The position numbers were made by a program, and so were the translations under genes. 43,736 nucleotides of DNA, taken from positions 1 through 43,736 of the forward strand of contig JALWDJ010000027.1 of assembly GCA_027014605.1 (NCBI GenBank). The letters run 5' to 3'. Every line of letters starts with the position of its first letter. Position 1 is the first letter of the stretch. Below are positions 1 through 43,736 of the stretch, piece by piece. Under the pieces are notes generated by a model that searched no databases, was not told the origin of the DNA, and saw nothing but the letters and a program-made list of their open reading frames with translations. Source of the stretch: Campylobacteraceae bacterium. GTDB taxonomy: Bacteria; Campylobacterota; Campylobacteria; Campylobacterales; Sulfurovaceae.

Positions 1-545
1 TAACAGGAATTACAGAACCATTAGAGTTTCTATTTATGTTTGAAGCTCCGATACTCTATCTAATACATGCTATACTTACAGGTTTAGCACTTGCTACAGC
101 TCAATTTATGGATATTCATCACGGTTTTGGATTTTCAGCTGGATTAATTGACTATATTATTAACTATAAATTGGCTAAAAACCCTATTTTAATTTTACCT
201 ATTGGAGTTATATTTGGAGTTATCTATTTTACTATCTCATACTATACTATTAAAATATTCAGACTAAATATCTTCGGAGAAGAGAAAGAGAGTAGTAAAA
301 GTAAGAGTTCAGATGAGATATTAGCCTATATTAAAGCTCTCGGTGGAGAGGATAATATAGTTTCTACTGATGCATGTATTACACGACTTAGAATGGAGGT
401 TAAATCATCAAAAGATTTAAAAGATGAAGATTTTTTAAAACTTGGAGCAAAGGGAGTTATTCGACCAACAGATAAAACTATTCAAGTAGTTTTAGGGGCA
501 AAAGCTGAAAAAGTAGCAGAAGGAATTAGAGAGAGGTTAAATTAA
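1..545 (+). CDS. PTS sugar permease EIICB, GlcNAc/glucose type (3' part)
   Basis: C-terminal part of a PTS permease that imports and phosphorylates a hexose or amino-hexose at the inner membrane; the 5' end lies outside the window. The reading frame is open from base 3, and the EIIC sugar-site motif GITEPLEFLF is encoded just before the Met at 36, so that Met is internal. Counting from it, hydrophobic segments and the hallmark FGFSAGLIDY (residues 31-40) complete EIIC. A charged linker at about 81-93 leads to an EIIB domain whose phosphorylated cysteine sits in DACITRLRM (Cys114). The HHGFGFSAGLIDY form is closer to NagE-like GlcNAc permeases than to E. coli PtsG, but the specificity is inferred. 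It converges on ttcA with 3 nt between the stops. PTS permeases are uncommon in Campylobacterota. Confidence 0.92.
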   Translation, partial: TGITEPLEFLFMFEAPILYLIHAILTGLALATAQFMDIHHGFGFSAGLIDYIINYKLAKNPILILPIGVIFGVIYFTISYYTIKIFRLNIFGEEKESSKSKSSDEILAYIKALGGEDNIVSTDACITRLRMEVKSSKDLKDEDFLKLGAKGVIRPTDKTIQVVLGAKAEKVAEGIRERLN

Positions 546-548
546 TAT

Positions 549-1331
549 TTAGATATCATTTCGCTTCCATCTTTTAGGGTCTAAGAGAGTATCATCATGA
601 ATATGTTTAAAAGATGCTTGTATCATCTTAAATATATTTCTATTCTCTTTTTCTAAATTTTCTAACCATATCTTCATATTTGCCCTTGCATGGGGCATTT
701 TAACCTCTCTTCTCATAGCAGGACACGCCTCATCTCCTATAGTCTCTAATCTATTCTCTCTAGCAAATGCCATTAACTGCTTCTCTCTAGCCTGAATAAG
801 AGGTCGAATAAGGTGAAATCCCTTCTCTGTTTTATATATTGGTGCTAAAGCCCTAATTGTTCCATTATAAAACATATTCATAAAAAAGCTCTCTACACTA
901 TCATCAAAATGGTGTCCTAATGCTACCTTATTAAAGTTATGCTTCTCTGCATAACTATATAATGCACCTCTTCTCATTCTTGAAAAATATGAACAGAAAG
1001 ATGAGTTCTCTCTAATTGTATTTTGTGATATATCAAATATATTAGTCTCATATATAGTATGTTTAATATTATGCTCTTTGCAATGTTGAGCTAGATACTC
1101 ATAACTCTCATCTGGCATACCATATTTAATGGTACACGCCTCGAACTCAAAATGAAATGGGGCATGTCTCTGTATATGTTTTAAAATATGGATTAAACTA
1201 AGCGAGTCTTTTCCTCCACTTAATCCTACTAAGACTCTATCTCCCTCACCAATCAATTTAAACTCTACATTTGTCTTTCCAACAACTCTTAGAAGTTTTT
1301 TACTAATAGTTATCTTACTCAATCTTATCAA
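549..1331 (-). CDS. ttcA: TtcA-family PP-loop tRNA thiolase
   Basis: ATP-dependent PP-loop enzyme of the TtcA/TilS superfamily; TtcA makes 2-thiocytidine at tRNA position 32. The ATP-binding SGGKDS is at residues 38-43, and LGHHFDDSVESFFMN (138-152) and IRPLI (175-179) match TtcA. Oddity: the Fe-S ligand motif CxxC reads C113-S-Y-F116, so the second Cys is Phe. A later Cys is present (C203, in EACPAMRRE) but without the usual second Cys near it. I believe this FCSxFSRMRRG form recurs in epsilonproteobacteria, but I cannot verify that here. It is the last gene of the fabD-mtnN-ttcA unit; its start overlaps the mtnN end by 17 nt, which implies translational coupling. Family is secure; the precise modification is less so. 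Confidence 0.85.
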   Translation of the reverse strand: MIRLSKITISKKLLRVVGKTNVEFKLIGEGDRVLVGLSGGKDSLSLIHILKHIQRHAPFHFEFEACTIKYGMPDESYEYLAQHCKEHNIKHTIYETNIFDISQNTIRENSSFCSYFSRMRRGALYSYAEKHNFNKVALGHHFDDSVESFFMNMFYNGTIRALAPIYKTEKGFHLIRPLIQAREKQLMAFARENRLETIGDEACPAMRREVKMPHARANMKIWLENLEKENRNIFKMIQASFKHIHDDTLLDPKRWKRNDI

Positions 1332-2010
1332 CCATATCTAAAATAAAATCTGCTGATATTTTTGCTGAACTCTCTAAAAATCTATCAAAATCTATATCAG
1401 CACTACCATCAGCAGAGTCACTAATTGCTCTAAGTATAAAAAATGGAACTTTTAGAGCATCGCAGATAACAGCTACACTTCCACCCTCCATCTCTAGGGC
1501 ATCGGCATTAAATGTAGATGAGATAAAAGCTTTTCTATCTTTACAAGATATAAACTGGTCACCTGTTGCAATAGTTCCTTCTTTTAGCTCTAATCCTCTA
1601 TCTTTTGCTACCTCTTTTGCTATCTCTCTTAGTCTCTTATCTGTTGGGATACATACTTCTCCCTCTGGAACATACCCATAAGGGTGTCCAAATGCTGTAA
1701 TATCTAAATCATGTTGACATAAATCAGAAGCGATTATTAAATCTCCAATTTTTAACTCTGGATTAATAGCTCCTGCCACACCTGAAAATAGTAACCTATT
1801 ACAACCAAATTTTTCAATTAAAATCGTAGCAGTTAAAGATGCAAAAACCTTTCCAATTTTAGAGTAGGCAATTACTACCTCTCTACCTCTATATGTAGCC
1901 TCATAATAGATATTTTTTGCATACTCAATCTTTTTAATATCTTTTACTTGTTCTAATAGTGGCTCTATCTCTTCAGCCATTGCACCCATAATTGCTATTT
2001 TACTACTCAT
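1315..2010 (-). CDS. mtnN: MTA/SAH (aminodeoxyfutalosine) nucleosidase
   Basis: Cleaves adenine from 5'-methylthioadenosine and S-adenosylhomocysteine. In Campylobacterota the same enzyme also hydrolyses 6-amino-6-deoxyfutalosine in the futalosine route to menaquinone (established for Helicobacter and Campylobacter). Visible features are the N-terminal MGAMAEEIEPL with catalytic Glu14, GVAGAINPELKIGD (77-90), ATGDQFI (148-154), the ribose-binding ALEMEG (171-176) and catalytic Asp198 in RAISDSADG. The length of 231 residues is normal. The start overlaps the fabD stop by 4 nt (ATGA) and the end overlaps ttcA by 17 nt, so the three genes form one unit. Confidence 0.95.
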   Translation of the reverse strand: MSSKIAIMGAMAEEIEPLLEQVKDIKKIEYAKNIYYEATYRGREVVIAYSKIGKVFASLTATILIEKFGCNRLLFSGVAGAINPELKIGDLIIASDLCQHDLDITAFGHPYGYVPEGEVCIPTDKRLREIAKEVAKDRGLELKEGTIATGDQFISCKDRKAFISSTFNADALEMEGGSVAVICDALKVPFFILRAISDSADGSADIDFDRFLESSAKISADFILDMVDKIE

Positions 2011-2951
2011 TTTTTTAATTCTTTAATAGCTTTAATTGTAGCCTCTAGTGAAGCCATATCATTAACATTGAAGTGTGGTTTTTTTGTAGTCTTTCTATTT
2101 AACCCTTTTAATACATTTCCATGTCCAAACTCAATATAGCAGTCAACCTCGCTATCTATATTTGCGATTGATTGTTTATATTTTACAGGCTCTACTAACT
2201 GTTTTGGAAGTAGCTCTAGTGCCTCTCTTTTACTACTATATTTTTGAGCAGTTACATTAGATACAACAGGAGCGATAAACTCATATTTAATGACCTCTTC
2301 TAACTTTTTAGATAATGGCTCTACAGCACTATTTAATAGAGGACAGTGAGAAGCTACAGACATATTAAGTAGCATTGCTCTTCTAGCTTTTGCTCCTTTT
2401 AAGATAGGAACAAGCTCTTCTAAATCCTTTTTTACACCTGCAATTACTATCTGCCCATCTGCATTATAGTTAACTGCCCAAACACTCTTTCCTTTTTCTC
2501 TCTCTTTAGCACATATATCTTCAACGACCTCATCACTAAGCCCTAAAGATACTAACATTCCCACATCTTGATTGCTACAAGCATCAGCCATAAGTCTGCC
2601 TCTTAGATTTACAAGCTCTACAGCATCTATAATATCTAATGCACCAGAGGCTACTAAAGCACTAAACTCACCCAATGAGTGTCCCATAGTAAGAGTTGGT
2701 TTAATATCTAATCTATCTTTAAATAGTTTATGAGCAGTAACGGCAACTAGTAAAATTGCTGGTTGTGTAAACTCTGTTTGAGATAACTTATCGTCTTGCG
2801 TAAATAGAAGCTCCTCAAAATCAATACCTGTTCTCTCTTTTGCACTATTAAATATCTCTTTAGCAGTAGTACTATTATCAAAAAAATCTTTTCCCATACC
2901 CACAGCTTGTGAGCCTTGACCTGCAAATAAAAATGCACACTTAACGGACAT
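2007..2951 (-). CDS. fabD: Malonyl-CoA:ACP transacylase
   Basis: Moves malonyl from CoA to acyl carrier protein, the entry step of type II fatty acid synthesis in the cytoplasm. The N-terminal FLFAGQGSQAVGMG (7-20), the nucleophile elbow GHSLG (Ser92), an Arg in NLRGRLM at about 117 that should bind the malonyl carboxylate, and catalytic His202 in SVASHCPLL are all present. The length of 314 residues is typical. It is the first gene of the minus-strand unit fabD-mtnN-ttcA, with an AAGGG-type ribosome site just upstream of the ATG. Confidence 0.96.
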   Translation of the reverse strand: MSVKCAFLFAGQGSQAVGMGKDFFDNSTTAKEIFNSAKERTGIDFEELLFTQDDKLSQTEFTQPAILLVAVTAHKLFKDRLDIKPTLTMGHSLGEFSALVASGALDIIDAVELVNLRGRLMADACSNQDVGMLVSLGLSDEVVEDICAKEREKGKSVWAVNYNADGQIVIAGVKKDLEELVPILKGAKARRAMLLNMSVASHCPLLNSAVEPLSKKLEEVIKYEFIAPVVSNVTAQKYSSKREALELLPKQLVEPVKYKQSIANIDSEVDCYIEFGHGNVLKGLNRKTTKKPHFNVNDMASLEATIKAIKELKK

Positions 2952-2996
2952 ACTAACCCTTTTATTTAAAATTTTGACATTTTAACAAAATAAAAA

Positions 2997-3770
2997 TTAT
3001 TTTTTGTTAATATTAATAATAGCCATCTCACTAGGTGCAAAGAGCCTTATAGGTAGCCTAGAGTATCCAACTCCCTTTGATATATATATAAATTTATTAT
3101 CCTCTAACTCTATTTTACCCATTAGATATGAGTACTCATTTCTAATAATTGAGCTAAGAAGTCCAAGTTTTGTAATCTGTCCACCATGATTGTGTCCAGA
3201 GAGAGCCAATATAAAATCTCTCTTTTTAAATAGTTTAATAAGATTTGGTCTATGGACTAATACAATAGTAGAAAGAGTAGTATTTATATTTTTAAATGAA
3301 CTTTCAATATCTACAGGATAGCCATATCTTACTCCATTATACTCTCCAACTCCAACTAGATTAAATTTTCCATTAACTATTATAGATTGATTATGAAGTG
3401 TATATACTCCTAAATCTCTAAGCTCTTTTAAAAATAGTTCTATCTTATCTTTATATAGAGCTACCTCATGGTTTCCAACTGTAAAATATGTATCTATCTT
3501 TTTAGTTAATCTCTTTATAGGTGCTAATATATCTATTGAAAAGTTTTTGTGAGCTGAAATTAAATCACCTGTAATGACGCATATATCTGGATTTATCTCA
3601 ATAACTTTATCTATTAAATTTTCTAAAAAATCTATATTTAGATAATATCCAAGATGAGTATCACTAATATGAACTATTTTATAATCTCTATATGGAAATT
3701 TAGCAAAATTAAAATTTAATATTTTCTCTTGGGTTATATGGTTCCAAGGAGATATAAAGTTCCTTTTCAT
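2997..3770 (-). CDS. Membrane-type calcineurin-like metallophosphoesterase
   Basis: Member of the YaeI/YkuE-type metallophosphoesterases, dinuclear metal phosphodiesterases or phosphatases that often act on lipids or nucleotides. The metal-binding blocks occur in order: HISDTHLG, VITGDLIS, VGNHEVAL and LSGHNHGGQI. The substrate is unknown. An in-frame ATG at 3800 would add 10 residues, but the ATG at 3770 has AAAGGA six bases upstream and is preferred, giving 257 residues. No clear signal peptide is visible. It is transcribed in the same direction as fabD but separated by 45 nt. A long gene-free gap lies upstream. Confidence 0.88.
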   Translation of the reverse strand: MKRNFISPWNHITQEKILNFNFAKFPYRDYKIVHISDTHLGYYLNIDFLENLIDKVIEINPDICVITGDLISAHKNFSIDILAPIKRLTKKIDTYFTVGNHEVALYKDKIELFLKELRDLGVYTLHNQSIIVNGKFNLVGVGEYNGVRYGYPVDIESSFKNINTTLSTIVLVHRPNLIKLFKKRDFILALSGHNHGGQITKLGLLSSIIRNEYSYLMGKIELEDNKFIYISKGVGYSRLPIRLFAPSEMAIININKK

Positions 3771-3845
3771 CTTTATTCCTTTATTTCGGAGAATTACCAT
3801 TTATGGTGGTGAGTAGAAATAATTAGCTTTACTTTAAACGCTCAC

Positions 3846-3874
3846 TTGACATCATATCATAATTTGCATATAAT
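3846..3874 (+). promoter_or_regulatory. Perfect sigma-70 promoter with no gene behind it
   Basis: TTGACA at 3846-3851, a 17-base spacer, then TATAAT at 3869-3874: an exact match to both boxes at optimal spacing. Transcription would start near 3881 on the plus strand. The next plausible coding start is 4553, almost 700 nt away, and that gene has its own -10 box at 4518-4523. This points to a noncoding transcript. Campylobacterota housekeeping promoters usually lack a conserved -35, which makes the match more notable. Confidence 0.6.
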
Positions 3875-3879
3875 TGTTA

Positions 3880-4500
3880 TATTAAAACCATAATATTAAC
3901 ACAAAAGAACTGACTAAAACTCAGTTTCGCAAAGCTTGAAATTGTAAAATAGCACAAAATAAACATTTTATGGTATCTATACTCATATATTATATGATAA
4001 TTATGAGCTAGTAACCCTGAATAATAAATCAATATACATTTTAATTATTAAAATAATATAGTTTTATATATTAAATTTATTATTGTTGAACTATATAAGT
4101 CTTAGAATATCTAAGATAGTTCTTAAGAGTATTAATATACAAAAATGTTTTTATAGCTAGTTTTAAGTTCACAAACACCATCAAATGGTAAAACCTACCT
4201 CTTTTTAAGAGTAAAGATTGTACTGCTCTTTTGTCTCTAATTGTTAATACTTGTGATATTATATTAATAATTGGCTTAAATTCTAATTAATTAGAATTTA
4301 AATTTAGAGCAATATTTATATAATATTGTTAATTCTCACTAAAATTGAGATAAAGATTTAAGACAAAGTATCAAAGTTTCTAAAAAGATGCTAACCTTAG
4401 TTTTTATATTAAAAGTATATCTTTTTGTGAATAATTAATTTTATATATTGATATTTTAATATTAGTATAAAAATTAATTTTTTTTTAATTTTTCACTATT
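3880..4500 (+). other. Gene-free structured region, candidate noncoding RNA
   Basis: No convincing coding frame on either strand. Downstream of the perfect promoter there are several hairpins. AACTGA/TCAGTT (3908-3926). CTCATA-T-ATTAT paired with ATAAT-TATGAG around an ATG loop (3982-4007). A 12-bp composite stem GAACTA..TCTTAG with CTAAGATAGTTC (4088-4122, 6-nt bulge). ACCAT/ATGGT (4177-4189). A 26-nt perfect palindrome (4276-4301) and CAATATT/AATATTG (4310-4328). A T-rich stretch near 4475-4492 could end transcription. I see none of the hallmark bases of tmRNA, RNase P RNA or SRP RNA. AT-rich DNA forms hairpins easily, so this is a candidate only. Confidence 0.35.
4276..4301. repeat. 26-nt perfect palindrome
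   Basis: The half-site TTAAATTCTAATT is followed immediately by its exact reverse complement, so the 26 bases form a perfect dyad without spacer. A second inverted repeat (CAATATT, 5-nt gap, AATATTG; 4310-4328) follows 8 nt later. It could be a protein-binding dyad or part of an RNA hairpin in the candidate noncoding transcript. Confidence 0.7.
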
Positions 4501-4515
4501 TCTACTAACTTTTTT

Positions 4516-4542
4516 GTTATAATTTTATAAATTATACAGGAG
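4516..4542 (+). promoter_or_regulatory. Promoter and ribosome site of the LysM gene
   Basis: A T-run followed by GTTATAAT (TATAAT at 4518-4523, with TG one base upstream) forms an extended -10 of the Campylobacterota type. AGGAG at 4538-4542 lies ten bases before the ATG at 4553. The predicted leader is very short, about 23 nt. Confidence 0.6.
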
Positions 4543-4552
4543 TATTATATAG

Positions 4553-5140
4553 ATGTTTGATAATAGAGATGAAAATGGTGATTCATATTACACAGAAGCT
4601 GTTAAAGATGCTGTAATAAATAATACAGATAATAAAAAAATAAATAATAAAATATTTTTAATATTAAATTTAATTATAGCTACATTTCTTGTTGGAGGAG
4701 TATTATTTTTTACATATAAATTTTTTTTACAGAAAGATGATGAGCATTTGATTAAAAAGACAAAAGTTATGGGTGTAACCCACATTGCAAAAGATAATAA
4801 GCAAGAGAAAGTAGTTACTCAGAGTGATATAGATTATGCTATAGAGATAGAAAAGTTAGATAGTCCTACAATGGATAATGAGTATAATAAACAACTCTCA
4901 AAATATTTATTAAATAAAAAAAGAACCGAAGAGGATGATACTTTAACAGATAATGAAGAAGAGAGATGGAGAGATGTTACTATTGTGGTAAAAGATGGTG
5001 ATACACTAGTTAGTTTAGCTAAAAAATATTATAATGACCCTAAAGCCTATGATAAGATAATTAAAAGTAATCCAGAATTAACAGAAAATTCGCATACTAT
5101 ATATCCTGGACAAAAGTTAAAAATTCCAACAAGATATTAG
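4553..5140 (+). CDS. Single-pass membrane protein with C-terminal LysM domain
   Basis: A polar N-terminal region of about 33 residues is followed by one membrane segment (about 34-57), a charged, low-complexity stalk (about 60-140) and one LysM module (about 143-191: the VKDGDTLVSLAKKYY block, then NPEL and YPGQKLKIP). LysM binds GlcNAc-containing glycans, here most likely peptidoglycan. With the N terminus inside, the LysM domain faces the periplasm and could tether the membrane to the wall. No catalytic domain is present. The stop overlaps the stop of the convergent ABC exporter by 4 nt. It has its own promoter and AGGAG ribosome site. Confidence 0.85.
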   Translation: MFDNRDENGDSYYTEAVKDAVINNTDNKKINNKIFLILNLIIATFLVGGVLFFTYKFFLQKDDEHLIKKTKVMGVTHIAKDNKQEKVVTQSDIDYAIEIEKLDSPTMDNEYNKQLSKYLLNKKRTEEDDTLTDNEEERWRDVTIVVKDGDTLVSLAKKYYNDPKAYDKIIKSNPELTENSHTIYPGQKLKIPTRY

Positions 5141-6822
5141 ATTGAGTTAAGATTAATAATCCTATCAGCTTTTTCTATACTATTTTTTCTATGAGCTATT
5201 GTTATAATAGTTCTACCTTTTAGATAATTATCAATAGCTTCAAGTAGTCTATTTTCAGTTTTATTATCAAGTGATGATGTTGACTCATCAAAAATAATAA
5301 CTTTGGGATTATCTAAAAGAACCCTTGCAATAGATAGTCTCTGTCTCTGTCCTCCTGATAGTTTTGTTCCATTTTTACCGATGATAGTATCTAATTTTTT
5401 ATCTAAATTAATTACAAAATCATATAGTTGTGCTACTTTTAAAACTTCATATATCTTTTTATCACTATATTCTCTACCTAATGTTAGATTAAATCTAAGA
5501 GTATTGTTAAACATCATAGGAGATTGTAATATAAAGCCAACATTTTCTCTAACTGTTTTATATCCAATATCTCTAATCTCAATTTCATTATAATATATCT
5601 CCCCATCTTCTATGGGGTATAATCCTATTAAAATTTGAGCTAATGTACTCTTTCCACTTCCAGTCTCACCAATAATTGCTACCCTCTCCCCTTCTTTTAT
5701 CTCTAAATTTATATTATTAAGAACTTTAGTTGAGTTATCATAAGAGAAAGATAAATTTTTTAGTTTAATTGAGGCACTATATTTATTTTTAAATGGATTA
5801 GTTTTTAATTTATATTGAGGTTCAATTCTAAGCTTGAGTATTTCATTTAATCTATTTATAGATGCTTTTGCATTAAAATATAGATTACTAAATTTCATTA
5901 GTTTATCCATAGGTTTCATAATAACCCAAGCATAGGCAAATATTGCCAACATCTCCCCGATAGTAATATATCCCAAAAATACCATAAGTATCCCAACGGC
6001 TCTAAATATATCATGGGAATACATAATTAACATCTGTGCAAACTTTAGAGATATTTCACTCTTTAGTCCATATAGATATGCCTTATCTCTTATTTCTCTA
6101 GCTTTTTTATCTATATCTTCTAAAAAATACTCTTCTCTATTTTGAATTCTTATCTGATTATATAACTCTAAGCTCTCTGTTAGAGAGTTTTGAAAAATCT
6201 CTATAGATTTATTTTCTTGTTTTTTAATCTTAGCAATATTTTTAAATACTCTTAGAAAAAATCCTAATGCTAGAGGATTTAGAGTTAAAATAACTAGTGC
6301 TAACTGCCAATTTAGATAAAATATAATAGATGCAACCCCAATAATAGTAAGAGTCTCAACTATAATCTCTCCAATTCCACTTGCTATAAATTTATCAATA
6401 GTATCGACATCAGTTATAACTTTTGATGCTACAGAACCAGACCCCAATATATCATACTCGCTCATAGATACTCTTTTTAGATGTTCTAATAACTGTTTTC
6501 TAATTTTATAACTTACATCTTTAGCTATTTTTGTAAAGAGTCTAATATGAACTATATTTAATATTAAACTCATAGCTCTAAGAACCATAGTAATAATTAA
6601 AACAATTAAAATATAGTATTGAGGTGAACTTATATTTATATATTGGTCTATAAGTTCAGTTATCCACCCCTCTTTTCCTAAGACTATTTCATCTATTAGT
6701 TTTGGAATTAATAGTGGAACAGGAATATTTAAAAGTATAGATATAATAGCAATACTATTTGCTAATATTAATATTTTTTTATGACGATTTATCTCTTTGA
6801 GTATTGATTTAATAGTTATCAT
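5137..6822 (-). CDS. ABC exporter, fused membrane and ATPase domains
   Basis: A half-size type IV ABC exporter (MsbA/LmrA-like) that should work as a homodimer. Residues 1 to about 320 hold six membrane segments. The ATPase domain has Walker A GETGSGKST (385-393), the Q-loop in ILQSP (431-435), signature LSGGQ (488-492), Walker B KVIIFDE (507-513) and the H-loop in TIAHR near residue 541. All catalytic residues are present. There is no C39 peptidase domain, so bacteriocin processing is unlikely; the substrate (lipid, drug or peptide) is unknown. Its ATG shares one base with the stop of the upstream M48 protease gene, so the two are co-expressed. Confidence 0.92.
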   Translation of the reverse strand: MITIKSILKEINRHKKILILANSIAIISILLNIPVPLLIPKLIDEIVLGKEGWITELIDQYINISSPQYYILIVLIITMVLRAMSLILNIVHIRLFTKIAKDVSYKIRKQLLEHLKRVSMSEYDILGSGSVASKVITDVDTIDKFIASGIGEIIVETLTIIGVASIIFYLNWQLALVILTLNPLALGFFLRVFKNIAKIKKQENKSIEIFQNSLTESLELYNQIRIQNREEYFLEDIDKKAREIRDKAYLYGLKSEISLKFAQMLIMYSHDIFRAVGILMVFLGYITIGEMLAIFAYAWVIMKPMDKLMKFSNLYFNAKASINRLNEILKLRIEPQYKLKTNPFKNKYSASIKLKNLSFSYDNSTKVLNNINLEIKEGERVAIIGETGSGKSTLAQILIGLYPIEDGEIYYNEIEIRDIGYKTVRENVGFILQSPMMFNNTLRFNLTLGREYSDKKIYEVLKVAQLYDFVINLDKKLDTIIGKNGTKLSGGQRQRLSIARVLLDNPKVIIFDESTSSLDNKTENRLLEAIDNYLKGRTIITIAHRKNSIEKADRIINLNSI

Positions 6823-7607
6823 TATCTTTTATGTATTGCTCTTTGATATATTGGCATAACTTTTGGTATAAGTTTTCTAAGAGTAGCTATACGATGAGCT
6901 GGTGCTGGGTGAGTAGATAGATATTCTGGTGGAGTCTCTCCACTCTTTGCGAATTTTTCCCAAAATTTTAATGCATAGCGTGGATTATATCCTGCTTTTG
7001 CCATAAGTACTAAACCTATATGGTCAGCTTCATACTCCTGCTTTCTTGAATGAGGTAGCATAACACCTAACTGCGTTCCAACTCCAAATGCTTGCATAAC
7101 CATCGCTGTATTTTGTGGATTTCCCCTTCCTGCCATTACAGATTGTAAAACTTGTTCACCTGCTTGAGCTAATATTCCACTACTCATTCTCTCAGCTCCA
7201 TGTCGTGCTATAGCGTGACCTATTTCATGACCCAAAACAGCTGCTAGTTCTGCGTCATTTGAGATATATTTAAATAGTCCACTATATACAAAAACCTTTC
7301 CACCTGGCAGACAGAAAGCATTTGCCTCTTTATTGTTATCTATAACAAAAAATTCCCATTTAAAATTTTTTTTACCTGTTGCATTTGCAATTCTTCTTCC
7401 AACTCTCTTTACCATTGCATTTTGTTGTGGATTATGGCTTATCTTTTGAGTTTTAAGTATCTCTTTTTCACTTTGAAGACCTAACTGCATCTCTTCAGCT
7501 TCATTTATCATAATAAATTGATTTCTACCTGTAATTGGTGCTTTAGTACACCCTATGAATAAAAGTGGTAAAATAATACTAAAAATTATCTCTTTTATAA
7601 ATCTCAT
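6822..7607 (-). CDS. M48-family zinc metalloprotease lipoprotein
   Basis: Periplasmic or outer-membrane-anchored protease of the LoiP/BepA-like M48 family, which acts in envelope protein quality control. The N terminus is a lipoprotein signal with lipobox LFIGC (lipidated Cys20). The zinc site HEIGH is at 127-131, with the third ligand Glu193 in EYEADHIGL. The STHPAP motif near the C terminus is typical of the family. There is no TPR domain, so it resembles LoiP/YcaL more than BepA. It is the first gene of a two-gene unit with the ABC exporter (1-nt overlap), which suggests linked envelope functions. AAGGAG precedes the ATG, and a TATAAT on the minus strand lies at 7638-7633. Confidence 0.93.
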   Translation of the reverse strand: MRFIKEIIFSIILPLLFIGCTKAPITGRNQFIMINEAEEMQLGLQSEKEILKTQKISHNPQQNAMVKRVGRRIANATGKKNFKWEFFVIDNNKEANAFCLPGGKVFVYSGLFKYISNDAELAAVLGHEIGHAIARHGAERMSSGILAQAGEQVLQSVMAGRGNPQNTAMVMQAFGVGTQLGVMLPHSRKQEYEADHIGLVLMAKAGYNPRYALKFWEKFAKSGETPPEYLSTHPAPAHRIATLRKLIPKVMPIYQRAIHKR

Positions 7608-7632
7608 CTTTAACTCCTTATTAAAATGAGAT

Positions 7633-7638
7633 ATTATA
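7633..7638 (-). promoter_or_regulatory. Probable -10 box for the M48/ABC unit
   Basis: TATAAT on the minus strand in the context TTTGATATAATATC, 25 nt upstream of the M48 start codon, leaving a short leader that carries AAGGAG. No good -35 box is seen. Confidence 0.45.
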
Positions 7639-7672
7639 TCAAAGATATTTAAATTTATACGACAAGTTACAA

Positions 7673-7691
7673 TTTGTATGCTTAATACAAA
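7673..7691. promoter_or_regulatory. Operator-like inverted repeat before the restriction-modification pair
   Basis: TTTGTAT, 5-nt spacer GCTTA, then ATACAAA: a perfect dyad in the 131-nt divergent region between the M48 gene and the restriction-modification genes. A possible -10 for the latter, TACAAT at 7709-7714, puts the -35 at 7686-7691, inside the right arm. Binding there would repress the pair. No controller (C-protein) gene is visible. Confidence 0.4.
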
Positions 7692-7738
7692 CCAAATTAA
7701 CTTTTAGATACAATCTCCTTAAAATAAAAAAGGTATTA

Positions 7739-8278
7739 TTGGTGATAATTCAAAGATTTTTAAATTTTAAAAAACAATTTGGAAATAATATATTTTCAAA
7801 ATTAAATGATTTTTTTGATAAAGAAAAAGAAATTTTTTATAATGAAAAAATACCTTATTGGATGAATCAAGGCTATACAAATAATGAAGCAGTTATAAAA
7901 GCAAGGCAAGGTTGGATTTCTACAATTGGTAGAAATTTAGAGAAAGTTATTGAAATATTAATTAAAGATTTTTGTAATGAAAATAGTTTAAAAGTTACAA
8001 ATGATAAAATTTTAAAAAGACGAAATCTACCTGTTGAATTGGATTTGGTAAAAAGATTGATTTTAGTCCATTTTGGTCAGATTACAAAACATATAAAAGT
8101 TTTTATGATAACACCTGACAAAGATGATGAAATAAGTTTTTCTGATAATCCAAGAAAATCAAGAATTGTTATAGAGTATGAGTTAGATGGGATATATTTA
8201 GCAAAAGATAGATTTGACTCAAGTAATAAAATCAAATCAATAAATATGCTTATTGATGATTTAAAGGTATTGATATAA
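7739..8278 (+). CDS. Probable type II restriction endonuclease (short)
   Basis: A 179-residue protein directly upstream of a DNA methyltransferase; the two share one base (TAATG). Position and coupling are the main reason for the call. No family is recognised with certainty. The stretch around residues 55-80 (ARQGWISTIGRNLEKVIEI) resembles a helix seen near the N terminus of several type II endonucleases, and PVELDLVKR (about 98-106) has an acidic-x-acidic-x-x-Lys pattern that might belong to a PD-(D/E)xK-like site. It is shorter than most such enzymes (250-350 residues), so it could be truncated. The start is TTG at 7739 or GTG at 7742, with AAGG upstream; no ATG exists before residue 41. 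An unrelated accessory role is possible. Confidence 0.5.
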   Translation: MVIIQRFLNFKKQFGNNIFSKLNDFFDKEKEIFYNEKIPYWMNQGYTNNEAVIKARQGWISTIGRNLEKVIEILIKDFCNENSLKVTNDKILKRRNLPVELDLVKRLILVHFGQITKHIKVFMITPDKDDEISFSDNPRKSRIVIEYELDGIYLAKDRFDSSNKIKSINMLIDDLKVLI

Positions 8279-9036
8279 TGTTATACTATCAAAATAACAA
8301 AATATCTATATATAACGAAGATGTTTTAAAAAGAGATTTATTTAGTAAAAATAGTTTTGACTTAACTGTGACTTCATCACCTTATAATGTCGGAATAGAG
8401 TATAATTCAAACGATGATACTATAAATTATGATGATTATCTACAATGGAGTAAAGAGTGGTTAGATAATCTCTTATATTGGACAAAAGAGACAGGAAGAT
8501 TGTGTTTAAATATTCCACTTGATACAAATAAAGGTGGAAAAAAGAGTGTTGGTAGCGATATAACCCAAATAGCAAAAGAGGTAGGTTGGAAATATCAAAC
8601 TACAATTATTTGGAATGAAGGTAATATTAGCCGAAGAACAGCTTGGGGAAGTTGGATGAGTGCATCAGCTCCTTATGTAATAGCACCTGTTGAATTAATA
8701 GTAGTTTTTTATAAAAAAGAGTGGAAAAAAAATTATAAAGGTCAAAATGATATTTCAAAACAAGAGTTTATGGAGTGGACAAATGGTATTTGGACATTTA
8801 ATGGAGAAAGTAAAAAGAGAATTGGTCATCCAGCTCCATTTCCAAGAGAACTTCCTAAAAGGTGTATAAAGCTTTTTTCATATGTGGGAGATACTATTTT
8901 TGACCCATTTTTAGGGAGTGGAACAACCTTGATTGAAGCAAAATTAAATAATAGAATAGGAGTAGGATTAGATATATCAAAAGAATACTGTAAATTAGCA
9001 AAAAATAGAATTGTTAATGAAGTTGGATTGTTTTAG
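8278..9036 (+). CDS. Type II DNA methyltransferase, beta-class (N4-C or N6-A)
   Basis: Modifies an exocyclic amino group in a DNA target, presumably protecting the host from the upstream nuclease. The catalytic motif IV comes first, as TSSPYN (32-37), and the SAM-binding FLGSGTT (211-217) comes near the end, which is the beta-class order. HPAPFPRELP (184-193) is typical of the TSPPY-type enzymes. The catalytic tetrapeptide is SSPY rather than SPPY: the first Pro is Ser. At 252 residues it is compact but complete. The target sequence cannot be read from the protein. It is followed after 11 nt by trmL on the same strand. Confidence 0.88.
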   Translation: MLYYQNNKISIYNEDVLKRDLFSKNSFDLTVTSSPYNVGIEYNSNDDTINYDDYLQWSKEWLDNLLYWTKETGRLCLNIPLDTNKGGKKSVGSDITQIAKEVGWKYQTTIIWNEGNISRRTAWGSWMSASAPYVIAPVELIVVFYKKEWKKNYKGQNDISKQEFMEWTNGIWTFNGESKKRIGHPAPFPRELPKRCIKLFSYVGDTIFDPFLGSGTTLIEAKLNNRIGVGLDISKEYCKLAKNRIVNEVGLF

Positions 9037-9047
9037 ATAGGATTGAT

Positions 9048-9542
9048 ATGTTTAATATAGTGTTAGTAGAACCTCAAATTCCACCAAATACAGGAACTAT
9101 TGGGAGGTTATGTGTAAATCTTGGAGCAACTCTACATCTAGTAAAACCTTTAGGATTTGATATTGATGATAAGGCAGTAAAGAGAGCAGGACTTGACTAC
9201 TGGAAAGATTTAGATTTAAAAGTGTGGAATAGCTTTAATGAGTTTCTAAAAGCTCACCCAATTAATAATAATTCTCACTTAGCTACAACGAAAACTAATA
9301 ATCTCTACTTTAATGCTAAATTTAAAAGAGGAGATTATCTAATATTTGGCTCAGAGACAAAAGGTTTAAGAGAGGATATTCTACTTAAATATAAGAATAG
9401 ATGTATTACAATTCCTATGGGAGAGGGTGGTAGAAGTTTAAATCTTGGTATTAGTGTTGGTATTGTTGCCTATGAGGCACTTCGTCAAAACTATAATGGT
9501 TTTAAAAAGATAGAGATTAAAAATAGATTGGAGGAAGTATGA
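9048..9542 (+). CDS. trmL: tRNA (cytidine/uridine-34-2'-O)-methyltransferase
   Basis: SPOUT-family enzyme that methylates the wobble-base ribose of leucine tRNAs. The characteristic blocks are IVLVEPQIPPNTGTIGRLC (4-22), the knot residues in YLIFGSETKGL, and the SAM-binding PMGEGGRSLNLGISVGIVAYE near the C terminus. The length of 164 residues is normal. Its TGA stop overlaps the ATG of the next small gene by 4 bases. Confidence 0.95.
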   Translation: MFNIVLVEPQIPPNTGTIGRLCVNLGATLHLVKPLGFDIDDKAVKRAGLDYWKDLDLKVWNSFNEFLKAHPINNNSHLATTKTNNLYFNAKFKRGDYLIFGSETKGLREDILLKYKNRCITIPMGEGGRSLNLGISVGIVAYEALRQNYNGFKKIEIKNRLEEV

Positions 9543-9676
9543 GTATTGGAGATATAATATATATAATAGTAACTATTTTATTTAGCATTATGACATTTGC
9601 TATTATTCGAGGTAATTTTCAGAGAAAATTTGATAATGATGGTAATAGATTAGATTTGAAAGAAAAAAAAGAGTAG
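9539..9676 (+). CDS. 45-residue single-pass membrane protein
   Basis: A small open frame that starts inside the last codons of trmL (ATGA overlap), so translational coupling is likely; GGAGG lies six bases upstream of its ATG. The protein has a hydrophobic segment (residues about 5-24, IIYIIVTILFSIMTFAII) and a polar, positively charged tail ending in LKEKKE. It vaguely recalls CcoS-type small proteins but lacks their motif. Function unknown. The gene ends 3 nt before the convergent DHH gene. Confidence 0.6.
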   Translation: MSIGDIIYIIVTILFSIMTFAIIRGNFQRKFDNDGNRLDLKEKKE

Positions 9677-9679
9677 GTT

Positions 9680-10717
9680 TTATCCTATCTTTTGGTCTAT
9701 GTATTCTTGAACTGACTTTTTTATATCACTATATACAAATGAGTCTTTATAATCTTTTATCTTTCCTCCACTTGCATTTGGGTGTCCCCCACCATTACCT
9801 ATCTCTTCAGCCATTTTAGCTACATCTACTCTATTATTGCTCCTAAGAGAGAAGTTTCCTCTATAGTTAATATCCATATAGAAATCATAATCTGGATTTT
9901 CTAATAGAAAGGTATTTCCTAATATAGATGTATTTCCTAAGTTATATCCAAGTATTCCCTTATATCCTTTATATGTAATAGTTAATCTTCTTTTGTCATT
10001 AGATAGTAGTTTCGTTACAAATAGTGCTACTAAATTAGCTTTTGTATTATCTTCTCTCTGTTTAAAAAATGCCTTTTTTAATTTATGTAAATCATTATCT
10101 AATGCTATATGTGCATTATTTTTATTTAGATACTCTCTTGCAGAGTCTATTAGAAATAATTTTAAATCTCTATCTTCAGTTGGAAATAAAATTCTATTTA
10201 TCTCTCTTGAACCACTTATCATACCTAAACCAACTTTTCCAAATTCAAAAAACTCATCATCGCTTAACCATATATCAATGGCATTTATAGCTTTAACTAT
10301 ATTTCTATATCTACTCTCTTTATCAAAATTAAACTCCTCTTGTAACCAATTATATGTAAGAAGAGTTGCTGATTTTGTATCATCGAGTCTATACCATGAA
10401 AACTGTTTAGCTGTATTCTCCCCTGAGGCATGATGGTCTAATAATATAATTTCTGCTCCAATTCTTAAAGCTTCCTTTTCTAGCCAATTTGCCTCTTTTG
10501 TAGTTAGATTTAAATCTGTAATTAATATAAGATATTTATTCTTATCTCTATTAATAAATTTTTCTCTCTCTATAGAGCTTATAATCTCTTCTAATCTAGC
10601 TTTAATCTCTGCTCCATAGTTTGCATTATAGGACGCTATATTATTAAAAGCTATATTTGTTAAATATTGACATCCATAACCATCGAGGTCAATATGTGAT
10701 AGATGATAAATATACAT
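9680..10717 (-). CDS. DHH/DHHA1-family phosphoesterase
   Basis: Manganese-dependent phosphoesterase of the DHH superfamily (RecJ/NrnA relatives). The N-terminal metal site starts with HIDLDGYGCQ (8-17), followed by TDLNL (68-72) and the defining LLDHHASG motif near residue 93. The C-terminal DHHA1 domain carries GNGGGHPNASGG. At 345 residues it fits an NrnA-type oligoribonuclease or cyclic dinucleotide phosphodiesterase rather than RecJ; the substrate is not decidable from sequence. Its ATG shares one base with the stop of the upstream Rrf2 gene, so both come from one transcript. Confidence 0.88.
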   Translation of the reverse strand: MYIYHLSHIDLDGYGCQYLTNIAFNNIASYNANYGAEIKARLEEIISSIEREKFINRDKNKYLILITDLNLTTKEANWLEKEALRIGAEIILLDHHASGENTAKQFSWYRLDDTKSATLLTYNWLQEEFNFDKESRYRNIVKAINAIDIWLSDDEFFEFGKVGLGMISGSREINRILFPTEDRDLKLFLIDSAREYLNKNNAHIALDNDLHKLKKAFFKQREDNTKANLVALFVTKLLSNDKRRLTITYKGYKGILGYNLGNTSILGNTFLLENPDYDFYMDINYRGNFSLRSNNRVDVAKMAEEIGNGGGHPNASGGKIKDYKDSFVYSDIKKSVQEYIDQKIG

Positions 10718-11118
10718 TACTTTGAAATATCCTTAAGTGTAAGTTCTCTTAGGAAAGTATCTATTTTATATTGAAAGTTAGCTAAAAAAGGAGAAATATT
10801 ACATGTTCCAATAGCTCCATTTGGGCAACTACTAGAGTATTGGCTACAATCAAATATAGTTGGGGCTTTACCCTCTGCTGCTAATATAATCTCTGCGATT
10901 GTAATATCTTTAGATTTTTTAGCCATAATAAAACCACCATGTGCTCCCTTTTTTGATTCTAGGATGCCCTGTTTTGCTAAAGTTTGTAAAATTTTTGCTA
11001 AAAAACTTTTAGGAATATTTAGTTGTGTTGCAAGTTGTTCTGCACCTTGAGGTCTATCTGAAGCTTGTATAATATCAAGTGAGAGTAGAGCATATTCACT
11101 AGCTCGTGTTAGTAACAT
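10717..11118 (-). CDS. Rrf2-family transcription regulator with three-Cys cluster site
   Basis: A winged-helix repressor of the Rrf2 family (IscR/NsrR relatives), 133 residues. LTRASEYALLSL starts the DNA-binding domain, and GGFIMAKKSKDITIAEII (61-78) follows the wing. Cys91, Cys98 and Cys106 (C-x6-C-x7-C) match the position where IscR and NsrR bind an Fe-S cluster, though the first spacing is one residue longer than the common C-x5-C. It probably senses iron-sulfur status, nitric oxide or redox state. A palindrome 36-51 nt upstream of its start (11155-11169) may be its own operator. It is co-transcribed with the DHH phosphoesterase. Confidence 0.9.
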   Translation of the reverse strand: MLLTRASEYALLSLDIIQASDRPQGAEQLATQLNIPKSFLAKILQTLAKQGILESKKGAHGGFIMAKKSKDITIAEIILAAEGKAPTIFDCSQYSSSCPNGAIGTCNISPFLANFQYKIDTFLRELTLKDISK

Positions 11119-11154
11119 AGATATTTCCTTATAATATATTTAATTTTTTAATTA

Positions 11155-11169
11155 AGAGTATTTTACTCT
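11155..11169. promoter_or_regulatory. Palindrome, candidate Rrf2 operator
   Basis: AGAGTA, 3-nt spacer, TACTCT, lying in the divergent region between the Rrf2 gene (minus) and rpsO (plus), just upstream of a TATATT-like minus-strand -10. Autoregulation by Rrf2 proteins is common, so this is a reasonable site, but it is short. Confidence 0.35.
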
Positions 11170-11215
11170 AATTTATATTAAGTTCAGATTTTATCTCTTT
11201 TTAAATAAATAGCGT

Positions 11216-11247
11216 TAAAATACTACTTCAATTTCACAATAGTGAAA
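11216..11247 (+). promoter_or_regulatory. rpsO promoter -10 and leader hairpin
   Basis: TAAAAT at 11216-11221 is the likely -10. Transcription starting about 11228 would place the hairpin TTTCAC-AATA-GTGAAA (11232-11247) at the very 5' end of the mRNA, about 26 nt before the start codon. S15 represses its own translation through leader RNA structure in several bacteria; whether this hairpin does so is inference. Confidence 0.4.
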
Positions 11248-11273
11248 GATAAATTACCAATCAGGAGGTCATT

Positions 11274-11543
11274 ATGGCTTTAGATAAGGCGAAGAAAGCA
11301 GAAATTATCGCTAAATATTCAAGAGGAGAGAACGATACAGGTTCTACAGAGGTACAAGTTGCATTAATTACAGAGAGAATTAGATATTTAACAGAACATC
11401 TTAAAGTAAATAAAAAAGATCACTCATCAAGACTTGGACTACTAAAACTTGTTGGACAGAGAAGAAGACTTATGAGATATCTAAGAAAAAGAGACCTTTC
11501 AAGATTTAATACTATTAAATCTGAACTTGGAATTAGAAACTAA
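11274..11543 (+). CDS. rpsO: Ribosomal protein S15
   Basis: Small-subunit protein that binds the 16S rRNA central domain early in assembly. The 89-residue length is standard. The core [16 protein letters not shown], the DHSSRLGLL rRNA-binding loop and RRRLMRYL are clear. A strong AGGAGG ribosome site precedes the ATG. A good terminator at 11580-11609 follows, so it appears to be transcribed alone. Confidence 0.98.
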
Positions 11544-11579
11544 TTTTAATTTAACTTCTTAACTGAAATCTCAAACATC

Positions 11580-11609
11580 AAGTTTAGTCTATCTGGCTAA
11601 ACTTTTTTT
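11580..11609 (+). terminator. Intrinsic terminator after rpsO
   Basis: Stem AAGTTTAG/CTAAACTT (8 bp, 9-nt loop) followed directly by a T-run (11603-11609). Confidence 0.85.
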
Positions 11610-11630
11610 CATAAAAAAACTAAAATAGAC

Positions 11631-11660
11631 CTTGACAAAAGTGACTCAATGTTGTATAAT
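11631..11660 (+). promoter_or_regulatory. grpE promoter with HAIR-like dyad
   Basis: TTGACA (11632-11637), 17-base spacer, TATAAT (11655-11660): a perfect sigma-70 match. Across the -35, CTTGACA-N6-ACTCAAT (11631-11650) resembles the HspR operator HAIR (CTTGAGT-N7-ACTCAAG), with a one-base shorter gap and an imperfect left arm. This would let HspR block the promoter. No CIRCE element is present. Confidence 0.55.
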
Positions 11661-11695
11661 CTGCTCTGATATTTTAAATAGGAGTAATATCTATA

Positions 11696-12250
11696 ATGAG
11701 TAAAGAGAAAAAAGAGACTTCCATAAAAGAAGCAGAAGTTGAGATTATAGAACCTGAAGTATCTAATGATAATAAAGAAGATGATCAATCATCAGAAGTT
11801 GAAAGATTAAAAGCAGAAATTGCAGAGTGGGAAGATAAATTTTTAAGGACACATGCAAGTTTTGAAAATAGTAAAAGACTCTTAGCAAAAGATAAGGCTA
11901 CAGCAGTAGCTTATGCTAATGAGAGTTTTGCAAGTGATATTTTAACTGTCATTGACTCTTTAGATAGTGCCTTATCAATGATTAATGTTGATGAGAATAG
12001 TGATAATGAGTTTATGAAAAAGATGAAAGAGGGTTTAACTTTAGTTGATGAACAACTTCATAAAGTATTAGAAAAACATCATATAAAGCAGATAGATTGT
12101 GCTAAAGGGTATGATCCCAATCTACATCAAGCAGTTATGCAAGTAGATAGTAGTGAACATAATAGTGGTGATATAGTTCAAGTTTTACAAAAAGGCTATA
12201 CAATTAAAGATAGAGTCTTAAGACCAGCAATGGTGAGTACAGCAAAATAG
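11696..12250 (+). CDS. grpE: Nucleotide exchange factor GrpE
   Basis: Cytoplasmic co-chaperone that releases ADP from DnaK. An acidic N terminus (residues 1-30) is followed by a long coiled-coil helix (about 31-80) and the C-terminal beta domain with YDPNLHQAVMQV and the closing GYTIKDRVLRPAMVSTAK. The length of 184 residues is normal. It lies 90 nt upstream of dnaK. The usual hrcA gene upstream of grpE is absent; rpsO with its own terminator is there instead. Confidence 0.97.
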   Translation: MSKEKKETSIKEAEVEIIEPEVSNDNKEDDQSSEVERLKAEIAEWEDKFLRTHASFENSKRLLAKDKATAVAYANESFASDILTVIDSLDSALSMINVDENSDNEFMKKMKEGLTLVDEQLHKVLEKHHIKQIDCAKGYDPNLHQAVMQVDSSEHNSGDIVQVLQKGYTIKDRVLRPAMVSTAK

Positions 12251-12255
12251 AGTTA

Positions 12256-12279
12256 TAAATGCAACAAAAGTGGCATTTA
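12256..12279 (+). repeat. Inverted repeat between grpE and dnaK
   Basis: TAAATGC and GCATTTA separated by 10 nt form a perfect 7-bp stem just after the grpE stop. There is no T-run immediately behind it, so it looks more like an mRNA processing or stability hairpin, or a weak attenuator, than a terminator. Confidence 0.4.
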
Positions 12280-12340
12280 AAAATATAAAAAAAGTATATA
12301 CTGTCAAAAAAATATAAAATTATAAAAGTAGGAGATAGAT

Positions 12341-14218
12341 ATGAGTAAAGTATTAGGCATTGATTTAGGAACAACAAACTCAGCAATGAGTATTTATGAG
12401 AATGGTGAAGCAAAAATTATTGCAAATAAAGAGGGTAAAAATACAACACCATCGGTAGTAGCATTTACAGATAAAGGTGAAGTTATTGTTGGAGATTCAG
12501 CAAAAAGACAAGCTGTAACTAATCCAGAGAAAACAATCTACTCTATTAAAAGAATTATGGGATTAATGTGTGAAGAGGAACATGCAAAAGCTGCTAGAGA
12601 GAGATTACCATATCATATTATAGATAGAAATGGAGCTTGTGCAATAGAGATTGCAGATAAAACATACACTCCTCAAGAGATTTCAGCAAAAATTCTTATG
12701 AAACTAAAAGAGGATGCAGAAGCATATCTTGGTGAAGCTATTACGGATGCAGTTATTACAGTTCCAGCATATTTTAATGATTCTCAGAGAAAAGCTACTA
12801 AAGAGGCAGGAACTATTGCAGGACTTAATGTACTTAGAATTATTAATGAACCAACATCAGCAGCACTTGCCTATGGACTTGATAAAAAAGATGCAGAGCA
12901 GATTTTAGTATATGACCTTGGTGGTGGTACATTTGATGCTACTGTACTTGAGACAGGTGATAATGTTGTTGAAGTTATGGCAACAGGTGGAGATGCTTTC
13001 CTTGGTGGAGATGATTTTGATAATAGAATTATTGATTATGTAGCAAATGAGTTTAAAGCTCAAACAGGAATTGATATTAAAAATGATGTTATGGCTCTTC
13101 AAAGAGTAAAAGATGCTGCTGAAGCTGCTAAAAAAGAGCTATCTAGTGCAACAGAGACAGAGATTAATCTCCCATTTATTACAGCAGATGCCTCAGGACC
13201 AAAACACCTTGTTCAAAAAATTACAAGAGCTAAATTTGAATCACTAATTGATGATTTAGTAGCAAGTACTATTGAGACAGTTAAAAATGTATTAAAAGAT
13301 GCAGATGTTACAACTAATGATATTAGTGAAATTGTTATGGTTGGTGGAAGTACAAGAGTTCCATTAGTACAAGAAGAGGTAAAAAAATTCTTTGGAAAAG
13401 AGCTTAATAAGTCTGTAAACCCTGATGAGGTTGTAGCAATTGGTGCAGCTATTCAAGGAGGTGTTTTAAGAGGTGATGTAAAAGATGTACTTCTATTAGA
13501 TGTTACACCACTTAGCCTTGGAATTGAAACTTTAGGTGGAGTTACAACTAAAATAATAGAAAAAGGTACAACAATTCCAGCTAAAAAATCACAAGTATTC
13601 TCAACAGCAGAAGATAATCAACCAGCAGTATCTATTCATGTACTTCAAGGTGAGAGAGAGTTTGCAAAAGATAATAAATCTTTAGGTATGTTTGAGCTTA
13701 GAGATATTCCAGCAGCACCAAGAGGTGTACCACAAATTGAGGTGACTTTTGATATTGATGCGAATGGTATTTTAACAGTTTCAGCACAAGACAAAGGAAC
13801 AGGCAAATCTCAAGAGATTAAAATTACAGGTTCATCAGGACTTTCAGATGAAGAGATTGAAAAAATGGTTCAAGATGCAGAGGCAAATAGAGCAGAAGAT
13901 GAAAAAAGAAAAGCATTAGTTGAGGCTAGAAATCAAGCAGATGCCTTAATTCATCAAACTAGAAAATCATTAAAAGATTTAGGTGATAGTTTTGATGCTG
14001 GTGAGAGAGCAAATATTGAGGGTGCAATTAAATCTTTAGAGACTCTATTAAAAGATAACTCTGCAACAAAAGAGCAAATTGAAGCTAAAGTTAAAGAGTT
14101 AACTGAAAAATCTCATAAATTAGCTGAAGCTGTTTATGCAAAAGATAAGAGTGGAAATAAAGATAAAGCAGCTAAAAAAGCAGATGATGATGATATTATT
14201 GATGCTGAAGTAGAGTAA
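12341..14218 (+). CDS. dnaK: Hsp70 chaperone DnaK
   Basis: ATP-dependent folding chaperone. The ATPase domain carries [14 protein letters not shown] at the start, [29 protein letters not shown] and [10 protein letters not shown]. The substrate domain starts after the [11 protein letters not shown] linker block. The C-terminal lid ends in the acidic [11 protein letters not shown]. At 625 residues it is full length. AGGAGA precedes the ATG. It follows grpE, and no dnaJ is present in the window. Confidence 0.99.
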
Positions 14219-14222
14219 AATT

Positions 14223-14231
14223 TGTTATAAT
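14223..14231 (+). promoter_or_regulatory. Extended -10 promoter upstream of the chorismate mutase-like gene
   Basis: TGTTATAAT (TATAAT at 14226-14231) begins 5 nt after the dnaK stop. Transcription from about 14238 would leave a leader of under 20 nt carrying GGAG. The same nonamer recurs at 14597-14605, and GTTATAAT at 4516-4523. Confidence 0.55.
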
Positions 14232-14255
14232 AGTCTTTAAAAAATGGAGACTATT

Positions 14256-14555
14256 ATGGACATAAAAAAATGTAGCAGTTTAGATGAAGCTAGAGTTGAA
14301 ATAGATAAAATTGATAATAAAATAGTAGAACTTATTGCTATGAGAAATGAGTATATCAAACAGATTGCTCATTTTAAAACCTCTATAGAGGAGGTTAAAT
14401 CTGAAGAGAGAATATCTAGTGTAATTAGTAGATTGAGAGCTAATGCTATTGAACTTGATCTCTCTCCTAATCTTATTAATGATATCTTTATAAGATTAAT
14501 TGATGAGATGGTTGAGAGTGAGATAGCTGAACTAAAAAATGCAAAAAATTTTTAA
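14256..14555 (+). CDS. Chorismate mutase-like protein (AroQ type)
   Basis: A small all-helical protein of 99 residues resembling AroQ-class chorismate mutases, especially the PchB-like group (isochorismate-pyruvate lyase relatives): CSSLDEARVEIDKIDNKIVEL, then RNEYIKQIAHFK and a C-terminal helix with LIDEMVESEIA. It would convert chorismate to prephenate for Phe/Tyr synthesis; lyase activity cannot be excluded. An ATG at 14244 in the same frame would add four residues, but GGAG at 14246-14249 lies ideally for the ATG at 14256. Confidence 0.75.
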   Translation: MDIKKCSSLDEARVEIDKIDNKIVELIAMRNEYIKQIAHFKTSIEEVKSEERISSVISRLRANAIELDLSPNLINDIFIRLIDEMVESEIAELKNAKNF

Positions 14556-14596
14556 AATATCCTAATTAAAATAGACACTTTATTAACACTTAATTA

Positions 14597-14605
14597 TGTT
14601 ATAAT
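14597..14605 (+). promoter_or_regulatory. Promoter of the four-gene exported-protein unit
   Basis: TGTTATAAT (TATAAT 14600-14605), an extended -10 box, 30 nt upstream of the first start codon, with AAGGA between. Confidence 0.55.
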
Positions 14606-14634
14606 TTATAACAGTTAAAAATAAGGATGTTAAT

Positions 14635-15267
14635 ATGAGAAGTCTATTCATAATGTTAATATACTCTGTTTCTATGTTTGCACAGACTTATATATCAGGT
14701 AGTGTAATTACTAATACTATTATTAGTGGAGATAATATAGCTAAAAAAGGCTCAGGTATATTAATAAATAAAACAATTAATCCTAAAAAATTATTTAATC
14801 AAATAACTCTTGATACTGTAGGTGATGTAACTATTAATCACTCTTCCAAAAATAGTATCTCTATAAGAACTGATGATAATCTTATTGATAATATTTTAGT
14901 TTATATTCAAAATAGTACTCTTTTTATCAAAGTCAAAGGTAGTATAAATCCAACTAAAGATATAAAAATATCTATAAATAGCAGACTATTGGATAAATTA
15001 ATAGTTAATGGAACATCTGATATAGTTATAAGAGGCTATAAATTAGGTAATTTTTCTTGCAAAATAAATGGAGTATCTGATATAGATATGCTAAATAGCA
15101 TGGTAAAAAATGCAAATATAAAAGTTGATGGAAGTAGTAATATTAAAATTAATGTTACTCAAAAATTAAATATATCAATTAATGGAACAGCTGATATTCT
15201 ATATAGAGGTAATCCTAAAATTAAAAAAGAGATTAATGGAGTTGCTGATATAGTACATCTTAAATAA
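14635..15267 (+). CDS. Exported GIN-domain (DUF2807-like) beta-helix protein
   Basis: A signal peptide (1-16) is followed by a repetitive beta-rich domain. The turn N/D-G-x-S/A-D/N-I occurs five times: NGTSDI 125-130, NGVSDI 145-150, DGSSNI 165-170, NGTADI 183-188 and NGVADI 201-206, at 18-20 residue spacing, as in the head GIN domain, a short beta-helix often seen in Bacteroidetes surface proteins. Only one Cys is seen. Its role is unknown; such domains are thought to act as adhesive or scaffold surfaces. It is the first gene of a four-gene unit; the next gene starts 11 nt after its stop. Confidence 0.75.
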   Translation: MRSLFIMLIYSVSMFAQTYISGSVITNTIISGDNIAKKGSGILINKTINPKKLFNQITLDTVGDVTINHSSKNSISIRTDDNLIDNILVYIQNSTLFIKVKGSINPTKDIKISINSRLLDKLIVNGTSDIVIRGYKLGNFSCKINGVSDIDMLNSMVKNANIKVDGSSNIKINVTQKLNISINGTADILYRGNPKIKKEINGVADIVHLK

Positions 15268-15278
15268 AAGGATTAATT

Positions 15279-15992
15279 ATGTTAAAAAAAATATTATTTA
15301 CTTTTTTAATATTATCTCTAGGGGTAGTATATGGAACAACTAAAGTATCAGAACAAGAGATTATAAATGCTATTAAAAGGGGACTCCCTGCTACTAAAGA
15401 GTTATTAAAAAAAGTTCCGATTGATTATATAAGTCCAAATGATGATACTCTTCTTCATTATGCTGTTAGATTTAGAAAGAGAAGGGTTGTTGAGTATTTA
15501 GTAAGACAGAAAATTTTACTATCTCGTAAGGGAGGGATATTTTATGGAACTGCTCTTCAAGAGGCAATATATTATGGTTATCTTGGAATTGCTAGTTATC
15601 TAATTGATATGGGAACTCTTTTGAATATTCAAAATAAGTATGGACAGACAGCACTACATATTGCTGCACAAAGAGGTTATTTAGATATTGTAGAGCAGCT
15701 TTTAGAAGCTGGTGCATCTAAGAGTATAGCTGATAAAAATGGGCATATTCCTTATGATTTAATTCCAAATATATCTTGGGATAGTCGTAAAAAATTAAAA
15801 GAGCTATTAAGAGTTGGAAAAATTAAAAAGACAAAATCAAAATCATTTAATGATTTTATCTATATGAATAGAGTTCATAATGGGATAGAGATGAGAAAAA
15901 ATCAGACAATAAATGTTATTGATAAAAAGACGAAAATGAATAATAGTAGTGTTGGTTTAGAGGTAGATATTGAAAGAAGTAATAGATTTTAA
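15279..15992 (+). CDS. Exported ankyrin-repeat protein
   Basis: A signal peptide (about 1-20) is followed by three to four ankyrin repeats: DDTLLHYAVRFRKRRVVEYLV (residues 55-75), GTALQEAIYYGYLGIASYLI (90-109) and GQTALHIAAQRGYLDIVEQL (122-141), with a final partial repeat at 152-175. The C-terminal 60 residues are basic and low-complexity. Ankyrin repeats mediate protein binding; export suggests a periplasmic partner, possibly a product of the neighbouring genes (inference). It is spaced 11 nt from the gene before and 14 nt from the gene after. Confidence 0.82.
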   Translation: MLKKILFTFLILSLGVVYGTTKVSEQEIINAIKRGLPATKELLKKVPIDYISPNDDTLLHYAVRFRKRRVVEYLVRQKILLSRKGGIFYGTALQEAIYYGYLGIASYLIDMGTLLNIQNKYGQTALHIAAQRGYLDIVEQLLEAGASKSIADKNGHIPYDLIPNISWDSRKKLKELLRVGKIKKTKSKSFNDFIYMNRVHNGIEMRKNQTINVIDKKTKMNNSSVGLEVDIERSNRF

Positions 15993-16006
15993 AAAAAGGA
16001 TTTAAA

Positions 16007-16588
16007 ATGACAAAAAATAAATTTATTATAGGTTTAATAGTTAGTGTAGTTTTTTTAAATGGTGGAGAAAATCTCTATTTAGGTGATAGTTTTAATGCTA
16101 GACACTCTAAAGCAAAAGAGTCTTTTAATAAAACAATGGCAAAGAACAGAGCATATTCTCATATGGGTGATGCTAGTTATACAGAGGTTAATGGGAAAGA
16201 TGAGTTTAAAAAGGCATTAGAGAGTGGTAAACTTAATCAAAAAATAGATACAAATAAGATAACTAAAACATATAGAGCAATAGAGATTAAAAATGTTCGT
16301 ATGAATAGAAATGATTTTAAAGATATAGATACAGATAGAGTAATTATAGGCTCACAAGTTGATAAAGATAGAGAGAAGCTTATGCAGACAGTTGATATTA
16401 AAAATAGTAAAATTGAGACAGATAAACAGTTAAATATAGGTGTTGTATCAACTAGTGATAAAGTTAGTGGAATTGATACTATGACAAATATTCAAAATAG
16501 TACTTTAAAAGGAGTAAATAAGAGAAAAAATGAAATGATGAGCAGACTTAAGATGTTTGAAGAGTTAGAAAAAGCTAATAATCAATAA
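16007..16588 (+). CDS. Exported protein of unknown function
   Basis: Not recognised. A hydrophobic N terminus (about 5-18) looks like a signal peptide, ending near GGENLYLGDSF. The mature part (about 170 residues) is polar, Lys/Asp/Asn rich, has no Cys, and contains the alternating pattern VDIKNSKIETDKQLNIGVV and NIQNSTLKGV, which hints at beta-strand turns. The C-terminal 25 residues are predicted helical and charged. It is the third gene of the exported unit and has an AAAGGA ribosome site like its neighbours. Confidence 0.6.
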   Translation: MTKNKFIIGLIVSVVFLNGGENLYLGDSFNARHSKAKESFNKTMAKNRAYSHMGDASYTEVNGKDEFKKALESGKLNQKIDTNKITKTYRAIEIKNVRMNRNDFKDIDTDRVIIGSQVDKDREKLMQTVDIKNSKIETDKQLNIGVVSTSDKVSGIDTMTNIQNSTLKGVNKRKNEMMSRLKMFEELEKANNQ

Positions 16589-16612
16589 TTAAATTAAAAA
16601 AAGGATAGTAAG

Positions 16613-17380
16613 GTGAGAGAGTTAATAACTACAGTAGTAGCGTTGGGAGTTTTAGTCGGATTTAGTGCATGTGGAGAGGGTGGTATAAATGATAAAGATA
16701 AAAATAGTACCACTACTATAGATTTAGAAAATGCAATAGATAATGTAACTAATAGTAATACATCAACACCAGATATAAATATTCCTGATAAAAATATCTC
16801 TACTCCAGATAGTAATATTAGTGATATAAATATTTCTGATAAAAATATTTCTACAATAGATATAGGAACAGGACACTATTTTGATAGTGCTGTAAAAGGG
16901 GTTAATTATGATTGTGGAAATCAAGATGGAGTAACTGATGATAATGGAACTTTCACATTTGAAAAGGGTAAAGAGTGCATATTTAGTTTAGGAGATATTG
17001 TATTAAGAACACTTGACCCATCAAAACTAGAAGATAAAATGATAGTTATTGAGAATAAGGTTGAAAATGCTAGACTACTTCAAACACTAGACAATGATGG
17101 AGATGCCTCAAATGGAATTGAGATAACTAAAAATGTATTAGATGCGATTGTTTCAAGTGGAACTAAGATAGTACCTGTTGGAGATGATGAACTTGCTACT
17201 CTATTTCAAAATATTGAAGGGGTTGAAGGATATAATGGTAGTATGAAATCAATTGATGAGGCAAAATCACATATCGATGAAACTATAAAAGAGCTACAAC
17301 AATATTTAGGTCAAATATCAACAGAAGATGAGGTTGAAGATACAGCAGATTCTGTAGATAATAGGCTTAATAATCTTTAA
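16613..17380 (+). CDS. Lipoprotein with Asp/Asn-rich linker and GVTDDNGTFTF-type domain
   Basis: GTG start with AAGGA upstream. Lipobox GFSAC (Cys20) predicts a lipid anchor. Residues about 25-85 are a linker built from short repeats (PDKNIST, PDSNISD, SDKNIST). A compact domain follows: FDSAVKGVNYDCGNQDGV, then GTFTFEKGKECIFSLGDI. Its two Cys could form a disulfide, and the pattern is known from surface lipoproteins and adhesins of marine bacteria. LLQTLDNDGDASNGIEIT (about 154-171) is characteristic of the same proteins. It is the last gene of the exported unit, followed by a strong terminator. Function unknown; attachment is a guess. Confidence 0.65.
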   Translation: MRELITTVVALGVLVGFSACGEGGINDKDKNSTTTIDLENAIDNVTNSNTSTPDINIPDKNISTPDSNISDINISDKNISTIDIGTGHYFDSAVKGVNYDCGNQDGVTDDNGTFTFEKGKECIFSLGDIVLRTLDPSKLEDKMIVIENKVENARLLQTLDNDGDASNGIEITKNVLDAIVSSGTKIVPVGDDELATLFQNIEGVEGYNGSMKSIDEAKSHIDETIKELQQYLGQISTEDEVEDTADSVDNRLNNL

Positions 17381-17381
17381 A

Positions 17382-17414
17382 AAAAATTAGATATTTTAAA
17401 AGTGTCTAATTTTT
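17382..17414 (+). terminator. Terminator of the exported-protein unit
   Basis: AAAAATTAGA pairs with TCTAATTTTT (10 bp, 13-nt loop), starting 2 nt after the stop; the right arm supplies the T-run. Confidence 0.75.
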
Positions 17415-17467
17415 ATCTTCTTTAGTTAAAATTATCTCTTAAAATATAAAAAAATAGGAAATATAAT

Positions 17468-18298
17468 ATGAAAATAGAATTAGCATCTAGTTATGGATTT
17501 TGTTATGGAGTAAAAAGAGCTATTGATATAGCTCAAAAACATCAAAATAGTTTAACTTATGGACCATTAATTCATAATAAAGATGAGATTAATAGACTTA
17601 GAGAGGGTTTTAATATAGGATTAGCAAATAGTTTAAGTGATATAAAGAGAGATGATACTGTTGTAATTAGAACTCATGGCATACCAAAAAATGAATTAAA
17701 AATTTTAAAAGAGCAAGATAATAGAGTAATTGATGCTACCTGTCCATATGTTACTAAACCTCAACAGATAGTAGAAAAAATGAGCAAAGCTGGATACTCT
17801 GTAATTATATTTGGAGACAAAAATCACCCTGAAATTAAGGGTGTTGTTAGTTATGCAGAGGGAGAAGATGCTTATATTGTTTTAGATAAAGATGAATTAG
17901 AGAAATTACCTCTAAGGGGTAGAGTTGCAGTTGTTGCACAGACTACTAGAAAACCTGAAGATTTTTTAAAGATAGTAAATGCTTTAATTTTGAAACATAA
18001 AGAGGTTCGAGTATTTAATACTATCTGTAATGCCACATTTGAAAATCAAGATGCGGCTGAAGAGTTAGCTAAAAGAGCTGATGTTATGATAGTAATTGGA
18101 GGCAAACACTCATCAAATACAAAACAACTTCATAGTATTGCTAGTAGAGGTTGTAAAGATAGCTATTTAATAGAAAATGAGAGTGAATTAAGAAAGGAGT
18201 GGTTTAGAGATAAAGAGCTTTGTGGTATATCAGCAGGAGCTTCTACACCCGATTGGATAGTTCAAAATGTTATTAAGCGAATTAATGAAATAAAATAG
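17468..18298 (+). CDS. ispH: 4-hydroxy-3-methylbut-2-enyl diphosphate reductase
   Basis: Last enzyme of the MEP pathway, forming IPP and DMAPP with an Fe-S cluster. The three cluster cysteines are Cys12 (GFCYGVKRA), Cys92 (DATCPYV) and Cys187 (NTICNATFENQ). Catalytic His and Glu residues are seen in RTHG and NHPEIKG. The end SAGASTPDWIVQNV is typical. The length of 276 residues is normal for Campylobacterota. The order ispH-rpsA-serA is characteristic of this phylum. Confidence 0.98.
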   Translation: MKIELASSYGFCYGVKRAIDIAQKHQNSLTYGPLIHNKDEINRLREGFNIGLANSLSDIKRDDTVVIRTHGIPKNELKILKEQDNRVIDATCPYVTKPQQIVEKMSKAGYSVIIFGDKNHPEIKGVVSYAEGEDAYIVLDKDELEKLPLRGRVAVVAQTTRKPEDFLKIVNALILKHKEVRVFNTICNATFENQDAAEELAKRADVMIVIGGKHSSNTKQLHSIASRGCKDSYLIENESELRKEWFRDKELCGISAGASTPDWIVQNVIKRINEIK

Positions 18299-18340
18299 TT
18301 TTATTATATATCTTTTCATTTCGTATTAAAAAAAATATTG

Positions 18341-18346
18341 TATAAT
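18341..18346 (+). promoter_or_regulatory. -10 box before rpsA
   Basis: TATAAT in the context ATTGTATAATTAG, 35 nt before the rpsA start. No clear -35. It gives rpsA a promoter independent of ispH. Confidence 0.5.
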
Positions 18347-18381
18347 TAGCTCAAAATTAGGCTAGGCAAGGAATAGTAAGT

Positions 18382-20049
18382 ATGAAATTCGAAGATATCG
18401 AAGTGGAAGATGTTGATTTTAAAGCGATGCTAGAGGAGTCGTTTAAGAAATCAGATTCAAATAGTGATTTAGTAGATGGTGTTATTGTAAGAATTGATGA
18501 GGATGACAATCAAGTAGTAGTTGATATAGGTAGGAAAAATGAAGCATTTATGTCTCTTGACCAAATTAGAGATGAAGATGGCAATATTATGTTTGAGGTG
18601 GGAGAGACTATCTCTGTAGTAATTACAGGATTTAGAGGTGAGAGAGCGAGTATATCTTACGAATTAGCAGAAAAGAGAGCTGCTTTAGCTGAATTTATAG
18701 AAGAGTATGATGAAGATGAAGAGTATGTTATTGAGGGGATTATTACTAAAAAAAATAAGGGAGGTTTTGTTGTAGATGTATCTGGATTGGAGTTTTTTAT
18801 GCCAAAAACACTCTCATATATCTCTCCTAAGATTAATCCCATAGGTAAAAAAGTAAAAGCTCTTATTGTAAAAGTAGATAAAGAAAAAGGGAGTGTAATT
18901 GTCTCAAGAAAAGAACTTATTGAGAGAGAAAAGGCTGAGACACAAGAGATTGTAGATAAACTTTTAGAGAATAATGCTGTTGTTCGTGGAGTTATTAAAA
19001 AGATTACAAGTTATGGTATGTTTGTAGATGTAGGTGGAATGGATGGATTAGTTCACTATTCTCAAATATCTCATAAAGGACCTGTTAATCCTTCAAAATA
19101 TTATAAAGAAGGTGATGAAGTTAATGTAATTGCTATTGATTATGATAAAAAGAAGAGACATCTATCACTATCTATCAAAGATGCTACTATTGACCCTTGG
19201 AAAGATATAGATAATACGCTAAGAGCTGGAGATACTGTTAATGTAACTGTATCAAATATTGAGCCTTATGGAGCATTTGTTGACCTTGGAGAGGATTTAG
19301 AGGCATTTTTACATGTGTCTGAAATATCATGGGATAAAAATGTAAAACATCCTAAAGATTATATTAAAATAGGTGATGAGATTGATGTGGAAATTATTGA
19401 GATAGATAAGGCTCAAAGACGACTTAGAGTAAGTAGAAAAACTCTCTTGCCTAAACCTATTGACCAATTTGCATCAGCAAATAAAGTTGGTGATATTATA
19501 ACAGGAAAAATATCTTCTATTACAGAATTTGGTGCATTTGTAAAAATTGGTGCTATTGAAGGTTTACTTCATAATCAAGAGATATCTTGGGATAAATCAA
19601 AAAATGCAAAAAATTCTCTTAAAAAAGGGGAAGAGGTTACTGTAAAAATTATTAAGATAGATAGAGAAAATGGAAAAGTTTCTCTTAGTAAAAAAGTTCT
19701 TGAAGAATCACCTATTACTATCTTTGCTAAAAATCATAAAAATGGTGATATTGTAGAGGGAAAAGTAAAAGATAAAAAAGATTTTGGTATTTTTATCTCT
19801 TTAGAAGATGGAGTTGATGCACTTCTACGACTAGATGACCTTGGACCACTTAAATTTGATGATATAGAGAAAGGACAGACTATACGAGCTGTTATTAGCT
19901 TCATTGATGCTAAAAATGATAGAATTAGAGTATCTGTGAGAAGATTAGCTAGACAAGAAGAGAGAGAAGCATTAGAACAATTAAATAAAGAACAAGATGA
20001 TAGTATGACTCTTGGTGATGTATTTAAAGCTCAATTAAAAAATAGATAG
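18382..20049 (+). CDS. rpsA: Ribosomal protein S1
   Basis: Binds mRNA and assists initiation on structured or weakly translated messages. Six S1 (OB-fold) domains are visible at about residues 29-98, 114-185, 199-270, 283-355, 371-440 and 454-521; the last four show the classic GxFVDxG core. The length of 555 residues is normal. It lies between ispH and serA, with serA starting 14 nt after the stop. Confidence 0.98.
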   Translation: MKFEDIEVEDVDFKAMLEESFKKSDSNSDLVDGVIVRIDEDDNQVVVDIGRKNEAFMSLDQIRDEDGNIMFEVGETISVVITGFRGERASISYELAEKRAALAEFIEEYDEDEEYVIEGIITKKNKGGFVVDVSGLEFFMPKTLSYISPKINPIGKKVKALIVKVDKEKGSVIVSRKELIEREKAETQEIVDKLLENNAVVRGVIKKITSYGMFVDVGGMDGLVHYSQISHKGPVNPSKYYKEGDEVNVIAIDYDKKKRHLSLSIKDATIDPWKDIDNTLRAGDTVNVTVSNIEPYGAFVDLGEDLEAFLHVSEISWDKNVKHPKDYIKIGDEIDVEIIEIDKAQRRLRVSRKTLLPKPIDQFASANKVGDIITGKISSITEFGAFVKIGAIEGLLHNQEISWDKSKNAKNSLKKGEEVTVKIIKIDRENGKVSLSKKVLEESPITIFAKNHKNGDIVEGKVKDKKDFGIFISLEDGVDALLRLDDLGPLKFDDIEKGQTIRAVISFIDAKNDRIRVSVRRLARQEEREALEQLNKEQDDSMTLGDVFKAQLKNR

Positions 20050-20063
20050 GATTTTAAGTTAAT

Positions 20064-21653
20064 ATGCCTAAGTTAACAATCGTAGTATGTGACCATATTC
20101 ATCAAAAAGGGTTAGATATACTTGCTAGTAATCCTCAAATAGAGTTGATAAATTCTGCTGATGAGCCTAAAGATAGGCTTATTAAAGAAATTATCCCAAA
20201 AGCTGATGTTGCTATTACTCGCTCTTCGACTGATGTTGATAACTTTTTCCTTGACCATGCCAAAAAATTAAAAGCAATAGTTAGAGCAGGAGTTGGTGTA
20301 GATAATGTTGATATAGATGGCTGTAGTAAGCAAGGTATTGTTGTAATGAATGTGCCAACTGCAAATACTATTGCTGCAGTTGAACTTACTATGACACATA
20401 TGTTATCTTGTGTAAGAAAATTTCCGTATGCTCATAATAATCTAAAACAAGATAGAGTATGGAGAAGACAAGATTGGTATGGAACAGAACTTAAAGATAA
20501 AAAACTTGGAATTATAGGTTTTGGAAATATAGGTTCAAGAGTGGGTAGAAGAGCAAAAGCTTTTGAGATGGATGTTATTACTTATGACCCATATATTAAC
20601 CCATGTAAAGCTACAGACCTTGATATTGCCTATACTACTAATTTTGATGATATATTAGATTGCGATATTATTACAATTCATACTCCAAAGACTAAAGAGA
20701 CAATCAATATGATTAGTTCAGAAGAGATAGCTAAAATGAGGGATGGTGTAGTTTTAATTAACTGTGCTAGAGGTGGATTATATAATGAAGATGCTCTATT
20801 AGAAGGTCTTAAAAGTGATAAAATCGCTATGGCAGGTATTGATGTTTTTAGTAAAGAACCTGCAACCACTCATCCACTTTTAGATTTAGATAATGTTACT
20901 GTAACACCTCATCTAGGAGCAAATACTAAAGAGTCTCAACAAAATATCGCAATTCAAGCTGCTGAGAGTGCTATTGCTAGTGCAAAAGGTATAGCCTATC
21001 CTAATGCACTAAATTTACCTATTAAAGAGAGTGATTTACCTAAATTTTTAAAACCATATCTTGAGCTTATTCAGAAAATGGGACATATGTCTGCTCAAGT
21101 TACTAGAGATAAAATTAAAAAGATTAAAATTACTACAGAGGGTAAGGTTTCAGATTATATTGACTCTTTAACAACTTTTGCTACTGTTGGAATTTTAAAA
21201 GAGTCTCTTGAAGATAGTGTAAACTATGTAAATGTAGAGTTTGTAGCAAAGGATATAGGTATAGAAATTGAAAAAAATAAGCAAAAAAATATCTCTGGAC
21301 TTGCAAATAAAATTTCTATTAAGTTAACAACTTTAAATTCTATCTTTAAGATAAGTGGTACTGTTTTTGGTGAAGATATACAACGAATTATAGAGATTGA
21401 TAATTATCAATTAGATTTAGAACCAAAAGGTAAAATGATACTATTTAGAAATACGGATGTTCCTGGAGTTATTGGTGATGTAGGTAGAATTATTGCTAAT
21501 AATGGGATTAATATATCTGATTTTAGACTTGGACGAGATAAAAATTCACAAGCTTTAGCTGTTGTAAAAGTTGATGGGAATATTACAGAAAAACTTCTTA
21601 AAGAGTTGTCACATTTAGAAACATGTCTTAGTGTAACTAGTGTCTCAATTTAA
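20064..21653 (+). CDS. serA: D-3-phosphoglycerate dehydrogenase
   Basis: Oxidises 3-phosphoglycerate to phosphohydroxypyruvate, the first step of serine synthesis. The NAD site is GIIGFGNIGSRVGRRAKAF, the catalytic region includes NCARGGLYNEDAL, and the active-site His is in TPHLGANTKES. The long form (529 residues) carries an intervening allosteric domain (about 320-450) and a C-terminal ACT domain (about 455-529: FRNTDVPGVIGDVGRIIA), where serine feedback is expected. A strong terminator follows. Confidence 0.98.
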   Translation: MPKLTIVVCDHIHQKGLDILASNPQIELINSADEPKDRLIKEIIPKADVAITRSSTDVDNFFLDHAKKLKAIVRAGVGVDNVDIDGCSKQGIVVMNVPTANTIAAVELTMTHMLSCVRKFPYAHNNLKQDRVWRRQDWYGTELKDKKLGIIGFGNIGSRVGRRAKAFEMDVITYDPYINPCKATDLDIAYTTNFDDILDCDIITIHTPKTKETINMISSEEIAKMRDGVVLINCARGGLYNEDALLEGLKSDKIAMAGIDVFSKEPATTHPLLDLDNVTVTPHLGANTKESQQNIAIQAAESAIASAKGIAYPNALNLPIKESDLPKFLKPYLELIQKMGHMSAQVTRDKIKKIKITTEGKVSDYIDSLTTFATVGILKESLEDSVNYVNVEFVAKDIGIEIEKNKQKNISGLANKISIKLTTLNSIFKISGTVFGEDIQRIIEIDNYQLDLEPKGKMILFRNTDVPGVIGDVGRIIANNGINISDFRLGRDKNSQALAVVKVDGNITEKLLKELSHLETCLSVTSVSI

Positions 21654-21662
21654 CACATAATT

Positions 21663-21695
21663 AAAAATACTTACTAAAGTTGAGTGAGTATTTTT
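21663..21695 (+). terminator. Terminator after serA
   Basis: AAAAATACTTACT pairs with AGTGAGTATTTTT (13 bp including one G-U, 7-nt loop); the stem ends in a T-run. Confidence 0.85.
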
Positions 21696-21742
21696 GATAA
21701 AAAAACCCTTATTTATTTACTTTTTTTATTATTAATATAAAG

Positions 21743-21785
21743 ATTAATTATTCAATTAATATTTATAGGTATAATTATTTTTAAT
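21743..21785 (+). promoter_or_regulatory. Efflux operon promoter with possible operator
   Basis: TATAAT at 21780-21785 is the likely -10. The inverted repeat ATTAATT-ATTC-AATTAAT (21743-21760) covers the -35 position, where a TetR/MarR-type repressor could bind. No regulator gene is adjacent. The leader would be about 60 nt. The site is AT-only apart from one base, so chance is possible. Confidence 0.3.
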
Positions 21786-21851
21786 TAAAGCTATCACTTT
21801 AATAATTCTATTGATAAAGATAGTGTATTATTTCATATCGAAAGGATAATA

Positions 21852-23267
21852 ATGGGTAGAAAAAAATTTTTAATACTCTCTATGGTTCTACTATTGCTAT
21901 TTAGCATATTAGAAGCTGATGAGGGTACGGCATTAGAAAATTTGTCTCTTGATGAGGCATTGGAGTTAATGAAGAGAGATAATTTAGAGTTAAAAATCTC
22001 TAAATTTAATGAGCAGATAAAGGAGTATGAAGCAAATATTGCAAAAGGTCACTCTTTTGGTAAATTTGATATTACAATTAAAGATGCATACTCCAATGAT
22101 GCAGGGAATGTTTTTGGGTTTAAGCTAAAGAGTAGGGAGGCTACATTTGGTGATTTTGGAGCAGAGGAGTTTATGAATAATATGGGAGCTGCTCAAAAGG
22201 GGGATATGGCTGCTGCTGGGAGGATGTATACAGACCCTCCTAATAGGCTAAATAATCCTGATGCTAGAAACCATTTTCAGACAACATTAAACTATATGGT
22301 ACCTTTATATACAGGTGGTAAGCTAGAACAATATAGAAAAATTACTAAATCTTTAGAGTTAATGAGCAGACTTGATACAAAAAAACTACTTAATGAAAAG
22401 ATATTTCAAGTAAAAAAGACATTTTATGATATATCATTAGTTAATGAGTATATAGAAAATCTTAGTAGTATAATCTCTAATATAGATAGATTAGAGGAGA
22501 TTGTAGCAAGTATGAGGGAGGAGGGTTATGCTAAAGAGATAGATCAACTTGAAGTTGAAGCTAGAAAATCTGAAGTGGCTAGTATGTTATCTCAAGCTAA
22601 TTTTAATAAAAAATTGGCATATCAATATTTATCTTTTTTATTAAATCAAGATGTGAAATCTATTCAACCAATTAGTGATGCTCCACCAACTCCACAAATA
22701 GTAAAAGAGGAGGTTCAAGCTAGTAATTTAGATATCCAAAAGGCTAAACTTGGTCTAAAGATAAGAGGGATGTCGATTAAAGTTCAAAAATCAAATCTTC
22801 TACCAACAGTTGGTGCTATGGCAGAGTATGGGAGTGCTGATAATACTCCCTTAAATAAATTTTTAGATAAAGATTTTTATACTGTGGGGGTTCAGGCAAA
22901 ATGGAATATCTTTGATGGAAATATCAATAAAAATAATTTGGAAAAAGCAAAAGCAGAATATCTTAAGACTCAAGAGCAGGTAAATTTAGCAAAAGAGGGT
23001 ATATATCTTAAAGTTAGAAAAACTCTAACTCAGATTGAGAGTAAGGAGGCAGATATAACAAGTCTTGAGAAACAGTTAGAGTTTGCAAATAAGGTTTATG
23101 AGACATATAGAGCAGAGTATAAGGAGGGAATAAAATCTATCTCTGATGTTTTAATTAAGCAGTCAAAAAGTCTTGAGGTTCTACTTAAATTACTCAAAGC
23201 TAAAAATGATAGAAACACAAAGGTATTTAAGTTAAAAAGTATAATAAATGAGGGAGAGACAATATGA
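21852..23267 (+). CDS. TolC-family outer membrane efflux protein
   Basis: Outer membrane channel of a tripartite efflux system. A signal peptide (about 1-22) precedes the TolC-like repeat architecture of long helices (LSLDEALELMKRDNLELKIS; later LDEDFYTVGVQAKWNIFDGN-like strands around 345-365). YMVPLYTGGKLEQYRK at about 148-163 is the first porin-type strand pair. The length of 471 residues is typical. It is the first gene of a four-gene operon, overlapping the adaptor start by 4 nt (ATGA). Confidence 0.92.
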   Translation: MGRKKFLILSMVLLLLFSILEADEGTALENLSLDEALELMKRDNLELKISKFNEQIKEYEANIAKGHSFGKFDITIKDAYSNDAGNVFGFKLKSREATFGDFGAEEFMNNMGAAQKGDMAAAGRMYTDPPNRLNNPDARNHFQTTLNYMVPLYTGGKLEQYRKITKSLELMSRLDTKKLLNEKIFQVKKTFYDISLVNEYIENLSSIISNIDRLEEIVASMREEGYAKEIDQLEVEARKSEVASMLSQANFNKKLAYQYLSFLLNQDVKSIQPISDAPPTPQIVKEEVQASNLDIQKAKLGLKIRGMSIKVQKSNLLPTVGAMAEYGSADNTPLNKFLDKDFYTVGVQAKWNIFDGNINKNNLEKAKAEYLKTQEQVNLAKEGIYLKVRKTLTQIESKEADITSLEKQLEFANKVYETYRAEYKEGIKSISDVLIKQSKSLEVLLKLLKAKNDRNTKVFKLKSIINEGETI

Positions 23268-24067
23268 AAAGATTAATGGTAGCATCTATATTGGTAGTTA
23301 GTTATCTAAATGCAATAGAGTTAAATTTAAGTGGTTCTGTAATTTCAGATAATCAAAAGATGATTACTAGCAGATATATGGGAATTGTTAAAAAGATGTT
23401 AGTAAGTGAGGGTGAGATTGTAAAGAAAGGACAACTTTTATATCAAATAGATTCAAAAGAGATTGATGCCAAGAGAGAGCAGGTTGAACTTGGTATATCA
23501 CAAGCAGAGTTAGCTTTACAGATGAATAAAAATCAATATAATAATGTTCTTTTAAATCTAGGTAGATATAGAAGATTATATAGAAAGGGTATGGTATCTA
23601 AATATGATTTAGAGAATTTAGAGCTAGGGGCTAGAAATTTAGAAGATATGGTTAAAATTTCAAAAAAGCAAGTAGCTCAAGCTAGAGCTATGAAAAAGGA
23701 GGTTATGAACCAATATAATTATTTAAAATTAAGAGCTCCAAACAATGGTGTTATTATTGCTAAAAAATTAAATGAAGGGGAGATGGCAATTCCTGGAATG
23801 CCTGGGGTAATACTTACTGACCTTAGCAGACTTAGTATTATGGTTGAGATTGCAGAAAATGATATTAAATATATGAATATGGGTAAAAAAGTAGATATAA
23901 CTATTCCATCTCTTGGATTTAAAACAAAAGGTAAAATTTACTCAATTATTCCAAACTCTAATCCAATGACACATAAATTTAAAATGAAAATTAGATTTCC
24001 AACTAAAGGAAAATCAGTATATCCAGGTATGTATGCTAATGTTCACATAGTAGAAAAAGGGCAATAA
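23264..24067 (+). CDS. RND efflux periplasmic adaptor
   Basis: Membrane-fusion protein linking pump and outer-membrane channel. Signal peptide (about 1-18), then the lipoyl half-motif MGIVKKMLVSEGEIVKKGQLL, a helical hairpin (about 65-145), the second lipoyl half (LRAPNNGVIIAKKLNEGEMA) and a beta-barrel domain. It ends at residue 267, directly after the barrel, so the membrane-proximal domain of AcrA-type adaptors seems reduced. It overlaps tolC by 4 nt and the next gene by 1 nt. Confidence 0.92.
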   Translation: MKRLMVASILVVSYLNAIELNLSGSVISDNQKMITSRYMGIVKKMLVSEGEIVKKGQLLYQIDSKEIDAKREQVELGISQAELALQMNKNQYNNVLLNLGRYRRLYRKGMVSKYDLENLELGARNLEDMVKISKKQVAQARAMKKEVMNQYNYLKLRAPNNGVIIAKKLNEGEMAIPGMPGVILTDLSRLSIMVEIAENDIKYMNMGKKVDITIPSLGFKTKGKIYSIIPNSNPMTHKFKMKIRFPTKGKSVYPGMYANVHIVEKGQ

Positions 24068-25692
24068 TGGGAAAGAGAAAAAAGTATAAAGTAAAAGATG
24101 TAGCAGGAAAACTAGCTCAAGGCTTTTTAAAAAATCCATTAACAGCAGTCTTAGGAATTGTTCTACTTGCACTTGGTTGGATTGCACTTACAACTATGCC
24201 AAGAGAAGAAGACCCACAAATTGCAATATCAGGAGGTGCAGTTATTGTAGCAATGCCAGGAGCTACTCCTGGTGAAGTAGAGAATATTATAGTAAAACCT
24301 TTAGAGAGAAAACTTAGAGAAATTAGAGGAATTGAACATATCTATGGAATGGCTATGGATAATGTTGGTATTGTAAATGTTATGTATTATATTGGAGAGG
24401 ATAGGGAGGATTCTAACTTAAAACTCTATGATAAAGTAATGCAAAATATGGATAAGATGCCAAAAGGTGTTATGAAACCACTTATTAAACCCTTTGATAT
24501 AGATATTGATGTTCCAATTATGACTTTAGCTTTTTATAAGAAAAAGGGTTCTTTGCTCTCTACAACTGAACTTGTTGAGAGAATAAAAAAGATACAACAG
24601 AAGATTAATGCAATTGAAAATGTAGCAAAAACAACTCTAAAGGGTGCTCATAAAGAACAGTATAATATAGAAGTTGATATGGGAAAACTATCAGCTTATC
24701 ATCTATCTATGGGACAAATTATGATGGCAGTACAATCATTAGCTGTAAATGTTCCCGATGTAAAGGGTAGAACAAAAGATGGAAAGTTAACCATATTTGG
24801 TGTTGCTAATGCTATTGAAAGTGTTGAAGATGTTAAGAATGTAATGGTAGCTAACTATATGGGCTCACCTATATATTTACGGGATGTTGCTAAAGTTGAG
24901 GCAGGAATTGATAAACAGAATTTTCAAGATGTAGGACTTATTAAAAGAAAAGATAATAATATAAAAAATTCATTTGAAAAAGAGATACCTCAAGTTACTC
25001 TTACCGTAGCTAAATTAGCAGGTACAAATGCAGTTTTTGTTGCAAAAGATGTGGAAGAGATGTTGAAAGAACATGAGACAGAGTTTGAGAAAGAGGGGAT
25101 AGGATATATTGTAACTAGAGATTATGGAGAGAGAGCAAATGAAGCTGTTAATGAGCTTATGCACCATCTAATTATTACAATTATTATTATTGCTCTAATG
25201 CTTGTATTTGCTTTAGGTTGGAGAGAGTCTATTATTGTAACATTTACTGTTCCTGCCATTTTAGCTGTTACTCTATTTATTGCCTTTATTACAGGTCAAA
25301 CAATGAATAGGATTACACTCTTTGCATTCCTCTTATCTCTTGGACTCTTAGTTGATGCTGCAATTATTGTAATTGAAAATATCCATAGACACTTACACTC
25401 TCATGATGCTGACAGTAAATCTATGGAGGAGTTATTAGTTGAGGCAACTGATGAGGTTGGTGCTCCTACTAATATTGCAACTCTAGCTATTATTATGACA
25501 ATGGTTCCTATGGCATTTGTTGGAGGAATGATGGGTTCATTTATGAAGCCAATCCCATTAAATGTTCCAGTAGCTCTATTTGCATCTTTAGTGGTAGCTT
25601 ATATCTTTACACCATATTTAAGTTTAAAGTTATTAAAAAAACCAACCCATAAACATCATAGTAAAAAAAGAGACAATAAGGAGGGGAGTTAA
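24067..25692 (+). CDS. RND efflux pump, N-terminal half protein
   Basis: First half of an RND (HAE-1-like) proton-driven pump: TM1 (about 24-43), a large periplasmic part (about 45-362), then TM2-TM6 (about 367-525). It ends at residue 541 in a His/Lys-rich tail after TM6, exactly at the internal repeat boundary of RND pumps. The TM4 motif reads GLLVDAAIIVIEN: Asp430 is kept but the second relay Asp (D408 of AcrB) is Ala431. The stop TAA overlaps the ATG of the next gene by one base, so the two halves should be made in equal amounts and assemble. Substrate unknown. Confidence 0.93.
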   Translation: MGKRKKYKVKDVAGKLAQGFLKNPLTAVLGIVLLALGWIALTTMPREEDPQIAISGGAVIVAMPGATPGEVENIIVKPLERKLREIRGIEHIYGMAMDNVGIVNVMYYIGEDREDSNLKLYDKVMQNMDKMPKGVMKPLIKPFDIDIDVPIMTLAFYKKKGSLLSTTELVERIKKIQQKINAIENVAKTTLKGAHKEQYNIEVDMGKLSAYHLSMGQIMMAVQSLAVNVPDVKGRTKDGKLTIFGVANAIESVEDVKNVMVANYMGSPIYLRDVAKVEAGIDKQNFQDVGLIKRKDNNIKNSFEKEIPQVTLTVAKLAGTNAVFVAKDVEEMLKEHETEFEKEGIGYIVTRDYGERANEAVNELMHHLIITIIIIALMLVFALGWRESIIVTFTVPAILAVTLFIAFITGQTMNRITLFAFLLSLGLLVDAAIIVIENIHRHLHSHDADSKSMEELLVEATDEVGAPTNIATLAIIMTMVPMAFVGGMMGSFMKPIPLNVPVALFASLVVAYIFTPYLSLKLLKKPTHKHHSKKRDNKEGS

Positions 25693-27428
25693 TGAGTGGA
25701 TTTGCAAGATTTATCTACAATATAATAAATAGTAGGTTTAAAAAGACTTTGGTTATATTGTTAACAGCAGTAGCTTTTTTTGCATCATTAATGATGTTTC
25801 CAACAAAATTAGTTTTAGCTAAAATGTTACCTGGAAAGAGTGATAATACCTACTCAATATATGTAGATACTCCAACAGGTAGCTCAATAGAGCAGACTAG
25901 AAAGGTTACAAAATGTATTGATAATATCTTAATGAAAGAGAAAGAGATTAAAAATATATCAGTATTTTATGCTCAAGGAATACCCTTAGATTATGCTGGA
26001 CTTGTTAAGGGTGCTAGTATGAAGAGAACTGAAAATGTAGCAGAAATATCTGTAAATCTTACAGATAAACATACAAGAGATGAACCCTCTTTTCTTATGA
26101 CTCAAAGATTAAGACCAATTATAGATAAAAAATGTAGCAATATTGTAAAAGGTACAAATATTAAACTTATAGAGCAACCTTCAGGACCTCCAACTTTAGC
26201 TTCCATTGTTGTAGAGGTTCAAGGGGATAATATAAAAGAGAGTAGAAAATTAGCTGTAGAGGTAGCCAATATCTTATCTAAAACAGATGGATTAGTAGAT
26301 GTCGATGTAATGGCTGATGAGATATATGATAAGTATAAACTTATTCCAAATATAGATAAGATTGCACGAAGTGGATTATCAATAAAGCAGGTTAATAATA
26401 TTTTATATTTATCATTTGAAGGTATGATTATTGCTACTAAAAACTCTGAAAATCACTCTGACCAAATTCCTATATTTTTAGTACTTAGTGATAAAACAAA
26501 AAGATTAAGTAATAGTAGTAAAGATGCTATTCGTTCAAAATTAACATCGTTAAATCTTATGAACCAGAGAGGTATGATGGTTCCATTAACAGAGGTTGTT
26601 GATATTAAAAAGGTTAAATCAGAGCCTATGATTATGCATAAAGATTTAAAAAGAAGTATTAATGTTATAGCAGAGACTGATATGGTATCACAAGTCTATC
26701 CCCTACTTGATGCAAGAGAGAAGATGATAGAGCATTTCTCTAAAAACTATATAGTTGAAAAAGCTGGATTTTCTACTTATATGTTTGACTTATATCTAAC
26801 AAATAAGAAAACTGGAGAGAAGTTTTTACTTAGATGGGATGGAGAGATGAAAGTTACTCTTGATACATTTAGAGATTTAGGTGCTGCATTTATTGCTGCT
26901 TTAGTTCTTATCTTCTTTTTATTAGTAATTTACTATAAGAGCTTTAGTATTAGTGGGATTATATTAATTGGTTCATTCTTATCTTTAATTGGAGTAATTG
27001 TAGGACACTGGGTAGCAGACCAAGTGACACAACAGACATTTTTCTTAACAGCAACCTCACTTATTGGATTTATTGCTTTAATGGGTATTAGTTCAAGGAA
27101 TTCTCTACTTCTTGTAGATTTTGCAATGAGTCTTATGGCAGAGCATGGTATGGAGAAGAAAGAGGCAATTGCAGTAGCTACTGCTACTAGAGCAAAACCT
27201 ATTATGTTAACAGCAGTTGCTATTATCTTAGGTTCAGCACTACTTGCAAGTGACCCTATATTTGGAGGACTTGGAGTTGCACTTATCTCTGGAACAGTTG
27301 CAGCTGTATTTGTATCACTCCTATTTGTTCCTGTATTAATGGATAATGCAAAAGCTATTAATGGGGATAAGTTTGAAGATACACTTATTGATCAAGAACA
27401 CCCTAATGATATATCTATAACTAGATAA
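25692..27428 (+). CDS. RND efflux pump, C-terminal half protein
   Basis: Second half of the RND pump: TM7 (about 17-36), a periplasmic part (about 38-390), then TM8-TM12 (about 395-560). The TM10 block GFIALMGISSRNSLLLVDFA has Arg469 where AcrB has the relay Lys940, plus Asp476. Hydrophobic and periplasmic regions look intact, with no stop or frameshift, so this is a clean gene fission and not a decayed gene. The start is an ATG overlapping the upstream TAA. The gene converges on a histidine phosphatase gene 26 nt away; GTGGAG/CTCCAC (27449-27480) could form a weak shared terminator. Confidence 0.93.
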   Translation: MSGFARFIYNIINSRFKKTLVILLTAVAFFASLMMFPTKLVLAKMLPGKSDNTYSIYVDTPTGSSIEQTRKVTKCIDNILMKEKEIKNISVFYAQGIPLDYAGLVKGASMKRTENVAEISVNLTDKHTRDEPSFLMTQRLRPIIDKKCSNIVKGTNIKLIEQPSGPPTLASIVVEVQGDNIKESRKLAVEVANILSKTDGLVDVDVMADEIYDKYKLIPNIDKIARSGLSIKQVNNILYLSFEGMIIATKNSENHSDQIPIFLVLSDKTKRLSNSSKDAIRSKLTSLNLMNQRGMMVPLTEVVDIKKVKSEPMIMHKDLKRSINVIAETDMVSQVYPLLDAREKMIEHFSKNYIVEKAGFSTYMFDLYLTNKKTGEKFLLRWDGEMKVTLDTFRDLGAAFIAALVLIFFLLVIYYKSFSISGIILIGSFLSLIGVIVGHWVADQVTQQTFFLTATSLIGFIALMGISSRNSLLLVDFAMSLMAEHGMEKKEAIAVATATRAKPIMLTAVAIILGSALLASDPIFGGLGVALISGTVAAVFVSLLFVPVLMDNAKAINGDKFEDTLIDQEHPNDISITR

Positions 27429-27454
27429 TATCTTATCAAATATTCATAGTGGAG

Positions 27455-28024
27455 TTACAGAAGTAACTTCTCCTCTCCACCACTAAGAAGATAAATAGTA
27501 TCATTAGGTTGTCTAAGAGTTAGAGTTTTATCTTTTGAGTAGTTACAATATATCCCTCTAATAGTTCTATTTACCATCTCATGAGCAATAACCATAACCT
27601 CATCTTCATCTCTTATAGTATCTAAAAATGATTTTACTCTCTTAGATACTATCTCATAACTCTCACCATTTTCTATCTTATAGTACCACTTATTAGCCTC
27701 TCTATCTCTAAACTCTTTAGTATCTATAACATCTATCTTCCTTTTTCCCTCAAAGATACCATAATCAAACTCAATAATTCTTTTATTGAATATAATTTTA
27801 TCTCTATCAATACCCAACTCATCACATATAATATATGCTGTCTCTTTAGCTCTTCCTAATGGTGAAGAGAATATTTTTATATCTTTAGATACTATGCCCT
27901 TTAATTTTATAGCATTCTCTTTTACTTGTAATCGCCCTTTTTCGGTTAGAGGAGAGTTTAATCTTCCTTGAAATCTCCCCTCTCTATTCCAAACGGTTTC
28001 CCCATGTCTAATAAGAATTATCAT
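27455..28024 (-). CDS. Histidine phosphatase (phosphoglycerate mutase-like)
   Basis: Cofactor-independent-of-metal histidine phosphatase, branch 1. The catalytic RHGETVWN has phospho-accepting His7; GRLNSPLTEKG and SSPLGRAKETA follow, and the second His is in VIAHEMVNRTIRG. At 189 residues it fits broad-specificity phosphatases (CobC/PhoE/GpmB-like) rather than glycolytic GpmA. Its start overlaps the DedA stop by 4 nt, so the two are co-translated. Confidence 0.88.
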   Translation of the reverse strand: MIILIRHGETVWNREGRFQGRLNSPLTEKGRLQVKENAIKLKGIVSKDIKIFSSPLGRAKETAYIICDELGIDRDKIIFNKRIIEFDYGIFEGKRKIDVIDTKEFRDREANKWYYKIENGESYEIVSKRVKSFLDTIRDEDEVMVIAHEMVNRTIRGIYCNYSKDKTLTLRQPNDTIYLLSGGEEKLLL

Positions 28025-28584
28025 TTTTTAACCTTTGTAAAATGCTCCATAGCATACCATATAGCACCTATAATAATTATAAGTACTACAAATGGAATCC
28101 ATGGATAGGATTGAAATTTATTAAATAGAACTTCTATTGTTCCACCTGCATAGTATGAGAGTAACATAATTGTTGTTACAAAGAGTATAGATGCAAATAT
28201 ATTATAAAATCCAAACTTTTTAAAATCATATCTTGATAGTGCCATAGAGATAGGAACTAGTGTTTTAATACCATATAGAAACTTCTGTATAAATATTGCT
28301 AAAACTCCATATTTTCGCATAATTAGAGTAGATAGAGCAATTTTTCTTTTATGCTTCTCAAAATATGGTTTAATATCATCTCTATGATACTTACCGAGAT
28401 AAAATAGAAACATATCCCCAATATAGTTAAAAAATATTGCAATAGCTAGAGAGATAAATAGGTTCATCTCTCCCATGTAAGATAGAACTCCAGCAGCAGC
28501 AACAACTACAAGTGAACCACCAAATGAAAAAAATGCGAGGGCTAGATAACCCCAAGTAGTCAAGTCTGTTAATGTATCTTCCAA
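28021..28584 (-). CDS. DedA-family membrane protein
   Basis: Inner-membrane protein of the DedA/VTT family, linked to phospholipid (undecaprenyl phosphate, phosphatidylethanolamine) flipping. It has about five hydrophobic segments, a conserved GxxxGD region (FFNYIGDMFLFYLGKYHRDD, about 51-70) and the family motif FIQKFLYGIKTLVPISMALSRYDFKKF (about 113-139) with the re-entrant Arg/Lys. The length of 187 residues is typical. It is first in a two-gene unit with the histidine phosphatase. Confidence 0.9.
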   Translation of the reverse strand: MEDTLTDLTTWGYLALAFFSFGGSLVVVAAAGVLSYMGEMNLFISLAIAIFFNYIGDMFLFYLGKYHRDDIKPYFEKHKRKIALSTLIMRKYGVLAIFIQKFLYGIKTLVPISMALSRYDFKKFGFYNIFASILFVTTIMLLSYYAGGTIEVLFNKFQSYPWIPFVVLIIIIGAIWYAMEHFTKVKK

Positions 28585-28652
28585 AAAGAACCTTTATTTT
28601 TTTAAAGGATTATATTATTTTTTTTTAAAAATAAAATAAAAGGAGAAAAATG

Positions 28653-28743
28653 TGGCGGACAGAGAGGGATTCGAACCCTCGGTACAGTTACCCGTACGCA
28701 TCCTTAGCAGGGATGTGGTTTCAGCCAGCTCACCCATCTGTCC
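28653..28743 (-). tRNA. tRNA-Ser (anticodon GCU)
   Basis: 91 nt including an encoded CCA. Acceptor stem GGACAGA/TCTGTCC with discriminator G; anticodon stem CATCC/GGATG enclosing loop CTGCTAA (GCT anticodon, reads AGC/AGU); a long variable arm (TACGGGTAACTGTA) typical of class II tRNA; T arm GAGGGTTCGAATCCCTC. Confidence 0.97.
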
Positions 28744-28832
28744 AACTATTTGTTTGTGGAATGAGATTATAGACAAATAAAGCTTAATTTTTTATTAAAT
28801 GAGCTATAATTTCATAAAAAAGAGGCTATATT

Positions 28833-30209
28833 TTGAAAACAATATTTAGAGAATATGATATAAGAGGTATTTTTGAAAAAGAGTTAAATGAGCAGAGTGT
28901 AAAACTTATAGGATATTTTTTAGGACAGAGAGTTGGAGGAAATAGAGTTGTAGCTATTGGATATGATGCTAGAAGTCACTCCCCAATACTTCGAGACTAC
29001 TTAACAAGTGGGCTAAATGCGTCAGGTTGTAAAGTTTTAGATATGGGATTAGTAGCTACCCCTGTTAACTACTTCTCTAACTATATAGCTTTTGATGGAA
29101 TTAGTCCTAATGCCTCTATAATGATTACAGGCTCTCACAACCCTAGTGAGTATAATGGATTTAAGATAACTATAGATAAATCTCCATTTTTTGGAGAGGA
29201 TATCTATAGTTTAGGTGATGAGATAATAGCAAATAGTGAAATAGAAATCCCTACAGATACTACAGCTAAAAAGATTGATGTAAAAACTCCATATATAGAG
29301 TATATGTTAAAAGAGTTCTCCAACTTAAAGGGTATGGATAAGAAGATAATTATAGATTGTGGTAATGGAGTTGCAGGAACTGTTATTATAGATATATTTA
29401 ATGGGCTAGAGTTAGATTATAAAGCTCTATTTGTAGAGCCAGATGGAACATTTCCAAATCACCACCCAGACCCATCAGTAGAAAAGAATTTAATAGATGT
29501 TAGAAGAGCTTTAGAGGAGAGTGGAGATATTGCATTTGCTTATGATGGTGATGCAGATAGAATTGCAGTATTGACTCATAAACATAATATAAAAGGTGAC
29601 CAGATGGCACTTCTATATGCTATGAAGATGGAAAATCCAACTGTTATTGGTGAAGTTAAATGTTCACAAGTTATGTATGATGAGTTAGAGAAGAGAGGTG
29701 CTAAAGCTATTATGTATAAGACGGGACACTCTAATCTAAAAGTTAAAATGAAAGAAGTTGATGCAGATTTAGCATGTGAAGTTAGTGGACATATCTTCTT
29801 TAAAGATAGATATTTTGGTTATGATGATGCGATATATGCAACTCTTAGAATGTTAGAGCTTATAAATAGTGGCATAGATATAGATAGAGAGATAGAGTCT
29901 CTTCCAAAGCTATTTTCAACAGAAGAGATAAAGGTAGAGACAACAGATAAGCAGAAGTTTAAAATCATTAACAAGATTAAAGAGCTACTTCAAACCCCAC
30001 CTACATATCTACCTAAAATAAGAGATATTATAACTGTTGATGGAGTTAGAATAAATTTTGAAAATGGTTGGGGATTGGTTAGAGCTAGTAATACTACACC
30101 TCTACTTGTAACTCGCTTTGAGGCAAAAGATATAGATAGTGCAGAAGATTATGAAGAGAGTATAAATAGATTAATTCAAGAGGCAAAAGAGAGTTTAAAT
30201 GAAGAATAG
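28833..30209 (+). CDS. Phosphomannomutase/phosphoglucomutase
   Basis: Alpha-D-phosphohexomutase (AlgC/ManB type) that interconverts hexose 1- and 6-phosphates for polysaccharide precursors. TTG start with AGAGG upstream; the first residues KTIFREYDIRGIF are typical. Phosphoserine loop MITGSHNPSEYNG (Ser101), metal loop DGDADR (238-243), sugar-binding GEVKCSQ and CEVSGHIFF, and the phosphate-binding RASNTTP near the end. At 458 residues it is full length. It overlaps pgi by 11 nt. Confidence 0.95.
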   Translation: MKTIFREYDIRGIFEKELNEQSVKLIGYFLGQRVGGNRVVAIGYDARSHSPILRDYLTSGLNASGCKVLDMGLVATPVNYFSNYIAFDGISPNASIMITGSHNPSEYNGFKITIDKSPFFGEDIYSLGDEIIANSEIEIPTDTTAKKIDVKTPYIEYMLKEFSNLKGMDKKIIIDCGNGVAGTVIIDIFNGLELDYKALFVEPDGTFPNHHPDPSVEKNLIDVRRALEESGDIAFAYDGDADRIAVLTHKHNIKGDQMALLYAMKMENPTVIGEVKCSQVMYDELEKRGAKAIMYKTGHSNLKVKMKEVDADLACEVSGHIFFKDRYFGYDDAIYATLRMLELINSGIDIDREIESLPKLFSTEEIKVETTDKQKFKIINKIKELLQTPPTYLPKIRDIITVDGVRINFENGWGLVRASNTTPLLVTRFEAKDIDSAEDYEESINRLIQEAKESLNEE

Positions 30210-31428
30210 ACTATATTTTAATAACTTAGATAATTTAGAGAATATTAAAGAGGAGCTATTTAATAGTATTAAAGAGGAGAAAAAATATATTGGTTACTAT
30301 AATCTACCAAAACAAGATATATCTTCTATTTTAGAGTATGCAGATAGTTTTGATAGAAAAATAAAAAATATTGTAGTATTTGGAATTGGTGGTAGCTCAC
30401 TTGGAGCAAAAGCAATATATAGTTTTTTAAAACCAATCAAAGATATGAAAAGAAGACTCCTCTTTTTTGAGAGTACAGACCCACTTAATATCTCTGAATT
30501 GATAAAAGAGATAGATATGGATAAGACTCACTTTATAGTTATAAGTAAATCTGGCAGAACAGTTGAGACAATATCTGTGTTTAAATATATCTATGCGAAA
30601 AATCAAAAATCAGATAGCTATACGATTATAACAGATAAAGGCTCAAATCTTGATAGATTTGCTAAATCTATAGGCTCAAAACTATTTTATATACCATCTA
30701 CTGTTGGTGGCAGATTTTCAGTTCTTAGTGCAGTTGGATTAGTTCCATTAGCTCTATGTGGCATAGACATTAAAGCTCTACTAAAGGGTGCAAAAAAGAT
30801 TAAAAAATCATTCTTTGAAGATGGAGAGATAAAATCAATTCTATTAAATAAAGCTATATTTTATGCAAAAAATCATGAACAATATAGTATCAATACTCTA
30901 TTTGCATACTCTGAAGGGTTAAAATATTTTACAGAGTGGTATGTTCAACTATGGGGTGAGAGTTTAGGAAAGATACAGAAAAATTCAATCTTAAATATTG
31001 GACTAACTCCAATAGGGCTTATAGGCTCAAAAGACCAACACTCATTTTTACAACTTATTATGGAGGGTAAGAGAGATAAGAGTGTCACATTTATAAAGAT
31101 AAAAGAGCATAAACCAACACTTAAAATTCCAGATATAACTCTACCCCATTTAGAGGCTTTAGATATATTAAATGGTATAGAGTTTGGTGATTTAATAAAT
31201 ATGCAGTGTGACTCTATTATTGAGGCTCTATTAAATGAGAAAGAGATACCAACTGATGAGGTTATTATACCAAGAGTAGATGAGAAGAGTATTGGAGAGT
31301 TGATATACTATTATGAGTTATTAACATCACTAGTTGGACATCTACTAAATATAGATACATATAACCAAAATGGTGTTGAGGCTGGTAAAATTATCTTAAA
31401 GGAGAAATTAGCTAAATTAAAAAGATAA
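30199..31428 (+). CDS. pgi: Glucose-6-phosphate isomerase
   Basis: Interconverts glucose-6-phosphate and fructose-6-phosphate. Motifs: VFGIGGSSLGAKAIY (near 55-70), ISKSGRTVETISVF, GGRFSVLSAVGLVPLA and DQHSFLQLIMEG. At 409 residues it is the short form, as in Campylobacter, compared with about 550 in E. coli. It starts 11 nt inside the upstream mutase gene and runs into the next gene's signal sequence, so the three are tightly packed. Confidence 0.96.
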   Translation: MKNRLYFNNLDNLENIKEELFNSIKEEKKYIGYYNLPKQDISSILEYADSFDRKIKNIVVFGIGGSSLGAKAIYSFLKPIKDMKRRLLFFESTDPLNISELIKEIDMDKTHFIVISKSGRTVETISVFKYIYAKNQKSDSYTIITDKGSNLDRFAKSIGSKLFYIPSTVGGRFSVLSAVGLVPLALCGIDIKALLKGAKKIKKSFFEDGEIKSILLNKAIFYAKNHEQYSINTLFAYSEGLKYFTEWYVQLWGESLGKIQKNSILNIGLTPIGLIGSKDQHSFLQLIMEGKRDKSVTFIKIKEHKPTLKIPDITLPHLEALDILNGIEFGDLINMQCDSIIEALLNEKEIPTDEVIIPRVDEKSIGELIYYYELLTSLVGHLLNIDTYNQNGVEAGKIILKEKLAKLKR

Positions 31429-32606
31429 TTCTATTATCCATATGGATATATGCTCTAAACTCAACCGAACTAAAGATAGCCTCATATAATGTAGAAAACC
31501 TATTTGATATGAGATATAATGGGACTGAATATCAGGAGTATATTCCAAATAGGCATAATTGGACAACATCTATATTAGATATAAAATTAAGAGATATATC
31601 TGAAGTTATATGTGAACTTAACGCTGATATTATAGGTTTAGAGGAGATAGAAAATAAAAATGCCCTAAGATTACTACAGAAATCACTTAAATTCTATGGG
31701 TGCAACTATAGATATAGTGCCATAACTCACACAAAAAATAGTGCTATTCAGGTAGCACTCCTATCTAAAATAGAGATAGAAAATTATAGAGATATTGTGG
31801 TTGCAGACTCTATTAGAGATATATTAGAGGTAAAATTTACAATAGATAAAAATCCTCTATATATCTTTGTAAATCACTGGAATTCGAAAAAATCACCAAA
31901 TAATAAAAGAGAATTATCAGCTAAGAGCTTAAGAGATAGATTATTAAAACTACCTAAATATAGTGAATATATAATATTAGGTGATTTTAATAGTAACTTT
32001 AATAGATATAGATTTTTTAATCTAAAAAGAGAGTGTAATATAAAAAGTGATGATTTTGAACACTATAATCTATGGTTAGAACTTTCTATATATCAGAGAT
32101 GGAGCTATAACTTCTATGGTAAAAAAGAGCCTTTAGACTCAATTATTATCCCATACTCTCTACTTAATGGAAAAAATATAGACTATATCAATAACTCATT
32201 TGGAGTCTTTAAGAGAAAATATCTTTTTCATAAGAGAGGCTATATATTGAGATGGCAATATAAAAAAGGGAAACATAAAGGAGTTGGCTACTCTGACCAC
32301 TTAGCAGTTTATGCTAAGTTTTCTACCAAAGCATATATTAAAGATAACTGTAATATTAGATTAGGCTCTATTAGAGAGCTTTTAGAAAAAGATATAGAAT
32401 TACCAATAGCTTTAAAAAGAGTTCAAGTAGTAAGTAGATTTAAAAATGGAGTATATATCCAATCAGATGAAACTAAAATAGCTATATTTGGTATTGATAA
32501 AAGACTTGTAGTAAAAAACTATTATGATATTATTGTATATAAGAGAAAATTTTATGATAATTCGTATGAAATTGTTGATTTTACTATTAAAAAAAGCTAT
32601 GATTAG
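31416..32606 (+). CDS. Exported endonuclease/exonuclease/phosphatase-fold protein, non-canonical start
   Basis: EEP-superfamily hydrolase (DNase I-like fold). The catalytic Asn block is KIASYNVENLFD, followed by EEIENKNALRLL, NHWNSKKSP, ILGDFNSNF and GYSDHLAVYAKF. The first ATG in frame (31509) lies after the catalytic Asn, so it cannot be the true start. Upstream the frame is open back to 31416, reading (I)KKIILLSIWIYALNSTELK, a good signal peptide. No ATG, GTG or TTG occurs there; ATT at 31416 with GGAG at 31401-31404 is the best candidate, overlapping pgi by 13 nt. Alternatively the start codon has been lost or translation is re-initiated. Residues after about 300 form an extra OB-like region. 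Substrate unknown. Confidence 0.75.
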   Translation: MKKIILLSIWIYALNSTELKIASYNVENLFDMRYNGTEYQEYIPNRHNWTTSILDIKLRDISEVICELNADIIGLEEIENKNALRLLQKSLKFYGCNYRYSAITHTKNSAIQVALLSKIEIENYRDIVVADSIRDILEVKFTIDKNPLYIFVNHWNSKKSPNNKRELSAKSLRDRLLKLPKYSEYIILGDFNSNFNRYRFFNLKRECNIKSDDFEHYNLWLELSIYQRWSYNFYGKKEPLDSIIIPYSLLNGKNIDYINNSFGVFKRKYLFHKRGYILRWQYKKGKHKGVGYSDHLAVYAKFSTKAYIKDNCNIRLGSIRELLEKDIELPIALKRVQVVSRFKNGVYIQSDETKIAIFGIDKRLVVKNYYDIIVYKRKFYDNSYEIVDFTIKKSYD

Positions 32607-32626
32607 CTTAAAAAAAAGGAATAGTT

Positions 32627-33142
32627 ATGCAAGAGTATTATTTGCCAATATTAGCGTTTCATGTCCTATCTGTATTATCATGGATGGCGGTTCTATTTTA
32701 TATGCCAAGACTATTTGTATATCATCAAGAGTATAGCTATAAAAGAGATTTTGTAAAAGTGGTTAAAATTCAAGAGGAGAAAATCTATAAAGTTATTGGA
32801 GTTCCTGCTATGTGGGGTACAATTATTAGTGGTGCAACTCTTCTTTATATTAATCCTTCACTATTAAAACAGAGTTGGATGATAGCAAAATTGGTAGTTT
32901 TAGTTTTTTTGATTGCATACTCATTTAGTATGGGACACTTTAGAAAGATATTAGAAGAGGATAAGTGTTATAGAGATGGACAGTTTTTTAGAGCATATAA
33001 TGAAGTTCCTACACTTTTATCTATTTTAATAGTTACATTTGTTATTATGAAATCTATACCTATCTATTTTTCTATATCGATTACACTATTTTTTGGATTT
33101 ATTATATATAAAATCTTGACTAAAAAGGTAGTTAAGATTTAA
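32627..33142 (+). CDS. hemJ: Protoporphyrinogen oxidase HemJ
   Basis: Four-helix inner-membrane protein of the HemJ (UPF0093) family, oxidising protoporphyrinogen IX in heme synthesis. The family signature LAFHVLSVLSWMAVLFYMPRLFVYH (about 9-33) has the heme-ligand His12 and the conserved Arg28; MIAKLVVLVFLIAYSF carries the conserved Lys. The length of 171 residues is slightly longer than usual because of a fifth hydrophobic stretch (about 146-163). AAAGGA precedes the ATG. Confidence 0.93.
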   Translation: MQEYYLPILAFHVLSVLSWMAVLFYMPRLFVYHQEYSYKRDFVKVVKIQEEKIYKVIGVPAMWGTIISGATLLYINPSLLKQSWMIAKLVVLVFLIAYSFSMGHFRKILEEDKCYRDGQFFRAYNEVPTLLSILIVTFVIMKSIPIYFSISITLFFGFIIYKILTKKVVKI

Positions 33143-33192
33143 AAAATTTCTATAATTCTAAAAAATTAATATATAAAATTATATTTTTTAGT

Positions 33193-33198
33193 TATAAT
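33193..33198 (+). promoter_or_regulatory. -10 box before the DUF2231 gene
   Basis: TATAAT in the context TTTTTTAGTTATAATAATT, 32 nt before the start; AAGGAG lies between. Confidence 0.5.
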
Positions 33199-33230
33199 AA
33201 TTTAAATTTTTAATGAAATAAGGAGATTAT

Positions 33231-33905
33231 ATGTCATTGCCTAATCTAACAATTCCTATTGAATTACCAATAGATATACCCGTTTTACTTCATCCTGCAA
33301 TAGTACACTTTGCTATTGCTATACCTATTGTAGTTGTATTACTAGAGTTTATAAATCTTTTCTTTAAAAAGAGAGCATTATCAGTCTTTTCACTTTTTTT
33401 AATTTTAGTTATTGCAGTTATAATGGCTGGAGCATATTTTACAGGTTTAACTGATGGAAAAGAGGCATTTTCAGCACTATCAAGTGCAGGTCAAGCTGAA
33501 TTAAAAGAGCATAAATTATTAGGAGTTTATATTGTTTATGGTTCTTTAGCTTTAGTTGTTCTTAAGTTGCTATTTATGCTTTTTTCAAATATTATAGCAA
33601 GACTATTTTTCTTATTTATATTGATTGGATTTACAGCAGTAACACTTAAGCAAGGGCATGATGGTGGTGATTTAGTATATAAATATGGTGCAAATAGTCA
33701 AGCTATTGAAGATATTAAAAGTGATAAAGATGATTTGAAAGATGAGCTAGATGAACTTCAAGAGAAGTATGATGAATTAAAAAGCTCAGTATCAGAAGCT
33801 AAAAAAGAGAGTGAAGTTAAAGAGAAAGAGGAAAATACTCCTAAAACAACAGAAAATAACTCTACAAACGAAACTAATACTACAGAGAGTAATAACACAA
33901 ACTAA
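33231..33905 (+). CDS. DUF2231-type membrane protein with coiled-coil tail
   Basis: Four hydrophobic segments (about 24-44, 50-72, 97-118, 120-139). LHPAIVHFAIAIPIV (20-34) with two His, HKLLG (His94) and KQGHDGGDLVY (His143) match DUF2231 proteins, predicted heme- or metal-binding membrane proteins. A coiled-coil region (about 158-195) and a Thr/Asn/Glu-rich tail (200-224) follow, an addition not seen in short members. Function unknown. A strong hairpin follows. Confidence 0.8.
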   Translation: MSLPNLTIPIELPIDIPVLLHPAIVHFAIAIPIVVVLLEFINLFFKKRALSVFSLFLILVIAVIMAGAYFTGLTDGKEAFSALSSAGQAELKEHKLLGVYIVYGSLALVVLKLLFMLFSNIIARLFFLFILIGFTAVTLKQGHDGGDLVYKYGANSQAIEDIKSDKDDLKDELDELQEKYDELKSSVSEAKKESEVKEKEENTPKTTENNSTNETNTTESNNTN

Positions 33906-33911
33906 TTTTTC

Positions 33912-33936
33912 TATAGTGGAGATTATCTCCACTATA
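33912..33936 (+). terminator. Strong hairpin after the DUF2231 gene
   Basis: TATAGTGGAGA pairs perfectly with TCTCCACTATA (11 bp, TTA loop), 7 nt after the stop. The T-run behind it is poor (TCTTCCTT), but the stem is the strongest seen in the window. Confidence 0.65.
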
Positions 33937-33942
33937 TCTTCC

Positions 33943-33971
33943 TTGACTTTCATTATCAAAAGCGATAATAT
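33943..33971 (+). promoter_or_regulatory. Candidate promoter of the phosphatase-kinase-SEDS operon
   Basis: TTGACT (33943-33948), 17-base spacer, TAATAT (33966-33971). A TATAAT at 33985-33990 is an alternative -10. The coding start at 34021 has little ribosome-site signal. Confidence 0.4.
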
Positions 33972-34020
33972 AGTAACTACAGAGTATAATTATAATTAAA
34001 CATTTCATATTAATTAATAA

Positions 34021-35415
34021 GTGAGAATTGTGAATATATTAATAGAAGAGATAAAAGCATACCTAAAGAGTTGGATAAAAAATGGTACCCCACCTAATAG
34101 TTTTAAGGATATAAATTTTAACAATAAAATTGGTATTTCTAGAAAACTAATCAAATTGGTAGATAAGAAGAATAATATTAGTAATGAGATTGATAACTCT
34201 TTTAACAATAAAACTATTACATATATTTTGGGACTCTATCTATATAATGATTTAACTATTTCTAAATATAGAGGAGAGTTAGATAATATAAGAATAAAAG
34301 AGCCACGAATTTATCAATTTTTATATAAAGTATTAAAATTAAGAGAAGATGAACCAAAAATACTTCTATCTATTTTTGATTATGATATAAGAGATGTTAT
34401 TGATGAAACTATAGATAGAGATGATTATAGAGTAGAGCTATTTTCTACTCTTGGTTTAACAAGACTTCAAAATCAAGACTATTTAGGTTATCTTGAATTA
34501 AATAATACCCTTGTATTGATTGTAGCTGATGGTGTTGGTGGAGGAGAGGCTGGAGAGGTTGCTAGTAAATTAGCAGTTGATTTTATTATTAATGATTTAA
34601 AAGAGAGCATTCAAAATAATCAATTTAGTAATCATCAATCTATATTAAATCTATTAAGAGATACACTATATCTTGCAAACCATAAGGTAGTAGAGTATGC
34701 AAGTGAACATAATATTGCTGTAATAGGTACAACACTGTCTCTTGCACTTATTATAGATAAGATAAATCTATATATTGCACATATTGGAGATAGTAGAATA
34801 TATGAACTAGATAATAGTTTAGAGGTTAGACAGATAACACAAGACCACTCTGTAAGAGAGGTACTATTTCGCTCCAATAAAATAACTCAAAATGAGAAAG
34901 AAGAGTATAATAAAAGTCTTTTAGCTTTTACTTTAGGTAAGAGAAATCTAAAAAAAGAGAATATATTTACACAGCACTCTATACTTTATAATAGTAGCAG
35001 ATTACTTCTATGTAGTGATGGCTTTTGGGAGAAGATAGATATTAACAAAGAGACTTTTATTAAACCTATAGATAAGTTACAAATAGATATATATAACTCA
35101 ATACCTACAGATAATGTAACTATTATTAGATACTCTCCTAAAGTCTCATCAAGTATAGATGTAGATGATGATATATATGAAGAGTATGAAGATGAACCAA
35201 CGGAGGAGAGAGAAAAATATTATATAAGTTATACCACAAATAGAAGATTTACTAAAGCTAAGAAGATAACAAATAGATTAAATCAACTAAAAAATATAAT
35301 TATTATTTTAATTATTATATCATCTATAACATTTTTTATTTTAAATCTCTTTGTCTCTAAAGATATTGAAGTAGTAGAAAAAGATAATAATTTAACTCAA
35401 TTAAGAGGAGAATAA
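34021..35415 (+). CDS. PP2C-family Ser/Thr phosphatase, membrane anchored
   Basis: Metal-dependent protein phosphatase expected to reverse phosphorylation by the kinase encoded 3 nt downstream. PP2C motifs in order: NQDYLG (Asp153), VADGVGGGEAGEVAS (Asp170-Gly171), GTTLSLALI, HIGDSRIY (Asp257), LLLCSDGFWE (Asp333) and DNVTII (Asp364-Asn365): all metal ligands are present. Residues 1 to about 137 are an extra N-terminal region I do not recognise. A single membrane segment (about 425-445) lies near the C terminus, so the enzyme is cytoplasmic and membrane-tethered, like the kinase. GTG start at 34021 without a good ribosome site; GTG at 34030 is an alternative. Confidence 0.9.
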   Translation: MRIVNILIEEIKAYLKSWIKNGTPPNSFKDINFNNKIGISRKLIKLVDKKNNISNEIDNSFNNKTITYILGLYLYNDLTISKYRGELDNIRIKEPRIYQFLYKVLKLREDEPKILLSIFDYDIRDVIDETIDRDDYRVELFSTLGLTRLQNQDYLGYLELNNTLVLIVADGVGGGEAGEVASKLAVDFIINDLKESIQNNQFSNHQSILNLLRDTLYLANHKVVEYASEHNIAVIGTTLSLALIIDKINLYIAHIGDSRIYELDNSLEVRQITQDHSVREVLFRSNKITQNEKEEYNKSLLAFTLGKRNLKKENIFTQHSILYNSSRLLLCSDGFWEKIDINKETFIKPIDKLQIDIYNSIPTDNVTIIRYSPKVSSSIDVDDDIYEEYEDEPTEEREKYYISYTTNRRFTKAKKITNRLNQLKNIIIILIIISSITFFILNLFVSKDIEVVEKDNNLTQLRGE

Positions 35416-35418
35416 TAT

Positions 35419-37281
35419 ATGACTAATGAGAGTAATGAGCATCTATCAATAGGTTATAAGATAGGTGGACACTATGAAGTCGTTAAAGTTTTAGGGCAGG
35501 GTGGTTTTGGAATTGTATATTTAGTTAAAGATATACATAGACTAAATGCCTTTTTTGTTATAAAGGAGCTCTTTTCAAGAGAGTTTTCTTTTAGACATAG
35601 AGATGGGAAAACAGTATATAATAAAGCTGAAGCAAAAAAAATTTTTACGAAAATTAAAGAAGATATTATATCTGAAGTAAATATTTTACAAAAAATTAGA
35701 AATAAAAATATAGTAGAGGCTTATGGATATTTCGAAGAAAATAATACACTCTACTCTGTTATGGAGTTCATTGATGGTGTAGATTTAGATAAGTACTTAA
35801 AAGAAGTTCCACCATTTAATGAAGATGAGGCAAAAGATTTATTACTTCAAATTATCAATGGAATAAAAGAGATACATAATCTAAATATTCTACATAGAGA
35901 TATAAAACCATCTAATATTATGAGAACTAAAGATGGTATATATAAGATAATAGATTTTACTACAAATAGAACCTATATCGATAATCAGATGACAACAGTT
36001 ACTGCTTTTCAGAGTCCAATCTATACACCACCTGAACTTAGTGGAAATAAAAGAGCTATTATTGGTAAGTTTAGCGATATATACTCTATTGGTATGACAA
36101 TATGTAGAGTAATTGCAGATGATGAAGATACTCTACCAAATATTACAGATAGACTTATTGATGATAGTGAATTTATAGAAATTTTAAATAGTTTTGATAT
36201 ATCTTCTAGTTTTAGAAATATTTTATTTAAAATGACTAAAATCGATGCTGAAGAGAGATTTCAAGACTTAGAAGAGATAGAGAAACTTTTATCCCAAAAT
36301 CAGACTAATTTTAAAGAGGAAAATAAAAAAGAGATAGAAGATATTAAACCGTCTCCTAAAAAAAATATTAAAAGACCACCTAAAAAAGAAGAGAGGGATA
36401 ATACAAAATCTTGGCTTACAACTATTGGTATCTTATTAGCAATTGTACTTTTAGCTCTAGGTGGGTATGCCTATAAAATAGTAAATAAAGATAAGAGTAT
36501 AAATAAATCTCAAAGTGTAACAACATATAAACCAAAACAGAATAAGATAGAAGATAAAGAGGAAGAGCCAGAGATTAAGAGTGAGATTAAACCATTAGAG
36601 ATACCAGAGATTAAAGATACACCAACTCCTACCCCAATACCTACTCCATCACCTCTAATTGAAGATGAGGAGGATATAGCAGAAGATGGTACTATAGAGA
36701 TAGTAACACCAGAACCAACTCCTACAAGAGATAAGAGCATAGAGATAATAACACCAACTCCAACTCCTACAAAAGATAAAAATATAGAGATAGTTACTAC
36801 TCCAACAGCAATACATACTCCTAAACCCATACACAATAATATATCACTTGGAAGAATGATACAACCAGGTAAAAATATAAATTTATCTCATAATTCTCCA
36901 TTTAATAGGGCAAATGTTCAAGATTTTCTATTAAAATTTATTCCTACAGCAGAACATGGCTCTATTAATCATCTTCTTTCATTTTATAACTATAGAGTAG
37001 ATAGATATTTTTCTCTTAGAAATGTTACACATAGAGAGATATATAGAGATAAAGTAAGATATAATAAAAAGTGGGTTCATAGAAGATTTAGATTAATCTC
37101 TTTTGATATTTTATATAAATATAGAAAAAATGGCATAGAGTATTGTGATATAAAAAAGAGAATGAGATATAGAGTTGTATCAAGAAGTGGAAAAGTTGCA
37201 GAGGGTATAAGTAATACTCTTTTAACTTTAAAGGCTACACCTTATGGTTTTAAGGTAGTTTCAATATATAGTATTAGATAG
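35419..37281 (+). CDS. Transmembrane Ser/Thr protein kinase with NTF2-like C-terminal domain
   Basis: Hanks-type kinase, residues 20-290: Gly-loop LGQGGFGIVYLV (25-36), ATP Lys49, alpha-C Glu86, catalytic HRDIKPSN (159-166), metal-binding DFT (179-181) in place of DFG, activation segment TAFQSPIYTPPEL with Glu206. A basic juxtamembrane region precedes one membrane segment (about 333-352). Outside lies a Pro/Thr-rich stalk (about 370-470) with 15-residue repeats, then a C-terminal domain (about 495-620: FLLKFIPTAEHGSINHLLSFY) resembling NTF2-like folds. The extracytoplasmic domain may sense a ligand. It sits between a PP2C gene (3 nt) and a SEDS gene (13 nt); LRGE-TAATAT separates it from the phosphatase, so co-translation is likely. 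Confidence 0.92.
   Translation: MTNESNEHLSIGYKIGGHYEVVKVLGQGGFGIVYLVKDIHRLNAFFVIKELFSREFSFRHRDGKTVYNKAEAKKIFTKIKEDIISEVNILQKIRNKNIVEAYGYFEENNTLYSVMEFIDGVDLDKYLKEVPPFNEDEAKDLLLQIINGIKEIHNLNILHRDIKPSNIMRTKDGIYKIIDFTTNRTYIDNQMTTVTAFQSPIYTPPELSGNKRAIIGKFSDIYSIGMTICRVIADDEDTLPNITDRLIDDSEFIEILNSFDISSSFRNILFKMTKIDAEERFQDLEEIEKLLSQNQTNFKEENKKEIEDIKPSPKKNIKRPPKKEERDNTKSWLTTIGILLAIVLLALGGYAYKIVNKDKSINKSQSVTTYKPKQNKIEDKEEEPEIKSEIKPLEIPEIKDTPTPTPIPTPSPLIEDEEDIAEDGTIEIVTPEPTPTRDKSIEIITPTPTPTKDKNIEIVTTPTAIHTPKPIHNNISLGRMIQPGKNINLSHNSPFNRANVQDFLLKFIPTAEHGSINHLLSFYNYRVDRYFSLRNVTHREIYRDKVRYNKKWVHRRFRLISFDILYKYRKNGIEYCDIKKRMRYRVVSRSGKVAEGISNTLLTLKATPYGFKVVSIYSIR
36685..36819 (+). repeat. 45-nt tandem repeat in the kinase stalk
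   Basis: Three 15-residue units (36685-36729, 36730-36774, 36775-36819): DGTIEIVTPEPTPTR, DKSIEIITPTPTPTK and DKNIEIVTTPTAIHT. The first two are the closest at DNA level. Such stalks vary in length between strains. Confidence 0.8.
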
Positions 37282-37294
37282 AAAAGGATATAGT

Positions 37295-39433
37295 TTGTAT
37301 TTTATTATCTCAGTATCTATTTTACTATTTTTAATAGCCTTTATACTCTTTTTTACAAAGATATATATAGATATAAATAAACGAAATATTACAACAAAGA
37401 GTGCTTATGGTATATTAATTGCTCTGCTTACATCTCTTGCTTGGATTATTATTACACTTTTATATTTTGATTTAATACTAAATAAAAAGGTTAGTTTTGT
37501 TGACTACTATAAATTTCCAATAGAAAATCATAAATCGGTAACTATTGGAAGTGGAGATGATGATGGGAAACATACATATCTAACCAATAAATTAGCAGTT
37601 AATAGTCATCTTTTATTAAAGTTAGATTCTCCAAATAGTGACTATATAGGAACGCTTATTTTACTAACAGATAAGAGAAAAGCTATAGTTAATAATCTTC
37701 TACTTCAAAATATCTCTCCAACTCAAAATAGTATAGGTGAAAAGTTAGGAATTACATTAAAGGAAAATAATAAATATATAGATAGAACTAGAGTAAAAAA
37801 TGGGGATTTCATACGGATAGGTTACTCAAATTATAAAATATATAGGAAAGGTAATAATATTATATTAGATAATGTATCTCTAAATCCATTCTCACCTACA
37901 AATCTATTTTATCTATATACTACAACAACATATCCAGATATTGTAGTAGGAGATAAGGTAGGGGTTGTAAAGAGTAGTCTATTATGGTTATGGGGAGTTA
38001 CAACCTTTATATTTATCTCTTTTGCTACAATTCTATTCTTTATAGTAAGAAAGATGACCGATTACGCAAAAGGAGAGAACCATTGGGCAATTATCCATCC
38101 TATACTATATTTTACAATACTTTTAGCTTTTCTATTTTTAGCCTCATATATAAACTTTACAGTTATGTACTTTTATCAATTTAATATATATGCAAAAGGG
38201 AGTCTATTTACAGAGATAGTTGTATATGGTATGATGTTAACCTTTGGAGTAGTTATAACTATATTATATCATGCTAAAGATATTGTAAAAGCCTCTCAAA
38301 TGGCCACTATTGTCTATTTTATAACTCTTCTACTCTTTATGTTAATTTTTAAAAGCAGTATATACTCCTCAACACATATTCTCTCAATTCCAAAATCTAT
38401 GGGAGTCTTTTTAGGGGAACAGTTATTTATATTTTCTATATTTATGCTATTTGTTGTCTTTTTAAGAAATGGAAAAAAGTATCTTTTTTTAGATAGTGCA
38501 AGAAATTATATAAACAATAATATATATAGACATATTATATTTGCTAGTATTTTTTTATTAGCTACAATATTTATCTTATCTATTGTAGGACTTATAAAAG
38601 AGGGGCAGGGAATGGTATTTATAGAGAGTACAAAACTATTCATATTTCTTTTAGTTACTCTTCTATTTCACCACTCATTTGGTAGAAATAAGGTAGCATA
38701 TCTTGGATCTCTATCTTTATTTTTTATTCTTTTACTTGGAACTATATTTGTAGTTAAAGATAAGGGTTCTATACTACAAGTAGTATTAGCTTTAAGTATT
38801 TTATTTATTTTATTTAAAGATAATTTTAATATAAAAATTATATGGCTTATTGGAATTGCTATAGTTGTTTTATTAATGATGGTTGCATTTTACCATTTAG
38901 AGTTAAAAGATAATGTTAGATACGCTATGTGGACTAACCCTTTTGCTCAGGAGATAGAGCCATCAACACAATATTTTCTATATAGATATGAACAGGTAGC
39001 AAGAGGTATTTTCCTTATTAAAAATAGCTCTCTATTGCCATCAAACTTTATAGATAATAGCTTTCTACCACTACCAGCAATTCATACAGATTTTATCTTT
39101 GCATTTTTTAGTAATATCTTTGGACATATTGGAGTATTAACACTGCTATTTGCACTAATGTTACTATCTCTATCTTTTAAAAAGTCTATGAGTCTATATA
39201 GTAGAGAGAATGAGGTATTTAAATTTATGTATGGAATAAATAGTGTATTTATAGCTTATATGCTCTCATATTTTATTATAAATATGGCTTCTGTCTTACA
39301 GATTATACCTCTAACAGATGTACCACTACCATTTTTGACTTATTCAAAGGGTATATTGGTACTATTTTTAATGCTATATCTATTTGTAGTAGTATTTAAT
39401 CTAAACTATTTAAAATATATCAAAGGTAGATAA
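37295..39433 (+). CDS. SEDS-family glycosyltransferase (RodA/FtsW-like) with inserted FHA-like domain
   Basis: Peptidoglycan polymerase family. The C-terminal half carries LPLPAIHTDFIFAFFSNIFGHIG (591-613) with the catalytic Asp599, and IIPLTDVPLPFLTY (670-683), both SEDS hallmarks. About 14-15 membrane segments are predicted versus ten in RodA. TM1 and TM2 (2-22, 38-62) are followed by a soluble region at about 66-215 that by charge is extracytoplasmic. It starts SVTIGSGDDDG and ends VKNGDFIRIGYSNYKI, resembling the first and last strands of an FHA domain, but the central R/S/H residues are not clear. TTG start with AAGGA six bases upstream. Third gene of the PP2C-kinase-SEDS operon; converges on the transglycosylase gene (6 nt). 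Confidence 0.85.
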   Translation: MYFIISVSILLFLIAFILFFTKIYIDINKRNITTKSAYGILIALLTSLAWIIITLLYFDLILNKKVSFVDYYKFPIENHKSVTIGSGDDDGKHTYLTNKLAVNSHLLLKLDSPNSDYIGTLILLTDKRKAIVNNLLLQNISPTQNSIGEKLGITLKENNKYIDRTRVKNGDFIRIGYSNYKIYRKGNNIILDNVSLNPFSPTNLFYLYTTTTYPDIVVGDKVGVVKSSLLWLWGVTTFIFISFATILFFIVRKMTDYAKGENHWAIIHPILYFTILLAFLFLASYINFTVMYFYQFNIYAKGSLFTEIVVYGMMLTFGVVITILYHAKDIVKASQMATIVYFITLLLFMLIFKSSIYSSTHILSIPKSMGVFLGEQLFIFSIFMLFVVFLRNGKKYLFLDSARNYINNNIYRHIIFASIFLLATIFILSIVGLIKEGQGMVFIESTKLFIFLLVTLLFHHSFGRNKVAYLGSLSLFFILLLGTIFVVKDKGSILQVVLALSILFILFKDNFNIKIIWLIGIAIVVLLMMVAFYHLELKDNVRYAMWTNPFAQEIEPSTQYFLYRYEQVARGIFLIKNSSLLPSNFIDNSFLPLPAIHTDFIFAFFSNIFGHIGVLTLLFALMLLSLSFKKSMSLYSRENEVFKFMYGINSVFIAYMLSYFIINMASVLQIIPLTDVPLPFLTYSKGILVLFLMLYLFVVVFNLNYLKYIKGR

Positions 39434-39439
39434 AAAGAG

Positions 39440-40714
39440 TCAATAGCAGACCTTTTTATCTGAAACTACACCAACTCTATTAGCTCCATATCTATCTTGG
39501 AGGTAATATATATCTGAACGCTTCATTTTACCTAGAGATTTAAAAACTTCTCCACTCATATAGAGACTATTTATTGCTCTATTTTTAAATATACTATCTT
39601 TTAAAACTGCATATTGGTATGGCTCATAATATTTAAGTCCATTTGGATTTATATACCTCTTTAGAGAGTTTAACTCTTTTGATATATAGCTTTTTCCTGT
39701 TAGATATTTAGAAATTTCAGAGTGGCTACTTAACCCCTCCATACCATACATATATCTCTTAAAATCACTATAGTATCTGCAATCTACATCTCTACTATTA
39801 ACCTCATCTTGACACTTAGTAAGACTACCTGATTTATATGCAATTACAGAGGCATCTAAACTCTTACCAATTCTATTATAATATATAAATTTATTAGCAA
39901 GTTTTATAATGCTTGATTTTGGATTAAATGGATTATTTGGCTCTCCATACATCATATAGTAGTGTATAGTTAACTGTAATGCACCAAAAGCTCCTGTTGA
40001 TGAGGTTGCAAATATATTTCCTCTTGACTCAAGATATGTCAATATTACTAAAAGTTTATAGGCATCTAGTTTAGATATTGTAGTCTTTTTAGATAACTCT
40101 CTTGCTACCTTGCTATACTCTCTATCAAATAGAGCTATATATCTTGCAAATTGATTATTATTACCTATCTTCCCTCTCTTAATACCAAATGCTTTCTCTC
40201 CTGCCTCTACCCTTTTAGCACTTAACCTCATATCTATTCCACTATTTTGATAACTCCATCTAATTAAAGGATATAGATATGATACATCATTAAGCATACC
40301 TCTTTGAACTAACTCTTTATAAAATATCTCTATATCTACATGGTCTCTAAAGCCTCTCTGCTTTTGAAAACAGTGTAGTTGATGAGTTGTAATATTATTT
40401 TTATGTGTAGTAAAGTAGTTATTAAAAAATTTAAACTTTTTAAAAAAGCTCTTATCATCATAAGCAATAGCTAACCATCTATTTATATATTGCTTCTTAG
40501 TTAACCTATAAGGGTATAGTACAGTATCAAAATATATCTTTTGAGAACTATTAAGAGATTTATAAAACTCTTTTTTACAACTATAGTTATCTATAAAGAA
40601 CTGTTCTAAACTTTTACTATGGGCTAATTTATTAGCCCAAAATCTATATGAACTTGAACACTCTGCATATATATTTATAGTTAATATTAATAATAGTAAT
40701 ATTTTATTGTTCAT
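39440..40714 (-). CDS. Exported lytic transglycosylase-like protein
   Basis: Signal peptide (1-17). The N-terminal 210 residues are unrecognised, Lys/Tyr rich and helical. An SLT-type lysozyme fold follows: catalytic Glu229 in TYLESRGNIFATSSTGAFGALQLT, then VIAYKSGSLTKC (289-300) in the position of the usual AYNAGP motif. It should cleave the MurNAc-GlcNAc bond of peptidoglycan, with the caveat that the AYNAG block is altered. The motif residues Gly and Gln (GALQL) are kept. Its ATG overlaps the stop of the large surface protein gene by 4 nt (ATGA at 40714-40711), so the two are co-translated, and it converges on the SEDS gene. Confidence 0.82.
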   Translation of the reverse strand: MNNKILLLLILTINIYAECSSSYRFWANKLAHSKSLEQFFIDNYSCKKEFYKSLNSSQKIYFDTVLYPYRLTKKQYINRWLAIAYDDKSFFKKFKFFNNYFTTHKNNITTHQLHCFQKQRGFRDHVDIEIFYKELVQRGMLNDVSYLYPLIRWSYQNSGIDMRLSAKRVEAGEKAFGIKRGKIGNNNQFARYIALFDREYSKVARELSKKTTISKLDAYKLLVILTYLESRGNIFATSSTGAFGALQLTIHYYMMYGEPNNPFNPKSSIIKLANKFIYYNRIGKSLDASVIAYKSGSLTKCQDEVNSRDVDCRYYSDFKRYMYGMEGLSSHSEISKYLTGKSYISKELNSLKRYINPNGLKYYEPYQYAVLKDSIFKNRAINSLYMSGEVFKSLGKMKRSDIYYLQDRYGANRVGVVSDKKVCY

Positions 40715-43700
40715 CTATTTTTTAAATCAACCATTCCCCAATAACCTTTTAAATCTGTACCCATTAATCCTAATACTATTTTATCTAATTCACTATTTTC
40801 TGGGATTCTCATTAGATATGATACATCCATTCCACCATTTACTTTATTTAAAATAATCGGGCTATCTACATCAAAAGTATTATTACTAAATAGTATATAA
40901 ACATCATAAGAATTTACATTTGTAACATTTCTAAATATTATATCTTTTATATAGTTACTAGCTCTTGGATGAGATGAAGCTTTAGTAAATCTATTCAATA
41001 TAGAACTTGCTTTAATTGTAAAAAATTTATTTCCACTTATTGTAGTTGTTGTTTTTATATCTTCATTTCTATTTGTAATAGTAGTGGAAATGAATGAATC
41101 ATCACTTTTTCTTGCAATTAATGTAAGATTTGAGTCTGCTTTTGCTTTTATTGTAACGATATTTTCCTTTTTAGTTATAGTTAATGGTATAATAGCTAAA
41201 AGTTGAACATCAATAAAATCTTCATAATATGGATTAAATCTATTAATTATAATTGAAATATTTATATCTTTAGTTCCATTTTTTACCAAATTACTATTTC
41301 TAATTTCTACCGAAAAATCATAGAAATTAGATAAATTATCATCAATTTCATCAAAACTATTAGCTATTATCACAGGTTTTGTAATTGTTCCAAAATATCC
41401 ATCATCTCTCACATAAGAAATATCGTTACCTATTTTTATTTTAGTTAATTGTGTTGTACCTTTACAATATGAAAATGATGTTTTTTCACTTGGAGCTAAA
41501 ATTTTATTCCAATTATTATCTTTCCCTGTAATAATGTAATTGTTATTTCCAGTATCATTTATATCTGCATTATTTATAAAATCAATTGAAGATGTAGTAT
41601 TAATTTCATATTTCCATTTTACAGCATTATTGTTGTTGTTAATAACTGTAATATATTTACAATTTCTATAACTATATTCAGACTCTTTATCTACTAAAAT
41701 AGCTTTGTTATCTATATTAAGCTTTGTATTTGTTGCACAATATCCAAAACTAGTTTTTCCCCAACTATTGATATTAAGATTAGATGCAATTCCTTCTACG
41801 GATAATTTATGTTCACTACTATCTGTTAAATTGCTATCCCAAGTATTGAAAGTATAACCAACTATATCATAATCATTAAGTTTCCAATTTTTGATAGGAT
41901 TTGGAGTTATATTTCTAATTGTAACTTTATTACATGAACCTGTGCTTTCCCCACTCCAACTATTTATTTTATCTTCATATAAATTAACTATAAATGGATT
42001 ATCTTGATTGGAACTTGCACAATAATTAAAATAGAAGTTTCTATTAGGTAATAGATAACCATTACTATTTTTATCTTCTATTGATTTCAATATTCCACTA
42101 TTAGAGTTATTATATTTAATATTCCATGATTTGTAGTAACCATAATAAGAACTATTATTTAAATCAAAATTATTAATTTTCCAATCAATTACATCATTTG
42201 AAATATTCTCTATCTTTACCTCTTCACAATATCCATCACCCCAAGAGGTCTTTTTGCCCTTAACAATATTAAATTTACCACTTGTCTCATTGGCATCAGT
42301 AAATTTACCATTTTGCACATCATTAAATGCACAATATCCAAATTTAACTTGACTAAAAGGTAATACTGTGTTATTCCACCATAATCCAGAGGCTTTAAAG
42401 GTTGTTCTATTGGTATCACTATACTCATTTTTATCTGTAATATTAACATTCCAACTATCAAATATTTTACCTGAAATATTCATATCAATATTCCATATAT
42501 TAGGAGTAAGACTGTTATTTTTTACATACACATTTGCACAATAACCATTATTCCACTCTAAATATTTTTTAATTTTAGTTGATATCTCTTTCAATTTTAA
42601 TTTATTAATATCAACACTACTAGGGATGGTTACAGATGATATAAAATCATCAAAGCTATTAATATTTATCAAATTAGCTAAATCATTAATAGAAGCAAAT
42701 CTTCCACCAAAAAAAGCATTTATTTGATCTACTGAAAGATTAGATATATCTATATATTTTGATAATATATTTGAATTATAAATAGTTTTATAATCTATAT
42801 TGATTAAGCTATCTATATTAAAAGAAAAATTACCAATTGAAATAAAGTTAGTTAATTTATCTAACTGGATAGACAACTTTTCTACATTAAAACTTCCTAT
42901 AAATAGTTTAGAACTAGTTTGAATCATTGTTGAGATTTGTTTTTTACAAAATTCTTTTGATGTTGTTTTATCTATTTTATTATCAAGTTTAGAATCAATC
43001 ATTGTACTAAATATAATATTTAAATCCATCATAGAGTTATAATTTAAGATAGTTGAGCTAAAAGATTTATATACAAAACTAAATGCTTCTTCTTGACCTC
43101 CAGTTTTTGATAAATCAATAAGTTCAGTAGCTAATTCAATAGATTTTTGAATTTGTGAAGATATTTTAAAAAGAGATATATCTCCTTTTTCTGCCTCTTC
43201 TATTGGATCTGCTCCTAATTTTAAAATATTTATATTAAGGACTTTAGATATTTTTAGTTCAATATTTTTGATAATATTATCAAGATTTTCATCTGTTGTA
43301 AAAGGTTTATCTGCAGTTATCTCCTCTTCAATACTATTAGCTAATATTGTAGTGATAGGTGTAATATTTACTTTTATTTTAGGTCTTCTAAGACTTAAAG
43401 GTGCTCTTAATCGTCCTCTAAATTTTTTAGCAGTACCACTATCTATTCCACCCATTATAATTATTGGTGCATAACCTGTTTTTGATGCTTTTTTTTGATT
43501 GGAAGTTAAAGTAAAACTATATTTCCCATATTTATCAGTTATTTCTTTAGGTTCTCCCTCATCCCATTTATTATTTCTATTTAAATCTAAAAATACAGTA
43601 GAGTTTATTAATTTTCCATCTACTCCTGTTCCTTCTATTTGTGTATCTGAATTTAAATCATTATCTATTGGTATGGGTGTAGGAGTTGGTGTACTAGTTG

Positions 43701-43736
43701 GTAATGTTGTAGGTGTATTAGTTGGTACTGTTGTAG
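40711..43736 (-). CDS. Very large exported multidomain protein, 5' end outside the window
   Basis: The frame is open from the window edge (at least 1008 codons). From the N-terminal side: a Thr/Pro linker (43736 to about 43672, PTSTPTPTPIP), an SdrD B-like module (VFLDLNRNNKWDEGEP then GKYSFTLT, about 43609-43506), a helical region of about 300 residues opening with the KFRGRLRAPLSL and ITPITTIL blocks known from adhesins, four Cys-bounded CBM2-like modules (42546 to about 41464) and a C-terminal beta region ending KGYWGMVDLKNR. The ATG at 43455 is internal, since the same domain continues upstream of it. Probably a surface adhesin or glycan-binding protein. It shares an ATGA overlap with the lytic transglycosylase gene downstream. 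Confidence 0.8.
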   Translation of the reverse strand, partial: TTVPTNTPTTLPTSTPTPTPIPIDNDLNSDTQIEGTGVDGKLINSTVFLDLNRNNKWDEGEPKEITDKYGKYSFTLTSNQKKASKTGYAPIIIMGGIDSGTAKKFRGRLRAPLSLRRPKIKVNITPITTILANSIEEEITADKPFTTDENLDNIIKNIELKISKVLNINILKLGADPIEEAEKGDISLFKISSQIQKSIELATELIDLSKTGGQEEAFSFVYKSFSSTILNYNSMMDLNIIFSTMIDSKLDNKIDKTTSKEFCKKQISTMIQTSSKLFIGSFNVEKLSIQLDKLTNFISIGNFSFNIDSLINIDYKTIYNSNILSKYIDISNLSVDQINAFFGGRFASINDLANLININSFDDFISSVTIPSSVDINKLKLKEISTKIKKYLEWNNGYCANVYVKNNSLTPNIWNIDMNISGKIFDSWNVNITDKNEYSDTNRTTFKASGLWWNNTVLPFSQVKFGYCAFNDVQNGKFTDANETSGKFNIVKGKKTSWGDGYCEEVKIENISNDVIDWKINNFDLNNSSYYGYYKSWNIKYNNSNSGILKSIEDKNSNGYLLPNRNFYFNYCASSNQDNPFIVNLYEDKINSWSGESTGSCNKVTIRNITPNPIKNWKLNDYDIVGYTFNTWDSNLTDSSEHKLSVEGIASNLNINSWGKTSFGYCATNTKLNIDNKAILVDKESEYSYRNCKYITVINNNNNAVKWKYEINTTSSIDFINNADINDTGNNNYIITGKDNNWNKILAPSEKTSFSYCKGTTQLTKIKIGNDISYVRDDGYFGTITKPVIIANSFDEIDDNLSNFYDFSVEIRNSNLVKNGTKDINISIIINRFNPYYEDFIDVQLLAIIPLTITKKENIVTIKAKADSNLTLIARKSDDSFISTTITNRNEDIKTTTTISGNKFFTIKASSILNRFTKASSHPRASNYIKDIIFRNVTNVNSYDVYILFSNNTFDVDSPIILNKVNGGMDVSYLMRIPENSELDKIVLGLMGTDLKGYWGMVDLKNR
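41464..42546 (-). repeat. Four tandem Cys-bounded CBM2-like modules
   Basis: Counting from the Met at 43455, modules span about residues 304-376, 408-479, 506-574 and 597-665. Each begins with a Cys two residues before a strand (GYCANVYV, GYCEEVKI, GSCNKVTI, RNCKYITV), has a central Trp strand (such as DSWNVNI, KSWNIKY, NTWDSNL), and ends F-x-Y-C (FGYCAF, FNYCAS, FGYCAT, FSYCKG). An N-to-C disulfide and a W-N-x-x-L-x-P closing loop (LLPNRNF, ILAPSEK) are features of family 2 cellulose/chitin-binding modules. Sequences are divergent, so the repeats are old. Confidence 0.65.

Follow-up and report, generated by a model that had tools for sequence, protein, structure and literature searches.

The window (the whole stretch of DNA analysed, 43,736 nucleotides) carries three adjacent genes on the plus strand, which the earlier note had described as an operon encoding a phosphatase, a kinase and a RodA/FtsW-type enzyme. 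This arrangement is borne out by the ORFs, which are separated by 3 nt (PP2C to kinase) and 13 nt (kinase to SEDS). The locus comprises the following features:

33912..33936, plus strand, terminator-like hairpin
34021-35415, plus strand, PP2C phosphatase ORF, 464 aa
35419-37281, plus strand, Hanks-type kinase ORF, 620 aa
37295-39433, plus strand, SEDS-family protein ORF, 712 aa
37469..37990, plus strand, predicted periplasmic domain of the SEDS protein (residues ~59-232, ~170 aa, between TM2 and TM3)
39083..39103, plus strand, HTDFIFA motif with the putative catalytic Asp D599 (codon 39089-39091)
39440..40714, minus strand, SLT-type lytic transglycosylase-like gene, convergent with the operon

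Each of the three proteins matches a Pfam profile over its curated cut-off (PP2C_2, PF13672, 3.3e-17; Pkinase, 2e-38; FTSW_RODA_SPOVE, PF01098, 1e-12). The ORFs contain no internal stops and show dN/dS values of 0.05-0.33 between species, which argues that they are real genes. The hairpin sits between the upstream HemJ/DUF2231 genes and the operon and is weak evidence, with 1 found against 1.0 expected in shuffles. The SLT-type gene (PF01464, 1.2e-4, just above the cut-off) also adjoins the corresponding locus in a related genome (G015) according to synteny; it is a conserved neighbour, and module membership is not implied.

The likelier start of the PP2C gene is a GTG at 34030; the G015 homologue starts at the second GTG. 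A long N-terminal region with no domain match is found together with a PP2C domain in which the metal-binding motifs ADGVGG, GTT, GDSR, SDG and TDN are present, and which lies near the Stp1/IreP family in HMM comparisons. One TM is predicted close to the C-terminus (residues 426-444, about 35296-35352) and would serve as a tail anchor, in agreement with the membrane-tethered PP2C proposed in the earlier note. That note was equally right in describing a one-pass Hanks kinase with an extracytoplasmic domain. The kinase domain (residues ~19-282) is followed by a single TM (333-351), a Pro/Thr-rich linker and an ectodomain of ~130 aa (36886-37278), and in the predicted topology the kinase domain faces the cytoplasm, with about 270 aa on the outer side of the membrane. 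The G-loop, VIK and HRDIKPSN motifs are present, while DFG is replaced by DFT in every complete copy checked. StkP, a PASTA-type kinase, is among the closest solved structures. However, Pfam identifies no PASTA domain, and the NCBIfam profile PknB_PASTA_kin covers the kinase-to-TM part only, far below its cut-off. The ectodomain family has no Pfam or PDB match; an NTF2-like fold suspected by eye was dropped for want of support from either. The family has further members in an alpha-2-macroglobulin-like protein and, combined with a SPOR domain, in the product of the gene that directly follows PBP2; this recurrence ties the kinase ectodomain to the wall by context.

The third protein exceeds the PF01098 cut-off (48.2 bits versus 26.4), as does the same protein in a search of its own genome. 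A profile search of the PDB matches its core to E. coli MrdB (7e-7), and the core also aligns with RodA and FtsW of the same genome. Fifteen TMs are predicted, 5 in an N-terminal extension of ~330 aa and 10 in the C-terminal core (residues ~330-712), of which only ~444-703 are spanned by the homology itself. The positive-inside signal is clear, with 24 K/R in the short odd loops versus 7 in the even ones, so that the N-terminus and the 59-232 domain are predicted to be outside and the C-terminus inside. This periplasmic domain has no Pfam, PDB-sequence or fold match, the last based on a low-confidence model. AlphaFold pLDDT is 40.6 for the full-length protein and 51.1 for the periplasmic domain; fold matches of these models are therefore not trusted. 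The idea that residues 75-195 form a cytoplasmic FHA domain acting as a readout was dropped: Pfam, PDB-sequence and Foldseek searches gave no support, and it is contradicted by the topology, since the 15 TMs and the positive-inside rule place the domain in the periplasm.

The residues W102, Q111, E114, K117, D159, E258, D262 and YGGS have been studied in the structure of the E. coli RodA-PBP2 complex, where W102 and Q111 are called invariant and the role of D262 is also described (PMC10449877). Alignments identify D599 as the equivalent of D262, which lies in periplasmic loop 4 of E. coli RodA; this agrees with the RodA/FtsW-type protein with a catalytic Asp of the earlier note. The equivalent of D159 is clear (D489), and those of E114 and K117 are probable (E444 and K447). 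No equivalents of W102, Q111, E258 or the GG of YGGS have been retained. As judged from these alignments, the protein keeps its putative catalytic Asp and loses acceptor-side residues; the cavity, on whose conservation the earlier note had made its case depend, is thus preserved in part. Neither HTDFIFA nor D489 varies among four homologues, 66-93% identical to the window protein, and dN/dS is 0.08-0.16 (~0.1 in the core), which together indicate that the protein is under constraint. By homology it belongs to the SEDS family as a divergent member, and polymerase activity may be proposed for it on this basis.

A search of the same genome for transpeptidases returned six matches in five proteins. 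Four of these are assigned by NCBIfam to PBP2, an FtsI-type protein adjoining FtsW, PBP1a and PBP1c. The fifth, here called PBPX, is encoded on another contig:

Contig C75, 11065-14682, minus strand, PBPX, 1205-aa penicillin-binding transpeptidase

PBPX consists of a 30-aa cytoplasmic tail, one N-terminal TM, an ectodomain of ~750 aa without assigned family and a C-terminal transpeptidase domain (PF00905, 9e-26). The motifs SxxK (863), SxN (936) and KTG (1140) are intact and invariant. Pfam detects neither GT51 nor PBP_dimer (PF03717). Its only PDB-sequence matches are M. tuberculosis PBPA, and the NCBIfam profile nearest to the transpeptidase part is PBP2/MrdA. The next gene on C75 overlaps the PBPX stop and encodes P582, a soluble, presumably cytoplasmic protein of 582 aa with no Pfam or PDB match. 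No homology was detected by hhalign among the SEDS periplasmic domain, the PBPX ectodomain and P582. Separate canonical RodA and FtsW are also encoded. Since the RodA/PBP2 and FtsW/FtsI sets are present, the genes described here form an extra set. No FHA domain (PF00498) was found in this genome.

The distribution of these genes was followed in a sample of 34 genomes of the genus. P582 occurs in exactly six of them (G000, G005, G006, G015, G017 and G027), the same six that carry the other module genes: PP2C in all six, PBPX and the full kinase in five each and the SEDS extension in four. Each gap coincides with a contig end (for SEDS in G006 and for both kinase and SEDS in G027) or with an incomplete draft (for PBPX in G005). 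None of the other 28 genomes contains the SEDS protein, PBPX or P582; the PP2C search beyond the six took in a few genomes only. The hypergeometric probability of lying inside the P582 set is 3e-4 for SEDS and 2e-5 for PBPX, values which ignore shared ancestry, and this co-occurrence within one clade may be due in part to common descent. On contig C96 of G027, the end of PBPX overlaps the start of P582, and P582 overlaps PP2C in the same way. In G005, one contig carries P582 directly adjoining PP2C and then part of the kinase, whose remainder lies with SEDS on a second. The order PBPX-P582-PP2C-kinase-SEDS is thus a composite of overlapping pieces from two drafts. Elsewhere the genes are split between two loci (G000, G015 and G006) or three (G017). 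That the set is kept although its loci are scattered argues for a functional bond. The co-conservation of the module genes in relatives, a check suggested in the earlier note for its three genes, is found in 6 of the 34 genomes. The three-gene operon of that note is part of a larger system: according to co-inheritance and linkage, PBPX and P582 belong to it too. Absence from most of the genus means that the module cannot be a core wall function.

Outside the genus, a sample of 397 genomes of the phylum yielded neither the SEDS extension nor P582 apart from one 65-residue match in G394, which looked spurious and was set aside. The suggestion that such a cluster is unusual among Gram-negative relatives is strengthened to the extent that nothing alike occurs elsewhere in this sample. 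Just three loci, all in Campylobacterota MAGs, came out of a pattern scan that covered 84,980 species and reaches close relatives only, and the plasmids searched contained no relatives. Among the publications surveyed, no title or abstract describes such a module.

The closest parallel is the actinobacterial pstP-rodA-pbpA-pknA-pknB-fhaA/B cluster, where PknA, PknB and PbpA are targets of PstP (PMC6554272, PMC3989709). In both, a TM-bearing PP2C, a transmembrane Hanks kinase, a SEDS protein and a class-B-type transpeptidase are encoded together (in G005 and G027 for the present module). However, the kinase carries no PASTA ectodomain and the genome no Pfam FHA protein, for which reason the module is not filed as a member of that cluster. 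It further differs in the additional P582, the giant PBPX, the extension of SEDS by 5 TMs and a periplasmic domain, and a patchy occurrence in a few species of one uncultured Gram-negative genus, in contrast to the core status of the actinobacterial cluster. The wall-growth switch with actinobacterial logic envisaged in the earlier note thus gains a linked class-B-type transpeptidase and loses the PASTA and FHA components. The Firmicute systems (Stk1/PrkC and StkP with Stp1/PhpP) share a related kinase domain and a PP2C near Stp1/IreP, whereas the present proteins fall below the NCBIfam equivalog cut-offs, lack PASTA and have other gene partners. With RodA-PBP2 and FtsW-FtsI (PMC10449877), the module shares the SEDS equivalents of D262 and D159 and a single-TM transpeptidase with SxxK, SxN and KTG. 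It is distinguished from them by the diverged acceptor-side residues and the N-terminal extension of SEDS, and by a PBPX ectodomain of ~750 aa without a dimerisation-domain match.

We consider it probable that the five genes constitute one module, a third SEDS/class-B-PBP pair under kinase/phosphatase control. SEDS and PBPX would produce glycan and link its strands beside RodA/PBP2 and FtsW/FtsI, so that a switch for wall growth, as formerly proposed, need not act on the standard synthases, for which separate sets exist. The kinase ectodomain may read a periplasmic, wall-related signal. The kinase might then switch the synthase by phosphorylating cytoplasmic targets, for which P582, the short PBPX tail and the SEDS loops are candidates, singly or together. 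Control is presumed to run in this direction, and PP2C, whose anchor lies in that membrane too, would undo the phosphorylation. Gene content, catalytic motifs, predicted topology, purifying selection and co-inheritance across rearranged loci are established here. The pairing of SEDS with PBPX, the polymerase activity, the signal and the phosphorylation targets are put forward conditionally. The diverged SEDS core, the missing PBP_dimer match in PBPX and the DFT of the kinase are counted against this reading.

The divergence of the core also feeds an alternative that seems unlikely, although less so than the other two considered: SEDS would be a pseudo-enzyme or scaffold, or act on another undecaprenyl-linked glycan, and PBPX would work with class A PBPs or alone. 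In its favour are the lost equivalents of W102, Q111, E258 and GGS, a weak, sub-threshold match to O-antigen ligase (Wzy_C) and the large periplasmic insertion, for which the phylum sample contains relatives within the genus only. Yet HTDFIFA and D489 show no change among four proteins with identities as low as 66%, the core evolves at a dN/dS of ~0.1, and the co-inherited transpeptidase has an intact active site.

Descent by horizontal acquisition from an actinobacterial or Firmicute pknB-pstP-rodA-pbpA cluster, rather than independent assembly, would account for the matching set of parts, for M. tuberculosis PBPA as the best solved-structure match of PBPX and for StkP among the closest solved relatives of the kinase. 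It is nevertheless rather improbable in view of the missing PASTA and FHA domains, the 1205-aa length of PBPX without a PBP_dimer match and a transpeptidase part that NCBIfam matches best to PBP2/MrdA. Still less probable is a kinase/PP2C pair that lies beside SEDS but does not regulate it and governs another process, for instance general envelope stress or surface structures: the genus does have other kinase/PP2C clusters with unrelated genes, such as FHA-ABC transporters, and truncated kinases with the same ectodomain exist without SEDS or PBPX, but five genes kept together in six genomes while scattered over two or three loci speak against it.

Control of wall synthesis by a cluster of SEDS, PBP, kinase and phosphatase genes is regarded as a Gram-positive/actinobacterial theme. 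If the preferred reading of a third synthase pair is correct, the patchy, co-inherited set in Campylobacterota, present in addition to complete canonical elongation and division synthases, would demonstrate that such clusters may serve as an accessory, exchangeable system.

Twenty other genomes of the genus encode a half-kinase, in which an N-lobe alone is combined with the same ectodomain as in the module kinase. These proteins measure mostly 390-510 aa where complete. Their N-terminus aligns with the kinase N-lobe (e.g. GEDDFEILYLV..HR..SFFVIKELF) and is followed by a TM and the ectodomain. The G-loop is degraded and the entire C-lobe missing; HRD was found in none of the 17 examined, nor DFG/DFT in any of the 9 of those also checked. 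None of the six genomes with the module yielded a half-kinase (p 0.002, uncorrected). The half-kinases probably derive from a full kinase, because a C-lobe is unlikely to have arisen anew. A more specific and tentative version of the preferred reading, possible in our view, would be a dedicated third SEDS-PBP synthase of wall or other glycan, made up of SEDS with its periplasmic domain and the giant transpeptidase and gated by the kinase and phosphatase via P582 as a new cytoplasmic regulator, with the kinase of sister species reduced to a conserved, N-lobe-only membrane signalling protein that outlived the synthase. Because sister species carry either the complete module, only a half-kinase or none of these, they offer a natural setting in which to test the contribution of phosphorylation control.

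The half-kinases resemble bacterial Ser/Thr pseudokinases such as MviN and EssB/YukC (PMC12599244) in their membrane-anchored, degenerate kinase domain with a degraded G-loop, and some of these pseudokinases are likewise linked to the wall or envelope; C-lobe and truncation terms searched in that publication returned no mention of a form devoid of the C-lobe. In one species pair, the half-kinase N-lobe shows a dN/dS of ~0.07 versus ~0.45 for the linker.

Degenerate kinases reduced to an N-lobe, here called half-kinases, occur in 20 genus genomes, where they are joined via a transmembrane segment to the ectodomain of the window's kinase. Their C-lobe is missing and the G-loop degraded, while the β3 Lys is retained:

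L039:5412-6728, half-kinase
L041:8834-10069, half-kinase
L038:9273-10790, half-kinase
L040:1976-3241, half-kinase
L099-L103, plus others (20 genus genomes in all), half-kinases

No genus genome was found to combine a half-kinase with the full module. In one species pair the N-lobe is under strong purifying selection.

The gene immediately 3' of PBP2, the canonical elongation transpeptidase, in the window's own genome (G000:C94:10855-11832, L052) encodes a protein of the kinase-ectodomain family with a C-terminal SPOR domain and an N-terminus that is SH3-like by eye only. Homologues are present in many genus genomes, and the product is a possible wall-binding partner of PBP2. The ectodomain also weakly matched an alpha-2-macroglobulin-like protein of 1887 aa (G000:C5:539-6202, L055); several relatives carry comparable frames of ~1900 aa.

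Two FHA clusters are separate from the module and not members of it. That of G017 (L037:8123-14339) comprises a kinase, a PP2C and an FHA-FHA-ABC transporter fusion; that of G005 (L042:3654-8613) encodes two FHA proteins, one FHA-ABC and the other kinase-like, alongside a protein that is caspase-like by eye. A 40-residue piece matching the C-terminus of P582, the soluble module protein, lies apart from the intact copy (G006:C215:4967-5086), possibly as the leftover of a duplication.

At the window's end, adjoining a lytic transglycosylase-like gene (39440-40714), a reading frame extending past the contig end (40711-43734) encodes a protein of >1007 aa in which CBM_2 modules, cellulose-binding-like in type, recur and whose visible start is rich in Ser/Thr/Pro.
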